A stretch of DNA of 64,000 bases, from positions 558,001-622,000 of the forward strand of contig NZ_CP109178.1 in NCBI RefSeq assembly GCF_036248255.1, given 5' to 3'. The DNA comes from Streptomyces sp. NBC_01717 (GTDB taxonomy: Bacteria; Actinomycetota; Actinomycetes; Streptomycetales; Streptomycetaceae). This document shows positions 1 through 64,000 of the stretch, in pieces; position 1 is the stretch's first letter; every line of letters begins with the position of its first letter. Under the pieces are notes generated by a model, which did not search any database, had not been told where the DNA came from, and worked only from the letters and a program-made list of their open reading frames with translations. The position numbers and the translations under genes are program-made.

Positions 1-51
1 CGAAACGCGCCACGGCGGGCCCCACCGCGGCCGACGAGCCAGGCATGCTCG

Positions 52-88
52 AGGCGACCCCGCACTCCCTTCGAGCCCGGGGTCGCCT
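52..88 (-). terminator. Rho-independent-like terminator
   Basis: Perfect 10-bp inverted repeat (GGCGACCCCG at 53-62, its complement at 78-87) with a 15-nt loop, flanked by an extra A:T pair. It lies 22 bp beyond the stop codon of the minus-strand hydrolase that ends at 110, so it most likely ends that transcript. Confidence 0.7.
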
Positions 89-109
89 TGAATCCGACTG
101 GAAGCCTCG

Positions 110-934
110 TCAGGGGGTGACGACCACCCGGCTGATCACCGGGAGGTGGTCCGAAGCCGTGGGGTCGGCGTGCAGAACGCGGGTGACCACCGGCTTGACC
201 TGGTCGGTGGTGTAGATGTCGTCGATCCGCTCGGTCGGGCCCTCGGCCGGATAGGTCATCCCGTCCCCGTGACCGGCCTTGGTCCATGCGTCTGTGTAGC
301 TGGCCTGCAACGGCTGGGACTCGGGCGCGGACGGGACCGCGTTGAAGTCGCCCACGAGGATCGACGGATCGGTGTCACCTATCAGGTCGACGAGCTGCGG
401 GGCCTGGTGGAGACGGTCGGTCTGCGAGCTGGCGGCGAAGTGGGTGCAATAGAAGTGCACGGCCTTTCCACGGACATCGAGCGTGGCGTGCAGCAGACCG
501 CGCTGCTCCTGACCGGGCGACTTGAACAGCCAGGTGTTGTCCCACTCGGTGATCGGGTATCGGGAGAGGATCGCGGTGCCGTACTGGATCCGGTGCCCGC
601 CGACAGTCGGCGGGTTGTTGTCGATGTTGGCGCCGAACACCACGTGATATCCCAGCATGGCGGCCAGCTCGGCAGGCTGGTCCGCCCAATTGCTGCGTCC
701 GGAGTAGTGGTTGTCGACCTCCTGCAGCCCGATCACGTCGGCGCCGCTCTCCTTGACGACGTCGGCGATCCGCTGGAGGTCGAGTGCATCATCGGTGCCC
801 TGGGCGTGGTGGATGTTGAACGTCATCACATCCAGCACACGGGCACCGGTGCGTTCGGCGGCCGAGGCCTGGGCGATCCCCGTGGTGGCGAGCACGGAGA
901 CGACGGCGAGTGCGGACAAGGTACGACGCAACAT
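110..934 (-). CDS. secreted endonuclease/exonuclease/phosphatase family hydrolase
   Basis: 274 aa. Residues 1-26 form a Sec-type signal peptide (RR, hydrophobic core, ending ASA before AE), so the enzyme should be exported. The rest is one EEP-fold domain (DNase I/sphingomyelinase/inositol-phosphatase superfamily). Visible catalytic landmarks are N40 in TFNIHH, E72 in LQEVD, H165, D196/N198 in GDFN, RIDDI near 236-240 and D262-H263 in SDHLP. These are the residues that bind the metal and cleave the phosphodiester. The substrate (DNA, phospholipid or sugar phosphate) cannot be told from sequence. It is monocistronic, with a hairpin 22 bp past its stop, and diverges from a secreted PI-PLC, so both may act on extracellular phosphoesters. 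Confidence 0.85.
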   Translation of the reverse strand: MLRRTLSALAVVSVLATTGIAQASAAERTGARVLDVMTFNIHHAQGTDDALDLQRIADVVKESGADVIGLQEVDNHYSGRSNWADQPAELAAMLGYHVVFGANIDNNPPTVGGHRIQYGTAILSRYPITEWDNTWLFKSPGQEQRGLLHATLDVRGKAVHFYCTHFAASSQTDRLHQAPQLVDLIGDTDPSILVGDFNAVPSAPESQPLQASYTDAWTKAGHGDGMTYPAEGPTERIDDIYTTDQVKPVVTRVLHADPTASDHLPVISRVVVTP

Positions 935-1163
935 GGTGTGGTCCTCCTGCGACAGGTATCAAAGACGATCACGATCATGATCCGGCCCCTTGGCGGATTC
1001 GTGGCCGGAGGGTGAAGAGCCGCCTCCCTCCCGATGTCGGGCATCGGACGCGCACCGGGGCCGGCCGAGGCCTGACGGTACGCCGGCGCCGTCCGGCGGG
1101 GCGCGCCCGCACGGCCGTGACGTCACCGGGTTCGGCCACCGGCCGATGACTGCGGGCCACCTC

Positions 1164-1205
1164 CGCGCGACATTCCCGACTCCTCAGAGCGGGGAATGTC
1201 GCGCG
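1164..1205. repeat. 14-bp perfect inverted repeat in a divergent intergenic region
   Basis: Within the 473-bp gap between the EEP hydrolase (minus) and the PI-PLC gene (plus), CGCGCGACATTCCC at 1164-1177 is matched exactly by its complement at 1192-1205, with a 14-nt loop. It lies more than 200 bp from either start codon and no gene ends here. It could be a terminator left by a lost gene or a regulatory hairpin. I see no other gene in 935-1407. Confidence 0.6.
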
Positions 1206-1407
1206 TGCGAGCAGGTCCGCACGGAGCGGTCACGATTGGGCGGGCCGACCTGAGAATGACCCCCGTTTCTGCCGACGGCACCCGCACGTGCACGACGGCC
1301 GCCGCTCACAACACGTCCTCGGAACACCGGTGTTGTTGGGGAGGCATTCCCTGTCAGGTTGGTCGGTCTTCGTTTGATGACCATGAGCACCGGCGAGGGT
1401 GTGGGTC

Positions 1408-2532
1408 ATGCGTATACGTCAACTTGCACTCATCGGCGCGGCAGTTGTCCTCAGCCTTGGCACGCTCGCTTCGGGCGCGGACGCCAGCGACCACGCCCCG
1501 GTCCGGATGAACCAGATCCAATTGCTGGGCACGCACAACAGCTACCACCGCGAAGTATCCTTCGCAGAGAAGAAGATTCAGGGCGAATCCGACCCCGACA
1601 ATCTGTGGTACTCGCACGCGTCGCTGCCGGTGCAGCTCGACCAGCAGCCGGTGCGCCAGCTCGAACTCGACGTGATGCCCGACAGCGACCAGGGTGGGCT
1701 CTACACCAACCCGCTGATCCGCCGGCAGGCCGGGCTCCCTCCGCTCGACGACCCCGACCTCGCGGGACCCGGCCTCAAAGTCATGCACTGGGCGGACCAC
1801 GACTACAACACGACGTGCTCGACGCTGGTGAAGTGCCTGCGACAGGTGAAGACCTGGTCGGACGCGAATCCGAGGCATGTGCCGATCCCGATCCTGCTCG
1901 AGCTCAAGGCGACGGACCCGAAGATGGAGCAGCTCGGAGGCCCGAAAAGCCCGCCTTGGGATGCTAAGCAGTTCGACCGGCTCGACACCGAGATCCGCTC
2001 GGTGTTCGACGCCGACGAGCTCATCACACCGGACACTGTTCGTCACCGGGGGCTGACGCTCGAGGAGTCGGTACTGCGCCACGGCTGGCCGAGCCTGGCC
2101 CAGACGCGCGGCAAGTTCGTGTTCCTGATGGACAACAAGGACGCCAAGCTGCAGGCGCCGTACCTCAGCGGTCGGCCGAATCTGGAAGGGCGTGTGCTGT
2201 TCACCGACTCCGCGCCTGGGCGCGCTGACGCCGCTTTCCTCGAGGAGAACGACCCGACCGGCGCGAACACCGCGAAGATCCAGGACTGGGTGCGCAAGGG
2301 TTACTTCGTCCGGACACGCAGCGACGTTCCGTTCGGTGCGGCCAGGACTGGCGACACCAAGCAGCTCGAGGCTGCGCTGGCCAGCGGCGCGCAGATCGTC
2401 AGCACCGACTTCCCGGTGCCCGGGCTCGCCCCCCGCTACGGCAGCGACTACGTCGCACAGCTCCCCGGCGGCGGGCCTGCCAGGTGCAACCCCGTCGATG
2501 CACCGAGGTCCTGCCACACCGTCGAAGACTGA
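1408..2532 (+). CDS. secreted Ca2+-dependent phosphoinositide phospholipase C
   Basis: 374 aa from ATG 1408, chosen over GTG 1399 because GAGG lies about 10 nt upstream and the signal peptide then starts cleanly. Residues 1-27 are a signal peptide ending in ADA. The mature protein belongs to the Ca2+-dependent PI-PLC-C1 family: GTHNSYH with H43 as the first catalytic His, the acidic run LELDVMPD for metal binding, and a second catalytic His in VMHWADHD. It should hydrolyse phosphatidylinositol-type lipids outside the cell. A close secreted relative is common in Streptomyces. It appears monocistronic, and I see nothing that indicates regulation. Confidence 0.85.
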   Translation: MRIRQLALIGAAVVLSLGTLASGADASDHAPVRMNQIQLLGTHNSYHREVSFAEKKIQGESDPDNLWYSHASLPVQLDQQPVRQLELDVMPDSDQGGLYTNPLIRRQAGLPPLDDPDLAGPGLKVMHWADHDYNTTCSTLVKCLRQVKTWSDANPRHVPIPILLELKATDPKMEQLGGPKSPPWDAKQFDRLDTEIRSVFDADELITPDTVRHRGLTLEESVLRHGWPSLAQTRGKFVFLMDNKDAKLQAPYLSGRPNLEGRVLFTDSAPGRADAAFLEENDPTGANTAKIQDWVRKGYFVRTRSDVPFGAARTGDTKQLEAALASGAQIVSTDFPVPGLAPRYGSDYVAQLPGGGPARCNPVDAPRSCHTVED

Positions 2533-2787
2533 CGGGCCGCGCCGACCTTCAGCAAGATGCGGACCCGGCGGCTCACCGATCTCGACGTTGACGTCCGGTG
2601 TAGCCGCCGGGCAGCCCTGGTGTCGGGTGCTACCAGCCTGCGCTTCGCCGGCCGCAACACCACATGGCGGCCGGCAGATACGCCGACGGCGGATCCAGCC
2701 CGGCCCGCGTCCGCCGGGCGCCCTCGCTCGAAGAAGTCCGAGCAAACGACCTGCGGGCTGCGCCACCCCGCCCATCCGGTCGGCCGG

Positions 2788-3171
2788 CTACGGGGTCGCC
2801 GCGCGGAAGAGGGCCAGGAGGGCCTGGGCCGACGGGGTGTCCGCGTCGAAGAACTGCGTGGCCGACTCGGGTGGCACGGCCGTTCCGTGCATGCGGACCT
2901 CGTGGCACCTGAAGCAGAACGCTGCCTCGAACAGCGCCAGGTCGAGCGAGTCCTCGTAAGCCCGGATGCTCCAGCCTGGCGAGAAGCCGCAGCGGTGCTG
3001 TTCGCTGCCGGGCAGCATCTCGATCAAGGTCAGGGCTTCGGCGGCCTCGCTCCCGGTCCAGTGGGCGACCACCCTGCCGGGGTATGGGACGCCCCGCTCG
3101 GTCGGGAGGGCGGAGATCCGTACGACCTCGATCAGCACGGTGGCGGCGACGGCTTCGGCGGGGAGCTGCAT
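2788..3171 (-). CDS. conserved hypothetical protein
   Basis: 127 aa, no signal peptide or membrane segment. Two close cysteines (CFRC, near residue 85) and several aromatic residues are present but no family motif I can name. The composition is normal for real protein (few Arg/Pro runs, balanced acidic residues), so the frame is likely coding. It is convergent with the PI-PLC gene (255-bp gap) and divergent from the GNAT gene at 3299. The function is unknown; the CxxC could bind a metal. Confidence 0.55.
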   Translation of the reverse strand: MQLPAEAVAATVLIEVVRISALPTERGVPYPGRVVAHWTGSEAAEALTLIEMLPGSEQHRCGFSPGWSIRAYEDSLDLALFEAAFCFRCHEVRMHGTAVPPESATQFFDADTPSAQALLALFRAATP

Positions 3172-3222
3172 GTGCGCAGTCTGCCCGCCGGGTCGGCGCC
3201 CGGCTGATACTCCAGTGCAACA

Positions 3223-3268
3223 TCAGGGAGAGGAAGACCGGAGCTTCAGGGAGAGGAAGACCGGAGCT
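3223..3268 (+). repeat. 23-bp tandem duplication
   Basis: Two exact, adjacent copies of a 23-bp unit beginning TCAGGGAGAGGAAGACCGGA (3223-3245 and 3246-3268). It lies 31 bp before the start of the acetyltransferase gene, so it may sit in its promoter or 5' leader. Confidence 0.85.
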
Positions 3269-3298
3269 ATCGAGGGCCGAACCTGCCAGTATTGCCGC

Positions 3299-3715
3299 GT
3301 GGAGATCCGTCGCATCACTCAGGTCGAGGCCGTCATGGCGGCCGGGCACCTGTTCGATGACCCCCCTCGACAGGGAGCGACTGAGCGTTTCCTGGAGGAC
3401 GAGCGTCACCACCTGCTGATCGCCTACGTGGACAACGTCCCGGCAGGCATGGTCACCGGTGTCGAGATGATGCATCCGGACAAGGGGACCGAGATGTTCC
3501 TGTACGAGCTGGGTGTGGACGAGGCGTTCCGCGGGCAGGGCGTCGGCCGGACTCTGGTGGCGGCACTCGCGGACGTGGCACGCGAACGCGACTGCTACGG
3601 CATGTGGGTGATCACGGACGCGGACAACGCGGCGGCACTGGCGACGTACAGACACGCCGGAGGCGTACCTGAAGAGGAGCAAGTGGTGCTCGTCTGGACA
3701 TTCGATCAGACGTAG
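3299..3715 (+). CDS. GNAT acetyltransferase, AAC(3)-I-like
   Basis: 138 aa from GTG 3299, which is where homology-like sequence begins; the open frame runs further 5' but there it is Arg/Pro-rich and carries the 23-bp duplication. The GNAT fold is clear: strand beta4 ends in LYELGVDEAFRGQGVGRTLV, which contains the acetyl-CoA pyrophosphate loop (R/Q-x-x-G-x-G), followed by the VITDADNAAALATYRHAGG region. The layout resembles small aminoglycoside 3-N-acetyltransferase-type GNATs, but the substrate cannot be predicted. No SD is obvious before the GTG, so the start is moderately uncertain. Confidence 0.75.
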   Translation: MEIRRITQVEAVMAAGHLFDDPPRQGATERFLEDERHHLLIAYVDNVPAGMVTGVEMMHPDKGTEMFLYELGVDEAFRGQGVGRTLVAALADVARERDCYGMWVITDADNAAALATYRHAGGVPEEEQVVLVWTFDQT

Positions 3716-3823
3716 ATCCACAAAACGGACCCGCTTGCCGCATCCGGCAGTTGGGACGCGCGGCCTGGGTCCCACACCTGGCGCACGTCCCCGCCGAACT
3801 TGGCCGGCTGAGGGCAGGCGGTG

Positions 3824-4492
3824 TCAGTAACCGTCGACAAAAGTGACCGTCTCTTCGAGCGGCGCCCGCCCCGTACGGGTGTAACCCACCGTGACGTCCT
3901 CGAACCCGATCGACATACCGCAGAAGAGGATGAGCCCGTCCGGGGGTGACAGGACCTCCGCGACGGTCTTGCGATACTTCGCCCATGCCATCTGCGCGCA
4001 ACTGTGCAGCCCTTCGGCGCGGAGCAGCAGCATGACAGTCTGCAGATACATGCCGACGTCGGACCATTGGGCCGGGCCCAGGTCGCGGTCGATGTAGCAG
4101 AACAGGGCGGCGGGCGCGCCGAAACAGTCCCAGTTCGCGGAAGCGGCCCTCTGGCGCGCCTCCAGGTCCTCGCGCGGAATACCGAGTGCGCCGTAGCGCT
4201 GCTCTCCGAAGGCGGACCGGCGTTCGCGGTACGGGGACTTCAGTGCGGGCGGGTACTGCTCGTACTCCGGCTCGTCCCAGGGGTCGCCTGCGGCTATGCG
4301 CTCGCCGGCACGTTTCTTCAGTTCGGCCAGCGGCGCGCCGGTGAGCACGTAGACACGCCACGGCTGGAGGTTCGATGCGGACGGCGCCCAAGCCGCGGCG
4401 GACAGCACGCGCTCCAGCACCTCCTTCGGGACAGGCCGGTCGGTGAATCCGCGCACTGCCCGTCGGCTTGTGACCGCTTCATAGACGTCCAT
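3824..4492 (-). CDS. nitroreductase family FMN oxidoreductase
   Basis: 222 aa. The N-terminus has the FMN-binding SRRAVRGF (9-16) and PSASNLQPW (37-45) of the NfsB/nitroreductase family, and the family's C-terminal flavin segment follows, so it should reduce nitro or quinone compounds with NAD(P)H. It is divergent from an FMN-dependent azoreductase; the 159-bp gap between them holds a motif also present upstream of the MarR gene at 5967. Joint control by that MarR protein in response to electrophiles or quinones is the likely reading. Family assignment is firm; substrate is inference. Confidence 0.85.
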   Translation of the reverse strand: MDVYEAVTSRRAVRGFTDRPVPKEVLERVLSAAAWAPSASNLQPWRVYVLTGAPLAELKKRAGERIAAGDPWDEPEYEQYPPALKSPYRERRSAFGEQRYGALGIPREDLEARQRAASANWDCFGAPAALFCYIDRDLGPAQWSDVGMYLQTVMLLLRAEGLHSCAQMAWAKYRKTVAEVLSPPDGLILFCGMSIGFEDVTVGYTRTGRAPLEETVTFVDGY

Positions 4493-4563
4493 GAACGCGC
4501 ATCTCCCTGCTCGACCTGGGCGGCTTCGTCATACTCACTATTGTATTACTCACGACAGTATCA

Positions 4564-4576
4564 TTCAATACGATCT
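4564..4576 (+). promoter_or_regulatory. putative MarR operator (nitroreductase/azoreductase)
   Basis: TTCAATACGATCT occurs between the divergent nitroreductase and azoreductase genes. An almost identical TTCAATACGGTCT (12 of 13) lies at 5994-6006 just upstream of the marR gene. The surrounding DNA is unusually AT-rich for this genome, as expected of a promoter/operator. Confidence 0.5.
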
Positions 4577-4651
4577 TGTGTTTGACTGTCGTCGAGTACG
4601 AATCCTCAGCCCCCGGCCCGCGCCTCGGGCACTGCTCTTTGGAGAACGTCC

Positions 4652-5302
4652 ATGGCCACGCTGCTGCACATCGACTCGTCCGTGTTCCCAGGCGAGGCGT
4701 CCTCGTCCCGTTCGGTCGCGGACGCCTTCCGCAAGGCCTGGGAGGAGCAGCATCCGGAAGGCACGGTGATCTACCGCGACGTCGCCGCCGAGCCCGTCCC
4801 TCACATCACCGTCGAAGCCCACACCGCCGGTTTCGCCGACCCGTCCGAGCACACCCCGGAGCAGTCCGCCGCATTCGCCGCGCGAGTGAAGCTCATCGAA
4901 GAGCTGGAGCGTGCGGACGCCGTCCTGATCGGCGCCCCCATGTACAACTACTCGATCCCGTCGACCCTCAAGGCGTGGCTGGACAACGTGATCCTGCTCG
5001 GCCGCACCGCGGGTGAGACCCCCTCCGCCCAGGGCACCCCGGTCACCGTCGTCGCCAGCCGCGGCGGCTCCTACGCGCCGGGCACCCCGCGCGAGGGCTA
5101 CGAGTTCGTAAAGAACTACCTGGAGGCCGTCCTCAAGGGCACCCTCGGCCTGGACCTCGACTTCATCGTCCCCGAACTCACCATGGCCCCCCGCAACCCG
5201 GCCATGTCGGAACTGATACCCCTCTACGAGGCCTCCCGCGAGCGCGCCTTCAAGGATGCGATCACCAAGGCCAAGGAACTCGCGGAGCGCATCGCGGCGT
5301 AA
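4652..5302 (+). CDS. azoR: FMN-dependent NADH-azoreductase
   Basis: 216 aa. Flavodoxin-like AzoR family: the N-terminal LLHIDSS(V)-x-SSSRS loop binds the FMN phosphate, GAPMYNYSIPSTLKAWLDNV carries the FMN isoalloxazine contact, and SRGGSY forms the third flavin loop. It should reduce quinones and azo dyes by two-electron transfer. SD GGAGA sits 8 nt before the ATG. Monocistronic, followed 13 bp later by a strong hairpin. The divergent nitroreductase and the nearby MarR gene form a xenobiotic-reduction module. Confidence 0.88.
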   Translation: MATLLHIDSSVFPGEASSSRSVADAFRKAWEEQHPEGTVIYRDVAAEPVPHITVEAHTAGFADPSEHTPEQSAAFAARVKLIEELERADAVLIGAPMYNYSIPSTLKAWLDNVILLGRTAGETPSAQGTPVTVVASRGGSYAPGTPREGYEFVKNYLEAVLKGTLGLDLDFIVPELTMAPRNPAMSELIPLYEASRERAFKDAITKAKELAERIAA

Positions 5303-5314
5303 CCCCCGGGCCAT

Positions 5315-5357
5315 GGACGCCGTGTGACACCTCGACCCAGGACGTCACACGGCGTCC
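5315..5357 (+). terminator. strong terminator after azoreductase
   Basis: Perfect 14-bp stem: GGACGCCGTGTGAC at 5315-5328 and its complement at 5344-5357, loop 15 nt, 13 bp past the azoreductase stop. It may act in both directions, because the marR gene converges from the other side. Confidence 0.8.
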
Positions 5358-5481
5358 TCGTCGCTTGTGTCCGCTGCGCCGGTGACATCGGCGCTCCGTC
5401 CCTGGAGGCCGGTGGCCCGGGCTCGGGGCGGCCGGGAAGTTCGGCCTGCCGGCGGGCCGCACAACCGGTGCGCGGACCCGC

Positions 5482-5967
5482 TTACGCCTCTCCGCCTCCG
5501 GGATGGGCGAAACGGGTCAGCAGATCCGTCAGCTGCTCGGGCTCGCCGGGCCGCAGTCCGGCAACCAGGCGCTCAGCCAGCGGCACCGCCGCCACATGAG
5601 CTGCATCGAAAAGCTCGAGGCCCTGCGGCGTGATCTCCACCGCCCGCACCCGCCGGTCCCCCGGAACGGTCTTGCGTACGGCCAGCCCTCTACGCTCCAG
5701 GTCGTCCACGACGCGCATGATTCCCGCCTTGTCCGACCCCGTAGCCGCCACCAGGTCCCGCTGCACCGTGGGTCCGCGGTCGACCAGCACGATCAGCACA
5801 GCGAAATGCCGCAGCTCGATGCCGAGCGGTCGAAGCGCCCCCTCCATCACTGCGGCCGCGTGCCAGTGCGCCCGGCGCAGAAGCAGGCCGAGAGCGAAAG
5901 GCGAGGCATCCCCTGGGCGGTCGGTCACGCGCGAGGCGGTGGTTCCGGGAGGAACGTCGGCGGTCAT
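5482..5967 (-). CDS. MarR family transcriptional regulator
   Basis: 161 aa. Winged-helix MarR fold: dimerisation helices at both ends, recognition helix around GSDKAGIMRVVDDLERRGL and the wing KTVPGDRRVRAVEITPQG. There is no cysteine, so control by ligand is more likely than by thiol oxidation. The gene converges on the azoreductase gene. A 13-bp motif 27 bp upstream of its start is shared with the nitroreductase/azoreductase intergenic region, which suggests that it represses itself and that pair. Confidence 0.85.
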   Translation of the reverse strand: MTADVPPGTTASRVTDRPGDASPFALGLLLRRAHWHAAAVMEGALRPLGIELRHFAVLIVLVDRGPTVQRDLVAATGSDKAGIMRVVDDLERRGLAVRKTVPGDRRVRAVEITPQGLELFDAAHVAAVPLAERLVAGLRPGEPEQLTDLLTRFAHPGGGEA

Positions 5968-5993
5968 GAGGCCACATTACAGCCATCGATTCG

Positions 5994-6006
5994 TTCAATA
6001 CGGTCT
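5994..6006 (+). promoter_or_regulatory. putative MarR autoregulatory operator
   Basis: TTCAATACGGTCT, 27 bp upstream of the marR start codon (5967, minus), matching 12 of 13 bases of the site at 4564-4576. See that entry for the shared-regulon argument. Confidence 0.5.
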
Positions 6007-6044
6007 CATTCGAAACTAAATGCGCCAATAGAGGCCGTCACCGG

Positions 6045-6225
6045 TCAGCAGTCCACCCCGGGACCGTCGGCAGCACCTTCTCGGCGACACGGAGCAGCAC
6101 CGCGTCGTCCGGCACCACGCCGTCCGCGCGCCACAGGACCACCTCGAAGGAGCCGCCGCTGTCCTTTGCATCCCGGGCCACGGTGAGGGCTCGGGCCGGG
6201 ACACCGGGCCCGCTGTCGGCGTCGC
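6045..6225 (-). pseudogene. C-terminal gene remnant, unidentified
   Basis: One minus frame reads as good protein for about 55 codons (…VARDAKDSGGSFEVV…, …VAEKVLPTVPGWTADR) and ends at a TGA at 6045-6047. It has no start or N-terminal part, so it looks like the 3' end of a lost gene. I do not recognise the family. A transposase-tail fragment directly adjoins it, which fits loss by transposition. Confidence 0.35.
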
Positions 6226-6241
6226 CCCCATCATGTCGGCT

Positions 6242-6325
6242 GTCCGCTACGAAGCCACGGTGCTGGTCGCTGCCATCGATGAATGGTTGTCAGTGCTTGA
6301 GCAACAGGCCTCCCGATGCGCCGCC
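6242..6325 (+). pseudogene. transposase C-terminal fragment
   Basis: The frame gives VRYEATVLVAAIDEWLSVLE. A near-identical piece, VRYEATVLVAAINECL, occurs at 42498-42548 beside a decayed IS110 transposase. Such a tail is typical of Streptomyces IS transposases; only the last ~30 residues remain. The identity of the IS is uncertain. Confidence 0.5.
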
Positions 6326-6355
6326 GGCGACCCGCCGATATATACGCAGTCTTAT

Positions 6356-6377
6356 TTGCGCAGTCCAGCCTGCGCAA
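6356..6377. promoter_or_regulatory. MarR operator, 8-bp inverted repeat
   Basis: TTGCGCAG (6356-6363) and CTGCGCAA (6370-6377) form a perfect palindrome with a 6-nt spacer, 14 bp upstream of the marR ATG at 6392. This spacing and position are typical of MarR dimers that repress their own operon. Confidence 0.65.
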
Positions 6378-6391
6378 GTTAGCCTGAACGT

Positions 6392-6850
6392 ATGAACGAG
6401 GTCACCGGCACCACCGACGGCGTGTCCGAATCGGCCGCACGCGCGGCCCGCGAGGTCCGCGTGGTCTACAGCCGACTACGGCGCCGGATGCGCGAGACCT
6501 ACGACCCCGGGGACCTCACGCCCTCCCAGACGTCCGTCCTCAGTCGACTCGACAAGGACGGCGAAGCATCGGTCAGCGACCTGGCGGCCGCCGAACGCGT
6601 CCGACACCAGTCGGTAGCCGCCACCGTCGGCGTCCTGGTCGAACGCGGTCTCGTCGCCCGCCGCCCGGACCCCGAGGACGGCCGACGCCAGCTGGTCTTC
6701 GTCACCGACAGCGGCCACGACTTCCTCGAGGACCGCCGCCGAGCCGGCGAGGGCTGGCTCACCCGCGCCCTGGAGGACAAATGCACGGAGGAGGAACGGC
6801 GCACCCTCCTCGATGCGACGGCCCTGCTGGAACGGATCGTCCGGTCGTGA
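6392..6850 (+). CDS. MarR family transcriptional regulator
   Basis: 152 aa, winged helix: LTPSQTSVLSRL, VSDLAAAERVRHQSVAATVGVLVERGLV (recognition helix) and the wing RPDPEDGRRQLVFVT with the conserved DxR-type residues. It lies directly upstream of, and overlaps by 4 nt (GTGA), an MFS exporter gene; an 8-bp palindrome precedes it. This is the classical autorepressed marR-exporter operon, presumably relieved by the exported compound. Confidence 0.88.
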   Translation: MNEVTGTTDGVSESAARAAREVRVVYSRLRRRMRETYDPGDLTPSQTSVLSRLDKDGEASVSDLAAAERVRHQSVAATVGVLVERGLVARRPDPEDGRRQLVFVTDSGHDFLEDRRRAGEGWLTRALEDKCTEEERRTLLDATALLERIVRS

Positions 6851-8313
6851 CCGGAAACCTGCCCCGCGTCCTGCGCCGACTACGCCCCGGCGGAGCCAAG
6901 CTCTCTGCGGACACCTTCGACCGGCGCCTGCTGGCCCCGATGATGCTGGGATCGGTACTCAACCCGGTCAACTCCTCCATCCTCTCCGTCTCGCTGGTAC
7001 CGATCGGCGCCGCCTTCGGCGCACCGCCCTCCCAGACGGCCTGGCTCATCTCCGCCCTCTACCTGGCCACCTCCATCGGCCAACCCGTCGTGGGACGACT
7101 GATCGACCTCTTCGGGCCCCGTCGCCTGTTCCTGGCCGGGACGGCACTGACCGGCGTCGCCGGCATCGTCGGCATGCTCGCCCCCAACCTCGGCGTGCTC
7201 ATCGCCGCACGCGTACTCCTCGGCTTCGGCACCTGCGCCGGCTATCCGGCCGCCATGTACCTCATCCGCAGCGAGGCCCGACGCACCGGGCAGAAGAGCC
7301 CCGCCGGCGTCCTCACCGCCCTCGCCGTCACCACCCAGACCATCGCCGTCATCGGTCCCAGCCTCGGCGGCCTGCTGATCGGTGTCGGCGGCTGGCGCGC
7401 CACCCTGGCCGTCAACATCCCCCTCGCCCTCGCCGGCCTGTACCTCGGCGCCCGTCGCCTCCCCGCGACCCCCACCCCCCGCCGCGACGACGGCCGCCAC
7501 CCCGTGGGCGACCTGGACCTGCCGGGCATGGGCCTGTTCGCCGCGGCCCTCGTCTGCCTCCTGCTGTTCCTCATGAACCCCGGGGGCGGCACCTGGTACC
7601 TCCCGGTCCTGACCGTCGCCGCAGCAGCCGGCTTCACCTGGCGCGAACTACGCGCCCGACAGCCCTTCATCGACGTACGCGTACTCGGCGGCAACCTGCC
7701 GATGCTCGCCACCTACGCCCGGACCCTGCTCTCCTACGTGGTCAGCTACGCCTTCCTCTACGGCTACACCCAGTGGACGCAGGAGGGCCGCGGGCTGTCC
7801 GCCTCCCAGGCCGGCCTGGTGCAACTCCCGCTCTTCGCCACCGCGATCGTCGTCTCCACCCTCACCGGGCGCCACCAGGCCATCCGCGGGAAACTCCTCG
7901 TCGGCGCCGTCGGCCAGATCACCGCCTGCGCCCTGCTGCTCCTCCTCCACGCCCACAGCCCCCTGTGGATGCTCCTGGCCGTCGTGCTCGTCCTCGGGGT
8001 CCCGCAGGGCCTGAACAACCTCGCCCTGCAGAACTCCGTCTTCCACCAGGCCGACGCCGAACGCATGGGTTCCTCCGCCGGGCTGTTGCGCACCTTCGGC
8101 TACCTCGGCGCCATCATCGCCTCCGCCGCCGACGGCGCATTCTTCGGACAGCACGCCGACACCAGCGGCTTACACCACCTCGCCTTCTTCATGCTCGCCG
8201 TCAGTGGCCTGTTCCTCGCGGTGACCGTCATCGACCGCTCCCTGCGCCGCATCGGAGCCCCACCCGACGACGACACCACCACCGAGACCCAACCCCAGGA
8301 CACCCACCGGTGA
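6847..8313 (+). CDS. MFS multidrug exporter (DHA2-like)
   Basis: 488 aa from GTG 6847, which overlaps the marR stop by four bases; the longer open frame upstream lies inside marR. About 14 hydrophobic segments, with the signature loop GRLIDLFGPRRLFLAG between helices 2 and 3 and the motif-C-like Gly/Pro-rich helix 5 (GPSLGGLLIGVGGWR). This matches the 14-helix DHA2 (EmrB/QacA) proton-antiporter family. Co-translated with the MarR regulator and followed after 95 bp by an isochorismatase-like gene. Confidence 0.85.
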   Translation: MTGNLPRVLRRLRPGGAKLSADTFDRRLLAPMMLGSVLNPVNSSILSVSLVPIGAAFGAPPSQTAWLISALYLATSIGQPVVGRLIDLFGPRRLFLAGTALTGVAGIVGMLAPNLGVLIAARVLLGFGTCAGYPAAMYLIRSEARRTGQKSPAGVLTALAVTTQTIAVIGPSLGGLLIGVGGWRATLAVNIPLALAGLYLGARRLPATPTPRRDDGRHPVGDLDLPGMGLFAAALVCLLLFLMNPGGGTWYLPVLTVAAAAGFTWRELRARQPFIDVRVLGGNLPMLATYARTLLSYVVSYAFLYGYTQWTQEGRGLSASQAGLVQLPLFATAIVVSTLTGRHQAIRGKLLVGAVGQITACALLLLLHAHSPLWMLLAVVLVLGVPQGLNNLALQNSVFHQADAERMGSSAGLLRTFGYLGAIIASAADGAFFGQHADTSGLHHLAFFMLAVSGLFLAVTVIDRSLRRIGAPPDDDTTTETQPQDTHR

Positions 8314-8408
8314 CCGAGATCTCCGGGCCCCGCCCGACCAGAACCGCCCCACGGCACCCTGCCGCACAGGAGCGACCCGACCCACCCCGCAACACGTGAG
8401 GACCAACC

Positions 8409-8957
8409 GTGACCAACACCGCCCTGCTCGTGATGGACGTTCAGCAGGCCATCACCGAGCGCGTCCCCGACCCCGCCTTCACACCGCGCCTCGCACGAGC
8501 CGTCGCCGCCGCGCGGGCCGCGGGCGTCCCCGTGGTGTACGTCGTCCTCGGCTTCCGCCCCGGCCGCCCCGAGGCCAAGTCCAGTCCCTCCTTCAGCGCC
8601 CTGCCCGACGGCGCCTTCACCGAAGGTGACCCCGGAGCCACCATCCACCCCGACGTCGCGCCTCGACCCGGCGAAAGCATCGTCACGAAGAAGCGCGTCA
8701 GCGCCTTCGCCGGCAGCGACCTCAACCTCGTCCTGCGCGGCGGCGCCATCGACCACCTCGTCCTGACCGGCCTCGCCACCAGCGGCGTCGTCCTGTCCAC
8801 CCTCCGCCAGGCCGCCGATCTCGACTACCGCCTCACCGTCCTGGCCGACGGCTGCGGCGACGCCGACCCCGAGGTCCACCGGGTGCTGACCGAGAAGGTC
8901 TTCCCCCGCCAGGCTGACGTCACGACCATCGACGCCTGGATCTCCGACCTCGCCTGA
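8409..8957 (+). CDS. isochorismatase-like hydrolase lacking the nucleophilic Cys
   Basis: 182 aa, isochorismatase/cysteine-hydrolase fold. D10 in LLVMDVQQ and K94/K95 in IVTKKRVSAF are kept, but at the usual Cys position the motif reads GLATSGVVLST, with Val127 where nicotinamidases carry Cys. It therefore cannot act as a Cys amidase; like true isochorismatases (PhzD, EntB) it could use Asp/Lys chemistry. It follows the marR-MFS pair on the same strand and is probably part of that transcript. Confidence 0.8.
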   Translation: MTNTALLVMDVQQAITERVPDPAFTPRLARAVAAARAAGVPVVYVVLGFRPGRPEAKSSPSFSALPDGAFTEGDPGATIHPDVAPRPGESIVTKKRVSAFAGSDLNLVLRGGAIDHLVLTGLATSGVVLSTLRQAADLDYRLTVLADGCGDADPEVHRVLTEKVFPRQADVTTIDAWISDLA

Positions 8958-9080
8958 CATCACCCACAGGGCTGCGCCGAGCCGGGGCGCGTCCACCCAA
9001 CAGCTCGACGAGAACGGCGATGTCCGCGCGCGCGAAAGTGGTTTGCCGACTTGGATGTCGCGTGAGTAGCGTCGCCTTTT

Positions 9081-9611
9081 ATGCCCCCGACTCTGCGCAC
9101 CGAGCGTCTACTCCTCGAGCCGTACCTCTCCGAGGACGAAGAGGGCTTCGTCGCTCTGTTCCAGGACACCAGGGTGTCGCAGTGGATGGGTGACGGCACC
9201 GCTTCCGAAGCAGCAGACCGCGCCCTGTTCGGGCGCATCTTCACGAAGGTGTACGCCCAGGACCTGTTCGATGTCTGGGCTGTTCGTCGCAATGGACTCC
9301 TCGTCGGGCATGCCGAGATCAAGCCGAACGATGTCCTCGGAGGCCACGAGATCATTTACGCTCTGTCGCCGACGGCATGGGGGTCCGGCCTGGGGACCGA
9401 GTTGGCCGAGGCGATCGTCGCCCATGGTTTCGACACCCTCGGGCTGACCAAGGTGTACGCCACTGTCGACCCGGCGAACGAGGCCTCGCTGACCCTGCTG
9501 GACGGAATCGGTTTCGAGCATGTCCAGGACATGAAAGAGGATGACGGCAGCACCACCCACGTGCTGGCCCGCCGTCTGACCGCAAGCGGCAAGTCGCCCC
9601 TCGCCCCATAG
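9081..9611 (+). CDS. GNAT acetyltransferase, RimJ/RimL type
   Basis: 176 aa. The start MPPTLRTERLLLEPY is typical of the RimJ/RimL (Acetyltransf_3) branch, and the acetyl-CoA loop is SPTAWGSGLGTELAEAI. The C-terminal VDPANEASLTLLDGIGFEHV is the conserved strand/helix that clamps CoA. This branch acetylates protein N-termini or small amines; the target is unknown. Single gene, with a hairpin overlapping its stop codon. Confidence 0.83.
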   Translation: MPPTLRTERLLLEPYLSEDEEGFVALFQDTRVSQWMGDGTASEAADRALFGRIFTKVYAQDLFDVWAVRRNGLLVGHAEIKPNDVLGGHEIIYALSPTAWGSGLGTELAEAIVAHGFDTLGLTKVYATVDPANEASLTLLDGIGFEHVQDMKEDDGSTTHVLARRLTASGKSPLAP

Positions 9612-9618
9612 GGGCGAG
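9600..9618 (+). terminator. terminator at the GNAT stop codon
   Basis: CTCGCCCC (9600-9607) and GGGGCGAG (9611-9618) form a perfect 8-bp stem with a 3-nt loop that spans the TAG stop codon. I see no gene in the 9619-9854 gap that follows. Confidence 0.6.
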
Positions 9619-9854
9619 AGCCGGCCGCTTGGGTGGCGGACACCTTCGAGACCTCAGGAATCGCACTCCGGCCACGGCGCAGGTGCAATTACCTCCGAGG
9701 CGCCCCTGTACCAAGCGGCACGACCGCACACCCGAACGCACAAGTACCGCAGCGGGGTACCTCCTCCCTTCTGCTGGTCACGTATGTACTGGGGCCTGGG
9801 CCTGCGCCCGTCCAGGGCTGGAGCCGGCGGGAGCACCGCCGGTTGGAGGGCTGA

Positions 9855-10133
9855 TCACTCCTCCATCACGGCATCGCATTGCGCACAGACCAGCTGGGCG
9901 TACTCCGCTGTGTACCACGAGGAATCGGGATCCGTGGGCCGGCCGGGAGATGACTCCATGGCGAAGGTGTCCTTACCACAGAGGGTGCGCGGCCCTGGGG
10001 TCGTGGTGGACCCAGGGGCGGCTGGCGCTGCGTGCACGCAGCGGACGGGTCGCCCCTCAACCCGTGATACACCGGTCAAGGATCGCGCTGCACTTGGCTG
10101 ATCGAGCTCGTACATCACGAAGATCTCGCTCAT
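9855..10133 (-). CDS. small CxxC hypothetical protein
   Basis: 92 aa. The first third is Arg/Ala/Pro-rich, but from residue 48 it reads TLCGKDTF…SWYTAEYAQLVCAQCDAVMEE, with one lone Cys and a C-terminal CAQC. Small Streptomyces proteins of this layout look like minimal zinc ribbons. It is isolated, so nothing around it hints at a job. The true start could be internal. Confidence 0.5.
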   Translation of the reverse strand: MSEIFVMYELDQPSAARSLTGVSRVEGRPVRCVHAAPAAPGSTTTPGPRTLCGKDTFAMESSPGRPTDPDSSWYTAEYAQLVCAQCDAVMEE

Positions 10134-10365
10134 GTCCTGACGGTAGGCCGATACAGCGGTTCATGCAGTGGGACGTGAGACATACCGGCGTGGGCCGCCC
10201 TCGCCGCGATGGCCGCGGCACCCTTCAACTTGTCCGTCAGTACGCCGACGCCGCCAAGGGCTCCCGACTTGCCCAGGAGGACGCAGCCGCAAACGGCGGG
10301 AATGTGCGACCTTGCGGACCGGGCGGCCGAGCTGGGAAGCCAAGCAGTAGCCCGGAAGCCACGCT

Positions 10366-10623
10366 TCAGCCCCGGGCGATGGACTCTTCGATGAGGGCCA
10401 CGGTGGCGCGGGGATCGTCGACCTCGATGACGAGGAGGTCGTAGGTCTCGGCGTCGGCGAGTTCGATGACGACCGCCTTGTCCGGGTTCTTCACCTCCCA
10501 GAAGAGGCGTTCACCGTTGCTGAGGAAGCGGCCGGCGGTGATCACACCGGGGAGGTTGGTGCCACCGACGCGGATGCCTTTCCGTTCACGGGCGATGCCG
10601 GGGTCGTGGGTGGCGCCACGCAC
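10366..10623 (-). CDS. probable N-truncated conserved protein
   Basis: 85 aa from GTG 10623. The body (GIRVGGTNLPGVITAG, ERLFWEVKNPDKAVVIELADAETYDLLVIEVDDP) looks like the C-terminal two thirds of a small beta-rich family of actinobacterial hypotheticals that begin about 50 residues earlier. An in-frame TGA lies 24-27 nt upstream of the GTG, so the N-terminal part is missing. Either this is a short relative or a truncated gene. Function unknown. Confidence 0.4.
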   Translation of the reverse strand: MRGATHDPGIARERKGIRVGGTNLPGVITAGRFLSNGERLFWEVKNPDKAVVIELADAETYDLLVIEVDDPRATVALIEESIARG

Positions 10624-10843
10624 GTGGGGCAGCGGTGGCGGGGTGGATCACGTGGGCGAGGTGGTTGCGGAGGGTGGTCAGATACAGGCTCCGTTTGGAG
10701 CCGAAGACTCCTCAGGGGGCGCCCCTGGCGATGCCGATCCAGGTCACGGCGGGCTCGAACGCCTTCCTGTAGGCGCCGTCGCGCTGCCGGCGGCGGAACA
10801 GACGCGGCAGCGCGGTGTCCGCGTCGGGGCTTACCCTGACCAC

Positions 10844-11194
10844 ATGATCACCGGTGGACACGTCATCATTTACAGCCGTGACGCAGAAGCGGACCGGGCC
10901 TTCTTCCGGGATGTGCTGGAGTATCCGCACGTCGATGCGGGAGGCGGCTGGCTGATCTTCAAGCTTCCGCCGACCGAGATCGCCGTGCATCCCACGGACG
11001 GTCCGGAGACGCAGGAGCTCTACCTGATGTGCGACGACATCAGCGCGACGGTGAAGAACCTGGCCTCGAAGGGCGTGGAGTTCACGCAGGCAGTCACCGA
11101 TGCGCGCTGGGGACGGCTGACCAGGTTCCGTCTGCCGGGCGGCGGCGAGGTGGGCATGTACGAGCCCCGCCACGAGCGAGCTACCGAGCTGTAA
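10844..11194 (+). CDS. VOC family (glyoxalase-like) protein
   Basis: 116 aa from ATG 10844, the first Met of the VOC-like sequence; the open frame upstream overlaps the neighbouring minus-strand gene. A single beta-alpha-beta-beta-beta pair: GGHVIIYSRDAEADRAFFRDVLEY, then IAVHPTDG, ELYLMCDDISATVKNLASKGVEF and PGGGEVGMYEPRH. His and Glu at the expected metal positions are present. VOC members bind small molecules or act as metal-dependent isomerases or dioxygenases; the substrate is not evident. Confidence 0.75.
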   Translation: MITGGHVIIYSRDAEADRAFFRDVLEYPHVDAGGGWLIFKLPPTEIAVHPTDGPETQELYLMCDDISATVKNLASKGVEFTQAVTDARWGRLTRFRLPGGGEVGMYEPRHERATEL

Positions 11195-11432
11195 AGCGCA
11201 CATGCCGTACAGCCTGCGCTCGCTGGAACCGACCGACGAGATCACCGTCAAGGCCCGCTGGTCGGAACCCGCGACGCAGAGTGCAGGTCACGTACTGCGC
11301 CATTTCCGCCCAGCCATGTGTCGGCGTACGCACAAAAGGGGCCCAGCCGGGCACGAATGAACGTGCCCACTCCGGTGTACAGCACAGCGCGGAACCCTTT
11401 CGGGAGAAGCCTGCCCGGTGCAGATGCCCTCC

Positions 11433-12251
11433 CTACGGCGATTCCCATGGACCGGTGTCTGCCGGGGAGTCGGGCGTGGTGCTCAGGGGCAGGAGCTGAG
11501 GGCGTTTTGCGGTGCGGCCGTCGCCGGAGGACCGGCCGCGCAGACGGCGTGCGAGCCAGGGGCCGAGGAATGCGGCCGCCCAGCGCAGTTCGGCTGCTGC
11601 GGCTTGCCAGCCGGCAGGGACCGCCTGTGGAGGCAGCGGGAGCGTCCAGGCGTCGTCGCTTCCGGGCAGGTGCATGGCGTGGGCGACGGCTGCAGCGATC
11701 CGCTCGTGGCCCAGGGGGCTCGCGTGGAGTCGGTCAGCGCTCCACAGCCGTGGGTCGGTGGTGACAGCGTGCCCGGCGGTGTCGGCGACCGTTACCCCGT
11801 GCCGGGCGGCAGCAACGCGGATGCGGGCGTTGAGGTCGAACACGCGGGACCTGACCGGCCGGGCAAGTGGCGCGATCTTCCCGACGTCGGGGAAGGTGAG
11901 GGTCACCACGTGGGCCCCGGTGGCTGTGAGCGCGGCGAACACTTCTTCCAGATGCCCGGCCACCTCCGCGGCGTCGAACCGGGGCCGGAGCAGGTCGTTG
12001 ACCCCGGCGACGACGGTCGCCAGGTCGGGACGCAGGGCCAGGGCGGGCTCCAGCTGTTCGGTGCGGACCTGGCCGGCGACACGTCCTCGTACGGCCAGGT
12101 TGGCGTACTCGAGAGAGGGGTTGACGGCCGCGAGGCGCTCGGCGAGCCGGTCGGCCCAACCCCGTAGACCGATGATGTCGTCGCCGTCGCCGAGACCTTC
12201 GGTCTGGCTGTCGCCCAGGGCCACGTAACGCAGGTATTCACCGCTGTTCAT
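11433..12251 (-). CDS. SGNH/GDSL hydrolase
   Basis: 272 aa from ATG 12251. Block I is ALGDSQTEGLGD with Ser15 as nucleophile, block III GVNDLL, and block V has the catalytic Asp/His in DRLHASPLGH. There is no signal peptide, so it is a cytoplasmic esterase/lipase-type enzyme. Its start lies 14 bp inside the end of the upstream padR gene (ATG…TGA overlap), so the two are translated together and PadR is its probable regulator. SD GGCGGA precedes the ATG. Confidence 0.85.
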   Translation of the reverse strand: MNSGEYLRYVALGDSQTEGLGDGDDIIGLRGWADRLAERLAAVNPSLEYANLAVRGRVAGQVRTEQLEPALALRPDLATVVAGVNDLLRPRFDAAEVAGHLEEVFAALTATGAHVVTLTFPDVGKIAPLARPVRSRVFDLNARIRVAAARHGVTVADTAGHAVTTDPRLWSADRLHASPLGHERIAAAVAHAMHLPGSDDAWTLPLPPQAVPAGWQAAAAELRWAAAFLGPWLARRLRGRSSGDGRTAKRPQLLPLSTTPDSPADTGPWESP

Positions 12252-12807
12252 GACTCGTCCGCCTTTCCCGCAGTACAGCTGAGATCCGCAGGCACCAGTC
12301 CCGGTTGCCCTGTTCAAAGGCCAGGCCGCGCAGGCAGGTCAGGTACGGCCCGATCCGCTCGCCTCGACGCAGGAACTCTTCCTCGTCCGCTTCGCCGCGC
12401 ATCTGTCGCAGCAGCTTGCCGAAGAGCTCGATCCTGGCCTCGGCTGCGGACGCTCGCTCTTCGAGCTGCTCGATCACCGGCGCGGCGCCGATGTGGTCGG
12501 CGGCCTGCACCTTGACGAGCAGGTCGTCGCGGATGAACGAGGGCTTCGATACGGATGCGGCAAACTTTTCCAGCTCGGCGAGGCCGGCGTCGGTGACCCG
12601 GAACAGACGTTTGTTGGGCCGGGTTTCCTGGACCACCTGCCGACCGGCGACCAGCCCTTCCTTCTCCAGCTTGGTCAGCTCGGCGTACAGCTGCTGGGGC
12701 AGTGCGTGCCAGAAGTTCGCGACGCCGATGTCGAACGCCTTGGCCAGTTGGTATCCGCTGTATTCGCCGTCCAGCAGCGCCGCCAGCACGGCGTGTCGCA
12801 AGGCCAT
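12238..12807 (-). CDS. PadR family transcriptional regulator
   Basis: 189 aa from ATG 12807 (MALRHAVLAALLDGEYSGYQLA, the classical PadR opening); the 21 codons further upstream would be unusual and run into the operator. The N-terminal PadR winged helix is followed by a long C-terminal helical dimerisation arm (Vir_act_alpha_C type, near 95-185). First gene of a two-gene operon with the SGNH hydrolase and divergent from an NTF2-like gene, with a large palindrome between them. Confidence 0.86.
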   Translation of the reverse strand: MALRHAVLAALLDGEYSGYQLAKAFDIGVANFWHALPQQLYAELTKLEKEGLVAGRQVVQETRPNKRLFRVTDAGLAELEKFAASVSKPSFIRDDLLVKVQAADHIGAAPVIEQLEERASAAEARIELFGKLLRQMRGEADEEEFLRRGERIGPYLTCLRGLAFEQGNRDWCLRISAVLRERRTSHEQR

Positions 12808-12846
12808 CGAGGGTGCCCCTTCCCTTTCCTTGTCCGCCACTGCATC

Positions 12847-12882
12847 ATACTCAAGAAAATGACTAGTCACATTCTTGAGTAT
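12847..12882. promoter_or_regulatory. nested palindromic PadR operator
   Basis: ATACTCAAGAA (12847-12857) and TTCTTGAGTAT (12872-12882) form perfect 11-bp arms. At exactly the same dyad centre lies a second perfect palindrome, TGACTAGTCA (12860-12869). The site is 40 bp from the padR start and 11 bp from the ATG of the divergent gene at 12894, overlapping both promoters. It is the obvious PadR binding site controlling both sides. Confidence 0.75.
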
Positions 12883-12893
12883 CAGGAGGGGTC

Positions 12894-13325
12894 ATGGAGA
12901 CTGCTGAACGCTTCCGCACCATCGTGGAGAAGCGCGACCTCGCGGCGCTGGAAGACCTGTTCACCGAGGACATCCGCCTCTACAGCCCGGTGAAGTTCAC
13001 CCCCTTCGAGGGCAAGCCCATGGTGCTGGGACTCTTCGGCGTCCTGCTGCGCGCCTTCGAGGACTTCCGCTACACCGGGCACTTCGAGGGCGCGGCCGAG
13101 ACCAGCACCGATGGCGAAGAGGCTCCGTCGGCGATCCTCCTCTTCCGGGCCACCGTGAACGGCAAGGAGATCCACGGCATCGACCTGCTCCAGTTCGACG
13201 AGACGGGCCGGATCAAGGAGTTCACCGTGATGGTCCGCCCGCAGTCCGCGGTGCACACCCTGGGCGAGGCGGTACTCGCCGGCCTGGTCGCCGACGGCCT
13301 CATTCCCCGGCCCGACGGCCGCTGA
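12894..13325 (+). CDS. NTF2-like/SnoaL-like protein
   Basis: 143 aa. N-terminal helix ETAERFRTIVEKRDLAALEDLFTEDIRLYSPV and later HGIDLLQFDETGRIKEFTVMVRP are the hallmark helix and sheet of the NTF2-like cone fold (nuclear-transport-factor-2 superfamily: ketosteroid isomerases, SnoaL cyclases, many small-molecule binders). SD AGGAGGGG is 4 nt before the ATG. Divergent from padR and under the same palindrome, so it is probably induced together with the SGNH hydrolase. Confidence 0.8.
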   Translation: METAERFRTIVEKRDLAALEDLFTEDIRLYSPVKFTPFEGKPMVLGLFGVLLRAFEDFRYTGHFEGAAETSTDGEEAPSAILLFRATVNGKEIHGIDLLQFDETGRIKEFTVMVRPQSAVHTLGEAVLAGLVADGLIPRPDGR

Positions 13326-13441
13326 AGCGGACACATACGGGAACGGCCGCCCCGACACCAAGGATCCCGGTGCCCGCCGAGCCGCCACGCATCCTCGTTC
13401 GAGCCACTCCAGAAACTGGGCAACTGTGCGTTCGCGGAGCG

Positions 13442-13511
13442 GCGAGCGTCGGCGGGCGAGCGTCGGCGGGCGTGCGTCGGCGGGCGTGCGTCGGCGGGCG
13501 TGCGTCGGCGG
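13442..13511 (+). repeat. five tandem 14-bp repeats
   Basis: Five consecutive 14-bp units, two of GCGAGCGTCGGCGG and three of GCGTGCGTCGGCGG, with no spacer. Too short and spacer-free to be CRISPR. It adjoins the PIN-toxin remnant. Confidence 0.85.
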
Positions 13512-13532
13512 ATTGAGATGATCTGCGCTCTG

Positions 13533-13622
13533 GGCGCGGCGCTTGCTGAGCACGATGACGTTCGTGTCGATCAGGCCGCGTTTCGCCCCCCGGGCCCGAG
13601 CAATTCCGCCCGGACTCGGCAT
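13533..13622 (-). pseudogene. remnant of a VapC-like PIN-domain toxin
   Basis: The minus frame contains RGLIDTNVIVL, the first strand of PIN-domain RNases with the catalytic Asp (family: LIDTNxx). After ten residues the match stops and the reading runs into the tandem repeats, so only the extreme N-terminus survives. No vapB-like antitoxin is visible. The assignment rests on a very short match. Confidence 0.35.
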
Positions 13623-14232
13623 GCGTATCGCGCTATAGGCAGGTGCTGCTACTGATACCTGGCGCGCACGTTGCCTCCCGGGCTGCTCCGCACGTGAGCG
13701 GTCCCACGCCGTTCGAGCACGAAGTTCGAGAAGTTCGAGAGGTGAGGTGGCCGCAACTGCCTCCCACCCTCGCTCAAGCCGCTGGGCGGCGTTCCGGTAG
13801 GTGGACTGCGGACATGAGCGAATTCAAGGACCGCTCGGGACAGGTCTCAGACCCTGGCCATCCAGCAGCCCAAGCGCCCTTTCGCGGCAGGCAAGGGGCC
13901 CGTTCCCGTCGGTGATCACAGGCGGATCATCGATTCCGGCTTGCCGCAGTCGTCGGAGTCGGTTTGGACAGCCCGCCTTGTGGACTGGACGCCGACCGCC
14001 TCGAGACCACCGGAGCCAGTCCGGCTCTCCTCCGGCGCCGGGCGCGTCGACGATGACGCAGTGGGGCCGGGCCTACATCCCGTGCCCGGCTCCACTGGTC
14101 GAAGCGGCGACAGAGGGAGGGTCGGCGTGGTTGCGGGAGCATCTGCCGTATCCGGACGGCAATGCATTCTCCGCCGGGCCATGACGCCGGACCCCGCAGC
14201 TTTCCTTTCGCACCGGACCTGCCGGGCCCATT
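13623..14232. other. 610 bp without a convincing gene
   Basis: Both strands were read. Only short frames rich in Arg/Pro/Ser occur. A 43-codon frame at 14053-14184 (MTQWGRAYIPCPAP…) has tolerable composition but no SD and no neighbour supporting it. I see no promoter, hairpin or IS end of note. Confidence 0.4.
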
Positions 14233-14415
14233 TCAGCGCTTGAAGGCGTCCTTCGCCTTCTCCTTCGCCTGACGAACGTCACCCTTGGCCTTCTCGGCGC
14301 GACCCTTGGCCGTCAAACCCTCGTTGCCTACCGCGCGGCCGGCGGTCTCCTCCACCTTGCCCTTGGCCTGTTCTACCTTGGCCTTGGCCTTCTGGTCCTT
14401 GGCCACGACACTCAC
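14233..14415 (-). CDS. CsbD family stress protein
   Basis: About 60 aa from GTG 14415, chosen because GAGAAG lies 6 nt upstream; a TTG at 14442 would add nine residues. Lys/Glu/Ala-rich with the CsbD pattern KAKVEQAKGKVEETAGRAVGNEGLTAKGRAEKAKGD. CsbD proteins are small, mostly helical, abundant under general stress (SigB regulon in Bacillus), and of unknown biochemical role. Its place near the Asp23 envelope-stress locus fits a stress-gene neighbourhood. Confidence 0.82.
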   Translation of the reverse strand: MSVVAKDQKAKAKVEQAKGKVEETAGRAVGNEGLTAKGRAEKAKGDVRQAKEKAKDAFKR

Positions 14416-14684
14416 ATCCCGCTTCTCAAACTCGATGGACAACTTCTAGCTCAACCGTAAATGGCTCCTTGGACGCCATCTACCGACCGGTCGGACCGAA
14501 ACGGGATTATGTGAAGTCGGGGCGAGATCGAACACCCTCGGCCGACGCCCCCCATCAGCGCTGCCGCGCCCGACGCCCCGCACGGCTCCGACAGCGGTTC
14601 GAGGGCGTGATCCGGCGGGACAGTGAGGCAGGGGGACGGCGACGACCGCCATGGTGACGGGCGCGGAACTTCTGGGCCCGCGGG

Positions 14685-15041
14685 TTACCAGGGGCCGTGG
14701 TAGACCAGGCCCAGAACCAGGGCGGCCGCCGCGGTGGCGAGGAACACGATCCCGCCTACGATGTTGCGGGAGCCCACCCGCAGGTGGGCGATGATTGCGC
14801 CGATGAAGTACAGCACGAGACCGGAAGCGGCGAGGGTCCCCAGGAACGGCACGGCGAGCCCGGCCAGCAGCCCCACGGTGCCCGCTGCCAGCAACATGCC
14901 AAGCACCGGCACATACTTCCGGGGCACGCCTTTCATGTCCGCCTGGGTCTTGGGGTATTCGTGGCCTATCAGGTAGGTGACGGCGGCTGCGCCGTTGAAG
15001 ACCGCACCGAGGATGGTGACCGTGACGTAGGCGGCGAACAC
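14685..15041 (-). CDS. DoxX-like membrane protein
   Basis: 118 aa from GTG 15041, preceded by GGAGAAAAC; a GTG at 15080 would add 13 non-family residues. Four hydrophobic segments (near 1-20, 45-65, 68-85, 95-115) and the family opening AAYVTVTILGA followed by PRKYVPVLGMLLAAGTVGLLAG fit the DoxX/DoxX-like family of small integral membrane proteins linked to redox and stress. No partner gene is adjacent. Confidence 0.75.
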   Translation of the reverse strand: MFAAYVTVTILGAVFNGAAAVTYLIGHEYPKTQADMKGVPRKYVPVLGMLLAAGTVGLLAGLAVPFLGTLAASGLVLYFIGAIIAHLRVGSRNIVGGIVFLATAAAALVLGLVYHGPW

Positions 15042-15307
15042 GTTTTCTCCGTTTCTGTCGGGAATAGTGCTGCTGGGCACTCCGTCGTGGGATGCCCTTC
15101 TCCTGGACGACGAGCCGGCGACCCGATTTGTGACATCGGCTGGCAGCCGGGCGTGCCAGTGCTGCCGAAGGCCTTCTAACCGTTGAGCAAGACCGCGAGA
15201 TGGTGCTGTCGGGGCTGGGGTGCTTCCTGTCCGGTGGTGATCGTCCCGGGTCGCCCCGGCACGACACCAGGGCGGCCAACCGACCGTACGCGCTACTCCT
15301 GGAGCTC

Positions 15308-15905
15308 GAACAGGGTTGTGATCAACGGGCGACCCGGATGAGGTCTTTGATCCAGATCATCGAGGCGCGCGGGTGCGGGCCGGCGAGGTAGCTATCTGGG
15401 GCCTGTCGTATCGGGTGACGATGCCTCGCCGCGCCTTGAGCTTGTTGATCTGGCATTCCACGGTGTTCCGCTCCGAGTAGGGGTCGGAGCCGTGACCGAG
15501 GGGCCGACCACCCCCGGAGAGCCCTGCTTCTTCCGGTGGCGGCTCGGCCCCTCTTCTCCGGGATGACTGCCTCGATGCCGCATCTACGCAGCCGCCGGGC
15601 CCAGTTGCCGCAGGACGGGTAGGCCTTGTCCCCGGCAACCGCGTCCGGCCGGGTGCTGCGGCGACCGACTAGCCCTCGGACCCGTATCCGCCCCAGCACG
15701 GGGATCAACTGCGGGCTGTCCGCGCGGCCTTCCCCGAGGTCAGGATGAACGCCATTGGACGGCACTTCCGGTCGGCGGCGACGCGGAGAGGGAGATGAAC
15801 TCCCGCTCCGCCTGCGACAGTTACCGTCGGATACAAGAAGACCTACCGGAACAGCCCCGCCACAAGGGCGAATCCGCAGGTTGATCACAACTCCATGCAC
15901 GCCCT
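15308..15905 (-). mobile_element. internally deleted IS5-type element
   Basis: On the minus strand this matches the intact element at 46064-47159. The left end (15905 inward) and the first codons of the transposase up to GVH (…GSEFI in the intact copy) are followed directly by …LAADRKCRPMAFILTSG, so about 480 bp of the gene are missing. The remainder carries at least two frameshifts (frames ending in IEAVIPEKRG, then ERNTVECQINKLKARRGI, then DSYLAGPHPRASMIWIKDL). It reaches a degraded right end near 15308. No functional transposase remains. Confidence 0.75.
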
Positions 15906-16055
15906 GGCGGCGCTTCGTTCGCCGGGCAGGTCCTTTATCGGGCCGTCATTCCAGCCTTGCAGCTCAATACTGCGGCATCGCCTCCTGCCGACAGGACAAG
16001 GCAGGAGACGGACCGTCACCGTGTGGGCCACCTGGTCCCATGTTGCATGCCGGGA

Positions 16056-17051
16056 TCATTCCTCCCGGTCATCGGCGGCCTCGTCCTCCCACTCGTCTTC
16101 CTCCAAGTCCTCTCCGTCGTCCTCTTCTTCGTCCTCTTCTTCGTCCTGTTCTTCGTCCTCTCCTTCGTCCTCAGCATCGCCGTCATCCGCGTCTTCGTAC
16201 TCGTCGTCGTTCTCCGAGTCCTCGGCCTGTGCTGCTTCTTCCTCTTCCATGGCTTCTTCGTGTGACACGACGACTTCGCCGTCTCGGATCTCGCCCCGCC
16301 AGCCTTCCGGCTCGTCCCCGGTGAGAGTGACGTACCGCTGGAAGTGCTTGAAGTCCAGCCGGACCCGGCGGCCCTGAGCCCGCCAAATATTTCCGGTCTT
16401 TTCGAAGAACCCGGACGGGTAGTACTCCAGGAGCAGGACGATCCGCGTCAGCGTCGGCGCCAGTTCGTGGAAACTTACGGCACCCTTGGTCGTCCCCTTG
16501 GCCCCTTCGGAGGTCCAGACGATCCGGTCGTCCGGAATCTGTTCCTGAACAGTCGCTTTGAAGCTGCGGGATGAGGGTCCGACCTTCACCTTCCAGTCGC
16601 TGGACATCTCGTCGCTCATCGAGACGCTGCGAACGCCCTTGGTGAAGCTGCTGAAATCCTCGTACTGGGTCCAGTAGTCGTAGGCCGTGCGAAGAGGCAC
16701 GCCGACATCGAGGACCTCAATGATGTTCATGCTCTTGCTACTGCCGGACTTGCCCTTGCCGCCGCCGAACGCCTCCTTGACCTTGCCCACGACACTGTCC
16801 TTGACGCCTTTGGCCTTCTCGGACAAGAACGCCTTCACGGGGGATTCGCCCCCGAGGACGCGCGAGCCGACTTTGAGCAGTGACCCGCTGTCGGCGGCAT
16901 CGGTGAGCTGCTCCGTGACATCCTTCAGCTTGTCACTGGCCTTCTCCGCGAGCCGTCCCACCTGTGCTTCCACGAAACCCGACAGCGCCTCGCTCAGTCC
17001 CCCCGCCCCCGGCCCCTGCGCCTCTCGCTCCTTCGTCTCCTTCCCAGCCAT
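16056..17051 (-). CDS. SRPBCC protein with acidic C-terminal tail
   Basis: 331 aa. Residues 1-107 are helical and charged (LSEALSGFVEAQVGRLAEKASDK), 108-250 form a polyketide-cyclase/START-like SRPBCC domain (IIEVLDVGVPLRTAYDYWTQYEDFSSF, …IVWTSEGAKGTTKGAVSFHEL), and 265-331 are almost wholly Glu/Asp. SRPBCC proteins of this kind sit in actinobacterial gas-vesicle clusters, yet no GvpA is in the window. The upstream gene ends 6 bp before its start, so both are one transcript. It could act as a hydrophobic-ligand binder or an assembly chaperone; this is inference. Confidence 0.72.
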   Translation of the reverse strand: MAGKETKEREAQGPGAGGLSEALSGFVEAQVGRLAEKASDKLKDVTEQLTDAADSGSLLKVGSRVLGGESPVKAFLSEKAKGVKDSVVGKVKEAFGGGKGKSGSSKSMNIIEVLDVGVPLRTAYDYWTQYEDFSSFTKGVRSVSMSDEMSSDWKVKVGPSSRSFKATVQEQIPDDRIVWTSEGAKGTTKGAVSFHELAPTLTRIVLLLEYYPSGFFEKTGNIWRAQGRRVRLDFKHFQRYVTLTGDEPEGWRGEIRDGEVVVSHEEAMEEEEAAQAEDSENDDEYEDADDGDAEDEGEDEEQDEEEDEEEDDGEDLEEDEWEDEAADDREE

Positions 17052-17057
17052 GTCGGG

Positions 17058-17846
17058 TTACCTCCCGCGATCGGCGCGCTTGGATGTCTTCTTCGCCGGC
17101 CTCCCTGAGGACGCCGCCCTCTTCGCGGGAGCCTGCTTCTTGGGCGCAGACTTCTTCGCTGGGGCTGCCTTCTTCGCGGCCGGCTTCGTCGCAGAGGACT
17201 TCTTCCGGGATGGCTCCTTAGACGCCGCTCCGGAAGAGCTCCGGGCAGCGGGGGCCCTCTCTCGCCGTGACGCAGTGCCCCTCTCGGTCCGCCCCGGCTT
17301 CCGGGAGCTTCTCCGGCGCTGCGGGCGTTCGGGTTCAGGCTCCTCCTCCTCTTCCTCCTCTTCCTCTTCTTCCTCCTCCGGCCCCTCTTCCTCCGGCTCC
17401 TCTTCCTCTTCCTCCTGCTCCGGCCCCTCTTCCTCCTCCGGCTCCTCTTCCTCTTCCTCCTCCGGTTCCTCTTCCTCTTCCTCCTCCGGTTCCTCTTCCT
17501 CCGTGTCCTCCTCCTCCGGCTCAGCTCCCTTCTTCGCACCCAGGGCCGTCGTGCGGTCACGGAGCGTGTCTGCGAGCGTCCCCATGCCGCGAGTCGCAGC
17601 AGCTGTCACTGCCTTGCGGCCGGCCTCGAGGAGTTCCCCTTTCATCTGGTCCTGCAGTTCGGCCACCTGCGGGATCTCCCCCAGCCTGCGCATTCCCTCG
17701 GTAGCGAGCTGGCGTGGCTCAAGGCCGAACCGTTTGCCCGCCAGATAAGTCCCCACGCTCAGCGCGAGTTTGCCTTTCTTCGTGCGGCCCAGCACGTATC
17801 CGCCGACAAGGGCAGCGGCGAGAGTCATCTTGGTCTGATCGTCCAT
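17058..17846 (-). CDS. poly-Glu / Lys-Ala-rich polyampholyte protein (gas-vesicle-accessory-like)
   Basis: 262 aa from ATG 17846 (AAGGTGA 7 nt upstream). Residues 3-50 (MTLAAALVGGYVLGRTKKGKLALS…GLEPRQL) have a glycine-rich hydrophobic helix typical of a short family found beside SRPBCC genes in actinobacterial gas-vesicle loci. Residues 50-105 are amphipathic helix, 109-174 almost pure Glu with Pro breaks, and 175-262 strongly basic with histone-H1-like KKAAPAKKSAPKK repeats. The strand opposite shows spurious poly-Ser frames. It may bind nucleic acid or form condensates; no activity can be assigned. Confidence 0.65.
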   Translation of the reverse strand: MDDQTKMTLAAALVGGYVLGRTKKGKLALSVGTYLAGKRFGLEPRQLATEGMRRLGEIPQVAELQDQMKGELLEAGRKAVTAAATRGMGTLADTLRDRTTALGAKKGAEPEEEDTEEEEPEEEEEEEPEEEEEEEPEEEEGPEQEEEEEEPEEEGPEEEEEEEEEEEEEPEPERPQRRRSSRKPGRTERGTASRRERAPAARSSSGAASKEPSRKKSSATKPAAKKAAPAKKSAPKKQAPAKRAASSGRPAKKTSKRADRGR

Positions 17847-18367
17847 GCGCACGTCACCTTCAACGTTTCCGCGAGACCCGCCTGTGCTGCGCAAAGTGCA
17901 GCTCTGTGGCTGTCAGTGGTCTCTACCCTGGCGGCGGCCACTGCCGATTTGGGAGCGCAACGAAGGGGGAACCTAGTCCTGCTCACTTCGGGCGGCGCCG
18001 GCCCTCTGCAGCCCGGCGGTTCCGGCCACGGCTGTTGGTCGCCTCGGCGCGAGAGCCATCACTCGATGCCGGACCTGTACTCAACTCATTGCCGGTCCTG
18101 TACTCACCAGTCTCGCCCGTATCGCGGCAGTCGCATCTTGGAATGCCCTGCCTCCTGATACGGGGCGCGCAGTTGTGGCATCCACGGTTGCGGTCGTCGG
18201 CGTCAGCGCCGACCACCGCAGTTGTCCCGGTGTGTGGCAGATACTTGATGTGCCGTGACGTTGGGCGTGGCCGTTGTGTCCTTCTACTGCGAGGCGGGTT
18301 CTGCCGGTATGCCAGCAGGTCCGTGAGAAGGGTCCGACAGCCTGCCCGGCGCAGGAAGGTTGTGCAG
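17847..18367. other. 521-bp divergent intergenic region, promoter area
   Basis: It separates the polyampholyte/SRPBCC unit (minus) from the sigma/Asp23 operon (plus) and so should hold both promoters. No convincing ORF, palindrome or sigma-70 consensus stands out. The target promoter of the ECF sigma factor encoded next door might be here. Confidence 0.45.
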
Positions 18368-18958
18368 GTGTCGTCGTCTGCCGGTGTCGGTTCACAGCCC
18401 GCCTCCCCGGCCCCGGAGGTGGTACTGGACGATGCCACGTTGGTGGTCCGCGCCCGTGACGGCGACATGCGCGCCTTCGAGGTGCTGGTGCGCCGTTATC
18501 AGGGGCCGATGTACCGCTTGGCGGTGCATATGCTCGCGAGCCGTGGCGACGCCGAGGACGTGGTGCAAGAGGTGTTCCTGACCGCTTGGCGGCGGCTGGG
18601 GCAGTTGCGGGACGACGCAGCGCTCGTGGGCTGGCTCTACCGGACGACGAGTAACCGGTGCCTGAACATCATCCGGGCACGTAAACCCGTCGCGGAGACT
18701 GACCTCGACAATCGCGAATCCGCCGAGGCGGCTGGATCACCGGAGCGGGCGGCGCAGGTCAGCGAGCAGATGATCGCGCTCGCTGCCGCTTTGAAGCAGC
18801 TGACGCCCGAGCAGCGAGCATGCTGGCTGTTGCGGGAGGTGCACGGTCGCTCCTATGAGGAGATCGCCGGAGTTATGGGCACGACCCGTACGGCGGTGCG
18901 TGGACGCATAGCGCGCGCTCGAGTGCAATTGGCGGAGGCGATGGCTCCATGGAAATGA
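18368..18958 (+). CDS. ECF-type RNA polymerase sigma factor
   Basis: 196 aa from GTG 18368, chosen over GTG 18362 because AGGAAGG then lies 8 nt upstream. Sigma region 2 spans about residues 24-95 (FEVLVRRYQGPMYRLA, DAEDVVQEVFLTAWRRL, core-binding and -10 recognition) and region 4 about 135-192 (LTPEQRACWLLREVHGRSYEEIAGVMGTT, -35 helix-turn-helix). There is no region 3. First gene of the Asp23 operon and overlapping by 10 nt the gene for a protein with an anti-sigma zinc motif, its probable partner. Confidence 0.85.
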   Translation: MSSSAGVGSQPASPAPEVVLDDATLVVRARDGDMRAFEVLVRRYQGPMYRLAVHMLASRGDAEDVVQEVFLTAWRRLGQLRDDAALVGWLYRTTSNRCLNIIRARKPVAETDLDNRESAEAAGSPERAAQVSEQMIALAAALKQLTPEQRACWLLREVHGRSYEEIAGVMGTTRTAVRGRIARARVQLAEAMAPWK

Positions 18959-19506
18959 GCGAAGCTCAGGGCTATGTGCTGCCTTGCGGCCGCGATATGG
19001 AGACGGTGTGGGAGCGGCTCGATCCGGCCGACGCCGCCCTGGCTGACACCCATGATCCCACCTGCGAGCACTGCTCTGCGGCTCGGCAGAGCCTGGTGAT
19101 CCTGCAGGAGGTGACCGGCGAGCTCGCCTCGGCGGAGATCGGACCTCCGCTGGGCTTGGCCGGACGGATCATGTCTGCGGTGCGCGCAGAGGTCCGCCGT
19201 CACCACATGCTCGCGCTGCCCGGCGCGGAGCCGGGCGGGGTGCAGATCAGCGAACAAGCGGTCGCTGCCGTGCTGCGATACGCCGCCGATTCGGTCGACG
19301 GTGTGCGCGCACGGCACTGCCGGATTTCCGTCACAGAGACCGAGGGCGCGGTGGAGGTGGAGATGAGCCTCGCGGTGGCCTACCGCAGGTTTTCCGCCGA
19401 CGCCGTCGACGAGGTGCGCGAGCGGGTCCGAGCAGCCACTGCAGCACGGGTCGGAATAGCCCTGGTGCGTCTGGACCTGACCGTGGAAGACCTGTACGAC
19501 GCATGA
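18949..19506 (+). CDS. anti-sigma-like ZAS motif fused to an Asp23-like domain
   Basis: 185 aa (GGAGG 10 nt before ATG 18949; ATG 18955 is the alternative). Residues 35-42 read HDPTCEHC, the exact H-x3-C-x2-C of zinc anti-sigma (ZAS) domains, in an N-terminal helical stretch. From about residue 96 (GVQISEQAVAAVLRYAADSVDGV) to the end it has the Asp23/Gls24 beta-alpha pattern seen in the downstream genes, with no membrane segment. Its gene overlaps the sigma gene. The likely job is to hold the sigma factor and to couple it to the Asp23 layer; the domain join is what I see, the mechanism is inference. Confidence 0.7.
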   Translation: MEMSEAQGYVLPCGRDMETVWERLDPADAALADTHDPTCEHCSAARQSLVILQEVTGELASAEIGPPLGLAGRIMSAVRAEVRRHHMLALPGAEPGGVQISEQAVAAVLRYAADSVDGVRARHCRISVTETEGAVEVEMSLAVAYRRFSADAVDEVRERVRAATAARVGIALVRLDLTVEDLYDA

Positions 19507-19550
19507 AACCCCGCGATCGGGCAGCAGACTGTCGAGAGAGGCTGAAGCAC

Positions 19551-19988
19551 ATGGACACGGTGTTCGTTACGTCAACGACCGTGCCGGACGACGAGACACG
19601 GGGTCCCCGTGCACAGTGGGTGATCGCCGAGCCCGTGATCGCCGCGCTTGCCGCCCACGCCGCTGTCGGCGTCCCTGGTGTTGTGCGGCTCGAACCCGGC
19701 CTGACCGGACTCGCCTCCCAGGTGGCGCGTTCGGTACGCCAGAAGATCAACGGCCTTGCCCCGGCCCCGACCGAGGGTGTGAGAATCACGGTCGACCACT
19801 CAGCCGTACCGTCGAACCTCAGCGCCTCCATCGACATGGTCGCCTCCGGGCATGACCAGGCTGGGGCCGTGGGGCGGGCCGTTCAGCGTGAGGTCACGCG
19901 TGCCGTCGCCGATGCCACGGGCCTCGCTCCGCAGGCCGTCGTGGTGTCGATCATGGACATCGACTTGTATGGGACCGGTGCGTGGTGA
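19551..19988 (+). CDS. Asp23/Gls24 family envelope stress protein (1)
   Basis: 145 aa from ATG 19551 (GAGAGAGG about 10 nt upstream). An ATG at 19503 overlapping the previous stop would add 16 residues and is possible. Asp23 domain: VIAEPVIAALAAHAAVGVPGVVRLEP, VRITVDHSAV, VGRAVQREVTRAVADATGLAPQAVVVSIMDI. Asp23 proteins of Firmicutes are abundant peripheral membrane proteins held by AmaP and respond to alkaline or cell-wall stress. One of three paralogues in this operon. Confidence 0.78.
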   Translation: MDTVFVTSTTVPDDETRGPRAQWVIAEPVIAALAAHAAVGVPGVVRLEPGLTGLASQVARSVRQKINGLAPAPTEGVRITVDHSAVPSNLSASIDMVASGHDQAGAVGRAVQREVTRAVADATGLAPQAVVVSIMDIDLYGTGAW

Positions 19989-20305
19989 CTCCGAGATCAG
20001 AACTGACACGCTCACTTCTGGCTGTCCTGGGCAGGATCCCCGGTCTGCGCCCGGCGACCCCCGCCACCACCCACGTCGGCTCACGCGTGCCGTGGAACCT
20101 CGACACCATGGCCGTCGGCATCGACGACGAACTCATCGAGATCCGCGTCGTCGCCCTCGCCCTCCCTCTTCCTCCGATCCTGCGCGAGGCCGAGGCCGCC
20201 CTGAACGCAGCGCTGAGGGAGACCCCGTGGAAGGACGCTCGTCTGCGCCTTGTCGTCACCGACATCGATGCCACCGCCCTCACCCCCTCTCGATCACGCG
20301 AGTGA
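19982..20305 (+). CDS. small conserved protein of the Asp23 operon
   Basis: 107 aa; the start overlaps the previous stop (GTG 19982, or GTG 19985 which gives a GTGA overlap). Middle and end read DTMAVGIDDELIEIRVVALALPLPPILREAEAALNAAL and RLRLVVTDIDATAL, again a beta-alpha-beta layout that could be a minimal, degenerate Asp23-like unit. No membrane segment. Function known only by context. Confidence 0.6.
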   Translation: MVTPRSELTRSLLAVLGRIPGLRPATPATTHVGSRVPWNLDTMAVGIDDELIEIRVVALALPLPPILREAEAALNAALRETPWKDARLRLVVTDIDATALTPSRSRE

Positions 20306-20409
20306 CGCGGGTGCCTGAAAGGCCATGACGTTCTCCCCTGGCACGGGTCGTTCATATGTGACGAGCGCGAAGCCGCCTCGTCCAGAGCCAGGAAACCGAG
20401 GAGAGCACC

Positions 20410-20910
20410 ATGACGAACCCGGCCACCACGAATACTGCCGTGCCCTCCACTTTTGCCGCAGGCGACACGGAGAAGAGTGCCACCAGCACACCGGAAGCTT
20501 CCTCTGCACAAGCCTCCGGGCAGGGCTCCACCACCATCGCCGATGTCGTCGTCCAAAAGATCGCCGGTCTCGCCGCCCGCGAGGTACCCGGCGTATATGA
20601 GCTGGGTGGCGGAGCGGCACGGGCGTTCGGCGCAGTCAAGGGGCGTATCCCCGGAGCCTCCGCCAGCGCCGGACAAGGCGTCTCCGTCGAGGTCGGTCAG
20701 AAGCAGACGGCCGTGGACCTGGAGATGCTGGTCGAGTACGGAGTGTCTATACCCGAGTTGGCCAAGGACGTCCGCAACAACGTCATCGACTCCGTCGAGC
20801 ACATGACGGGCCTGGAAGTCGTCGAGGTCAACATCAGTGTCAATGACGTCCACATCCCCGCTGACGACAGTGACGGCGGCGACCAGGACACCGGCGGCCG
20901 CGTCCAGTAG
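20410..20910 (+). CDS. Asp23/Gls24 family envelope stress protein (2)
   Basis: 166 aa; SD GAGGAG before ATG 20410. Residues 1-40 are a Thr/Ser/Ala-rich flexible tail; 43-155 are the most canonical Asp23 domain of the three: IADVVVQKIAGLAAREVPGVYELG, GVSVEVGQKQTAVDLEMLVEYGVSIPELAKDVRNNVIDSVEHMTGLEVVEVNISVNDVHI. The 104-bp gap before it, against overlaps elsewhere, leaves room for a second promoter. Expected to coat the inner face of the membrane with its paralogues. Confidence 0.85.
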   Translation: MTNPATTNTAVPSTFAAGDTEKSATSTPEASSAQASGQGSTTIADVVVQKIAGLAAREVPGVYELGGGAARAFGAVKGRIPGASASAGQGVSVEVGQKQTAVDLEMLVEYGVSIPELAKDVRNNVIDSVEHMTGLEVVEVNISVNDVHIPADDSDGGDQDTGGRVQ

Positions 20911-21067
20911 CCGTTCCCGGGCCCCGGCACCGCACACACCGTGCGTCACCCACCGCGGGCACGGGGGCCTGCCCACGGGGTCCATGCGGCGCACGGTCCA
21001 TGTGTGCGACCTCGCACACCCCGGCTCAATGCCGCATGGCAACGTACGCGCACCAAGGAGAAATGAC

Positions 21068-21277
21068 ATGACGTCCACTCAGATGGGTCTCCTGACAGGG
21101 CTCGTCCTCGGCCTCGCCGCCGCGTTCGGCGGGTTCGAAGCCTTTCTCATCGTCCTTGTTCTCGGGACGGTCGGGCTGTTGGTAGGGCGATACCTCGACG
21201 GCAAGCTCGACCTCGCCCAACTCACCGGCCGTGACAGGGACGACTTCCATGGACACCGCGATCACCACGTCAGCTGA
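21068..21277 (+). CDS. small membrane protein (DUF2273-like)
   Basis: 69 aa; very strong SD AAGGAG before ATG 21068. Two close hydrophobic stretches (residues 6-22 and 25-41) end at LVGRYLDGKLDLAQL, after which it is hydrophilic. Small double-span proteins of this form (DUF2273) accompany Asp23 genes in many Gram-positives. It overlaps the next asp23 gene by 29 bp, so the two are coupled. It may help anchor the Asp23 layer. Confidence 0.7.
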   Translation: MTSTQMGLLTGLVLGLAAAFGGFEAFLIVLVLGTVGLLVGRYLDGKLDLAQLTGRDRDDFHGHRDHHVS

Positions 21278-21650
21278 AGGTGAGTCCGGCGACGCGCAGC
21301 GAGGCCGGACAACGATCTCCGACCGCACCGTGGAACGCATCGCCGCCCGGGTGTTGACCGAAGTCGAGAACATCGGCGGAGCAGCCGGCCGGCTGCTGGG
21401 CATAGCGGTCCCAGGAGAACACGCCGAAGACTCGGCCCGGGTTGCCGCGAAGGTCAGCGGCGACTCAGTTGCGGCGCTCGATGTTCGCCTGTCCGTCGCC
21501 TATCCAAAATCCGTCGCTCACACCACCGAAGACGCCCGCGCACGCTTGGTACGCCGCGTTGCGGACCTCACCGGTCTGACCGTGACCCGTGTCGACATCA
21601 CCGTCACTGCACTGCGCGCTCCCGACTCACCGACCAGGAGAGTCCGATGA
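21249..21650 (+). CDS. Asp23/Gls24 family envelope stress protein (3)
   Basis: 133 aa from ATG 21249, inside the end of the previous gene (AGGGA about 8 nt upstream; GTG 21231 possible). Asp23 domain: ISDRTVERIAARVLTEVENIGG, ALDVRLSVAYPKSVAHTTEDARARLVRRVADLTGLTVTRVDITVTAL. Ends in an ATGA overlap with the DUF6286 gene. Third paralogue; different N-terminal tails suggest that they are not interchangeable. Confidence 0.82.
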   Translation: MDTAITTSAEGESGDAQRGRTTISDRTVERIAARVLTEVENIGGAAGRLLGIAVPGEHAEDSARVAAKVSGDSVAALDVRLSVAYPKSVAHTTEDARARLVRRVADLTGLTVTRVDITVTALRAPDSPTRRVR

Positions 21651-22174
21651 AATGCCGGCCCCGCCGCACCATCCCGGCCACTCTCACCGCGCTGGTCCTG
21701 CTGGCGGCCTGCGTGCTGATCGCCGTCGTCGCCATTCAGCTGATCATCGGTCAGAGCCCGCTCTTCAGTTACCGCTCCGTCACTGACACCCTGCACAGCA
21801 CTCACTGGAGCGACACCACCACCCTCATTGCCGGCGGCGCAATTGCCCTGCTCGGGCTACTCCTGCTGGTCGCGGCACTCCTGCCGGGGAAACCGACCGT
21901 TCTGCCCCTGACCGGTGACCTGGACGCCGGCATCACGAGGCGTAGCCTGCGCCGCGATCTGCAGAACACGGCTTCGAGTGTCGACGGGGTCAGCAGAGCA
22001 AAGCTGAAACTGGGCCGTCGAACGATCGTCGCCCGCATCCGCACCGACCGGACCAACACCGCGGGGCTCACCGATGCCGTGCGCGCCGCCCTGGGTCGGC
22101 GCCTCGACCAGGTCACCCCGCTGATCCGTCCGGCCGTGAAGATCCAGCTCCGTGCCACCAGGAACGCACCATGA
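21647..22174 (+). CDS. DUF6286 membrane protein
   Basis: 175 aa, ATGA overlap with the preceding asp23 gene. Two membrane helices (about 9-32 and 60-82) flank a 25-residue extracytoplasmic loop, followed by a cytoplasmic domain (ITRRSLRRDLQNTASSVDGVSRAKLKLGRRTIVARIRTDR…GLTDAVRAALGRRLDQV) whose beta-alpha-beta-alpha pattern echoes Asp23. This is the actinobacterial DUF6286 arrangement and parallels AmaP, giving the operon two membrane anchors. Confidence 0.75.
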   Translation: MKCRPRRTIPATLTALVLLAACVLIAVVAIQLIIGQSPLFSYRSVTDTLHSTHWSDTTTLIAGGAIALLGLLLLVAALLPGKPTVLPLTGDLDAGITRRSLRRDLQNTASSVDGVSRAKLKLGRRTIVARIRTDRTNTAGLTDAVRAALGRRLDQVTPLIRPAVKIQLRATRNAP

Positions 22175-22743
22175 CCAGCCTCAACCGCCCAGCCCGCCTC
22201 AACCGCACCCTTCTCGCCGCGTTCGGCGTCCTCCTGCTCGCCTCAAGCTCCTTCGCCGTGGCCGCTCATTTCGGCCACCTCACCTTCCTGGATTCGGACG
22301 CCACACTTGCTCCCAGCATCGCCGAGCCGCCCACCTGGGCACTCTGGATTGCTGCCGCCACCGCCATCGTTCTGGGGCTGCTCATCCTGCGCTGGATCGC
22401 CGCGCAGCTGACCCGGCGCCCCAAAACCCACACCTGGCACCTCGAGCAGAACCCCGAGCAGGGCAGCACCGAACTGGCTGCGAACACTGCCACCGCCCCC
22501 TTCCTCAGGGAAGTCGCCGCCTACCCAGGCGTCCACCACGCCCGCGCCACGCTCGCCGGAACCCGCCAAAACCCCACCCTCGCAATGGTCATCAGCACTG
22601 AGCAGGGCGGGGATCTCACCACCATCAACCATCACCTCAACACCCACGGGCTCCCCCGGCTCCGTCAAGCGCTGGACCTCGACACCCTCCCGTTCACCGT
22701 CGAGTACCGCTTCACCACCCACGCCGGCATCCGCGCACGCTAG
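22171..22743 (+). CDS. amaP: alkaline shock response membrane anchor AmaP-like
   Basis: 190 aa, ATGA overlap with the DUF6286 gene. Two membrane helices (about 11-33 and 54-76) separated by a short outer loop, then a soluble C-terminal domain (TATAPFLREVAAYPGVHHARATLAG…LTTINHHLNTHGLPRLRQAL). AmaP in Staphylococcus tethers Asp23 to the membrane by this topology. Last gene of the operon, with a hairpin 29 bp beyond its stop. Confidence 0.78.
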   Translation: MTSLNRPARLNRTLLAAFGVLLLASSSFAVAAHFGHLTFLDSDATLAPSIAEPPTWALWIAAATAIVLGLLILRWIAAQLTRRPKTHTWHLEQNPEQGSTELAANTATAPFLREVAAYPGVHHARATLAGTRQNPTLAMVISTEQGGDLTTINHHLNTHGLPRLRQALDLDTLPFTVEYRFTTHAGIRAR

Positions 22744-22771
22744 ACCGTTGTGGGCGTACGGGTCGTAGATG

Positions 22772-22799
22772 CCTGCCGGGCTCGGGCTCCCCGGGCAGG
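22772..22799 (+). terminator. probable bidirectional terminator
   Basis: CCTGCC (22772-22777) pairs with GGCAGG (22794-22799); with one bulged base the stem extends by GGG/CCC. It lies between the convergent amaP and HAD genes. Confidence 0.45.
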
Positions 22800-22861
22800 G
22801 GGCCGCGCCGTGCGCTGCCGCTGGGTCCCCTTGCCGCCTCTTCACGTTCTGAAGGCGAATA

Positions 22862-23383
22862 TCAGATCTGCTGTCGCAGCCACGAGTCGAGAGCCGCAAA
22901 GTCGCTATCAGCCAGACCATGGCAGGGATCGACACGATGGAGCAGGGACGGTCCCTGGTGGTGGGCAGCAACCCAAGCTCGATCGATGTCGGTGACCTCG
23001 TCGTCGACCCAGGCGAACGGACGCCCCGCAGCCCATTCGACAAGTGCACGGGTCTTCCAGTGCAGTCCGTTCCACGCGTCCTGGTCATCGATGTCGGACG
23101 GCTCCGGCCAGACCACCACTGCCATTTGCGGCAGACCGATGCGAGGGGCGATGCACTCGTTCGCGTCAGCCATCCACGTCGTCGCCCAGACCACCTCGCA
23201 CGGGAGCGCCGCCAGCCGGGGTCCGTGCTCCGGATTGATCCTGGTCAGGAGTGGATTCGCGTCGGCACCGAGCGGTTCAGGACCCCTCGCATAGGTCGGA
23301 TACGTCTGGGACGCCGCGCCGAATGGGATGAGTGGTCCATCGACATCGAGAAACAGCAGCGAAGCCTGCACAGAGCCAGTCAC
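22862..23383 (-). CDS. HAD domain-containing protein
   Basis: 173 aa. HAD motif I is LLFLDVDGPLIPF with nucleophile D13 and acid/base D15; VVWATTWMADANE supplies motif II (Thr) and FAWVDDEVTDIDRAW the acidic motif IV, so the phosphatase-type active site is complete. It belongs to the short, capless HAD proteins common in Streptomyces. Substrate unknown. Convergent with amaP. Confidence 0.8.
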   Translation of the reverse strand: MTGSVQASLLFLDVDGPLIPFGAASQTYPTYARGPEPLGADANPLLTRINPEHGPRLAALPCEVVWATTWMADANECIAPRIGLPQMAVVVWPEPSDIDDQDAWNGLHWKTRALVEWAAGRPFAWVDDEVTDIDRAWVAAHHQGPSLLHRVDPCHGLADSDFAALDSWLRQQI

Positions 23384-23584
23384 GGGAGCACGATAGCGAC
23401 AGACCTCACCGAGGACCGCCTCGATGGCCCAGGCCCGGCAACTGACCGCCGCCCCACTTGCTGCTCTTTCTCGTGGACATCCACGGGCCCCAAGATCCGC
23501 AAAGGCTGCCCACAGCGGCAGAATCAGAAAGGGGCGCCCGACCCGTCCTGCAGCCCACGCTGCGATGAGCGCGAGGCTTCGTCG

Positions 23585-24673
23585 TCATCCTCGGGTGCGC
23601 CGTACGCACTCCGTGACGGTGGCGCGGAGGCTACCGGTCCGCCGCATCAGGTCTCTCTGGACACGCGCTCCGTTTCCCGCAGTGAGCAAAGAGCCCAACC
23701 CGTCCTCGGCCGCCTTCAGGTCGCCGCTCTCCTCCAGGGCCCCACACACATGCGCCAGCAGCGCACGAGCCACGGTTTCAGCGGGTTCGGGATGCATGGT
23801 GAGAGGGTGGAGCAGCCGGTCATCCAGCCCGGAACGGCTTGCTCGCCAGGCAGCCATGCGCAGGAGACTCGTACGGAATTCGGCAGGCGACTCACCGGCT
23901 CGCCATTCACACGCCGCTGTCTCGACCAGACCACGAATCAGGGTGGCCAGCAGCACCGTGACCAGCGGATCGAGACACACGTCCGCAACTCTGACTTCGA
24001 TGGTGGGATAGCGGTGGCTGAGGCGCGCATCAAAGTAGATCATTCCCTCGTCCCGCAACACTTCGGTGTCGAGCAGCGCCTGTATCTGCTCGTGATAGCG
24101 CTCCGCGGAGCCGAATACGTCTACCGGGCCCGCCGACGGCCAGCGTCCCCAGACCCTGCTCCGATAGCTGTTGTAGCCGCTGTCCTGGCCCTGCCAGAAG
24201 GGCGAGTTCGCGCTCAGGGCCAACAGCACCGACAACCAGGGCCGCACGCGGTCCAGCACGGCGACGCCCTCCTCGTCCGACTCCACCGACACGTGGACAT
24301 GGCATCCACATGTCAGCTGCTCCTGCGCGGTCAGTCCGAAATGCTGCTCCAACCACTGGTACCGCTCACCGGTTCCGACAGTCGGGCTGACCGGGAGCGG
24401 GGACGTGGCCAGCGCAACCACGGCGGCCCCCACATCGGCCGCGTGACCGGCGGCCTCCACCCGTCGGCGGATAATCTCTTCCGCCAACTCGTCCATGTCG
24501 GTCTGAGGCCGGGTGGCAAATTCGAGTTGCTGGCGGTGCAGCTCGGGCTCGAAGGCACACTCCCCTTCGGCATGTCCGTCTGCCATGGCCAGAACCGCTG
24601 TCGACACTGCCTGTGGTTCACCACTCTCCGGGTGGACCAGAAGAAGTTCCTCCTCAACACCCACGCTCCGCAC
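23585..24673 (-). CDS. carboxylate-amine ligase, YbdK-type glutamate-cysteine ligase
   Basis: 362 aa from GTG 24673 (AAAGGG upstream); the frame extends 39 codons further but that part is atypical. GCS2 family landmarks: VRSVGVEEELLLVHPESGEP (ATP/Mg binding glutamates), QLEFATRPQTDMDEL, CGCHVHVSVESDEEGV and SHRYPTIEVRVADVCLDP. Length fits YbdK (about 370). These enzymes join an amino acid to a carboxylate with ATP; actinobacteria make mycothiol rather than glutathione, so the true substrate is open. Confidence 0.85.
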   Translation of the reverse strand: MRSVGVEEELLLVHPESGEPQAVSTAVLAMADGHAEGECAFEPELHRQQLEFATRPQTDMDELAEEIIRRRVEAAGHAADVGAAVVALATSPLPVSPTVGTGERYQWLEQHFGLTAQEQLTCGCHVHVSVESDEEGVAVLDRVRPWLSVLLALSANSPFWQGQDSGYNSYRSRVWGRWPSAGPVDVFGSAERYHEQIQALLDTEVLRDEGMIYFDARLSHRYPTIEVRVADVCLDPLVTVLLATLIRGLVETAACEWRAGESPAEFRTSLLRMAAWRASRSGLDDRLLHPLTMHPEPAETVARALLAHVCGALEESGDLKAAEDGLGSLLTAGNGARVQRDLMRRTGSLRATVTECVRRTRG

Positions 24674-24751
24674 AGCCGTGCCCTTTCTCCTTGTGCCGAG
24701 TGTGCGCGCTTCCGACAGGGCTACCGACCAAAGCATCCCATCTAACCACAT

Positions 24752-24769
24752 ATTCGTTCGAATAATTCG
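24752..24769. promoter_or_regulatory. overlapping ATTCG/CGAAT palindromes
   Basis: ATTCG-TT-CGAAT (24752-24763) overlaps CGAAT-A-ATTCG (24759-24769) in the 248-bp gap between the YbdK gene (minus) and the hydrophilic protein gene (plus). The stretch is AT-rich and 79 bp from the YbdK start; a regulator site or promoter is likely, but the regulator is unknown. Confidence 0.35.
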
Positions 24770-24921
24770 CCTCGACTCCCGTGCGCACACTCAGAGCTAT
24801 GCGGCATCTACCCGATATGCCCACCTTCGTAATGAATGGGATAATTTTTTGCAAGGAGGCTGCGAAGCGTTTTCGCGTTCGCAGACCGGATCCCAGCCCC
24901 CACAGGCAGGCAGGTCTACTC

Positions 24922-25311
24922 ATGCCCAAACATCCGAAGCCATCCCAGCCGCCACACGGCGAAGGTCCGAGCCGGCACAAAGGAACCCAGCAACACGGCT
25001 GGGCGTCGGACGTGGACGAGACTCGCCAACAGGACAATCCGAGCGCGCATCGGTCCTTCCACCCCGAGGAGCACGCACCCGGCCCGGGACCCGGCAGGAA
25101 GGTCTCCAAAGAGGAAAGCCAGGACGTCACCGGAGATATCGCGAAAAGCACCGGCCGCAGAGGCGAAGAGCACGCCAAGGGTTCTGAAGAGGGCATGCAC
25201 GACACGGGTCGCAGAGGCCGTTCACAGCGCCCCAGCGGCACCAAGGACGCCTCGGCAACCACCGGGGTGGACCCTCAGGATCCCCCCGACAAGAAGTCCA
25301 GGCACGGCTAG
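24922..25311 (+). CDS. hydrophilic, probably disordered protein
   Basis: 129 aa from ATG 24922. Very rich in Gly, Glu, Lys, His, Pro and Ser with few hydrophobic residues and no cysteine: HPKPSQPPHGEGPSRHKG, EEHAPGPGPGRKVSKEESQDVTGDI, EEHAKGSEEGMHDTGRRGRSQ. The composition resembles desiccation- or stress-type intrinsically disordered proteins; similar Streptomyces genes are often labelled plasmid stabilisation without evidence. Stands alone. Confidence 0.6.
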   Translation: MPKHPKPSQPPHGEGPSRHKGTQQHGWASDVDETRQQDNPSAHRSFHPEEHAPGPGPGRKVSKEESQDVTGDIAKSTGRRGEEHAKGSEEGMHDTGRRGRSQRPSGTKDASATTGVDPQDPPDKKSRHG

Positions 25312-25511
25312 ACCCACTCGATCACCTCATGCCCGGCTCGCGGGCCGGCCCGATCCGGTCACCTGAGGAGATCGGGTGGCAGTACGCAGCAGCTCCGTTC
25401 CTCAGAGCTCTGCGTTCCCCGGCCCGCCTGTAATGGGGGCTGTGCGTCGGCTGCCGACGGCCGAGCAATCCGAGAACCTCGACAGCGAAGCCGCATACGT
25501 GGGAGGCAGTC

Positions 25512-25964
25512 ATGGCCGTACGGCACCAGCTCATCCTCCGTAAGCCCGGTGTGGTGTGGTCCCTCCTCGAGGACGAAACCCGTTACGGCGACTGGGTCGT
25601 CGGCACGCACGAAACCGGTCCGGGGGAAGGCCGATGGCCCGAGGTCGGATCTTCGATCGACTACACGGTGCGTCTGGGCCCCAAGGAGTTCCAGGGCCAC
25701 ACCACCGTCCGTCGCATCGATCGGCCCGGTGCGCTCGAACTCGAGGCAGACAACGGTCCGCTCGGCACCGCACGAATCGCGTTCGACATCCGGCCCTGGG
25801 GCGACGACACTCTCGTGATCGTCGACGAACACCCCTTGCGCGGGCCGGGAGGGCAGTTCCACAACGCCGCCCTCGACGCCCTCCTGCAGATCCGGCACCG
25901 CACCATGCTCGGGCGACTCGCCAGGGTCGTCGAGGACATGCCGCCCGACGCCGACCACCCGTGA
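25512..25964 (+). CDS. SRPBCC family protein
   Basis: 150 aa. Opens with HQLILRKPGVVWSLLEDETRYGDWVVG, the N-terminal strand/helix of the polyketide_cyc2/START fold, and continues with IDYTVRLGPKEFQGHTTVRRIDRPGALELEA and a C-terminal amphipathic helix NAALDALLQIRHRTMLGRLARVVED. Such proteins bind hydrophobic ligands in a deep pocket. SD GGGAGG precedes ATG 25512. No link to the other SRPBCC gene at 16056 beyond the fold. Confidence 0.78.
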   Translation: MAVRHQLILRKPGVVWSLLEDETRYGDWVVGTHETGPGEGRWPEVGSSIDYTVRLGPKEFQGHTTVRRIDRPGALELEADNGPLGTARIAFDIRPWGDDTLVIVDEHPLRGPGGQFHNAALDALLQIRHRTMLGRLARVVEDMPPDADHP

Positions 25965-26116
25965 AGACAGCCGACCGACCGCAAGAACGGTACGGAACAT
26001 CCGTTCGTCCGGGACGGCTCCGAACCGGTCGAAGAGCCCGCATGTCGTCCGCTCTCGGGCCGTCGAGGCCTTGGCCGCGCGCCGGCGGAGGCCCGGTGAG
26101 CCCGCCTCCGGACGGC

Positions 26117-26902
26117 TCAGCCCCCGAACCGGGGCGAGGTGACGGTGAACAGTCCACCGTCCGGGTCACGCAACGTGATCCAGCGGTCGGTCTCGGATTG
26201 CTCCACCGGAGAGACGCTGCCGCCCCCGAGGCCGGTGGCCGTCTGAACGGCGGCCTCGATGTCAGGCACCCGGAAATGGACGTGCCAGCGCGGTCTGACC
26301 TGCGGGTCGGGAGCAGCCTCCACGGCTCCGCCGCTGAGCCGCGCCACCGTGTCCTGGCCTTGACGAAGTACGACATGATCGTTTTCGTAGGCGACTTGGC
26401 AGCAGCCCGGTCGCTCGCCGCCCCAGTCGAGGACTTCGCCATAGAAGATGGCGGCATCGAAGGCATCTCTGGTACGCAGTTCGAGCCAAGCGGGGGCCCC
26501 TTTGCGACCCACCCCCCAGTCCGGGATGACCTCTCCCTCCCAGATCCCGAAAACTGCGCCGTCACGGTCCGCGGCCAGTGCCGCCCGGCCGGTGCCGAAG
26601 GAGAGGGGGCCGACGGCCAGCGTGGCGCAGCGTTCGCGGATCCGTGCTGTGGTCACGTCTGCGTCGTCAACGGCGAAGTACGGCATCCACGCCACGGCCA
26701 CAGCGAGATCCCGTGCGAGTGCGCCGATGCCGGCGATCGGAATCCCCTCGTGAAGACCGACGGAGCAGGCATCCCCGAGCCGAGCGGGGCGGAACGTCCA
26801 GTCGAGGACAGAACCGTAGAACTGCTGCGCCGCTTCGAGATCGCGGGTCATGAGGCTGACCCAGCACGGAGCGCCGAACATCGCGTGGCTTGAAGTTGAC
26901 AT
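26117..26902 (-). CDS. two-domain VOC family protein
   Basis: 261 aa from ATG 26902, 9 nt after GGAGGAG. Two VOC (glyoxalase/bleomycin-resistance) modules: residues 8-125 (CWVSLMTRDLEAAQQFYGSVLDW … DRDGAVFGIWEGE) and 132-258 (WLELRTRDAFDAAIFYGEVLDW … LRDPDGGLFTVTSP). It resembles actinobacterial CFP32-type hydroxylase/glyoxalase proteins. The divergent gene is far away, so control is not evident. Confidence 0.82.
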   Translation of the reverse strand: MSTSSHAMFGAPCWVSLMTRDLEAAQQFYGSVLDWTFRPARLGDACSVGLHEGIPIAGIGALARDLAVAVAWMPYFAVDDADVTTARIRERCATLAVGPLSFGTGRAALAADRDGAVFGIWEGEVIPDWGVGRKGAPAWLELRTRDAFDAAIFYGEVLDWGGERPGCCQVAYENDHVVLRQGQDTVARLSGGAVEAAPDPQVRPRWHVHFRVPDIEAAVQTATGLGGGSVSPVEQSETDRWITLRDPDGGLFTVTSPRFGG

Positions 26903-27493
26903 GCCTGCCATCTCCTCCGCCGTCACATACAACCGGCACGTCCCACAGTAGCGCCGGGCAGGTCGAGCCACTGGGGCTCAGCACCGTACCGGCTGCGGCA
27001 CAACAGGTGTCGCACCCACCTACCCTTCTCCCGGGCTGCGTGGCTCACCAGCTGTGACAGTGGCCGGCCGCAGACGAACGGCCGCAGGTGTCGCCCGCCG
27101 ACGGCGGCTCTTCCCCGGGGCCCGCCGGGCCGTCCAGCTCAAGCGCCGCAGAGTGGACCGCAAGTCCGGCAGGATCAGCCCCAAGACCGTCCACACGGCC
27201 ACCCGCCTCACCGCCGCGCAGGCCACACCCACCCACTCACGAACCTGGTCGAGCCGGTTCTCATATCCGTTCCACGGGCGGACCGCACCGCCCGAAGCAG
27301 GGCAGGTGCTGGGCTTGGTGCTGCGTCGCGGGCGTGCGCCGGGGCGTGCGGCAGCCCCCTTTCCCGCGTTCCCGGCCCTACCGCCAGTCCCCCAGCGTGC
27401 TGTGCTGGTGTGCGTGTTGAAGAGCTCCGGGGGTACGCGTGTGGAACGGTGAGCTGTTTCAGCTCATGCCATACGAGTGGAGGGGCTCCCCTT
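26903..27493. other. 591 bp without a convincing gene
   Basis: Frames here are Arg/Pro-rich on both strands. A minus frame (27020-27232) has a short hydrophobic run (VLGLILPDL) but no start signal or family. The only functional-looking element is the possible promoter at 27414-27436. Confidence 0.4.
27414..27436 (+). promoter_or_regulatory. possible SigB-type stress promoter
   Basis: GTGT (27414-27417), 13 nt, then GGGTAC (27431-27436), 58 bp upstream of the hemerythrin ATG. Streptomyces SigB-family promoters have G-n-n-T, 14-16 nt, GGGTA(C/T); the spacing here is one base short. Suggestive only. Confidence 0.3.
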
Positions 27494-28054
27494 ATGGGAC
27501 ACGGCGGAAATGTGATCGCGGAACTCACCACCGACCACCGCGAGGTCGACGAACTGTTCGAGAAGATCGAGGCGCAGCCGGTCGGCGACAAGCGGCGCCG
27601 GAAGCTGGTCGATGCACTGACCATTGAACTGGTACGGCATTCCGTCGCCGAGGAGATGCACCTGTACCCGGCGGTCCGCAAGCACGTCGAGGGCGGTGAC
27701 TGGATCGCGGACAAGGAACTCTCCGATCATGCAGAGGCGGAACAGCACCTCAAGGGCCTGGAGGGCCTGGCTGCGGACGACCCGCAGTTCGACCACTTGG
27801 TAGCGAAGCTGAAGCTCGAGGTGAGCGAGCACATCCGCGATGAAGAGGAACGGCTGTTCCCTCTCCTCGCCGCGGCTTGCACCCCCGAAGCTTTGAACGA
27901 ACTGGGCGACAAGGTCCGCACAGCGAAGAAGACGGCCCCCACCCGCCCGCACCCCTCCGCCCCGGACACCCCGCCCGGCAACAAGCTGCTGGGCCCCGGC
28001 GTCGGCCTGGTGGACCGGGCGCGCGACCTGCTGACCGGACGCGGCAAGAGCTGA
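27494..28054 (+). CDS. hemerythrin HHE-domain protein
   Basis: 186 aa from ATG 27494, the first Met before the HHE motif; the longer open frame lacks family sequence. Four-helix bundle with di-iron ligands: DHREVDELFEKIE (helix 1), HSVAEEMHLYPAV (helix 2), DHAEAEQHLKGL (helix 3) and HIRDEEERLFPLL (helix 4). A Pro/Lys-rich tail and LVDRARDLLTGRGK end the protein. Such proteins bind O2, NO or repair iron centres under oxidative stress; a possible stress promoter precedes it. Confidence 0.85.
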   Translation: MGHGGNVIAELTTDHREVDELFEKIEAQPVGDKRRRKLVDALTIELVRHSVAEEMHLYPAVRKHVEGGDWIADKELSDHAEAEQHLKGLEGLAADDPQFDHLVAKLKLEVSEHIRDEEERLFPLLAAACTPEALNELGDKVRTAKKTAPTRPHPSAPDTPPGNKLLGPGVGLVDRARDLLTGRGKS

Positions 28055-28324
28055 ACACCCTCAACAGACCGTGATGAACCGGTTCCCCTTGCTGATCACG
28101 GCCTCCGGCCTGGTGCTCGCCCTCCACAGCGCGGGAACGCGCCAGCCGTCCCCGCAGAAGGGGTGCGGTGCCCGGGTGAATCCATCGCGCAGCGGCACGA
28201 GAGCAAATAGGCTGTTTTGTGCCGAGGGCCGGTTTGCAAGAGACCTCGCCCGGCCAGGTACCACCTGATTCGGAGCCGCCACACGGACCGAACTCGGGTG
28301 GGTTTCCTTCTGGAGGTTTCTGTC

Positions 28325-29479
28325 ATGTCCGATTGGCGGTCGCGTGCGGCCCGAGCAGGTAAGTGGCCGCTGAGCCCGGGCGGACACGGGCCGGACCCCG
28401 CCCCCGAGCATTCGATGGATCCACGGGCGGAGCAGGAAGAGCCCCCCGCGTCCCTGGCCCGCAGCGTGGTGGACGCGGCGATCTACCGTGACGGGCGGCG
28501 GATCGCGACGCCCTCGACGCTCGAGGAGATCTACGAGCGACTTCCGGGAGAGCCGGGCACCATGGCGTGGATCGGGCTGTACCGCCCTTCCCCCGCGCAG
28601 CTGTGGGAGGCGGCGGAGCAGTTCGGGCTGCACGAACTGGCCGTCGAGGACGCCATCGTGGCCCACCAACGGCCGAAACTGGAGCGCTACGGGGACACGC
28701 TTTTCGTCGTGCTGCGCTCGGCCCGGTACATGGACGAGGCCGAGGAGGTGGACTTCGGGGAACTCCATCTGTTCGTCGGCCCCGGATTCGTCCTGACCGT
28801 ACGGCACAGCCAGGCACCCGACCTGGCCATTGTCCGCAAGCGACTGGAGGGCGACCCCGAGCTGCTGGCGCTGGGCCCGGAGGCGGTGCTGTACGCGATC
28901 CTGGACGCGGTGGTCGACGGTTACGCGCCCGTGGTGGCCGGCCTTCAACACGACATCGACGAGATCGAGACCGAGGTGTTCGGCGGCGACCCGAAGGTCT
29001 CCCGCCGTATCTACGAGCTCTCCCGCGAAGTCGTCGAGTTCCAGCGCGCCACCCGGCCGCTCCTGACCATCATGCGCGGGCTCGAGGCCGGTTTCGAGAA
29101 GTACGGCACGGACGAGGAGCTTCAGCGTTACCTGCGTGACGTCGCCGACCACGACACCACCGTGGTCGAGCGCGTGGACAGCTTCCGCGAGATGCTCGGC
29201 GACATCCTCACCGTCAACGCCACTCTGGTCAATCAGGCTCAGAACGAAGAGATGAAGCAGTTGGCCGAGGCCGGCCACGCACAGAACGACGAGATCAAGA
29301 AGGTCTCCGCCTGGGCGGCCATTCTCTTCGCGCCCACCCTCATCGGCACCGTCTACGGCATGAACTTCGACCACATGCCCGAGCTGCACTGGGTCCTCGG
29401 ATACCCCTTCGCCATCGCCCTGATGGCCGTGGTCTGCGTCGGCCTGTACGTGGTTTTCAAACGCCGCGACTGGCTCTAG
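28325..29479 (+). CDS. corA: CorA family Mg2+/Co2+ transporter
   Basis: 384 aa from ATG 28325 (TGGAGG about 10 nt upstream). Large cytoplasmic funnel domain, long stalk helix (IYELSREVVEFQRATRPLLTIMRGL … VDSFREMLGDIL) and two C-terminal membrane helices with the selectivity motif YGMNF between them. The C-terminus is basic (FKRRDWL), as in CorA pentamers. The 40-residue N-terminal Pro/Arg-rich extension is common in actinobacterial members. Should import Mg2+; not linked to its neighbours. Confidence 0.9.
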   Translation: MSDWRSRAARAGKWPLSPGGHGPDPAPEHSMDPRAEQEEPPASLARSVVDAAIYRDGRRIATPSTLEEIYERLPGEPGTMAWIGLYRPSPAQLWEAAEQFGLHELAVEDAIVAHQRPKLERYGDTLFVVLRSARYMDEAEEVDFGELHLFVGPGFVLTVRHSQAPDLAIVRKRLEGDPELLALGPEAVLYAILDAVVDGYAPVVAGLQHDIDEIETEVFGGDPKVSRRIYELSREVVEFQRATRPLLTIMRGLEAGFEKYGTDEELQRYLRDVADHDTTVVERVDSFREMLGDILTVNATLVNQAQNEEMKQLAEAGHAQNDEIKKVSAWAAILFAPTLIGTVYGMNFDHMPELHWVLGYPFAIALMAVVCVGLYVVFKRRDWL

Positions 29480-29871
29480 CAGCCCCGTGGGCATCCCTCC
29501 GGATCAGCGCTGTGAACTGCTGCCGGGTTGCCGTTAGTTGTCAGCATCGGCCATCGTCGAGCGCCCTTCCACGGCCCGGAGACGGCCCCGGGAGGGCGCT
29601 CCCGTGGTGCGATGAGGCATCCGCTTTCGGAGTCCGGGCGCGGCAGCCGCTGTGACAGCTCCGCTCCGGGTGCCAAGCCCGCTCGAGCCCATTCAGCAGT
29701 GCAGTTGTGGGCCGCCGTTGATGTCAACGGTGGATGTCGGAGCGACCGCTGGGCACGTCTCGGTGGCCGCGACCGACGCTTGTCCTGCCGGTCCACCCCC
29801 ACCCGTCGAAGGGCGTCCGGACCCGACGCGGGAGCCCACCCGCCGACGCTTTGATCCGGTGTGCTGCGGCA
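29480..29871. other. 392 bp without a gene
   Basis: Lies between the convergent corA and arsI genes. No ORF with protein-like composition, no strong hairpin and no repeat was seen. Confidence 0.45.
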
Positions 29872-30342
29872 CTAACTGCCGCAGGCGCATCCGGTGCCAA
29901 TGGCAACGGGCTCGGCCTGCTCGTCGGAGGTGCAGCAGGCGGCCGGTGCACTGCCGGCGCTCTTACCGAGGGTGTCGGCGTCGGCCTTCACGACGTAGAC
30001 CTCCCAGGGCTCCTTGCCGGGTCCTGAGACCCAGACCTTGTCCTGGAGGGCGTAGCAGCAGGAGGTGTCGTTCTCCTCGAAGGTGGCCAGGCCCGCTTCC
30101 TGGAGTCGGCCGGTCGCCGCGGTGACCTGGTCGGCGGACTCGACCTCGACGCCGAGGTGGTCCAGGCGGGTGTCCCGGCCGTCCTCGCCCTCTATCAGAA
30201 CGAGCTTGAGCGGGGGCTCGGTGATGGCGAAGTTGGCGTAGCCGGGGCGGAGCTTGGCGGGCTCGGCGCCGAAAAGCTTGGAGTAGAAGGCGATCGAGCC
30301 TTCGAGGTCGGCGACGCGCAGGGCGAGCTGAACGCGGGACAT
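29872..30342 (-). CDS. arsI: ArsI/CadI family organoarsenical lyase-like protein
   Basis: 156 aa from ATG 30342 (GAGGGAG upstream). VOC-fold C-As lyase family: Q5 and H62 (LDHLGVEV) and E114 (PWEVYV) match the Fe(II) triad position of ArsI, and C95-C96 in NDTSCCYALQDKVW is the substrate-arsenic binding pair. ArsI demethylates trivalent methylarsenicals. An extra Cys-rich tail (AACCTSDEQ…GTGCACGS) extends beyond the core. Divergent from an arsR gene, so presumably arsenic-inducible. Q instead of His at the first ligand is also seen in CadI-type members. Confidence 0.83.
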   Translation of the reverse strand: MSRVQLALRVADLEGSIAFYSKLFGAEPAKLRPGYANFAITEPPLKLVLIEGEDGRDTRLDHLGVEVESADQVTAATGRLQEAGLATFEENDTSCCYALQDKVWVSGPGKEPWEVYVVKADADTLGKSAGSAPAACCTSDEQAEPVAIGTGCACGS

Positions 30343-30415
30343 GACGGTCTCCCTCATCTGATTCTGCATCGACATCTATCGATACAGCTCGACAAGCTTG
30401 AGGTTGCCACCGGAA

Positions 30416-30429
30416 TTGATAAGCGTCAA
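30416..30429. promoter_or_regulatory. putative ArsR operator
   Basis: TTGA-TAAGCG-TCAA inverted repeat, 10 bp upstream of the arsR ATG, with a further pair of ATCGA half-sites at 30368-30383 near the arsI start. Position between divergent arsI and arsR fits dual repression. Confidence 0.45.
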
Positions 30430-30438
30430 CATAGACAC

Positions 30439-30822
30439 ATGTCGAAATCAGAGCTTCGGGTTCTCGCGCAGAACGAACAGGCGGTGTGCTGCTCGCCGAT
30501 GGTCCGCGAACCGCTGGGCGAGGCGGATGCCGTCGACCTGGCACGCATGTTCAAGGCTCTCTCGGACCCGGTGCGGCTTCGGCTCCTGTCGCTGATCGCC
30601 TCCCACGAAGGCGGTGAGGCCTGCGTGTGTGACCTGACCGGGCCGTTCGACGTGTCACAGCCGACGATCTCGCATCATCTGAAGGTGCTGCGGGAAGCGG
30701 GCCTGGTGGGCTCCGAGCGGCGAGGGACCTGGGTCTACTACTGGGTGCTGCCGGCCGCGCTGGCCCGGCTGTCCTCGCTTCTGCAGACGAGCGACGAGCC
30801 GACCGGGGTCGGGGCCCGCTGA
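30439..30822 (+). CDS. arsR: ArsR family metalloregulator
   Basis: 127 aa. Winged helix: ALSDPVRLRLLSLIAS, then ACVCDLTGPFDVSQPTISHHLKVLREAGLV, the alpha-3 CxC motif (C-V-C) that binds As(III)/Sb(III) plus the DNA-recognition helix. A further Cys pair (AVCCSP) at residues 16-17 is a candidate additional ligand site. Divergent from arsI, which it presumably derepresses when metalloid binds. Confidence 0.87.
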   Translation: MSKSELRVLAQNEQAVCCSPMVREPLGEADAVDLARMFKALSDPVRLRLLSLIASHEGGEACVCDLTGPFDVSQPTISHHLKVLREAGLVGSERRGTWVYYWVLPAALARLSSLLQTSDEPTGVGAR

Positions 30823-30884
30823 CGACTTCCACAGCCTCTCCCGGCCACAGCGTCGCAACCGATTTCATCGGTACGCCCGGTCTG

Positions 30885-31115
30885 GTGACAGTCCTGGTGT
30901 GCTCCGGCGTTCAGTCAACCGAGCCGTCCCGCGAGGTCGCCGCCTACCTGACCGCCCGGATTGCCGGCGCCATCGGCGAAGCAGTCGTGGCCGATGCCGT
31001 GTTCACCGAATCCGTGGTGCGCCTCGCCACCCACGACCGGTCCGCCGGGCACTTGCATCCGGGCGAAGCGGCCGCGACCAGGCATCCAGCGGCCCTCTTG
31101 ACATGCCTCCCATAG
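30885..31115 (+). CDS. doubtful small hypothetical ORF
   Basis: 76 aa from GTG 30885, 63 bp after arsR. The first 45 residues have normal composition (VLVCSGVQSTEPSREVAAYLTARIAGAIGEAVVADAV); the end is less protein-like. No SD and no family recognised. It could be a real short gene of the ars transcript or the remains of an oxidoreductase; I cannot decide. Confidence 0.3.
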   Translation: MTVLVCSGVQSTEPSREVAAYLTARIAGAIGEAVVADAVFTESVVRLATHDRSAGHLHPGEAAATRHPAALLTCLP

Positions 31116-31144
31116 GCGTTTCGTCAATCCGCTAGTGTTCACCC

Positions 31145-32152
31145 ATGTTGCAGACGAGATTCACCGATATGTTCGGGCTCGCCCATCCGGTGATGTCGGC
31201 CCCCATGGCCCTGCACAGCGGCGGGACACTCGCTGCCGCGGTCTCCGCCGCCGGTGGACTCGGCTGTTTCGGGGGTACGCATCCCTGGAAAGGGCCCGAC
31301 TGGATCCGCGCGGAGATCGCGACCATCCGTGCCACGACGGACCGGCCGTTCGCAGTCGGGTTCATCACGCCTTTCCTCCCTTTCACCGAGCCGCTGTTCG
31401 ACGCCACGCTGGAGGAGCGGCCAGAGGTCGTCGCATTGTCGTTCGCCGATCCCCAGCCGTGGCTCACCCGGGCCAAGGACGCGGGAGCCCGGGTGATGTG
31501 CCAGGTCCAGAACTACGAGGACGCCGCGGCAGCGGTTGCCGCGGGGGCCGATGTCCTCGTGGCGCAAGGCAACGAGGCCGGCGGGCACACCGGGATGATG
31601 GGCCTGCTGCCGTTCCTGACCGGGATCGTGCGGAGGTACCCCGATGTCCCGGTGCTGGCCGCAGGCGGCATTGGCGACGGACGAACACTCGCAGCCGTCC
31701 TCACCGCCGGTGCGGACGGTGCCTGGCTGGGCACGGCATTCCTCGCCACACCCGAAGCGGTCGAGGTGCACGACATCCACAAGCGCCTGATCGTCGAGAG
31801 CGACGGCGGCGACACCGTGTGGACGAGGTCTTACGACATCGTGTCAGGACTGCCGTGGCCGACCGGTATCGGCGAACGCGTCCGCCGCAACCGGTTCACC
31901 GACGAGTGGTCGGAACGCGAATCGACGCTGCGGGACCGCGCGGAGGAATTCAGGCCTGCGGAAGGCGCCAACCCGTTCGGGGCCGCGCCCGACCCCGACA
32001 CCAGCGAGATCATCTACGGTCAGTCGGCGTCGTTCGTCGATGGAGTGCGGCCGGCCGCTGACGTGGTCCGCGCGATCAGCGACGAGGCCGAAGCGATCCT
32101 GGACTCGCGGCCCCGCTCGCTGATCCAGCCTGATCGAAACGAAAGACCCTGA
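31145..32152 (+). CDS. nitronate monooxygenase (NMO family)
   Basis: 335 aa. FMN-dependent TIM barrel of the 2-nitropropane dioxygenase family: LAHPVMSAPMA and LGCFGGTH at the N-terminus, AQGNEAGGHTG (active-site His and flavin contact) near residue 140, and the phosphate-binding VLAAGGIGDGRTLAAVLTAGADGAWLGTAF. It oxidises alkyl nitronates and may detoxify propionate-3-nitronate. Monocistronic; its stop codon directly abuts a MITE-like element. Confidence 0.87.
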   Translation: MLQTRFTDMFGLAHPVMSAPMALHSGGTLAAAVSAAGGLGCFGGTHPWKGPDWIRAEIATIRATTDRPFAVGFITPFLPFTEPLFDATLEERPEVVALSFADPQPWLTRAKDAGARVMCQVQNYEDAAAAVAAGADVLVAQGNEAGGHTGMMGLLPFLTGIVRRYPDVPVLAAGGIGDGRTLAAVLTAGADGAWLGTAFLATPEAVEVHDIHKRLIVESDGGDTVWTRSYDIVSGLPWPTGIGERVRRNRFTDEWSERESTLRDRAEEFRPAEGANPFGAAPDPDTSEIIYGQSASFVDGVRPAADVVRAISDEAEAILDSRPRSLIQPDRNERP

Positions 32153-32312
32153 GGGCTGTCCCGTCATTCCTGGTGGATCAGTGCGCGGCGTCGGATGCGG
32201 TCCATCGCAAGGCGGAGGGGCGTCCTCATACCGGGCGTATTCGGGCGTTCCGACAACGCGGCGAGGTGCCGTAGCTGTCATCGTGCGCCCGCCGGGGATG
32301 ACGGGGCAGCCT
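32153..32312. mobile_element. MITE-like element, ~160 bp
   Basis: The left end, GGGCTGTCCCGTCATTCC at 32153-32170, is matched inversely by the right end (GGCTGCCCCGTCAT on the minus strand) at 32295-32312, with 15 of 17 bases identical. No ORF lies inside. Ends beginning GGCTGTCCCGT are typical of Streptomyces IS elements. No clear target duplication could be read. Confidence 0.6.
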
Positions 32313-32745
32313 TTAGGTGTCCGGGGCGTCGGGAGCGTAGCCGAACACGTCGCACGGCGTGGAGCGGTCACCAGGATCCGGCCCGATCCGCCTTCGTCCG
32401 CCGCTGTTGGTGTCAGCCGCTGATGTCGGACACCGGAGAGCCGTTCAGCGGTCACCAGTCCATACCGCGGCCCTGACGCCCAGGTTGCGTTCGCCGGACG
32501 CGCGCATCTGCCTCGCTTCTCATCGGTGACCCATTCCACGTAGGTGGGGTCGGCTGGTCCGGATGGGCGCCATCCAGTCGCCGGGACCTGGCTCAGTGAG
32601 TGTGATGGATATGCGGCCGCTCGGCCGCTTCAGTGGGCTGCATGCTGGCCGCCTGCTGGAGGCAGCGGGGTTGCGTGCATGCGAAGCAGAGTGCAACTGA
32701 GCGCGTCGGCCATCGCGAGCACCGGCGCCGGAGGAAGGAGTCCAT
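32313..32745. other. 433 bp without a recognised gene
   Basis: Between the MITE and the brkB gene. The frames are short and Arg-rich. Near the end a strong SD (GGAAGGAG) belongs to the brkB start. No hairpin of note. Confidence 0.4.
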
Positions 32746-33783
32746 ATGGCAACGCCGTCCTCTGACGGGCCGGATCACGCACACGCTGACGTCAACGGCG
32801 CCGACCACATCGGCGGCGCGGGCCGGCCGCCCCACGACGGCGAGGGTGGCGACCGCGGCGATGCCGGCGGTCCATCCCGGGGAGATGCCGCGGAAAGCGG
32901 TTCGGCCAAGGGCGCTGTGAAGCGCACACTGCGGGAGTTCAAGGAGGACAACCTCACGGACTGGGCGGCCGCCCTGACCTACTACGGAGTCCTGGCGATC
33001 TTCCCTGCCCTGCTGGCTCTGGTGTCCATTCTGGGCCTGCTGGGCCCTGCCACCATCGACTCACTGATCAAGAACCTCTCCAGCATCGCGCCCGGGTCCA
33101 TGCGCGACATCCTCACCACGGTGCTGGAGCAGCTCAAAGGCGGTCAGGGAAAGGCCCTGCTCGCGTTGATCATCGGTGTCGTCCTGGCGCTGTGGTCGGC
33201 CTCCGGCTACGTCGCTGCCTTCATGCGGGCATCCAACATCGTCTACGACATCGGCGAGGGCCGGCCGGTCTGGAAGACGCTGCCGGTCCGCTTCGGCATC
33301 ACCGTGGCCGTGGTGGTCCTCCTGGCCCTCACTGCGGTCGGCGTCGTCTTCACCGGACCACTGGCCAAGAAGATGGGGTCGTTCCTGGGGCTGGGCGACA
33401 CGGCGGTGACTGCCTGGAACATCGCCAAGTGGCCCGTCATGTTCGTCCTGGTGGTTCTGATCATCATGCTGCTGTACTGGGCCGCCCCCAACGTCAAGCG
33501 GCAAGTCCGGCGCGTGGTGCCCGGCGGTGTCCTGGCCGTGGTCATCTGGCTCATCGCCTCCGCGCTGTTCGCCCTCTACGTCGCCAACTTCAGCAGCTAC
33601 AACAAGACCTACGGTGCCTTCGCCACCCCCATCGTCGCGCTGATCTGGCTGTGGCTCACCAACATCGCGATCCTGCTGGGGCTGGAGTTCAACGCCGAAC
33701 TCGAACGTGGGCGTGCCATCGACAGCGGCCACCCTCCGGGTGACGAGCCCTATGCCGAGCCCCGCGACACCCGCAAGCTCTGA
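32746..33783 (+). CDS. YihY/BrkB family membrane protein
   Basis: 345 aa; GGAAGGAG before ATG 32746. A hydrophilic 60-residue Asp/Gly/His-rich N-terminus precedes six membrane helices. Family landmarks: FKEDNLTDWAAALTYYGVLAIFPALLALVSILGLLG and later SSYNKTYGAFATPIVALIWLWLTNIAILLGLEFNAELERGR. Once named RNase BN, the family is now viewed as an inner-membrane protein of uncertain, possibly transport, function. Single gene. Confidence 0.85.
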   Translation: MATPSSDGPDHAHADVNGADHIGGAGRPPHDGEGGDRGDAGGPSRGDAAESGSAKGAVKRTLREFKEDNLTDWAAALTYYGVLAIFPALLALVSILGLLGPATIDSLIKNLSSIAPGSMRDILTTVLEQLKGGQGKALLALIIGVVLALWSASGYVAAFMRASNIVYDIGEGRPVWKTLPVRFGITVAVVVLLALTAVGVVFTGPLAKKMGSFLGLGDTAVTAWNIAKWPVMFVLVVLIIMLLYWAAPNVKRQVRRVVPGGVLAVVIWLIASALFALYVANFSSYNKTYGAFATPIVALIWLWLTNIAILLGLEFNAELERGRAIDSGHPPGDEPYAEPRDTRKL

Positions 33784-33993
33784 TGCCGGCCGCTTCGATC
33801 TCCTGTTGTGACTGTGCCTGATTCCTGCCCTGTGCAGGGGAGAGACGGCGGGCGGGATGGGAACACCCCGCGCACGCCCCGACGCGCGAAGTACCGGTCG
33901 CCGTAGCTCCTGTCAGCTCCCGCACTTGCCGACGTGCGGGTGCCCGAGAGTGTGGTGAGCGCATCCGCGACAATGTCCGAGGGGGGGCACCAC

Positions 33994-34551
33994 ATGACAC
34001 CACAGGAAACCATCACGGTGGAGCGCATGGGCGGCTCGGCCGCAGCACAGGCTGAGGACGCGTTCAGACTGGTCTATGCCGACGTCTTTGCGGAACCGCC
34101 GTACAACGAGACCGCGGACGACGTCGCGGCCACGTTCCGGCACTTTCGCTGCCAGACCCGCAAGCCCACCTTTCGCGCCGCCCTGGCCCATACCGAGGAC
34201 GGCGAGCCGGTCGGCATGGCCTACGGCCATCCAGTCGAGCCCGACACAAGGTGGTGGGACGAACTGACCGAGCCGGTGCCCGACGAAATGCGGCGCGAGG
34301 ACGGGCACCGCACCTTCGGTCTCATGGAACTTGCCGTGCGCGGACCGTGGCGCGGGCAGGGTGTCGCGCGGCGCCTGCACGAGTCCCTGCTTGACGGCAT
34401 CAAGGCCGCACGGGTGCTGCTGAACGTCCACCCGGACAGCCAGGCAGCGTCGGCCGCCTACCAGACGTGGGGCTACCGCAAGATAGGCGAGGCGCGCCCG
34501 TGGCACGGCCCGGACCTCTATGACGTCATGCTGCTCGACCTGCGCACATGA
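33994..34551 (+). CDS. GNAT acetyltransferase
   Basis: 185 aa from ATG 33994, directly after a GAGGGGGGG tract; upstream starts at 33934 and 33973 are possible. GNAT core: MELAVRGPWRGQGVARRLHESLL carries the acetyl-CoA loop, then VLLNVHPDSQAASAAYQTWGYRKIGE. The first half (LVYADVFAEPPYNETADD) resembles the spermidine/peptide-acetylating branch. Substrate unknown. Confidence 0.82.
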   Translation: MTPQETITVERMGGSAAAQAEDAFRLVYADVFAEPPYNETADDVAATFRHFRCQTRKPTFRAALAHTEDGEPVGMAYGHPVEPDTRWWDELTEPVPDEMRREDGHRTFGLMELAVRGPWRGQGVARRLHESLLDGIKAARVLLNVHPDSQAASAAYQTWGYRKIGEARPWHGPDLYDVMLLDLRT

Positions 34552-34629
34552 CGACCACCTACAAGCGAGTCGCCCACCGGGGATGGAAACCTTCTGCGGC
34601 TCGCCCGGAACGGCGCTTTGCCAGACCTC

Positions 34630-35610
34630 TTACTGCAGCAACTCGGCGACCTCGGACAGCTGGGCCTTGGACAGGGGGCCGCGTTGGAGGGCCCCGGCGT
34701 TCTCCTCGGCCTGGGCGACGCTGCGGAAGCCGGGGATCGGCACCGTCCGCGGGCTGCGTGCCCACAGCCACGCGAGGGCGCCCTGTGCAAGCGTGCGGTC
34801 GTCGGCGGTGAGCACGTCCCGTACGGCGTTGATACGCGCCCTCCATTGCGCTGCGGGCACGCCACCCTCGTCGAACCAGCGCAGCCACGCGGGCGGCACC
34901 GAACGGATGTCCCCCGCTGCGCCGCGGCCCGAAGAGCCCTGTTTGCCGGCGAGCAGGCCCATGGCGAGCGGGCTGCGCACGATCGACGCGAGTCCGTGCT
35001 GCTCGCACAACGCCAGCATTTCGGGCGCGTCCACCAGCACATTGCACGCGTGCTGGACCCCCACGCAGTGCTCCCCCTGAGCGAAGAGCGCCGCCCGCCC
35101 GGGATCGTCGGTGCTCCAGGCGTACGCGCGAATGAGCCCTTCTCGTACGAAGTCCTCGCAAGCTTCGCGCAGTTCGGTTGCCTCGTCCAGCGGTACGTCG
35201 CCCAGATGCAGCTGGTAGACGTCGATCCAATCGGTGCCCAGCCGCCGCAGCGACGCGGTCAGGGCGCGGCGCGCATACGCGACGGTTGAGTCCTCACCGA
35301 TGAGTGTGCGGGTCTCCTCGTCGAAGACGTTGCCCCACTTGGTGGCGATGACCACCTCGTCCCGCCGACCCGCGAGTGCCCGCCCCAGTACCCGCTCGCT
35401 GCGGCCGGTGCCGTACACGTCCGCGGTGTCGAAAAAGGTGACCCCGAGCTCCATCGCCCGACGGATCGCCGCGATGGACTCCTGATCGTCGACGGTGCCC
35501 CACCCGAGGGGGTTCCCGTCGGCATCCTGCCACTCACCGCCGATGGCCCAGCACCCGAATCCCAGCGCACTGACCTCGATCTCGCTGTCTCCCAGCGTTC
35601 TGTTCTCCAT
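34630..35610 (-). CDS. aldo/keto reductase
   Basis: 326 aa from ATG 35610. (alpha/beta)8 AKR with the catalytic tetrad visible: Asp and Tyr in FDTADVYGTG, Lys in VIATKWGN and His in YQLHLGD. The C-terminal NADPH-binding GFRSVAQAEENAGAL follows PIPGFR. This branch (AKR11/12-like) reduces aldehydes and ketones with NADPH. It lies alone between a GNAT and a peptidase gene. Confidence 0.88.
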   Translation of the reverse strand: MENRTLGDSEIEVSALGFGCWAIGGEWQDADGNPLGWGTVDDQESIAAIRRAMELGVTFFDTADVYGTGRSERVLGRALAGRRDEVVIATKWGNVFDEETRTLIGEDSTVAYARRALTASLRRLGTDWIDVYQLHLGDVPLDEATELREACEDFVREGLIRAYAWSTDDPGRAALFAQGEHCVGVQHACNVLVDAPEMLALCEQHGLASIVRSPLAMGLLAGKQGSSGRGAAGDIRSVPPAWLRWFDEGGVPAAQWRARINAVRDVLTADDRTLAQGALAWLWARSPRTVPIPGFRSVAQAEENAGALQRGPLSKAQLSEVAELLQ

Positions 35611-35823
35611 GTCTACGCACGCTACGAGTTGGAGCGCACACGAGGGCAAGGCCGCCGAGTGATCCAGGTTTCCATGTCCACCAAGGTGATCGACCGACCG
35701 CTCGAGCCCACCGGCCCGGCTCCCAAGCCGGGGGCCATCCCGGTCACAGCAGTCGAGATCGGACTCCAAGTCGAGCTCCTACGCTGCAGACGCTCCCCTC
35801 GGCTCGGGATGAGTCCCGCCCGA

Positions 35824-37854
35824 TCAGCTGGAGTCCGGCAGAACCGGTTGGGTGAGATGCCGCCACAAGAAGGTATGCACCAAGGCGTTGTTGTGGGCGG
35901 ACTGTTCGTTGTCGCTGGCGCCCGCGTGGCCGCCGCCGGTGTTCTCGTGGAGGAGGACCGGGTGGCCGAGTTCGCGCAGCCGTGCGGCCGCCTTGCGGGC
36001 ATGGCCAGGGTGGACGCGGTCGTCACGGGTGGAGGTCGTCAGAAGAACCGGTGGGTAGACCTGGTCCGCGGTGAGTTGGTGGTAGGGGGAAAGGGCACGG
36101 AGGTGGGAGCGATCGGCTTCGTTGTCCGGGTTGCCGTACTCGGCGATCCAGGACGCGCCGGCGAGGAGCTTATGGAAGCGGAGCATGTCCAGCAGAGGTA
36201 CCTCGGCGACGATCGCGCCGAACAGGTGCGGGTAGCGGGTGACCATCGCGCCCATGAGCAGGCCGCCGTTGCTGCCCCCGGCGGCGCCCAGCATGCCCGG
36301 GGTGGTGATGCCCCGCGCGATGAGGTCTGCGGCGACGGCCGCGAAGTCCTCGAAGGCCCGCGGCCGGTCCGCGCCGAGCGCGGCCTGGTGCCAGTCCGGT
36401 CCGTACTCGCCGCCACCTCGGATGTTCGCGATCACGTAGGTGCCGCCGCGCTCCAGCCACGCCCGGCCCGTCACCGCGTCGTAGAAGGGGGTGAGGGAGA
36501 CCTCGAAACCGCCGTATCCGTGGAGCAGTGCGGGTCCCGGGCCGGTGGGGGAACGGTCGGGACCGATCACGAAGTACGGCACCCGCGTGCCGTCCTGGGA
36601 AATCGCGAAGAACTGCTCCGCCGCCAGACCGGCCATGTCGAAGCGGGCCGGAGCCTGCTTGAGGATCTCTGTGTCGACGCCGATCTGCCCGCGGTGGAGG
36701 GCGGCGGGCTGCAAGAACCCCGACACTTCCAGGAAGTACTCGTCGGAGACGTCCGGGTCCGTGTCCATGACAGTGACGGCGGACAGCGCCGGGACGTCCG
36801 CGAGCGGCTTGCGTGCCCACCCACCGACGGGGGTCGGGGTGAGGACCTCGATGCGGGTGCTGACGTCGCGCATCGTCTCCAGGATCAGATGGTGGCGGGT
36901 CCAGGAGTACCCGGTCAGAGCCGTTCGCTCATCCGGGGTGAACAGCACCTCCGCGGTGCGGTCACCCGCCAGGAAGGCGTCGAAGTCGAACGCCAGCAGA
37001 GAGCCCGCCCTCTGCCCCAGCCAGTCGGACTTCAAGGTGACGATCAGATGCTGCCGATGGACACGGGTACTGGCGTCATCGGGAACGTCGATCCTGACGA
37101 GCGTGGCGTCAGGAGTCAGGAGATACACCTCACTGCGGAAGAAGTCCATCGACCGGGCGACGAAGTCCCGCTCGAAACCGGGTGTGGTGTCGCGCCAGCC
37201 CCCGGTCGAGACATCTCCCGCCTCGCCCTCGAAGACCAGGGCGGCTTCCTCCAACGGCGTGCCGCGTCGCCACCTGCGAACCGTACGCGGATAGCCGGAG
37301 TCGGTCAGCGATCCCTGCCCGAAGTCCGTGCCGATGAAGACGGTGTCGGTGTCGATCCACCCGATCCGCGTCTTCGCCTCCCCCACCTGGAACCCACCCT
37401 CGACAAAAGCCCGAGTGGCCAGGTCGAACTCGCGGACCACAACGGCATCACCACCGTCGCGCGACAAACACACCAACGCCCGGTCGTAATTGGGATGACG
37501 CACCCGCGCACCGGCCCACACCCACTTCTCGCCCTCCGCGGCAGCAAGCGCGTCGACGTCGAGAAGGACCTCCCACTCCGGGGCATCCTTGCGGTACTGC
37601 TCCAGCGTCGTACGCCGCCACACACCACGGACGTGCTCGGCGTCCCGCCAGAAGTTGTAAAGGAACACGCCGCGACGGATGGTGTAAGGGATGCGGTCCG
37701 AAGCGTCCAACACCTCCCGCAGACGCTCCTTCAATGAAGCGAAGCCGGCGCCGGCGGCCAGCACGTCCTCCGTCTCGGAGTTCCGCTCGGCCACCCACTC
37801 GAGCGCGGCCTCGCCCTCAACGTCTTCCAGCCACAAATACGGGTCGTCATCCAT
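35824..37854 (-). CDS. prolyl oligopeptidase family serine peptidase
   Basis: 676 aa from ATG 37854 (DDPYLWLEDVEGEAALEWV is the family opening). The N-terminal half is a beta-propeller; the C-terminal alpha/beta hydrolase carries LLHGYGGFEVS (oxyanion side), GGSNGGLLMG with the nucleophilic Ser, the Asp in STRDDRVHPGHARK and His in ENTGGGHAG. No signal peptide, so a cytoplasmic peptidase of the S9A type acting on short peptides. Single gene. Confidence 0.9.
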   Translation of the reverse strand: MDDDPYLWLEDVEGEAALEWVAERNSETEDVLAAGAGFASLKERLREVLDASDRIPYTIRRGVFLYNFWRDAEHVRGVWRRTTLEQYRKDAPEWEVLLDVDALAAAEGEKWVWAGARVRHPNYDRALVCLSRDGGDAVVVREFDLATRAFVEGGFQVGEAKTRIGWIDTDTVFIGTDFGQGSLTDSGYPRTVRRWRRGTPLEEAALVFEGEAGDVSTGGWRDTTPGFERDFVARSMDFFRSEVYLLTPDATLVRIDVPDDASTRVHRQHLIVTLKSDWLGQRAGSLLAFDFDAFLAGDRTAEVLFTPDERTALTGYSWTRHHLILETMRDVSTRIEVLTPTPVGGWARKPLADVPALSAVTVMDTDPDVSDEYFLEVSGFLQPAALHRGQIGVDTEILKQAPARFDMAGLAAEQFFAISQDGTRVPYFVIGPDRSPTGPGPALLHGYGGFEVSLTPFYDAVTGRAWLERGGTYVIANIRGGGEYGPDWHQAALGADRPRAFEDFAAVAADLIARGITTPGMLGAAGGSNGGLLMGAMVTRYPHLFGAIVAEVPLLDMLRFHKLLAGASWIAEYGNPDNEADRSHLRALSPYHQLTADQVYPPVLLTTSTRDDRVHPGHARKAAARLRELGHPVLLHENTGGGHAGASDNEQSAHNNALVHTFLWRHLTQPVLPDSS

Positions 37855-38179
37855 CACACGCCGAATTGTGCAGGCCCGGAACGCGTGGCGGTACCACATC
37901 CACCGAATGTCCGGGCGTGCGCTCTCGGCTGTGCTGCCATCCGGTGCGCCCGCTCGGGCATACCGGACGTACCCGATGGCCACCACGACGGCTGCCCCGG
38001 CTGACCGGCGGTGGCTCAAGGGCCATGATCCCGGGGTTCAGGGAAATTGGGGGTGCTTCAGCGCGAACTCACGGCCCGCCGGTGTGCATCAGGCCGATGT
38101 GTCCGTGGGCTCGAGTGAGACACGAGGATGCTGAGCGATCCGAGGGGCTCGGCGTGACATCGGCCTGGACGTCCTCGGG
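37855..38179. other. 325 bp without a gene
   Basis: Promoter side of the peptidase gene and 3' side of the YCII gene. No protein-like frame, hairpin or repeat was seen. Confidence 0.4.
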
Positions 38180-38725
38180 TCATGACGGTCGCCCGCCGAA
38201 CTGCCAGTTGTGTACCTCGATGTCGGCGTACCGGCCCGCGGTCAGGACGGCGCGCGCCGTGTCCGGGTTCGGCGCCCGGACCAATGCCGCAGTACCCAGC
38301 CAGGTGGCGCCGCTGTCGGACAGCAGCGGCCCGTAGGCGATCAGCTCGTCACTGTCGGGCGGCACCGTGAGGTCGGCGGCGGGCCCCGTACCGAGGCCGA
38401 GCACCAGGTACCTGTTGCCACCGGTCCGGCCGCCGGGGAAGTCCCACATGCTGCGCCTCAACATGTTGCGCCACCGTCGCACCAGCACGTCCCTGTACAC
38501 ACCGGCCTGGTAGCCGGGCTCATCGAAGGCGAACGCGCGGGCAGCGGTGGGGTCGGGCAGGTCGACGATGTGCACGCTGCCGGTGGGTGTGTCGCCGGCG
38601 AGAGTCGGACCCCGGGCGATCATCTCTTTCGCGTACCGGTCCATATAGGACCAATGGTCTTCCAACAACTCGTCGCGCAGCTCTACGGATCCGGGCCGGT
38701 CGCGGTGGTAACAGAAGAACTCCAT
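38180..38725 (-). CDS. protein with two YCII-like domains
   Basis: 181 aa from ATG 38725; no good SD, so the start could shift. Two ferredoxin-like YCII modules: residues 1-92 (EFFCYHRDRPGSVELRDELLEDHWSYMDRYAKEMIARGPTLAGD, HIVDLPDPTAARAFAFDEPGY) and 105-175 (LVLGLGTG … YGPLLSDSGATWLGTAALVRAPNPDTARAVL). Each has the conserved HWxYM/…RGP…LAGD pattern. YCII proteins are small dimeric enzymes or binding proteins; their role is unknown. Confidence 0.75.
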   Translation of the reverse strand: MEFFCYHRDRPGSVELRDELLEDHWSYMDRYAKEMIARGPTLAGDTPTGSVHIVDLPDPTAARAFAFDEPGYQAGVYRDVLVRRWRNMLRRSMWDFPGGRTGGNRYLVLGLGTGPAADLTVPPDSDELIAYGPLLSDSGATWLGTAALVRAPNPDTARAVLTAGRYADIEVHNWQFGGRPS

Positions 38726-39003
38726 GCCCACAGGGTCTCTACAAGGAGGTGACCGGGTCGAGCGAGTTTCACCGCGATCGCTGCCCGGCGCGATCGCTGC
38801 TGGGTAGGAATTTTTTCGTCTTCTTGGGCAATAGAGCGTGTATCGAAAGTGGATCTTTGGCTGTGACCGCACATTCGACAGACGTCCTGGACGGCGTAAC
38901 AGCGCACGTGTCGGCCACCGCTGCCGGGGTTACGCTGATTCTCAGAAGCTGGGAAACCGGGAAATGGATCTCGTCCGACACTTCAGTGATCGGAGGGAAC
39001 ACA

Positions 39004-39390
39004 GTGGGAGACCAGGAGACCCGAGCGGCGCTGGACCGGCATTGGGCAGCGTCTGCTGCCGGCGACCAGGACGTCGAGCACGAGATCTATCACGACGACG
39101 TCATCACTGACTATCCCCAGTCGGGTGAGCGCATCCACGGCCGCCGCAATCTACAGGCGCTGCGCTCGAACCACCCGGCCAAGCTCACCTTCACCATCCG
39201 TCGGATTCTCGGCAGCGGGGATCTTTGGATCACGGAATATGTGATCGCCTACGATGGAAAACCCGCATCCACCATCAGCATCATGGAATTCCGCGACGGC
39301 AAGGTCGCCCACGAGACCCAATACTTCGCGGATCCGTTCAATCCGCCCGCCTGGCGCGCCGACTGGGTCGAGCCGATGCCCTTCATCTGA
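39004..39390 (+). CDS. SnoaL-like/NTF2-fold protein
   Basis: 128 aa from GTG 39004 (GGAGGG 7 nt before); the frame is open for 139 further codons upstream but that region has no family sequence. Helix ALDRHWAASAAGDQDVEHEIYHDDVITDYPQSGERIHGR then strands up to EFRDGKVAHETQYFADPFNPPAWRADWV mark a SnoaL-type cone fold, with Asp/His lining the pocket. Function unknown; such proteins are often isomerases or hydrolases of small metabolites. Confidence 0.75.
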   Translation: MGDQETRAALDRHWAASAAGDQDVEHEIYHDDVITDYPQSGERIHGRRNLQALRSNHPAKLTFTIRRILGSGDLWITEYVIAYDGKPASTISIMEFRDGKVAHETQYFADPFNPPAWRADWVEPMPFI

Positions 39391-39524
39391 CGCGCGCCTC
39401 CGAACCGGTCGCGTGCCACATCAAGACCAGGGCGGAGCGGGGACTGACGGGGCGGTCCCGGCTTCGGAGTTGAGGGACCAAATCCGGAGCGAGTCCGGAT
39501 GCTCGCGACGGCGGGAGACCGGCT

Positions 39525-39617
39525 CCGCTTTCCCAGCCACCTGTTTGAACCAGCCCCTAGCGATACCTGCAGTCAGAGCTGGTGGAGACGAAGACAGCCG
39601 GATCCGATCGCGAGTGG
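39525..39617. repeat. ~95-bp dispersed repeat, copy A
   Basis: Similar over its length to 60961-61058. Shared blocks include TTTGAACCAGCC, CGATAC(C/T)TGCAG, GACAGCCGGA and GATCGCGAGTG, with small indels between. In each place it adjoins a truncated gene. Probably a mobile-element end or integration scar; the parent element is not known. Confidence 0.55.
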
Positions 39618-39737
39618 GCCCAACCACCACCGCCTGCCCCTTGACCTCGTCAAGCCGCTGGCCGCTGCCATGCCGACGATGGAGACCGAGATCCTTGGCC
39701 ACACGATCTACATCCTCGGCGCCACCCACGCCCCCAA

Positions 39738-40262
39738 GGCATCGCCTTCAACAACGCCGGCACCGAGGGCAAGCTCACTCCGGTCACCGAGGTGACCGAC
39801 GAGAATTACCAGGCCACCTTCGACACCAACGTCAAAGGCACGCTCCTCAGCCTGAAGCACGAGTTCCGAGCCATGCAGGCGCAGGGCGGCGGCAGCATCA
39901 TCAACGTCAGCTCCACCTACGGATTGATGGGCTACCCCGACCTCAGCCTGTACGTGGGCAGCAAGCACGCCGTCATCGGAATCACCAAGGCCGCCGCCTT
40001 GGAGGGCGCCAAGCACGGTATCCGCGTCAACGCCGTGGCCCCCGGCTACACGCAGACCTCAATGTACGAACGCGCCACCGGCACCGGCACCATCCGGGAC
40101 GCGATCAACTCCGTACTCCCCATGGGCCGGCCCGGCACTCCGGAGGAGATCGCCGCGGCCGTCCAGTATCTCGGCTCCGACAAGGCCGGTTACGTCACCG
40201 GCCAGACCCTCACCCTGGATGGCGGCCTGATGGCCGGCTGGCCCCTCTTCCCCGACTCCTGA
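39738..40262 (+). pseudogene. 5'-truncated SDR oxidoreductase
   Basis: The frame picks up at GIAFNNAG (the NNAG motif, normally near residue 85) and continues intact: INVSSTYG with the catalytic Ser, YVGSKHA with Tyr and Lys, and the C-terminal SDKAGYVTGQTLTLDGG. The N-terminal Rossmann part with TGxxxGIG is missing; upstream DNA holds unrelated sequence and the 95-bp repeat. A GTG at 39792 could start a shorter product, but it could not bind NAD(P). A terminator follows. Confidence 0.8.
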
Positions 40263-40277
40263 CGCCTCCCCGCCCCT

Positions 40278-40301
40278 GGCCGGCCCTTCGGCGGGCCGGC
40301 C
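40278..40301 (+). terminator. terminator after the SDR remnant
   Basis: GGCCGGCCC (40278-40286) pairs perfectly with GGGCCGGCC (40293-40301) around a TTCGGC loop, 16 bp after the stop. Strong intrinsic-terminator shape without a T-tract, as usual in Streptomyces. Confidence 0.7.
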
Positions 40302-40430
40302 CACGTGGGTGCTGAAACGGAACGAGAGCGTGCTGTCGAGACCCGGTCGGCCGTCACACGGGCCAGAGGTGGGCATCCACGGTGACCTTGATCGTCGCCT
40401 CCGGGGCCAACCGGTGCGAAGCGGCGCGAT

Positions 40431-40530
40431 CTACCCGAAGCGGTAGAGGAGGCCGAAGACGATAGCGAGCAGCATGATGCCGCCGACGATCAACTGCTCC
40501 CGGGGGACATCGAAGACGTTGAACTTGTCT
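40431..40530 (-). pseudogene. C-terminal membrane-segment remnant
   Basis: A minus frame ending at TAG (40431-40433) reads DKFNVFDVPREQLIVGGIM and a hydrophobic helix to LLYRFG, a plausible last transmembrane helix. There is no start or further homologous sequence upstream, where murG begins on the other strand. Unidentified gene tail. Confidence 0.35.
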
Positions 40531-40609
40531 GGCGCATCTCTGTGACATCACGCCGATGAGCGGCCGGATGTGCGCGTCTGGGCTCTTGGCAGCCAGTAGC
40601 GTGCGCCGG

Positions 40610-41785
40610 ATGAATAGTGCTTCCCCTCTCTCGCACACCTTCCGCTTGATCGTCACGGGGGGTGGGACCGGTGGTCACACGTACCCCGCCCTGACTGCGA
40701 TCCGGACGTTGCGCGGCAGGTTGGCAGCTGAGGGTAGAACGCTCGATGTGCTGTGGATCGGCACGGCGGATGGCTTGGAGGCGCGGGTAGCCCCAGCTGA
40801 GGGCATCGCGTTCACCACGGTCGCTACGGGCAAGATCCGCCGTTCCAGCAACCCGCTGAAGATGGTGACTCCGGCCAACGTCCGGGACATGGCCCGGGTG
40901 CCGCTCGGTGTGGCGCAGGCTCGGAAGATCATCGCCGATTTCCGGCCGGACGTCGTTCTCGCCACCGGTGGGTACGTCGCTGTCCCTGCGGGGCTGGCCG
41001 CCCGCCTGTGCCGACGCCCGCTGGTTCTCCACGAGCAGACTGTGCGCTTGGGCCTGGCCAACCGGAAGTTGGCGAGCTCGGCGACGAGGATCGCGGTGTC
41101 GTCGGAGTCGTCGGTGCCGCTTCTGCCGGAGTCGGTGCGGGGTGCCGCCGTCTTCACTGGTAATCCGGTCCGCCCGGAGGTGCTGGCGGGGCACGCGGAC
41201 AAGGCGGTCGAGGTGCTTGGGTTGCGCGGCTTCGACCGGCGCCTCCCGACCGTGTACGTCACCGGCGGCGCCCAGGGCTCCCAGCAGATCAACGACGTTG
41301 TTCGTGACTCGCTGCCGTGGCTGCTGAGCAACGCGAACGTGATCCATCAGTGCGGCCCGTCGAACGTCGGAGCCCTGCAACAGCTCGCGACGGTCATGCC
41401 TTCGGAGTTGGCCGGACGGTACTACCTCACTGGGTTTGTTGGCCCGGAGCTCCCCGACGTGCTGGCTCTGGCCGATGTCGTGGTCTCCCGGAGCGGTGCG
41501 GGCACGATCGCCGAGCTCACCGCCCTTGGCAAACCGGCGGTGTTCATTCCGCTCGCCTCTTCGGCCGGGGGCGAGCAGGCGCACAACGCCCGTCACTTGG
41601 AGGCGGCCGGGGCCGCTGTGGCTCTGCTCGGCGAGGTCACCGGGGCGAGCCTGCGTGACGCGGTGGGCCCGCTCCTCACGGACCCCGGTCGGCGGGACGC
41701 GATGGCGAAGCGGGCCCGGGGGTACGGGCGACCGGATGCGGCGGACAGGCTTGTGGACGTGATCCTGTCCGCCGCGTCCGGCTGA
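40610..41785 (+). CDS. orphan MurG-type GlcNAc transferase
   Basis: 391 aa from ATG 40610. GT28 family: N-terminal LIVTGGGTGGHTYPALTAI (lipid-I binding loop), VLATGGYVAVPAGLAARL, and in the C-domain TGGAQGSQQINDVV and SRSGAGTIAELTALGKPAVFIPL with the UDP-GlcNAc contact. All match MurG, which makes lipid II on the inner membrane face. The gene stands alone among remnants, far from a dcw cluster, so it is a paralogue, perhaps for an altered wall or a specialised glycolipid. ATG has no strong SD. Confidence 0.85.
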   Translation: MNSASPLSHTFRLIVTGGGTGGHTYPALTAIRTLRGRLAAEGRTLDVLWIGTADGLEARVAPAEGIAFTTVATGKIRRSSNPLKMVTPANVRDMARVPLGVAQARKIIADFRPDVVLATGGYVAVPAGLAARLCRRPLVLHEQTVRLGLANRKLASSATRIAVSSESSVPLLPESVRGAAVFTGNPVRPEVLAGHADKAVEVLGLRGFDRRLPTVYVTGGAQGSQQINDVVRDSLPWLLSNANVIHQCGPSNVGALQQLATVMPSELAGRYYLTGFVGPELPDVLALADVVVSRSGAGTIAELTALGKPAVFIPLASSAGGEQAHNARHLEAAGAAVALLGEVTGASLRDAVGPLLTDPGRRDAMAKRARGYGRPDAADRLVDVILSAASG

Positions 41786-41879
41786 CCATGTCCGGACGGT
41801 GTCCGGGCTGGTCACGGGCGTTGTCCGATATCGGCGGCGTGGCGGTGGCCTGTACGGGGTGGCCCACGGCGGCCGGTCG

Positions 41880-42180
41880 CGGCGGGATCCGGTGGCCTGC
41901 TGGGCGACGGGCTGAAGCGCGCGGCCGAGCTCGGCCATCGCAGCGGCGGCGGCCTCGGCCAGCGGCTGGAACGCCTCCATCAGGGAGCACATCGGAGCGA
42001 TCGCCTCGGCAAGGACGAGTTCCGTGTGCGGGCCGGTCTCCCGTCGGCGGCGCTGGGCGACGGCGGTGACGGCTTTCAGCTCGCCGCGCAGCGCCGGGTC
42101 AAACTCGGGCCCGTTAATCAGCGCGGTGAGCACCTCCAGCCGGCTCCGCCGCGTGCGGGCATCTTGCTGCGGCAGCAGGG
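41880..42180 (-). pseudogene. hypothetical gene fragment cut by an IS110 remnant
   Basis: Minus frame LEVLTALINGPEFDPALRGELKAVTAV … HTELVLAEAIAPMCSLMEAFQPLAEAAAAAMAELGRALQPV is protein-like for about 90 codons. Its 5' end runs into an IS110 fragment on the other strand and its 3' end runs without a stop into antisense of murG. It looks like the middle of a helical protein truncated at both ends. Family unknown. Confidence 0.4.
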
Positions 42181-42194
42181 GCAGCGCCGTCACC

Positions 42195-42430
42195 TTTGCC
42201 GCTCTCTGCGGTGTGAGCCCGGTCGAGGCTTCATCAGGCAAAACTCAGCGCCGCAGGCTCAACCGAGGCGGTGCCCGGCAAGCCAACTGCGCGCTCTACA
42301 CCATCGTCCTGGCCCGCCTCCGCTGGGACGCCCGCACTCGCGCCTACCTGGAACGGCGCGTCACCGAGGGCAAGCCGCGACGCGAAGCCTGAAACGCTAC
42401 GTCGCCCGCGAGATCTACCAGACCATCATT
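42195..42430 (+). pseudogene. IS110-family transposase C-terminal remnant
   Basis: FAALCGVSPVEASSGKTQRRRLNRGG … ARLRWDARTRAYLERRVTEGKPRREA is the Transposase_20 domain of IS110 elements. A frameshift then moves the reading to LKRYVAREIYQ, the conserved tail. The DEDD catalytic N-terminal half is absent. Confidence 0.8.
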
Positions 42431-42497
42431 ATTCCCAGGAAGAACGTGCTGAGGCCAGCATCAACTGGTTGGCATCCATGCGGGCATCGAGCCCGCC

Positions 42498-42548
42498 GTT
42501 CGGTACGAAGCGACCGTGCTGGTCGCTGCCATCAACGAATGCCTCTGA
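42498..42548 (+). pseudogene. transposase C-terminal fragment
   Basis: VRYEATVLVAAINECL then stop. It matches the fragment at 6242-6325. Only the last 16 codons of a transposase remain. Confidence 0.5.
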
Positions 42549-42572
42549 CGTGACGTGTCGTGATCCGGCTGG

Positions 42573-43144
42573 TCACGCAGGCGCGGCATAGCAATGCACA
42601 GTCACTGTCTGGGTCGAACTCCACTGCTGATCGATGGTGGCCAGCAAGCTCCAACCCAGGCGTTCGTACAGGGCTGCGGCCGACGTGTCGGAGGCCAGGA
42701 CGTCGAGGACCCGATGCAGAGCACGCTTTTGGGCGTCCTACACGGCCCGCGCCATCAGCAGAGCTCCAATCCCGTGGCCACGAGCTGAGGGTGAAACGAA
42801 CAAGCGGCTGATCACAGCGGCGTCCTCGACGGGCACACCCTCGCGGCGGCTCCACAGGATCGGTGCCATATCTCCGGCCCCGCTGCGTGACAGACCGATG
42901 TGACCGACCACGTGTCCGTTCAGTTCCGCCACCCAGGCCGCGAAGGGGAAGGCTGCACAAGCCACTCGCTGGGATGCTCAGGCCAGTTCGCCGGATAGCC
43001 GTCACCGTCATGGACCTCGGCGAGCACGTCGACGCACTCATCGAGATCAGACGCGTCGGGCCGCCGGATGCGGCAGGTCGGGGTTTCGTCGGCCGTAGGA
43101 GCACCCTGTCGATTCACCGGAGCATGAAAGCACAACACGACCAA
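42573..43144 (-). pseudogene. GNAT acetyltransferase, broken by a frameshift and a stop
   Basis: Reading backwards from 43144: CRIRRPDASDLDECVDVLAEVHDGDGYP…EWLVQPS, then a frameshift near 42960 into FAAWVAELNGHVVGHIGLS … SRLFVSPSARGHGIGALLMARAV (the acetyl-CoA loop). An in-frame TAG at 42738-42740 follows, then DAQKRALHRVLDV … SAAALYERLGW to a TGA at 42573-42575. Joined, this is a full-length GNAT, so the gene was lost recently by two mutations. Confidence 0.8.
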
Positions 43145-43191
43145 CCCAACCCTGCATGTCTGTGACCAGCATTTTCGCGACAGGCCCTAGC

Positions 43192-43728
43192 ATGCTGACT
43201 GTGCGACCCACTCTCCCGAAGATCGAGGGCGGCCGGGTACAGGGCCTCCTGCAGCTCATTGAGGACGGCATCCATCTCGTCGTCGCGGCGCTCCTCGTAC
43301 TGCTCGCGGGGCTCCTGACCGTTGGGGTCGTCCACGACGTCATCAGGTCGATCCAGGGGCCGTACCGCGAGGATACGGTCGTTCTCTCCGCCTTGGACAA
43401 CGGCCTTGTGCTGTTCATCGTGGCCGAGCTGCTCCACACCGTCCGCCTCACCATCAGGAACCAGACCCTCGACGCGGAGCCGTTCCTCGTCGTCGGCCTG
43501 ATTGCCGGCATCCGCAAGGTGCTCATCGTGACGGCCGAGGCGGAGAAGTCCTTCCGGTGGAACGTCGAGGGGATCGAACTGCTCATCCTGGCGGGGCTGA
43601 TCCTCGTGATGGCGACGGCGGCGTACGTGTGGCGGCGCTCGACGCGGCCGGGAGACTACTTCCCGCTCCAGGAGGCGGGGCGCTCCCCGTCGCCGGCGCC
43701 GTCACCCACCCCGGTGCGTGGGTCCTGA
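43192..43728 (+). CDS. PsiE family membrane protein
   Basis: 178 aa from ATG 43192 (ATG 43156 would add 12 residues; neither has a clear SD). Four membrane helices (about 27-48, 69-90, 103-120 and 137-157) and the family pattern EDGIHLVVAALLVLLAGLLTVGVVHDV … LVLFIVAELLHTVRLTIRNQ … EPFLVVGLIAGIRKVLIVTAE. PsiE proteins are phosphate-starvation-inducible in E. coli; role unknown. Its 3' end overlaps the convergent FUSC gene by 73 bp. Confidence 0.78.
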   Translation: MLTVRPTLPKIEGGRVQGLLQLIEDGIHLVVAALLVLLAGLLTVGVVHDVIRSIQGPYREDTVVLSALDNGLVLFIVAELLHTVRLTIRNQTLDAEPFLVVGLIAGIRKVLIVTAEAEKSFRWNVEGIELLILAGLILVMATAAYVWRRSTRPGDYFPLQEAGRSPSPAPSPTPVRGS

Positions 43729-45878
43729 TCATCATCTTCCGCCTCCACGGCCGCCCGCACCCGCTGCTCCTCGCGAGCGGAGCCGACGTCCCGTTCCAGG
43801 GGTGTGCGGCCGACGGCCGTCGTGAGGTCCTCCAAGGCCCGCTTCTGTAGTTCTGCCCCGCGCCGCATCACCGGGCTCCGGTCTTCGGCGGCGGCGCCCT
43901 CCCACGCATGGAGCGCCTCCTCCACGCGCCCCCAGTCCGGATTCCTGTGCTCGCGCACGTCGACTGCCGCCTGCGCGGTGTCCGCCTCCAGGGCCTCGGC
44001 GAGCCGCTCCGCCTCGGGGACGAAACGGCTGTCGTCCCGCGGGACGTGGCTCTCCATGAGCATCGCCGCCCGGCCGAACCCCTTGAGCGCCTCCTGCGCC
44101 TCCTCCGCCTCGCGCGACGTCAGGCCCCTGGGGCGGACCGGTTCCTGCCTTGCCCGGTCGTAGGCCTCCTGCCAGGCGGCACGTGCCTCCCTGCTCGCCA
44201 GCAGTGCCCTGCGCATGTCGGCGCGATGCTCCCGGGTCGGTTCGGCGTAGCTGCGGAGCACCGCGGCCGCATAGCGGCCGTTGGCGGCGAGCCAGTCCGC
44301 AAGCCGGCCCGGCAGCCGGGGCGTCTCCCATGCGGGGAACACCACGTACGCCAGCATTGCCAGGGCCCCGCCGAGCAGGGTGAGCACCACGCGCTCCGGG
44401 ACCGTCTGCTCCCATGCCTGGCCGCCCATGCCGAGCAGGAAGACGACGTACGCGGCAGTGAAGCACTGGGAGTAGGCGTAGCCGGTACGGATCAGCGTGT
44501 ACGACAGGCCCGCCGAGACCACCGTCAGCGCGCCGAACACATGGGCGTCCGGGCCCAGGGCCCGCACCATCCCGGTGGCGAGCGCGACCCCCGCCAGGGT
44601 CCCGGCGAGACGGGCCACCGCACGCGCGTATGTCCGGTGGAAGTCCGGCCGCATCACCATCACCGAGGCGATGGGTGCCCAGTAGCCGTGGCCCAGGGGT
44701 AGCCGGGCGGCGATCAGATAGCCGAGCGTGGCCACCGCCGCCAGGCGGACGGCGTGCCTGAACACGGGCGAGTCCCGGCGGAGCTCACAGCGGACCGCCC
44801 GGACGACGACGGGTACCAGCCGGAACATTGTCGGGCGCACCAGGAACTGGGCGCCTGCGGGGCCGTGCAGCGTGGGCGTCTTCCCGCGCGCGCCGCCGCT
44901 CCCGGCGATCTCCACCGCCTCGCCGAGCAGTTCCACGAGCCGCTCGGCAGTCTGCCGCGCGGGGCCCTCCAGCACCTCGTGCTCCTCGTCGACGCGCAGG
45001 ACGTCCGCGCTCCCGGGCGGCACCTCGGCGGGAGTGCCGCGGCGGATCGAACGGGCGGCCGCATCCAGGACGTCGGCGGCCGCGTCGAGCAACTCCCGCG
45101 CGCGGTCCCGCCCGGGTCCCTCCGCCGGGGCGCCGACGTCCGGGTCGGCGAGGGCGGCGACGACCGGCCGAATGCGCTCGGCGAGGCCCCGGGGGCCGTG
45201 GAGGACGGGGGGCCGGGTGCGCGCCTGTGATGGCGTCACGGCGGCCGCGTCCCGGGCCGTCATCAACGGCTCCGGGTCGAACGGGGCGGTCGGGTCGTGC
45301 CGCAGCCGGCGGGCGTAGTCCGCCACGGCGGCCAGGGCGTCGGCGAGCGCGTCACGATGCGCCCCCCAACGGCGGATCGGGAACAGCAAGATCAGCACGG
45401 CCTGCGCCACGCCTCCGAGCGCGATGACCCCGGCGTGCTCCAGGGCTCGCCCGACGCTCGTGGGCAGGGTGATGGTCACCAGCATGCTGCCGACGGTCGT
45501 CGCTGCGACGATCCCAGCGGTCGATCCGACGGCCCACGCCATCCCCGCGGCAAAGGCCCATACGGCTAGCAGTGGAAGGAACGTCACCAGTCGCCCCGCC
45601 GCCAGGTAGCCCACGAAGGTGCTGAGCGCCAGACCCGCGCCCGCGCCGAGCGCGATCACCTTGCGTGGACGCCAGGTGCGCTGGAAGGTGGCCCCACCCG
45701 CGGAGTAGGCACCGAGGGCGGCGGACGCGGCGTACGCAGGGGAAACCAGCCACAGCGCCAGCCCGATGACGATCGCCACCCCAGCAGCCGTGCGCAGCGC
45801 GAGCAGGGGCTCCAGCCGCGTCTCCTCGAGCGTGAGCCCGGATCGCACGACCTCCCCGAAGGCCCGCAGCCACGTCAC
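43656..45878 (-). CDS. FUSC family membrane protein
   Basis: 740 aa. Two blocks of membrane helices (residues ~25-170 and ~385-525), the second containing LGHGYWAPIASVMVMRPDFHRTYARAVARLAGTLAG, the fusaric-acid-resistance/YccS signature. A 200-residue cytoplasmic domain lies between them and a 200-residue coiled, acidic one follows. FUSC proteins resemble aromatic-acid efflux pumps (AaeB). Overlaps the psiE gene tail to tail, so antisense effects between the two transcripts are possible. Confidence 0.85.
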   Translation of the reverse strand: MTWLRAFGEVVRSGLTLEETRLEPLLALRTAAGVAIVIGLALWLVSPAYAASAALGAYSAGGATFQRTWRPRKVIALGAGAGLALSTFVGYLAAGRLVTFLPLLAVWAFAAGMAWAVGSTAGIVAATTVGSMLVTITLPTSVGRALEHAGVIALGGVAQAVLILLFPIRRWGAHRDALADALAAVADYARRLRHDPTAPFDPEPLMTARDAAAVTPSQARTRPPVLHGPRGLAERIRPVVAALADPDVGAPAEGPGRDRARELLDAAADVLDAAARSIRRGTPAEVPPGSADVLRVDEEHEVLEGPARQTAERLVELLGEAVEIAGSGGARGKTPTLHGPAGAQFLVRPTMFRLVPVVVRAVRCELRRDSPVFRHAVRLAAVATLGYLIAARLPLGHGYWAPIASVMVMRPDFHRTYARAVARLAGTLAGVALATGMVRALGPDAHVFGALTVVSAGLSYTLIRTGYAYSQCFTAAYVVFLLGMGGQAWEQTVPERVVLTLLGGALAMLAYVVFPAWETPRLPGRLADWLAANGRYAAAVLRSYAEPTREHRADMRRALLASREARAAWQEAYDRARQEPVRPRGLTSREAEEAQEALKGFGRAAMLMESHVPRDDSRFVPEAERLAEALEADTAQAAVDVREHRNPDWGRVEEALHAWEGAAAEDRSPVMRRGAELQKRALEDLTTAVGRTPLERDVGSAREEQRVRAAVEAEDDDQDPRTGVGDGAGDGERPASWSGK

Positions 45879-46136
45879 GGGTGCGAGCCTAGCCGGAATG
45901 CCCTGCCGGTTCGCGTAGGCCTGGTTGAGGTGCGCGAGCCGTCGGGCAAGGAAGCCTCCGGCACGGGTCCAGGAACAGGCTGCGGCCGCAGCCGCTGGGA
46001 CGGGGTGCTACCACTGCAGACACTGTTGGGCGTCCACCGTCCTACCGGGCCGGAGCCAACTAGGGCGCGTATCGAGTCGTGATCAATCTGCGGGATTCGC
46101 CCTCGTGGTGGGGCCTGGACCGGTAGATGTTCTCGC

Positions 46137-46634
46137 ATGACGCGAGTGCAACTGGCGGACACGGAGTGGGAGTTCATCGAGCCGTACCTGCCGATCGGCG
46201 AGTACGGCCCGTACCCGGAGCGGCTGCGGCAGCAGTTCGAGGGGGTGATCTGGCGGTTCAAGACGGGCGGGCAGTGGCGGGAGATGCCGCAAGAGTTCGG
46301 TGCCTGGTCGACCGTCCACAACCGCTTCCGGCAGTGGCGTGACGCCGGCGTCTTCGAGGCCCTGCTGGAGGGGCTGATCGCGGAAGCTGCGAAGCGGGGC
46401 GAGGTGGACCTGTCCCTGGTCAGTATCGACTCCACTACCGTGCGGGCTCACCACGACGCCGCCGGAACGCACCTGGACCAGGACGTCGTCGCCGCGCTGG
46501 AGAAGGCCGCCGCCGAGGAGGAGAAGGCCCGGTCAAAGGGGGCGGCCTCGAAGAACAAACCGGGTCGGACACAGAAACCAGTCCCGGGCGGGAAGAGCGA
46601 CGACGTATCCGGCGTCGGTGCAAACTGCGGCTGA
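46137..46634 (+). CDS. IS5-type transposase, frame A
   Basis: 165 aa. N-terminal DUF4096 part: ADTEWEFIEPYLPIGEYGPYPERLRQQFEGVIWRFKTGGQWREMPQEFG … TVHNRFRQWRDAGVF; then LSLVSIDSTTVRAHHDAAG with the first catalytic Asp (IDSTTVRAH). It ends prematurely in GVGANCG; the rest of the enzyme continues in the -1 frame (46679-47140). A -1 slip is how several IS5 members make transposase, but no obvious slippery run is visible, so this may also be a mutation. Confidence 0.82.
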   Translation: MTRVQLADTEWEFIEPYLPIGEYGPYPERLRQQFEGVIWRFKTGGQWREMPQEFGAWSTVHNRFRQWRDAGVFEALLEGLIAEAAKRGEVDLSLVSIDSTTVRAHHDAAGTHLDQDVVAALEKAAAEEEKARSKGAASKNKPGRTQKPVPGGKSDDVSGVGANCG

Positions 46635-46678
46635 AGGCCGCTCTCCTCGGACGCTCCAGAGGTGGGCAGACCAGCAAG

Positions 46679-47140
46679 GTGCACCTCGCCGCCGACCGCA
46701 AGTGCCGCCCGCTGGCGTTCGTCCTGACCGCGGGGCAGGCCGCGGACAGCCCGCATTTCATCCCCGTGCTGGGGAAGATACGGGTCCGCGGGCCCGTCGG
46801 CCGCCCCCGCACCCGGCCGGACGCTGTCGCCGGGGACAAGGCCTACTCGTCCCGCGGTAACCGGGCCTACCTACGGAAACGCCACATCAAGGCAGTCATC
46901 CCGGAGAAGAGGGACCAGGCCGCCAACCGGACGAAGAAAGGCTCCAACGGCGGCCGGCCCGTCAGCCACGACACCGACCTCTACAAGGAACGGAACACCG
47001 TCGAGCGCCTGATCAACAAGCTGAAGGCCTGGCGCGGCATCGCCACCCGATACGACAAGACCCCCGACAGCTACCTCGCCGGACTCCACCTGCGCGCCTC
47101 GATGATCTGGATCAAAGACCTCACCCGGACCACCCATTGA
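46679..47140 (+). CDS. IS5-type transposase, frame B
   Basis: 153 aa from GTG 46679; the frame is open back past 46600 (LGRSRGGQTSKVHLAADRK), so it is normally fused to frame A. DDE catalytic domain: PDAVAGDKAYSSRGNRAYLRKRHIKAVIPEKRDQ (second Asp), ERNTVERLINKLKAWRGIATRYDKT with the catalytic Glu, then SYLAGLHLRASMIWIKDL. Transposition requires the joined A-B product. Confidence 0.8.
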   Translation: MHLAADRKCRPLAFVLTAGQAADSPHFIPVLGKIRVRGPVGRPRTRPDAVAGDKAYSSRGNRAYLRKRHIKAVIPEKRDQAANRTKKGSNGGRPVSHDTDLYKERNTVERLINKLKAWRGIATRYDKTPDSYLAGLHLRASMIWIKDLTRTTH

Positions 47141-47159
47141 TCACGACTCGATACGCGCC

Positions 47160-48281
47160 CTAGTCGCCGTGGTCGTCCTGGAGCATGTGGCGACGTTCCT
47201 GTTCGCGCTTGGAGTAGGCGGCTGCCCGGATCGCCTCGTCGCTCTCCAAGCCTGATCCCAGCGCGCCGCCCACGGTGGCGACCGAAGCGACGAACCATGA
47301 CAACGTCAAGTATTCCGCGGCGTGCAGCGGGGTCCGTGTCACGGAAGCGAACACTTGGCCGTTGATGATGAACAGAGCCCACACCAAGTTGATGACCATC
47401 AAACCGCCGTAGCAGACGAGCACCCCGATGCCCACGGTCATGACCGTCGAGGCGTTGTAGAGCCTCGCCCTCTGCCTCGCCTCCGGCGAGACCTCTGTTG
47501 ATCGATGCCACAGTTGCGCGTCGACGATCAGCCAGCCGACCATGAGCCCGACAGACCCGACCATCGCGATCACCAGGCGTGGCGCGCTCAGGTACTCGGC
47601 CAGGCCCCAGATGGTGGAGTTCACGGTGGCGACTGCTCCCGTGGCGAGTGCGGCCGCCAGGGCTTTCGACAAGCCCGGCACCAAACGCCACGGCCGGTTG
47701 GCGCGGACCATACCGACGAGCACCCTCAGGTAACCGCGCGGCCCGCTTACGACGTACCGAAGATCAGCGGTCTCCTCCTCACCGACCGGGCCCGGGTGAA
47801 CAGGCGCGAGACGACTGACGAAGTGCCCCAGAAGCGGCTCACTCTGCGGAGGTCCCTCAGCCCCGGTGGCCCGCGGACCCGCCAAGCCAAGCACGGCTTC
47901 TTCCACAGCCCGCCGGGCTCTCGTCTGCAGACGCAAGCCCCCCAGCGGAGGAAGAGACAGCAGCGCCAAGCCGTGTTCGTGACTCACATCCATAACGAGC
48001 TTGCGCCCGTGTGAGTGCAGCGGAAGGTCGGTGAGGGCCACGACAATGTCCCAATTCTCAGCTCTTCCGCGGTCCATGATCCGGCGCATCAAGGTGGGCG
48101 GGTCCTCGGTCCCTGCGGTGAAAGGCTCACTGACCACCTCGACGTCGAAACGTCGGCCCTGGCCCGACTTGTCGGCGAGCCGAGTGGAAAGTATCCGGGC
48201 CATGCGCTGCGCGATCTCCGTCGGCGCATCCGGATCCGCCAGGAGAGCTACGACCGTAACGCCCTGAGACGACACCCGCAT
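47160..48281 (-). CDS. membrane protein with N-terminal soluble domain
   Basis: 373 aa from ATG 48281 (AAGGAG very close upstream). Residues 1-175 are soluble (VTVVALLADPDAPTEIAQRMARIL … NWDIVVALTDLPL … SHEHGLALLSLPPLGG); 205-225 is VLVGMVRANRPWRLVPGLSKALAAAL; about four membrane helices follow (225-345), ending GGALGSGLESDEAIRAAAYSKRE. I do not recognise a named family, but partial copies occur at 48511 and 56641. Its TAG stop is the CTAG target of the adjacent IS. Confidence 0.7.
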   Translation of the reverse strand: MRVSSQGVTVVALLADPDAPTEIAQRMARILSTRLADKSGQGRRFDVEVVSEPFTAGTEDPPTLMRRIMDRGRAENWDIVVALTDLPLHSHGRKLVMDVSHEHGLALLSLPPLGGLRLQTRARRAVEEAVLGLAGPRATGAEGPPQSEPLLGHFVSRLAPVHPGPVGEEETADLRYVVSGPRGYLRVLVGMVRANRPWRLVPGLSKALAAALATGAVATVNSTIWGLAEYLSAPRLVIAMVGSVGLMVGWLIVDAQLWHRSTEVSPEARQRARLYNASTVMTVGIGVLVCYGGLMVINLVWALFIINGQVFASVTRTPLHAAEYLTLSWFVASVATVGGALGSGLESDEAIRAAAYSKREQERRHMLQDDHGD

Positions 48282-48510
48282 GACTCCTTCTCGTCGGCTG
48301 CCCCCCCGATCGCCCGTGCCCACAGGATGCCCCCGAGGTATCGCCGACGCCGCGTGACACGCTGGCCCCTGCCAGCAGGTGCAGGCGGTACGGTCAGATC
48401 TCCTCGTCCTCCCCGTGCAGGGCCTGCTCCACCACCGGGCCCCGGTTGCGTGCGCCACCGCGAACACCCGCTCCGCGCCACCCCGGGTACCGCGACGAGA
48501 TCGATCGGTA

Positions 48511-48650
48511 GCAGGCCCGCCTCCTGTTCAACCTCGTCACCGTGATCACCTTGTTCATGGGCATCACTGCCTCTACGCCGCGCTGTTCCTGCTCGTCCAT
48601 GTCACTGCGGCGTTCCTGCTCACACCGCAGTCGTTGCGTCCCCTCGTCCG
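48511..48650 (+). pseudogene. fragment of the duplicated membrane protein
   Basis: QARLLFNLVTVITLFMGI, then after a frame change CLYAALFLLVHVTAAFLLTPQSL, aligns with the YNTVTCVTITSGVLSLYVILFFTLFG…ILTPSAFG part of the copy at 56641-57280 and with 47160-48281. Only about 45 codons remain. Confidence 0.6.
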
Positions 48651-48705
48651 ACACCAGCACGATGCCGAGTGCCTCTCTATGGCCCGCCACCGGCCGGGGC
48701 CCTCG

Positions 48706-48868
48706 GGGCCCGCGGTGCGGACCAGGTTGCCCGTCTTTTCCCGGTGCTCGTGCACGAGGCGGATAGCCATGGCACTCTCACCGGCCGCCGACGCCACCCG
48801 TTTGACCGAGCCGCTCCTGACGCCGCCCGCCGCGAAGACCCCGGGAAGGGTGGTCTCCAGCAGCAACG
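48706..48868 (-). pseudogene. C-terminal fragment of thioredoxin-reductase-like gene
   Basis: LLLETTLPGVFAAGGVRSG … VASAAGESAMAIRLVHEHREKTGNLVRTAGP is nearly identical to the last 55 residues of the reductase ending at 54659. In FAAGGVRSG the FAD-binding Asp of GD is already changed to Gly. A leftover from duplication of that locus. Confidence 0.8.
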
Positions 48869-49022
48869 CCACCTTGTCGGCGTCCGCCAACAGCGGAGTG
48901 TGCGCCGCCTAGGCTAGGCCGTGACCGCAAATGGATCCGAGATACTCCGGACGCTCGTGTGAGCGGGGCCCGGTGATGGCGTCTGTCGCGCGGTTCCCGG
49001 TGCGAACGGGTAATCAGGAACA

Positions 49023-51491
49023 GTGAACAAGGACGCGACCGACCCCTTCGTGCATGTCCGGGGCGCCAGTGAGAACAATCTGCGGAACATCGATGTCGAC
49101 GTTCCGCGGGACGCGATGGTCGCCTTCACCGGCGTCTCCGGTTCGGGCAAGTCCTCGCTCGCGTTCGGCACGCTCTACGCGGAGGCCCAACGGCGCTACT
49201 TCGAGTCCGTAGCACCGTACGCCCGAAGGCTGTTGCAACAGGTCGGCGCACCGCACGTGCAGGAAATCACCGGACTGCCACCCGCCGTGGCCCTGCAGCA
49301 GCGACGCGGGTCGCCCAGCTCGCGATCGACGGTCGGCACCATCACCACGCTGTCCAATCTGCTGCGCGTGCTGTACTCCCGCGCCGGCACCTATCCGCCC
49401 CGGGCCGCGCGGCTGGAGGCCGAGTCGTTCTCACCCAACACCGCGGCCGGCGCCTGCCCGGAGTGCCACGGACTGGGCGTCGTGCACGACGTCGCCGAGG
49501 ACCTGCTCGTCCCGGACCCCTCGCTGAGCATCCGCGAGGGGGCGATCGCCGCCTGGCCGGGCGCCTGGCAGGGCGCCAACCTGCGCAGTGTCGTGAGCGG
49601 CCTGGGGATCGACATCGACCGACCGTGGCGCAGGCTCAGGAAGAAGGACCGGGACTGGCTGCTGTACACGGACGAGCAGCCCTCCGTGTACATCGAGCCG
49701 GAGGAGGACCGCGTCGACTACGGCTACCAGGGCAAGTTCTGGAGCGCCCGCAAGCACGTCATGCACGTCCTCGCCGACTCCAAGAGCGAGAAGATGCGCG
49801 AACGGGCGCTCCGGTTCGTCAGGAGTGTGCCCTGCCCCGAGTGTCACGGCAGCGGACTGCGGCCCGAGGCGCTCGCCGTGACCTTCGCCGGACGTTCCAT
49901 CGCCGAGATCAACGCGATTCCGCTCACCGAGGTCGTGGCGCTGCTGCGGCCCGTCGCGGGGCGGTCCGAGGCCGACGCCACCACGTCGACCGCCCGATCC
50001 GGGGAGACGACCGAGGTCGCGGTCCGGATCTGCGGCGATCTGGTCGCGCGGGTCGACGTACTGCTCGACCTGGGCCTCGGATATCTCAGCCTCGGGCGCC
50101 GCTCGACGACCCTGTCGCCCGGCGAGGCGCAGCGCCTGCGGATCGCCACCCAGCTGCGCTCGGGGCTGTTCGGCGTCGTCTACGTTCTCGACGAACCCTC
50201 CGCGGGCCTGCACCCGGCTGACGCGGAACCCCTGCTGGACGTGCTGGACCGCCTCAAGGCGGCGGGCAACTCGCTGTTCGTCGTGGAGCACGACATGGAC
50301 GTCGTACGGCGGGCAGACTGGGTGGTCGACATCGGCCCCGGCGCGGGTGAGGGCGGCGGACGCGTGCTGTACAGCGGCCCGGTCGCCGGTCTTGAGCGGG
50401 TCGGGGAGTCGGCCACGAGCCAGTACCTGTTCGGGCGTGCCCAGCCGCTCGATCACCGCCCGCGCACACCGCATGGCTGGCTGCACCTGAGCGGCGTCTC
50501 CCGCCACAATCTGCACGACGTGTCCGTCGACGTACCGCTCTGTGTACTGACGGCGGTGACGGGCGTGTCCGGTTCCGGAAAGTCGACGCTGGTGACGCAG
50601 GTGCTCGCCGAGGTCGTCCGCGGCCACCTCGGACTCGTACCCGAGGAGCCCGACGAGGCGCAGCTGGAGGTCGACGTCCAGGACGCGTCGGGGGTCGAGT
50701 CGTTCGACCGGCTGGTCCGGGTCGACCAACGGCCCATCGGCCGAACTCCCCGGTCCAACCTGGCCACGTACACGGGGATGTTCGACGCGGTGCGCAAGTT
50801 GTACGCGGCGACGGACGAGGCCAGGGCGCGCGGCTACTCGGCCGGGCGGTTCTCCTTCAACGTGCCCGAAGGGCGGTGCGAGACCTGCCAGGGCGAGGGA
50901 TTCGTCGCGGTGGAACTGCTGTTCCTGCCCGGCACCTACGCGCCGTGCCCGACCTGCCAGGGCGCCCGGTACAACGCCGAAACGCTGGAAGTCACCTACC
51001 GCGGCAAGAACATCGCGGAAGTTCTGGCGCTGTCCGTCGACGCCGCCGCCAAGTTCCTGTCCGCCGTCCCGGCCGCCTCCCGCAGTCTGGAGACGTTGCG
51101 CGAGGTGGGACTGGGGTACCTGCGGCTGGGCCAGCCCGCGACGGAACTCAGCGGTGGTGAGGCGCAACGCATCAAACTGGCCACCGAACTGCAGCGAGCC
51201 CGCCGCGGTCACGCGCTCTACCTGCTCGACGAGCCGACGGCGGGGCTGCACCCCTCGGACATCGCGCTGCTGCTGCGACAGCTGCACCGGCTCGTCGACG
51301 CCGGCAACACGGTCGTCCTCGTCGAGCACGACCTGGACACGATCGCCACCGCCGACTGGGTCATCGACCTCGGGCCGGGCGGCGGCGACGCGGGCGGGCG
51401 GGTGGTCGCGGCGGGCCCGCCGGCCAAGGTGGCGAGGGCCCGCCGCAGCGCCACCGCGCCCTATCTCGCGGCCCGGCTATCGCGCTCCTGA
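49023..51491 (+). CDS. UvrA paralogue lacking the UvrB-binding domain
   Basis: 822 aa from GTG 49023. Two ABC ATPase halves: Walker A VSGSGKSSLAFGTLYAEAQRRY and VSGSGKSTLVTQVL, signatures LSPGEAQRLRIA and LSGGEAQRIKLA, Walker B VLDEPSAGLHP and LLDEPTAGLHP. The zinc modules CPECHGLG/CPECHGSG and CETCQGEG/CPTCQGAR are present. After VLYSRAGTYPP the sequence goes directly to AESFSPNTAAGACPEC, so the ~110-residue UvrB-binding domain of true UvrA (about 950 aa) is absent. This is the class II form often tied to drug resistance. Confidence 0.87.
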   Translation: MNKDATDPFVHVRGASENNLRNIDVDVPRDAMVAFTGVSGSGKSSLAFGTLYAEAQRRYFESVAPYARRLLQQVGAPHVQEITGLPPAVALQQRRGSPSSRSTVGTITTLSNLLRVLYSRAGTYPPRAARLEAESFSPNTAAGACPECHGLGVVHDVAEDLLVPDPSLSIREGAIAAWPGAWQGANLRSVVSGLGIDIDRPWRRLRKKDRDWLLYTDEQPSVYIEPEEDRVDYGYQGKFWSARKHVMHVLADSKSEKMRERALRFVRSVPCPECHGSGLRPEALAVTFAGRSIAEINAIPLTEVVALLRPVAGRSEADATTSTARSGETTEVAVRICGDLVARVDVLLDLGLGYLSLGRRSTTLSPGEAQRLRIATQLRSGLFGVVYVLDEPSAGLHPADAEPLLDVLDRLKAAGNSLFVVEHDMDVVRRADWVVDIGPGAGEGGGRVLYSGPVAGLERVGESATSQYLFGRAQPLDHRPRTPHGWLHLSGVSRHNLHDVSVDVPLCVLTAVTGVSGSGKSTLVTQVLAEVVRGHLGLVPEEPDEAQLEVDVQDASGVESFDRLVRVDQRPIGRTPRSNLATYTGMFDAVRKLYAATDEARARGYSAGRFSFNVPEGRCETCQGEGFVAVELLFLPGTYAPCPTCQGARYNAETLEVTYRGKNIAEVLALSVDAAAKFLSAVPAASRSLETLREVGLGYLRLGQPATELSGGEAQRIKLATELQRARRGHALYLLDEPTAGLHPSDIALLLRQLHRLVDAGNTVVLVEHDLDTIATADWVIDLGPGGGDAGGRVVAAGPPAKVARARRSATAPYLAARLSRS

Positions 51492-51517
51492 CGACGGCGC
51501 GAGGGGCTGAGCACCGG

Positions 51518-51716
51518 TCAGCCGGGTTCGGGGCGCAGGGTCGCGCGCGTCGCCATGCTGCGTTCCAGCTTGTGGCGGATATCGCTCGCGAGGTGTCCCG
51601 CCTGGGCCCACTACACGATGAGTTCGGCGACGTGGCGCATCTTGATGTCGGTGTGCTGGGAGATCTCTCGGGCCTCCCGTCTGCCGTGGATCCGTGTCAC
51701 GCGCGCCCGCACCCGA
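51518..51716 (-). pseudogene. gene tail with in-frame stop, family unknown
   Basis: Minus frame: GRREAREISQHTDIKMRHVAELIV, TAG at 51611-51613, then WAQAGHLASDIRHKLERSMATRATLRPEPG and TGA at 51518-51520. Both pieces read as one smooth helical C-terminus, so a nonsense mutation split it. The 5' part is replaced by the MFS gene end. Family not recognised. Confidence 0.4.
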
Positions 51717-51769
51717 GTGCCCAGGTCCGCGCCTCCCAGACAACCGGTGTCGCATGCGCCGCAGGGAGG

Positions 51770-52963
51770 TCAGGAGGGGCGAGCGGACTGCGCCGAGAGC
51801 GCGCCGGGACCGGGTGCGCGGTCGCGCAACGCGACGGCGACCGACACAACGGCGCCGCAGGAGAGGACCGCCGCGAAGCTGATCATCGCGGTCTGCACGG
51901 CGAAATGCCGCAGGGCGATGCTGAACAGGACGGAGGGCAGGCCCATTCCCAGGTACGCGACGACGAAGAACACGGCGAGGACCCCCGCGCGTGAGGCGGG
52001 CTCGGCCACTGAAACGGCACGTTCGACGCCTCCCTTGAACAGCAGCCCGGAGCCGGCTCCCGACAGGGACACGGCGACCAGGTAGAGCCAGAGCGCCGGG
52101 TGGTAGAGGGCGACGGCGCACAGGCCCAGGCCGACCGGGAATACCACTGCCCCCACGGTCAGGACCCGGGGCAGTGGGAGGCGGCCCAGCACCAACTGGG
52201 CGGCCGCCGCGGAACCGAACATGAGGAAGGCCGACAAGCCGACCACGAGGTGCGAGTCGGTGTGCAGGGTGCCATGGAGCACGCTCGCCCCGAGGGAGGA
52301 GATCAGGCCGAGGATCGCGAAGGCGAAGGCGCCCAGCGCGCCGGCCGCGCCGAACGTCCGCCCGCCGCCGGGGCGCAGGACGAACCTGCTGGGCGGTTCG
52401 GCCGCGGGCAGCTCCAGGTCCACGGTCTCCGGGGTGGACAGCACCAGCGCCAGGCACACTGCCATGGCGAGCGTGAAGATCGCCTGGGCGGTGATCAGGG
52501 GCGTGGGAAGCCACTCGGCGGCGGCTCCGGCGACCAGGGGACCTGAGGCCAGGCCGCCGAGGTTGGCGGCGGTGGCCACGATGCCGGGCAGCACCGAACC
52601 CGTCCGTTCCGGACGAGCCTCGTGGTGGAGGTCGTGCAGGTACGTCGTCGCGGTCGAGGCCATCAACCCCAGTCCGACACCGTTCAGGATCCTGCCCGTG
52701 ATCAGCCCCGGCAGGTCCCGCCACGCGATCAGTACGACCGACGCGACGATGCCAACCAGCAGCGCCGGGACGATGACGCGCCGTCGGCCGAGCCGGTCCG
52801 ACAGGTGTCCCAGTCCGAGGAAGGCGGCCGCTGCGCCCACGACCATCGAGGCGTACGCCACCGTGACCGTGGTCGCGCCGAAGTGGTCCCGGGCCTCGTA
52901 CAGCGGCCACAGCGGGGTCGGCGCGGTACCGAAGGCCATAAGCACGGTGAAGGCCACCGCCAC
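51770..52963 (-). CDS. MFS transporter
   Basis: 397 aa from GTG 52963; the first helix seems to begin a few residues earlier (FWFVAVAFTVLM), so the true start is probably further upstream. Twelve helices with the loop 2-3 signature GHLSDRLGRRRVIVPAL and a second half starting near FGAAGALGAF. Divergent from a LysR regulator with a 260-bp gap, which likely controls it. Substrate unknown; drug or metabolite export is most common for such pairs. Confidence 0.82.
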   Translation of the reverse strand: MAVAFTVLMAFGTAPTPLWPLYEARDHFGATTVTVAYASMVVGAAAAFLGLGHLSDRLGRRRVIVPALLVGIVASVVLIAWRDLPGLITGRILNGVGLGLMASTATTYLHDLHHEARPERTGSVLPGIVATAANLGGLASGPLVAGAAAEWLPTPLITAQAIFTLAMAVCLALVLSTPETVDLELPAAEPPSRFVLRPGGGRTFGAAGALGAFAFAILGLISSLGASVLHGTLHTDSHLVVGLSAFLMFGSAAAAQLVLGRLPLPRVLTVGAVVFPVGLGLCAVALYHPALWLYLVAVSLSGAGSGLLFKGGVERAVSVAEPASRAGVLAVFFVVAYLGMGLPSVLFSIALRHFAVQTAMISFAAVLSCGAVVSVAVALRDRAPGPGALSAQSARPS

Positions 52964-53223
52964 GAACCAAAAGCCGGTCGTGTGCGAGGCACGACGCCGG
53001 GCGGGGGCGCGGGGCGGCAGGTCGGCGGGAGCGGGTGCTGGGATCGGATGGGTCGGGTCGTCGGGAGCGTCGGCTGTGGGACGGCTCAGCGGCGTCGGAA
53101 CGGCAGGCAGGGGTACCCCTCCTCGGGCGGAAGTGGATGACGCTTTCCATCCTCCTCACCAGCCGGGATCAGTGCCAACGAATGTTTTTGCTGGGCTCGA
53201 GCAATGTGAGTGATACTTCTCGT

Positions 53224-54114
53224 GTGGAGCTACGTCAGCTGGAGCACTTCATCGCGGTCGCCGAGGAGCTGAGTTTCACGCGTGCCGCCCGACGGCTGCA
53301 CGTGGTGCAGTCCGGGGTATCCGCCGCGATCCGCTCCCTGGAGCGCGAGCTCGGTTGCGCGCTGTTCGAGCGCACGTCGCAGCAGGTCCGGCTCACCGGT
53401 GCGGGCGCGGCGCTGCTGCCGGAGGCTCGGGCCACCCTGCACGCCGCCCAGGCGGCCCAGGACGCCGTGCGCGCCGCACAGGACACGCTGCGCGGCACGG
53501 TGAATGTGGGCGCCATGGCCTCGGTCGAGGTGGTGGACCTGCCTGCGCTCCTCGGGCAGCTGCACGCGCGGCATCCGGCGATCGACGTCCGGCTGCGGTT
53601 GGCGACGACCGGATCGGCGGGACTGGCGCACGCACTGCTCAGCGGGGACCTGGACGTGGCTTTCCTGTCGCTGCCCGAGCACAAACCCGCCGGGATCGAC
53701 GCACGGGAGCTGACCACCGTGCCGCTCGTCCTGGTGGTGAGCGCCGCCCATCCGCTCGCGCAGCGGGGGGAGGTGGCACTTGCGGACCTCGCGGGGGAGC
53801 CCTTCGTGGACTTCCCGCCGGGCTACGGCAACCGCGAGGTGGTCGACCGGGCGTTCGCGGTGGCGGGCGTCGTACGCCGGGTGGCACTGGAAGTGCCCGA
53901 CATCGACATGGGGGCGGCACTGGTCCGGCACGGTCTGGGCATCGCCTTCCTGCCCGCGTTCGCCGTTGCCCGCACCCCCGGCCTGCAAGTCCTGGACGTC
54001 CACGGCACCCTGCTCCGCTGGAGCATGCATCTCGGCACGTCGTCGACCCGGCGGCCCAGCTCGGCCCTGCGGGCGCTGCTCGACCTGGTCGACCTCCACG
54101 TCATCGCCCTGTGA
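53224..54114 (+). CDS. LysR family transcriptional regulator
   Basis: 296 aa from GTG 53224. HTH: VELRQLEHFIAVAEELSFTRAARRLHVVQSGVSAAIRSLERELGCALFER; C-terminal periplasmic-binding-like effector domain from about residue 90 (TVNVGAMASVEVVDLPALLGQLHARHPAIDV … GLGIAFLPAFAV). Divergent from the MFS gene, the normal arrangement for LysR control of a neighbour. A perfect 26-bp palindrome at its stop codon ends the gene. Confidence 0.87.
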   Translation: MELRQLEHFIAVAEELSFTRAARRLHVVQSGVSAAIRSLERELGCALFERTSQQVRLTGAGAALLPEARATLHAAQAAQDAVRAAQDTLRGTVNVGAMASVEVVDLPALLGQLHARHPAIDVRLRLATTGSAGLAHALLSGDLDVAFLSLPEHKPAGIDARELTTVPLVLVVSAAHPLAQRGEVALADLAGEPFVDFPPGYGNREVVDRAFAVAGVVRRVALEVPDIDMGAALVRHGLGIAFLPAFAVARTPGLQVLDVHGTLLRWSMHLGTSSTRRPSSALRALLDLVDLHVIAL

Positions 54115-54138
54115 CGCGCGGGCCGCGGCCCGCGCGTC
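54113..54138 (+). terminator. 26-bp perfect palindrome at the LysR stop codon
   Basis: The 26 bases from 54113 (GACGCGCGGGCCG…) are their own complement and overlap the TGA stop. As RNA it folds to an 11-bp all-GC stem with a 4-nt loop, so it is a likely terminator. Confidence 0.7.
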
Positions 54139-54256
54139 TCCCGTCGGTCGTGTCCGGCCCCCTGCGCTCGCCTCGCTCCGGCCGCGACATCTGCCGCAGC
54201 ATCCGCTGACGCTCAGGCTGCCGTCGCCCACAGGCGGCGTCGGTTCTAGCTAGGCA

Positions 54257-54659
54257 TTAGCCGGGGCCGCCCAGCACGATCTTCCACACTCGGGTCGCCA
54301 CCTGGAGGTTGAGCCGGTCCTCGACGTTCGCGAGGTCGTTGTCGCTGATGTCGCGGATGTGCTGGAGCCGATAGCGCAGCGTGCTGCGGTGGATCGCGAG
54401 GGATTCGGCGGTCTCGTCGTAGTTGCCGCCGCAGTCGAAGTACCGGGACAGGGTCTCCACCATGGCCGCGTGGTGCCGGGAGTCGTAGTCGATGGGCTGC
54501 CCTAGCCACTCGTGGACGAACGTCTCTAGTTCCCGGTAATCGTTGCCAGGTCCCAGGATGCGGTAGAGGCCGAGCTTGTCGAAGAACGTCGTGCCGTAGG
54601 GCTCGCGGGAGCGGCGGCGCACTTCCAGGGCGCGCTGCGCCTCCTCGTAGCCGACGCCC
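54257..54659 (-). pseudogene. 5'-truncated PucR/CdaR-type regulator
   Basis: From 54659: VGYEEAQRALEVRRRSREPYGTTFFDKLGLYRIL … YDSRHHAAMVETLSRYFDCGGNYDETAESLAIHRSTLRYRLQHIRDI. The last part is the PucR C-terminal HTH (HTH_30). All upstream sensory domain is absent: the sequence begins right where the reductase gene stops, so the junction removed the first ~300 codons. Confidence 0.75.
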
Positions 54660-56371
54660 TACGGGCCAGCGGAGCGGACCAGATTTCCCGTCTTTCCTCG
54701 GTGCTCGTGTACGAGGCGGATCGCCATGGCACCCTCACCGGTGGCCGAGGCCACCCGTTTGACCGAGCCGCTCCTGACGTCGCCAGCGGCGAAGACCCCA
54801 GGAAGGGTGGTCTCCAGCAGCAACGGACCACGGCCGAGCGAGGCCCACCGGGTCGCGTCGGCCGCCGCCTGGGCCTCGGCGCCGGTGAGGACGAAGCCCT
54901 TCTCGTCCAGGGCCAGCACGCCCCTGAGCCATTCCGTGCGCGGCCGGGCCCCGATGAACACGAACAGCGCCGCGGCCCGCAGCTCCCGGCGCTCACCACT
55001 TGCGTTGTCCTCCACCGTCAGCGACTCCAGCTTCTCCTCCCCGGAGACGCCCCGGACTTCGGTGCGGAGCAGCACCTCGATCTTCGGGTGCCGTTCCACC
55101 TGGTCCACCAGGTAGCGCGACATGTCCGCGTTGAGGTCACCGCCCCGGACAAGGAGGCGGACCCTGGACGCGTGGTTCGCGAGGAACAGCGCCGCCTGCC
55201 CGGCGGAGTTCCCGCCGCCGACCACGGCGACCGGATCCGCCTGGCAGAGACTGGCCTCGTGGACCGTCGCCGCGTAGTAGACGCTGACGCCCTCCAGTCG
55301 GTCGATGCCGGGCACCTCGAGCCTGCGGTACCACACGCCCGAGGCGAGCACCACGGCGCCCGCCCGGGCCTGGGGCCCGTCTGTGAAGGTGACGACGTAG
55401 TCGTCGTCCTGCGGGGTGAGCCCGCTGACCTGGGCCGGCACCATGAGGCGGGCACCGAACTTGTGGGCCTGGAGCACCGCGCGTTCGATGAGCTCGCCCC
55501 CGGAGATGCCCGACGGGAAGCCAAGGTAGTTCTCGATGCGAGACGAGGTACCGGCCTGGCCCCCGGTGGCCACGGCGTCGACGGTGACCGTGGTGAGGCC
55601 GTCGGAGGCACCGTACACGGCGGCGGCGAGTCCCGCGGGGCCCGCACCGACCACCATCACGTCGCACCGCCCGGCCTCCGGCGAGGGGGCGGGCAGCCCG
55701 ATGAGCCGGGCGAGTTCGGCGTTGCTCGGATTGCGCAGCACCTGCTCGCCCTTCCAGATGACCACCGGAGTCTCCTCGGGACGGATGGAGAACCGGCGCA
55801 GCAGCGCCTCCGCCTCCTTGTCCTTCTCCAGATCCACCCAGCGGTGGGGCAGCCGGTTGCGGGCGGCAAACTCACGCAGCCGCAGCGTGTCCGGTGAATA
55901 GCACTACCCCAGGATCCGGAAGCCGGCGCCGAGGCCGATGAGCAGATACCGGCGGCCCAGGTAAGCGCGGAGGATCAGGTCGCCGAGGACGGGGTCGCGG
56001 CCGACCAGGGCGCGTTGCCGCTCCACCGGCACGGCCAGGACCTCGCCCGCCTCGCGCACCACGGCGGTGTCGAACGCCGCCTGGCCCTCCAGCAACCCGA
56101 GTTCACCCAGGAATCTGCCGGGTCCGTGCACCGCCACCGTGCGCTCGTCGGGCCCGCCGAGGTCGTGGAGTATCTCGACGGTCCCGCTGAGGATCGCGAG
56201 GAACTCCCGGAACGGCTCGCCCTCGCGGTACAGCACCTCGTCCTCGGCGGTCCTTCGGCGCTCACCGTACGTGGTGAGGTCCTCGAACTGCTCCGGTGTC
56301 AGGCGCGGGAACGCCCCGTATCGGTCCGGTGTCTCGCGGACCGCTCTCTGCTTGTGCTCGGCCGCGCTCAT
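54659..56371 (-). pseudogene. cyclic-nucleotide-binding/thioredoxin-reductase fusion split by an amber codon
   Basis: One frame from ATG 56371 to TAG 54659, interrupted only by TAG at 55904-55906 (…GFRILG-stop-CYSPDTLRLREFAARN). Before it: a CNB domain (VLYREGEPFREFLAILSGTVEIL … GRFLGELGLLEGQAAF). After it: a thioredoxin-like spacer (LEKDKEAEALLRRF … TPVVIWKGEQVL), then FAD GAGPAGLAAAVYGASDGL, NAD VVGGGNSAGQAALFLA and FAAGDVRSG. The usual redox CxxC is not seen. The UBP gene overlaps its start (TGATG). Without readthrough only the 155-aa CNB part is made. Confidence 0.8.
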
Positions 56372-56634
56372 CAGACCATGGCCTCGTGGACGTAGCACCA
56401 GCGCCAGTCCTCTCCCGGCTGGAAGGACTGCACGATGGGGTGACCGGCGCTGCCCGCGTGCCGCCTGGCGTGCTTGAGGGGCGAGGAGTCACAGCAGCCG
56501 ACGTGCCCGCAGGTGAGGCAGAGTCGCAGGTGCACCCACGGGGAACGCTCCATGAGGCACTCCTCGCAGCCTTCCGGGGTACGCGGCGTCACTGGGCGCA
56601 CCATCGCCATGTGCGGGTCAGGAATCGTGGCCAT
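56371..56634 (-). CDS. UBP-type zinc-finger protein
   Basis: 87 aa; SD AAGGAG before ATG 56634. ZnF-UBP domain: GCEECLMERSPWVHLRLCLTCGHVGCCDSSPLKHARRHAGSAGHPIVQSFQPGEDWRWCYVHEAMV, with all Cys/His ligands. In eukaryotes this finger binds ubiquitin's C-terminus; in Streptomyces it regularly stands next to a CNB-reductase gene, as here (TGATG overlap), suggesting a shared redox or signalling role that is not known. Confidence 0.85.
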   Translation of the reverse strand: MATIPDPHMAMVRPVTPRTPEGCEECLMERSPWVHLRLCLTCGHVGCCDSSPLKHARRHAGSAGHPIVQSFQPGEDWRWCYVHEAMV

Positions 56635-56640
56635 CAGAGT

Positions 56641-57280
56641 TCTCCTTCCGTGGGCGGGACTGCTCAGCCGCGGCCCCGGCCTGCGCGGACATCTGAGTCT
56701 CGTCACCGGCATGGTGCGGGCCAACCGGCCCTGGCGTCTCTTCGCCACCCTCTCCCGCGCACTGGCCGGTGTCTTCGCAACCGCCGCCTTCGGCCTGATC
56801 AACAACTCGACCTGGACCCTCTCCTCGGGCATGGACGTGGGGCGTTTGATCGGGGCCTCTGTAGTGTCCCTTCTCGCCCTCACGGCATGGATCATCATCG
56901 ATCACGAGCTCTGGGAACGCCCTCACGGTTCGCTCTCCCGCTCCTTCTCCCGCCTCTACAACACAGTGACGTGCGTGACGATCACCTCCGGTGTGCTCTC
57001 CCTGTACGTGATCCTGTTCTTCACCCTCTTCGGCGTCTCCAAGCTCATCCTGACCCCGTCGGCCTTCGGCACGGTTATCGGGCAAGACGCAACGGTCCGT
57101 GACTACGCCGTGCTCGCCTGGTTCGTCAGCTCGATGGGCATGGTCGGGGGTGCGTTCGGATCCGGACTCGAAGACGACGGCACCGTCCGCAACGCGGCGT
57201 ACGGCGAGCGGCAGCGCCAGCGATGGCAGAAGCTGCGAGAGGAGAAGAAGGTGCGGGAAGAGCTGGAGAGCGAGACGTAG
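56641..57280 (+). pseudogene. 5'-truncated copy of the membrane protein
   Basis: SRGPGLRGHLSLVTGMVRANRPWRLFATLSRALAGVFATAAFGL … GGAFGSGLEDDGTVRNAAYGERQRQR parallels residues ~190-365 of the protein at 47160-48281. The 190-residue N-terminal domain is missing and the frame has no suitable start before M at 56711. It abuts the start of the UBP gene. A short four-helix product from 56711 is conceivable. Confidence 0.6.
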
Positions 57281-57355
57281 AGCGCCCCTGAGCCGAGCCC
57301 TTACCCATTGCAGCCAACGCAGGTCGTCATGCTGCTGCCCATTTGAGGAGGGAAC

Positions 57356-57586
57356 ATGGTCCAGCAGGTTCGCGAGGTCATGACGGAAGATTCTGTCGTC
57401 GTGTCGTCGCTGACGTCCGTTGTGAACGTTGCCCAGCTGATGCGACGCAAGGACATGGGTGTCGTCCTCGTGGTCGCTGACGATCGGTTGCGTGGTCTCG
57501 TCGCCGACCGGGAGCGACATGTCCATCGAGCGCGATACCGGCCCCGGGCGACATCAGCGCTGCCAGGCCAAACGAGTGCACGATGA
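57356..57586 (+). pseudogene. CBS-domain protein, truncated
   Basis: VQQVREVMTEDSVVVSSLTSVVNVAQLMRRKDMGVVLVVADDRLRGLVADR is the first half of a CBS pair with good SD (GAGGAGGG). After residue 52 the sequence shifts frame (ERHVHRARYRP) and the second CBS motif is lost. The following DNA to 57859 holds broken pieces of protein-like frames (RLREAIRRTDPAETTKRKLQL ends just before ackA), so another gene decayed here. Confidence 0.65.
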
Positions 57587-57859
57587 CCTCGGAGTCACCT
57601 GCCCCCTGGACCCCGGTAAGGGATGGACCCATGCAACGGATCAGGACGGCGGTGAACGCCCGGCCAATGGTGAATTACGACCTCCTCGCGAGCAACGGCG
57701 TACCTCGGCACGACCTGGCCGTTACCGCGCTGGGCTGTGTGCGCGGACGCTCCACCGTCACCGGCGACCTGGCCGTCGCCTACCACACCATCGTGATCGG
57801 CTGCGCGAGGCGATCCGCCGCACCGATCCTGCCGAGACCACGAAACGAAAGTTGCAGCT

Positions 57860-58978
57860 GTGAACGGCCCTGACATCCTCGTCGTCGACGCTGGTTCTTC
57901 CAGCCTTCATCTGACGGTTCTGGGCGGCGACGGCCGCGAACGGGCCGCGAGGCACCTCACCGAGCCACCCGGCCCGGAGACCGCCGACACGATCGAGGAC
58001 TTCCTGCGTGACGCGCCTCCGGTCGGGGCGACCGGGCACCGCATCGTTCACGGCGGACCGCACCTGCTGCGCCCTACGATCGTCGACGACGACGTACGCG
58101 CCGAGCTCGAACGTACGGCACGGCTCGCCCCGCTGCACATGCCCCCGGCCCTCACCGCCCTGGACGCGACCCGCGCTTTGCTGCCCGACGTGCCGCACGT
58201 CGTGTGTCTGGACACCGCCTTCCACGCCGACCTGCCACCCGCCGCCCGCACCTACGCGGTGCCTCGCGAGTGGACTGAGCGGTACGGTCTGCGCCGGTAC
58301 GGGTTTCACGGCCTGTCCTACGCGTGGGCCCTGCAGCGGGCGGCCAAGCTGATTGGCCGTCCGGCCGGCTCCCTGCACGTCGTCCTGGCGCACTTGGGAG
58401 GCGGCTGCTCGGTCTGCGCGGTGCGCGACGGGCGCAGCGTCGACACCACCATGGGCTTCACCCCGTTGGAGGGCCTGGTGATGAGCAAGCGCAGCGGGAG
58501 CATCGACCCGGGTCTGCTGCTCTGGCTCCAGACATCGGCAGGCCTGACGGCCGCGCGGATCGAGGACGCCCTCAATCACGAGTCCGGCCTCCTCGGCCTG
58601 TCCGGCATGTCCGGGGACACCCGGGACCTCGTCCGCGCAGGCGCCCGGGGGGACAGTAAGGCGACCTTCGCGCTGGACGTGTTCGCTGTTGGCGTGCGGC
58701 GCGGCATCGCGAGTGTCGCCGCCTCCCTCGACCGGATCGACGCGCTCGTGTTTACAGGCGAGATCGGCGAAGACCAGCCGGAGGTACGCGAAGCGGTCTG
58801 TTCGGGCTTGGGTGTCCTGGGCATCACCGGCGGGCTGACGGAGGGAAACCCGCCGGATGGCGCCGTCGTCAGTCCGCGTGGCGCAGCCGTGCCCGTCCTG
58901 GTGATCCCGACAGGCGAAACCCAGCAGGTGGCAGCGGAAACGCGCGGCACCCTCACGAAGCGGGCTGAGGACCGATAG
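57860..58978 (+). CDS. ackA: acetate kinase
   Basis: 372 aa from GTG 57860. ASKHA kinase: ILVVDAGSSSLHLTVL (phosphate 1), HRIVHGG, LDTAFHADLPPAARTYAVP, RRYGFHGLSY with the catalytic His, LAHLGGGCSVCAVRDG, TTMGFTPLEGLVMSKRSGSIDPG with the catalytic Arg and VFTGEIGEDQPEVR. It interconverts acetyl phosphate and ADP with acetate and ATP. Phosphotransacetylase or phosphoketolase, its usual neighbour, is absent; the decayed stretch upstream may be what is left of it. Confidence 0.88.
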   Translation: MNGPDILVVDAGSSSLHLTVLGGDGRERAARHLTEPPGPETADTIEDFLRDAPPVGATGHRIVHGGPHLLRPTIVDDDVRAELERTARLAPLHMPPALTALDATRALLPDVPHVVCLDTAFHADLPPAARTYAVPREWTERYGLRRYGFHGLSYAWALQRAAKLIGRPAGSLHVVLAHLGGGCSVCAVRDGRSVDTTMGFTPLEGLVMSKRSGSIDPGLLLWLQTSAGLTAARIEDALNHESGLLGLSGMSGDTRDLVRAGARGDSKATFALDVFAVGVRRGIASVAASLDRIDALVFTGEIGEDQPEVREAVCSGLGVLGITGGLTEGNPPDGAVVSPRGAAVPVLVIPTGETQQVAAETRGTLTKRAEDR

Positions 58979-59184
58979 CAGTGCAACACAGAGGTTGGAC
59001 CTGCCACGTTTGACCGTCAGCAGCGCCCCAGCCGCACCATCCACCGCTTCTCCACGAGTGTCCTGCACGCGACCCCGTGCCATCCCGGGTGGTGTACGGG
59101 GGGTTGTGGGCGTAGGGGTGGACTCCATGCGGCAGCCCCGACAAGGATCCTATGGGGACCGCTGTCCGAGAACTTCGGGACGCC

Positions 59185-59552
59185 TCAATCGTCGGTGCCG
59201 TTGGTGTCGGCGGACTCGGCGACCGCCCGGGACAACGCGAATGCGGTGTCCTGGTCCCGGCTGGCCCACGCGGTGACGAACCGTGCGGCGAACCGGATGG
59301 GCGACGGCAGGGCACCGGCGTCCGAAGGCCCATCGGGGCCGTCGACTTTCGATCATGTAGAGCGTGCCAGGGCCGTTCTCCAACCGGGCGCGTCGCGAGG
59401 CAGTTTCCGCGAGGCAGCCGAGGAGGGCGTACGAGGAGCGGGGCCCGGCGTCCACGATCGGCTGGAGCAGTTTCCAAACCGGCGTGGGGGTCTCCGACGA
59501 CACCCTTCGTCAGGGCCTGGAGGATGATCTTTGGTTCAGGGGCAGTGGACAT
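59185..59552 (-). pseudogene. hypothetical gene with two frameshifts, third of a cassette
   Basis: Starts in a TGATG overlap with the upstream gene (STAPEPKIILQALTKG), shifts frame to VSSETPTPVWKLLQPIVDAGPRSSYALLGCLAETAS … GTLYMI, then shifts again to VDGPDGPSDAGALPSPIRFAARFVTAWASRDQDTAFALSRAVAESADTNGTDD and TGA at 59185-59187. Joined it would be about 120 aa. No family recognised. The order fits a plasmid- or integrative-element-type small-gene cassette. Confidence 0.5.
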
Positions 59553-59824
59553 CAGCCACGGTCCTTCCGGTCGGTGGTCTCGTCGGCGATCCAGGCCCGC
59601 AGGCCCTCGGTGTAGTTGGCGCGGGCCTCGGTCGCCGCCGCTTCGGCCCGGTCCACCGCGTCGCGGAGTTCGGCGAGGTGCGGGGCGTGCTCGGTGAGGG
59701 AAGCCGCAAGCCCGTCCGACATGATCAGCGCGAGCTGCGTGACCGACCGCTTCTTACCGCCGAGGCCGGGGTCGAGGCACAGGCGGAGGAAGTCCCGCAC
59801 CTCATCAGGCGTCTGGAGCTGCAT
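59552..59824 (-). CDS. hypothetical protein, second of a cassette
   Basis: 90 aa, start in a TGATG overlap with the upstream gene. Helical and acidic with good composition: LQTPDEVRDFLRLCLDPGLGGKKRSVTQLALIMSDGLAASLTEHAPHLAELRDAVDRAEAAATEARANYTEGLRAWI. No membrane segment or motif. Its two neighbours are broken while this gene appears whole. Function unknown. Confidence 0.6.
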   Translation of the reverse strand: MQLQTPDEVRDFLRLCLDPGLGGKKRSVTQLALIMSDGLAASLTEHAPHLAELRDAVDRAEAAATEARANYTEGLRAWIADETTDRKDRG

Positions 59825-60090
59825 CAGATCTTTCCGTCGTCGTGCGGCTGGGCCGGAATGCCGGGCCGCTGGGTGGAGGGGTGCCGGTCACCGAGGGCCA
59901 GCGCACGGGTCACTGCCTGCGCCCCGTACCGTTCGGTGGCCGCGTCCTGGCCGTGCTCCTCGAGGAACCGCAACACCTCAACGGGCCGGACGCCTTCGGG
60001 CATTGGGCGGGCCGGCCTGGCATCGACGACAGCGCCAGGCACCGGATTCGGGAGCTGGTCCCGCAGCTGGCGGGGCAGAAGCCCGATCAC
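59824..60090 (-). CDS. hypothetical protein, first of a cassette, probably 5'-truncated
   Basis: 88 aa from GTG 60090, but the protein-like reading continues upstream (ADGHADEVEAAAIGCVIGLLPRQLRDQLP) to about 60170 without a start, where it meets the truncated methyltransferase on the other strand. Ends in the TGATG overlap. Middle part PVEVLRFLEEHGQDAATERYGAQAVTRALALGDRHP is helical. No family recognised; probably a gene that has lost its 5' end. Confidence 0.45.
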   Translation of the reverse strand: MIGLLPRQLRDQLPNPVPGAVVDARPARPMPEGVRPVEVLRFLEEHGQDAATERYGAQAVTRALALGDRHPSTQRPGIPAQPHDDGKI

Positions 60091-60169
60091 GCACCCGATC
60101 GCCGCAGCTTCAACCTCATCCGCGTGCCCGTCTGCCAGCGCGGCGGAGCCGCCAACGCCCGGCCCCCAC

Positions 60170-60734
60170 CCGCGCCCTAGCTGCCCGCGGTGCGTGGGCC
60201 CAGGGCATCGATCCGTTCCCGCGCATGATCGAGCACGCGCAGGCCGCTACGAAGGACGGCCCGCCCGGCGCCCACTACGCGGTCGACGACGGGTGCACCC
60301 TGGCCACGGTGGCCACATGCTCCGTCGACTGGGTCACCGCCGGGCTGTCCCTGAACAACGTCCCCGATCTTTCCGCCGCACTCACGGCAGTACGACGTGT
60401 CCTGGTACCAAGCGGACGTCTCGCCTTCACCATCCCGCACCCCTGCTTCGAAGCACCGCATACGACCTGGACGGATCACGCACAAGGACGTCCCCGCCGT
60501 GTGGTGGGCGACTACCACGCCGAGGGACTCTGGCGCTCGGACAACCCGCACGGCGTGCGCCGCGCGGGAAACCAGCACCGAATGCTGTCCACCTACCTCA
60601 ACGCCCTGGGCGGACACGGTTTCCTGCTCGAAGCAACCGCAGAGCCCATCCCCAGTTCCCCGGTCGCGGCTGAACAACCGCAACGGGCCGAGCTGCCACC
60701 CTTCTTCCTTGTTCAGGCGAGCAGCAAGAAGTGA
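60170..60734 (+). pseudogene. SAM-dependent methyltransferase missing its N-terminus
   Basis: From about 60190 the frame reads GAWAQGIDPFPRMIEHAQAA (motif post-I), then VDWVTAGLSLNNVPDLSAALTAVRRVLVPSGRLAFTIPHPCF (motifs II-III) and ends in a normal C-terminus FFLVQASSKK. Motif I (VLDLGCGxG) and the first ~50 residues are missing, replaced by the head-to-head remnant on the other strand. It cannot bind SAM as it stands. Confidence 0.75.
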
Positions 60735-60813
60735 CGGACACGGTCTAGGACCAATGCCGTTGCTTTTGCCGTGGGCGTAGGCTGGTTGGCAGTGGGTCCC
60801 GGGGGTGGTGTGG

Positions 60814-60900
60814 GTGGCTGCGAGTGCGTCTGACTTATCGGGTCTTGGTCTGTTGACCTGGGTGTATCCGCCGGGGTTGGTGGACCGGGTGTCCCAGCGC
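60814..60900 (+). pseudogene. IS4-type transposase N-terminal fragment
   Basis: AASASDLSGLGLLTWVYPPGLVDRV resembles the opening of Streptomyces IS4 transposases (…LGVLTRLFTPELVDEV). It breaks off after 30 codons. It contains TTA, a rare codon in Streptomyces genes. Confidence 0.45.
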
Positions 60901-60960
60901 CACGAGCCGCGCAGTTTCGCCGCGCTCGGATTCGTGACGACCTTTAGCTACGTTTTCCCA

Positions 60961-61058
60961 CCGTCTTCCCAGTCACCCATTTGAACCAGCCAAGTTCTAT
61001 CGATACTTGCAGGTCAGAGCCAAGAGCGACAAAGACAGCCGGAGCCGATCGCGAGTGA
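60961..61058. repeat. ~95-bp dispersed repeat, copy B
   Basis: Second copy of the repeat at 39525-39617. Here it lies between the IS4 fragment and the 3' end of the HD-domain gene. Confidence 0.55.
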
Positions 61059-61073
61059 CCTCGAGAACAAGTC

Positions 61074-61640
61074 CTACGCGGCCCTGTCTCGCGCCGTCAC
61101 CGCGGCCACGCGCTCCACCACTGGACGCCAGCAGTCCAGCCCCGGCACGCGCAGGCCCACGACTTTGCCCGCGTCGTCGGCGCGGCGCAGCGCGATGGCC
61201 GCTGTGGAGTCGGGGTCCGCCTCGAAGACGGCGACTTCCTCCGACGTCATGACGCCACCCTGGCAGCCGAGGGTGCGGGCGCTTTCCGGGGACAGCACCA
61301 GGCGCGCGTCGGTGGCGGCCAAGTAGCGCTTGGCGGGGATGTGGAGGGCGACCAGGCGGGCGACCCGGGCGCCGAGGAGCTCGACGACGGCCGCCGCGGC
61401 GTGCTCGCCGTGGCCGGCCTCGTCGCCGGGCAGCAGGTGGTGGCCGATGTCGTGAACGAGCCCGGCGACCTGCAGCTCTTCGTCGTCGGGGTGACGCTCG
61501 GCGAGGACCGCCGCAACCTGCAGGCCATGGTCGAGGATGTCCACCAGGTCGCCTGAGCGGTCTGGGGTGTCCCAGACATCCTCGCAGTCGGCCAGCAGTG
61601 CCATGAGCTCGTCCACGGACGACAGTCGCTCTCCGTTCAT
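61074..61640 (-). CDS. HD-domain phosphohydrolase-like protein
   Basis: 188 aa from ATG 61640. The metal-binding HD core is H40 (DHGLQVAAVL), H68-D69 in GLVHDIGHHLLPGD and H82 in GHGEHAAAAVVELLG, followed by HIPAKRYL. This pattern, with HDIGH and a basic KRYL, resembles the PhnZ-like branch of mixed-valent di-iron HD oxygenases rather than classic nucleotidases. Substrate unknown. Single gene. Confidence 0.78.
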   Translation of the reverse strand: MNGERLSSVDELMALLADCEDVWDTPDRSGDLVDILDHGLQVAAVLAERHPDDEELQVAGLVHDIGHHLLPGDEAGHGEHAAAAVVELLGARVARLVALHIPAKRYLAATDARLVLSPESARTLGCQGGVMTSEEVAVFEADPDSTAAIALRRADDAGKVVGLRVPGLDCWRPVVERVAAVTARDRAA

Positions 61641-61918
61641 GCCCGCACGCTGCCGGAGTCGTCCGTACGGTGGGTGTACGTGCGCCGTACTCCATGGGGC
61701 CGGGCGGCCAAGAAAGCCCGAGGTGGGATCGCTGCTCCTGGCAGCCAAATGCGCCGCACCCGGTGGCACCGGTGCGGGCCGGCGCCCGCTTCGAACACGA
61801 CGTCCCGGTCGAGGCGTCCCGAAGCCGCTACAGCCTGATCACCAGTCACATTTTTCGGATACGGCCAACCGCTCACCGACGGACCGGCGGTGGCCTGCTG
61901 CCCGCACCGGACCTGCGG

Positions 61919-62485
61919 TCACTCGCCCGCGGCCACCACTTTGAGTTCGTCGAGCGACTCCCGAAAGAAGTCCGCCAGGGTACGTTCCCCGCTGTCGCCG
62001 ACCCAGCGCTCGAACCCGACCTTGAAGACGGCGATACCCGCCTCCGCGGTGAGGCTCGCGGCCGGGTCCTTGACGCCGCGTCGGCGCAGCGTGGCAGCAA
62101 GCGCCGCGGACAGAGACGCAAGCTTGATCAGCTCGCGCTCGCGCAGCTCCGCGTTCGCCATGATGACGGCCTGGCGCTGCCGGGCGAACTCGTGGCGCTC
62201 CAGGAAGAAGGTGGCGACGGTCTCCAGCGTCGAGGCCATCGCGTCGATCGGCGCGGCTGAGTCCGGGGTGCCGGCGAGGGTGTCCACGAAGATCTCCTCC
62301 AGCGCGTGCGAACCCCCGAACAGCACCTCGCGCTTGTCGGCGTAGTGCCGGAAGAACGTCCGCTCGGTGAGCCCGGCGCGTTTGGCGATCTGCGCGGCGG
62401 TGGTCTGCTCGAACCCGCGCTCGCTGTAGAGGTCCAGCGCTGCCTGCTCCAGCCGCCCGCGCGCGTTCGGCTCCCATCGACCCAT
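61919..62485 (-). CDS. TetR family transcriptional regulator
   Basis: 188 aa. HTH near residues 8-55: RGRLEQAALDLYSERGFEQTTAAQIAKRAGLTERTFFRHYADKREVLFGG; the C-terminal ligand domain follows (TLETVATFFLERHEFARQRQAVIMANAELRERELIKL). Divergent from an NAD-dependent epimerase gene 150 bp away, with two copies of a 20-bp motif between. It presumably represses both itself and that gene. Confidence 0.87.
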   Translation of the reverse strand: MGRWEPNARGRLEQAALDLYSERGFEQTTAAQIAKRAGLTERTFFRHYADKREVLFGGSHALEEIFVDTLAGTPDSAAPIDAMASTLETVATFFLERHEFARQRQAVIMANAELRERELIKLASLSAALAATLRRRGVKDPAASLTAEAGIAVFKVGFERWVGDSGERTLADFFRESLDELKVVAAGE

Positions 62486-62500
62486 GGCCCGATCCTACGT

Positions 62501-62552
62501 GATGGCAGTGACTGACATCAGGTGCTACGGTTGATGACAGTCACTGACATAG
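62501..62552. promoter_or_regulatory. two repeated TetR operator sites
   Basis: GATGGCAGTGACTGACATCA (62501-62520) and GATGACAGTCACTGACATAG (62533-62552) agree at 16 of 18 leading bases and lie 32 bp apart, three helical turns. The first is 15 bp from the tetR start. Cooperative binding of two TetR dimers is plausible. Confidence 0.6.
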
Positions 62553-62635
62553 GCACGTGCGCCACGCCACGCGAGTCCTGGTTCCCCCGGTACCGCGCGG
62601 CGCGGAGACGGTCGCCCTACCCGGAGGTTCTCCTC

Positions 62636-63574
62636 ATGCGTGTGTTCATCACCGGCGCGTCCGGCTGGATCGGTTCAGCCGTTGTTCCGGAACTCATCGG
62701 CGCCGGCCACCAGGTCGTCGGGCTCGCCCGCTCGGACGCCTCGGCTGACGCCCTCGCCGAAGCCGGCGCCGAGGTACGCCGCGGCACGCTCGACGATCTC
62801 GACACGCTGCGCAGCGCGGCTGCCGACGCCGACGGCGTGATCCACCTCGCCTTCAAGCACGACATCGCGTTCAGCGGCGGCTTCGAGGACGCCGCCGATG
62901 CGGACCGGCGTGCCATCGACACGTTCGGCGAGGCGCTCACCGGCTCCGACCGCCCGCTCCTCATCGCCTCCGGCACACTCGGTCTGGCGCCGGGACGGGT
63001 CGCGACCGAGCAGGACGGCCAGGAGTCCGGCCCGGTCGGTGCCCACCTGGCCGGCGGCCCGGCCAAGCGGCTGGCCAACGCTCACGCGACGGTCGCCCTC
63101 GCGGACCGCGGCGTCCGCTCGTCGGTCGTCCGGCTCCCTCCCACCGTTCACGGCGACGGGGACCACGGGTTCCTCGCCACCGTGGTCGCCATCGCCCGCG
63201 AAAAGGGCTTCTCCGGCTACATAGGCGACGGCGACAACCGCTGGCCCGCCGTGCACCGGTCCGACGCCGCGCACCTCTTCCGCCTGGCACTGGAGAGCGC
63301 TCCGGCCGGCTCCACGCTGCACGCGATCGCGAACGAGGGCGTGCCGATCCGTACCGTCGCCGAAGTGATCGGGCGACACCTCGGCCTGCCCGTGGCCTCG
63401 GTCTCCCCGGACGACGCGCCCGGGCACTTCAGCTGGCTGGCCGGCTTCCTCGGCATGGACAGCCCCGCCTCCAGCTCGCACACCCGCGAACTCCTGGGGT
63501 GGCAGCCGACCCGGTCCGGGCTCATCGACGACCTCGACAAGGGCCACTACTTCGCCACCGTTCCCAGGAACTGA
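62636..63574 (+). CDS. NAD-dependent epimerase/dehydratase-like SDR
   Basis: 312 aa from ATG 62636 (CGGAGG 9 nt upstream). Atypical extended SDR: VFITGASGWIGSAVVPELIGAGHQVVGLARSD has the glycine-rich NAD(P) loop, and DGVIHLAFKHD, PLLIASGTLGLAPG, RLPPTVHGDGDHGFLATVVAIARE and GWQPTRSGLIDDL follow. The usual YxxxK is not evident, so catalysis may be altered. Controlled by the divergent TetR gene. Confidence 0.83.
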   Translation: MRVFITGASGWIGSAVVPELIGAGHQVVGLARSDASADALAEAGAEVRRGTLDDLDTLRSAAADADGVIHLAFKHDIAFSGGFEDAADADRRAIDTFGEALTGSDRPLLIASGTLGLAPGRVATEQDGQESGPVGAHLAGGPAKRLANAHATVALADRGVRSSVVRLPPTVHGDGDHGFLATVVAIAREKGFSGYIGDGDNRWPAVHRSDAAHLFRLALESAPAGSTLHAIANEGVPIRTVAEVIGRHLGLPVASVSPDDAPGHFSWLAGFLGMDSPASSSHTRELLGWQPTRSGLIDDLDKGHYFATVPRN

Positions 63575-63611
63575 GCGGGAGTGAAGCAGAGGGCCGACTC
63601 CAGGAATCGCA

Positions 63612-63627
63612 TGCCCCTGCGGGGGCA
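63612..63627 (+). terminator. short hairpin before the DUF1206 gene
   Basis: TGCCCC (63612-63617), loop TGCG, GGGGCA (63622-63627): a 6-bp GC stem between the epimerase stop and the next start. Confidence 0.4.
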
Positions 63628-63637
63628 CACGGTGGGC

Positions 63638-64000
63638 ATGGCAACTGGACCGGCGAAGGCACGTGGACGCGTGCACGCCCAACGCGCGGCGAACAGCACA
63701 GCAGTTTCGGCCGCAGCCCGTGCGGGCTTCGTCGCCCGCGGGGTCATCTACGTACTGATAGGCGTCCTCTCGCTTCGGATCGCACTCTCCGACGGCGGTG
63801 GCAAGCAGGCGGACCGCGGCGGTGCGATAGCCGAGATCGCCGAGAAGCCCTTCGGTACCGTTCTGCTCTGGCTGCTCGGCACAGCCTTGGCGGGCATGGC
63901 CCTGTGGCGCCTGTCAGAAGCCGCTTTCGGTCAGGCGGGCCCGGACGGCAGGAAGGCGAGTAAGAGGGCGATGGCCGCCGGCCGTTTCGTCTTCTACGGA
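63638..64000 (+). CDS. DUF1206 membrane protein, runs off the window
   Basis: First 121 residues from ATG 63638. After a short basic start, AARAGFVARGVIYVLIGVLSLRIALSDGGGKQADRGGAIAEIAEKPFGTVLLWLLGTALAGMALWRLSEAAFG is one complete DUF1206 repeat (two membrane helices), and AMAAGRFVFYG begins the second. DUF1206 proteins carry three such repeats (about 270 aa); function unknown. The gene continues past 64000. Confidence 0.82.
   Translation, partial: MATGPAKARGRVHAQRAANSTAVSAAARAGFVARGVIYVLIGVLSLRIALSDGGGKQADRGGAIAEIAEKPFGTVLLWLLGTALAGMALWRLSEAAFGQAGPDGRKASKRAMAAGRFVFYG

Follow-up and report, generated by a model that had tools for sequence, protein, structure and literature searches.

Within a 64,000-nucleotide stretch of Streptomyces sp. 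NBC_01717 DNA, referred to here as the window, nine genes on one strand place an ECF sigma factor beside proteins of the Asp23 and AmaP kinds. This arrangement raises the question of whether a membrane-associated Asp23 layer is governed by a sigma factor and an anti-sigma factor encoded in its own operon.

Gene content and layout of the operon

All nine open reading frames that the first-pass annotation had placed on one strand were found, each on the + strand:

18368..18958, + strand: ECF sigma factor, 196 aa, regions 2 and 4 (Pfam PF04542, 60.2 bits, and PF08281, 53 bits; NCBIfam TIGR02937, 97.1 bits, cut-off 42.9)
18949..19506, + strand: predicted anti-sigma factor with an N-terminal zinc anti-sigma (ZAS) motif and a C-terminal Asp23 domain (Pfam, 24.4 bits), called ZAS-Asp23 below
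19503..19988, + strand: Asp23-domain protein 1 (PF03780, 36.8 bits)
19982..20305, + strand: 107-aa protein of the one-strand lineage, without family
20410..20910, + strand: Asp23-domain protein 2, the most canonical layer protein (PF03780, 107.1 bits)
21068..21277, + strand: DUF2273 small membrane protein (PF10031, 24.7 bits, just under the cut-off of 25.4)
21231..21650, + strand: Asp23-domain protein 3, start uncertain, overlapping the preceding gene (PF03780, 42.7 bits)
21647..22174, + strand: DUF6286 membrane protein, homologous to the AmaP-like anchor (PF19803, 97.8 bits, cut-off 35)
22171..22743, + strand: AmaP-like membrane anchor (NF033218, 34.7 bits over 3-164 of 166, cut-off 55)

The identities proposed for the sigma factor, the DUF6286 protein and three Asp23 proteins were borne out above the cut-offs, the curated Pfam threshold for Asp23 being 28 bits, and an AmaP-type anchor gene is encoded together with the Asp23-domain genes, its product scoring under the AmaP model cut-off (34.7 versus 55). 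The number of Asp23/Gls24 proteins rises from three to four, however, because ZAS-Asp23 has such a domain too: its Asp23 match falls under the Pfam threshold, but its C-terminal half aligns with the layer Asp23 family at an hhalign probability of 98.1% (E 6e-13) and, by this profile comparison, is homologous to layer Asp23. The DUF6286 protein scores 34.0 bits against NF033218 (cut-off 55) and pairs with the AmaP-like family at an hhalign probability of 98.3%, and profile evidence thus identifies both terminal membrane proteins (21647-22174 and 22171-22743) as AmaP-like. The 107-aa protein has no Pfam or NCBIfam match at E up to 1 and has relatives, among the loci scanned, only in L008, L041, L081, L082 and L131; it resembles the Asp23 domain of the predicted anti-sigma factor at most weakly (hhalign E 2e-4, probability only 21%). 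The description of the genes as joined mostly by 4-bp overlaps proved too strong as a general statement. It holds for four of the eight junctions, namely sigma/ZAS-Asp23 (if the second ATG, at 18955, is the start used), ZAS-Asp23/Asp23, Asp23/DUF6286 and DUF6286/AmaP, and the remaining four are two longer overlaps (one of 7 bp, the other as much as 47 bp, depending on an uncertain start) and two gaps (104 and 157 bp).

Conservation of the neighbourhood and a natural sigma-Asp23 fusion

For comparison across genomes, 40 of 46 places with a match reaching the N-terminal part of ZAS-Asp23 were fetched (G121, G120, G138, G112:C811 and G135 were left out, and the sixth is the window itself), and 25 non-Streptomyces loci were assembled from 24 of 29 such places (G323, G352, G423, G554 and G566 left out) plus G184. 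In the window, in 42 of 43 Streptomyces loci and in six other families (24 of 25 loci), the ZAS-Asp23 gene lies directly downstream of the sigma gene. A DUF2273 layer gene is found nearby in 33 of those 42 Streptomyces loci and in 22 of the 25 non-Streptomyces loci. The layer genes are usually divergent from the sigma/ZAS-Asp23 unit; the one-strand order of the window was found again in five further loci. A lack of conserved gene order had been named beforehand as an observation that would count against the operon model, and the order is conserved, leaving that model unrefuted. Family f6 and Streptomyces form a joint clade in a FastTree phylogeny of concatenated proteins (support 0.994).

The stretches examined contain no DUF2273 gene in the remaining nine of these 42 Streptomyces loci and in three of the 25 others, as might be expected if the genes were chance neighbours. 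Among these nine, however, L070 has its layer genes about 6 kb away (in the longer stretch L098), L064, L074, L079 and L080 carry an Asp23 gene on the opposite strand, and L054 lies at a contig end. L051, L053 and L073 have the sigma and ZAS-Asp23 genes; their longer stretches, L096, L097 and L099, contain none of the DUF2273, DUF6286 and AmaP-like genes. Conversely, in all 11 layer clusters whose ZAS-Asp23 relative is without the zinc N-terminal part, no sigma gene was present within the fetched stretches. Ten of these 11 loci were chosen for a relative of that kind, so their missing zinc ligands reflect the choice and only the missing sigma gene counts as a result.

In two genomes of one genus, one of them named Thermobifida alba, the sigma factor is fused to an Asp23 domain. 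One fusion, at locus L135, adjoins a layer operon and is without the zinc segment, while its last helix and Asp23 domain are kept; the second genome has a full-length fusion that is 71% identical to it.

The zinc motif of the predicted anti-sigma factor

Two features of the ZAS-Asp23 gene bear on how its product might act:

18985..19074, + strand: C13-to-C42 codon stretch with the four putative zinc ligands C13, H35, C39 and C42
19318..19320, + strand: codon of Cys124, in the Asp23 domain, kept in sigma-linked relatives and missing from the sigma-less ones examined

The HxxxCxxC motif reads HDPTCEHC in the window protein and is present in 42 of 43 Streptomyces loci, and the one that lacks it, L009, is also without a nearby sigma gene; the motif is missing in five f38 loci and varied in L083. 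The four putative ligands are invariant in a 24-row alignment, and across 67 sigma-linked relatives C13 occurs in 64, H35 in 59, C39 in 65 and C42 in 65. Cys124 is found in 58 of the 67, as against none of 11 sigma-less rows, two of which (L087 and L088) are wrong-frame picks; both sets of counts left out L096-L099, which are repeats, and L010. Pfam zf-HC2 matched only one of 24 ZAS-Asp23 members, weakly, and a PDB profile search gave no significant match, with an unrelated zinc finger at the top and 3hug chain B, which we take to be RslA, second and aligned over the motif (E 0.16). In ZAS proteins, the fourth ligand, Cys or His, lies 23-26 residues ahead of the HxxxCxxC motif (PMC4960319), compared to a conserved C13 that precedes the His by 22 residues in the window and mostly by 19-22 in relatives. 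Like RsrA, ChrR and RslA, ZAS-Asp23 combines the motif with an upstream Cys and is encoded immediately after an ECF sigma gene, but it differs from RsrA, which has no C-terminal domain, and from ChrR, whose domain is cupin-like, in its C-terminal Asp23 domain and shorter Cys-His spacing (PMC4960319).

An RsrA-like thiol switch is one way to read these residues: the Cys-His-Cys-Cys site would sense disulfide stress, zinc would be expelled and sigma freed, with Asp23 serving only as a tether at the layer. An upstream Cys of this kind makes RsrA redox-responsive (PMC4960319), and the invariance of all four ligands, upstream Cys included, as well as the retention of Cys124 beside sigma genes, would fit such a switch. 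Nevertheless, the f38 loci have the His replaced, most of them also lack Cys124 and L085 lacks most ligands, yet the sigma gene is adjacent; the L135 fusion does without the zinc segment altogether; the zinc of such a domain can have a structural role, as in RsiW (PMC7406223); and the layer genes do not make up an antioxidant set. We therefore regard the thiol switch as rather unlikely. More doubtful still is the reading of ZAS-Asp23 as a normal subunit of the layer whose zinc site is structural, with sigma controlled only transcriptionally or by another protein. Its homology to layer Asp23 and the presence of zinc-less relatives in sigma-less layer clusters agree with this, but the zinc part accompanies an adjacent sigma gene (f38 and L135 excepted), sigma is missing from every one of the zinc-less clusters, its gene immediately follows that of sigma in all but one locus of each set, and in L135 the Asp23 domain is fused to sigma itself, which together make this reading improbable.

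A promoter-like motif shared by the sigma and layer units

A motif, GCGTNAC-N15/16-GTGTCCAAC, precedes both the sigma unit and the layer unit. It was first read as GGACAC-N16-TCACGC; we adopted the opposite strand because the AAC and GTC cores resemble ECF promoters and because the sites then stand before the genes they face. The motif seed was picked after both strands had been seen, and the models were trained without L054, whose region is short. A loose count allowing up to three mismatches found 38 and 40 of 43 regions against 27-37 in shuffles, which was barely better, and was discarded. In cross-tests, the sigma-trained motif placed 24 of 35 layer-facing regions above the 99th control percentile, and the second count was 23 of 40, or 19 of 26 and 18 of 29 with one locus per 70% cluster. 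By contrast, dinucleotide-shuffled regions exceeded the threshold in 1 of 175 and 2 of 200 cases, and wrong spacings gave 0-3 of 35 and 1-4 of 40.

Two candidate sites lie in the operon:

18252..18284, + strand: predicted sigma-dependent promoter (GCCGTGAC-N16-GTGTCCTTC) lying 83 bp upstream of where the sigma coding sequence starts (18368)
20322..20353, + strand: possible weak internal promoter GCCATGAC-N15-GGGTCGTTC, ahead of the layer genes

The upstream site scores 17.4 with the sigma-trained matrix, which had the window among its training regions (control 99th percentile 13.1), and 10.4 with the layer-trained matrix, for which the window was not used (between the 95th percentile, 8.8, and the 99th, 11.1); its boxes are conserved in L008 and L041 with a different spacer. 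The internal site has a sigma-trained score of 8.3, a value that 1.3% of 600 equal-length controls also attain, and the layer-trained model favours another position in that gap. Its block is conserved in L008 and L041, and the equivalent position holds strong sites in L081 (20.8) and L082 (19.3), two loci outside the training set that have one site ahead of sigma and another ahead of the first layer gene.

The motif is not uniform across lineages. Facing sigma, it is mostly absent or weak in the Streptomyces group L042-L058 and rare outside Streptomyces (2 of 25 above the 99th and 4 of 25 above the 95th percentile); facing the layer genes outside Streptomyces, 3 or 6 of 22 regions exceed the 99th and 11 or 13 of 22 the 95th percentile, depending on the model, with control windows that could overlap promoter regions. 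Exact matches across 150 Streptomyces genomes number 52, with 21 at sigma/layer loci and 31 elsewhere, versus 12 matches for a reversed control pattern. A looser pattern matches the window's own genome 36 times, 35 of them beyond this locus, against 15 for the reversed control, which is too noisy for naming regulon members. A strong site at 10885-10853 (- strand) falls within a doubtful ORF and is not followed by a clear gene start. As for chance neighbours without shared regulation, the one-strand order conserved in five further loci makes chance clustering very unlikely, and given the same neighbourhood in seven families and the cross-tested common motif we set this reading aside as having next to no probability.

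Regulatory model and relation to known systems

Together, the neighbourhood, the zinc-ligand pattern, the shared promoter-like motif and the sigma-Asp23 fusion support, at the level of sequence, the first-pass proposal of a dedicated sigma/anti-sigma pair tied to an Asp23/AmaP layer. We put the probability at roughly 0.72 that this is a module dedicated to the membrane-associated Asp23 layer and autoregulated in most Streptomyces lineages examined. Self-contained control of the operon is likely, and is put no higher because 31 of the 52 exact matches and 35 own-genome matches lie elsewhere. In the module we favour, the 18949 protein would use its N-terminal zinc anti-sigma domain to hold the ECF sigma factor (18368), and its Asp23 domain makes it plausible that it can also associate with Asp23 proteins and AmaP-like anchors encoded in the same operon. 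A change in layer or membrane state would set sigma free to transcribe from the GCGTNAC-N15/16-GTGTCCAAC promoters before its own gene and before the layer genes, yielding more layer and more anti-sigma factor. A more specific version, which we hold tentatively and which is somewhat likelier to be wrong than right, makes the Asp23 layer itself the sensor: the anti-sigma factor would be a modified layer subunit co-assembling with Asp23/AmaP, so that layer amount or integrity would be read directly as free sigma, and the fusion would be a shortened circuit.

The Staphylococcus aureus asp23/amaP locus is controlled by the general stress factor sigma-B, which is encoded elsewhere. There, as in the window, Asp23 and an AmaP anchor share one operon, and Asp23 lies under the membrane through AmaP (PMC6954212); the window differs in having a dedicated ECF pair within the locus, several Asp23 paralogues and two AmaP-like proteins. 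The first-pass suggestion of a new wiring is weakened, in that the sigma-Asp23 link itself is not new: a 2022 review lists the groups ECF286 and ECF292, for which there were then no experimental data, as encoded, like the sigma gene of the window, beside soluble Asp23-family proteins that are predicted anti-sigma factors (PMC8999054). What the passage of that review on these groups does not mention is a ZAS motif on the Asp23 protein, an AmaP/DUF2273 target operon or a promoter, and it lists the ZAS-regulated groups ECF270 and ECF271 apart from them (PMC8999054). The Thermobifida fusion resembles the ECF41 type in carrying a regulatory domain on sigma itself (PMC3426412), but here the fused domain is Asp23.

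The precise mechanisms of the staphylococcal Asp23 layer are still to be elucidated (PMC6954212). A sigma factor with an Asp23-containing inhibitor would give a transcriptional read-out of layer state in tractable Streptomyces, and the system offers a predicted promoter for a reporter, a control in the naturally occurring paralogous cluster that has neither the zinc part nor sigma, and a natural sigma-Asp23 fusion. One gene set would combine a stress switch with membrane-lining targets, and an inhibitor that resembles the lining could let the cell adjust that lining to its condition. If the layer is the sensor, the circuit would be a homeostatic loop: a polymeric lining of the membrane would govern its own transcription.

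Conservation and architecture of the ZAS-Asp23 protein

The nine open reading frames that the first-pass annotation had described at 18368..22743 (+) are present in the window, within a source genome of 10.2 Mb, and profile matches were obtained for the sigma factor (sigma-70 regions 2 and 4), DUF6286, three Asp23 proteins above cut-off, DUF2273 slightly under cut-off and the AmaP-like anchor under cut-off. The protein encoded behind the sigma gene had been described as a ZAS-motif protein, which is correct as to the motif and incomplete as to the C-terminal half, an Asp23 domain.

18368..18958 (+), ECF sigma factor gene
18949..19506 (+), gene for the ZAS-Asp23 protein, the predicted anti-sigma factor
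19982..20305 (+), gene for a 107-aa protein

Searched alone, the ZAS-Asp23 protein scores below the Pfam Asp23 cut-off (24.4 bits; cut-off 28). In profile-profile comparisons, its 67 sigma-linked relatives matched the layer Asp23 family at 98.1% (E 6e-13, 110 columns) and the AmaP-like family at 93.8%, and no direct match was found between the AmaP-like and layer Asp23 profiles. DUF6286 matched the AmaP-like family at 98.3% and is a second AmaP-like protein. Neighboring genes at 14233-17852 (-) encode CsbD-like and DoxX-like proteins, a protein that combines a polyketide cyclase/lipid transport domain with a long acidic tail, and another that contains long Glu-rich runs.

Querying 150 Streptomyces genomes with the ZAS-Asp23 protein gave matches in 56, some via the Asp23 half alone; we took 40 of the 46 places where the match extended to the N-terminal part and scanned them with profiles from the window's proteins. 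In the resulting set of 43 loci with relatives above 100 bits, which takes in the window, L008 and L009 (the window genome's own second cluster), the co-occurrence that the first-pass annotation proposed looking for is found: a sigma gene lies immediately upstream on the same strand in all loci except L009 (42/43), and 33 of the 42 also have a DUF2273 layer gene inside the stretch that was fetched. Among the other nine, L070 has layer genes approximately 6 kb away (longer stretch L098), four (L064, L074, L079 and L080) have an Asp23 gene on the opposite strand, L054 is situated at a contig end, and L051, L053 and L073 gave weak Asp23 matches only, even in longer stretches (L096, L097 and L099). 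Extending the search class-wide (394 genomes, E <=1e-20) gave 58 matching genomes, 28 of them outside Streptomyces, from which 24 of 29 places, together with one from another search, form a set of 25 loci in six other families. Here the sigma gene is directly upstream in 24, the twenty-fifth (L135) being a fusion, and DUF2273 is close by in 22, with some low scores (e.g. L085 and L150). When 198 genomes sampled across the phylum were searched (E <=1e-12), the nine matching genomes all belonged to the same class.

The first-pass annotation took an unconserved gene order as the sign of a chance cluster, and this reading was not borne out. Of the 33 Streptomyces loci with a DUF2273 layer gene, 30 carry it divergent from the sigma gene; only the window, L008 and L041 have both on one strand. 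The window's arrangement on a single strand, with the 107-aa gene, is found again in L081, L082 and L131, all from one genus of family f6. In the phylogenetic tree these six loci form one clade (support 0.994) separate from the ordinary Streptomyces loci, a placement that suggests transfer.

Residues that accompany sigma linkage

ZAS proteins, as described in PMC4960319, carry HxxxCxxC and, 23-26 residues before it, a fourth ligand, and are encoded downstream of an ECF sigma gene; the ZAS-Asp23 protein has the HxxxCxxC pattern and the gene position, and its Cys-His spacing is 22, with mostly 19-22 in its family. The putative zinc ligands C13, H35, C39 and C42 are invariant in an alignment of 24 relatives and retained in 64, 59, 65 and 65, respectively, of the 67 sigma-linked relatives. 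R73, M75, V78, R79 and R83 are conserved in the same alignment and may occupy the expected place of helix 4, which in class I anti-sigma domains contacts sigma region 2 (PMC7406223).

No sigma gene was found in the fetched stretch of any of the 11 layer clusters whose relative is without the N-terminal part, ten of them chosen for its absence and the eleventh being L009. The latter (L009:5112-7948, at 7.08 Mb in the window's genome) is a second Asp23/AmaP cluster with a divergent anti-sigma relative that is without the zinc part, and the ten other loci are similar. Of the 67 sigma-linked rows, 58 retain Cys124 (codon 19318-19320), compared with 0 of 11 sigma-less rows, two of the latter (L087 and L088) being wrong-frame picks; the position of this residue in the Asp23 domain places it outside the criterion by which the sigma-less loci were chosen. 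Four of the five f38 loci are among the nine sigma-linked rows without Cys124, and the f38 loci are without HxxxCxxC, with sigma still adjacent.

A promoter-like motif before sigma and layer genes

Counting two-box words before the sigma genes revealed an over-represented pair on both strands. The motif is read as GCGTNAC, a spacer of 15 or 16 nt and a second box; its seed was selected after both strands had been seen, and the orientation is our own reading. We trained matrices on 40 sigma-facing or 35 layer-facing regions and scored each on the other set against 600 control windows. With the sigma-trained matrix, 24 of 35 layer-facing regions exceeded the 99th control percentile (0.35 expected), as did 23 of 40 sigma-facing regions with the layer-trained matrix; with one locus per 70% identity cluster, 19/26 and 18/29 remained. 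Dinucleotide-shuffled regions gave 1/175 and 2/200, and wrong box spacings 0-3/35 and 1-4/40. The exact pattern CGTNAC-N15/16-GTGTCCAA occurs 52 times in the 150 Streptomyces genomes versus 12 for a reversed control, and 21 of the 52 lie no more than 2.5 kb from the sigma/ZAS genes of these loci, which shows concentration rather than an independent test since the motif was taken from the same loci.

18252-18284, predicted promoter-like site in the window; it scores 10.4 with the layer-trained model, whose training did not use the window, above the 95th percentile and below the 99th
20322-20353, degenerate form in the window, and likewise in L008 and L041, of the layer-side site of L081 and L082; sigma-trained model only

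L081 and L082, two loci outside the training sets, each have one site upstream of sigma, scoring 22.1 and 21.2, respectively, and one ahead of the first layer gene, scoring 20.8 and 19.3. The layer-trained model favors a position in the window's gap different from 20322-20353. A good sigma-facing site is mostly absent from the Streptomyces group L042-L058, and no motif site was found before the layer genes of the window genome's sigma-less cluster. Outside Streptomyces, 3 or 6 of 22 layer-facing regions exceeded the 99th percentile and 11 or 13 the 95th, depending on the model, compared to 2 and 4 of 25 sigma-facing regions. By these counts, layer control is better supported there than autoregulation, and the motif drifts with distance. 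Two strong copies lie elsewhere: one at 10853-10885 (-) in the window (18.9), behind which no clear gene start is seen, and one in L131 (20.1), on the opposite strand approximately 680 bp before the anti-sigma gene and pointing away from the operon, where there may be a further target gene.

A sigma-Asp23 fusion and possible layer sensing

In L135, a 326-aa frame joins an ECF sigma factor to the anti-sigma factor's Asp23 domain and is without the zinc segment.

L135:5983-6960 (-), sigma-Asp23 fusion; Asp23-DUF2273-Asp23-DUF6286-AmaP immediately precede it on this strand

A purine-rich GAGGAGGAG stretch precedes its ATG, an identical protein is recorded as a Thermobifida alba RNA polymerase sigma factor, and another genome from this genus carries a version 71% identical over residues 1-318 with no stops; no fusion was found in the other scanned loci. 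That two genomes retain the fusion argues for an action of the Asp23 domain on sigma, and against zinc as the indispensable sensor.

An ECF sigma factor beside an Asp23-family predicted anti-sigma factor is already known: a 2022 review (PMC8999054) describes ECF286 and ECF292 as adjoining soluble Asp23-family proteins, predicted anti-sigma factors with no experimental data. Among papers searched by title and abstract opening, in a library that does not extend to the original ECF classification or to most journals behind subscription, we found none on a ZAS-Asp23 protein, its promoter or a sigma-Asp23 fusion. Conserved linkage, the architecture of the domains, the pattern of ligands, the motif common to both units and the fusion lend comparative support to the proposed mechanism, in which binding, zinc, membrane localization, release and signal are inferred. 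In staphylococci, according to PMC6954212, AmaP provides the membrane attachment of Asp23, and deletion of asp23 or amaP strongly induces the cell-wall stress response. The staphylococcal results suit a sensor of the state of the layer.
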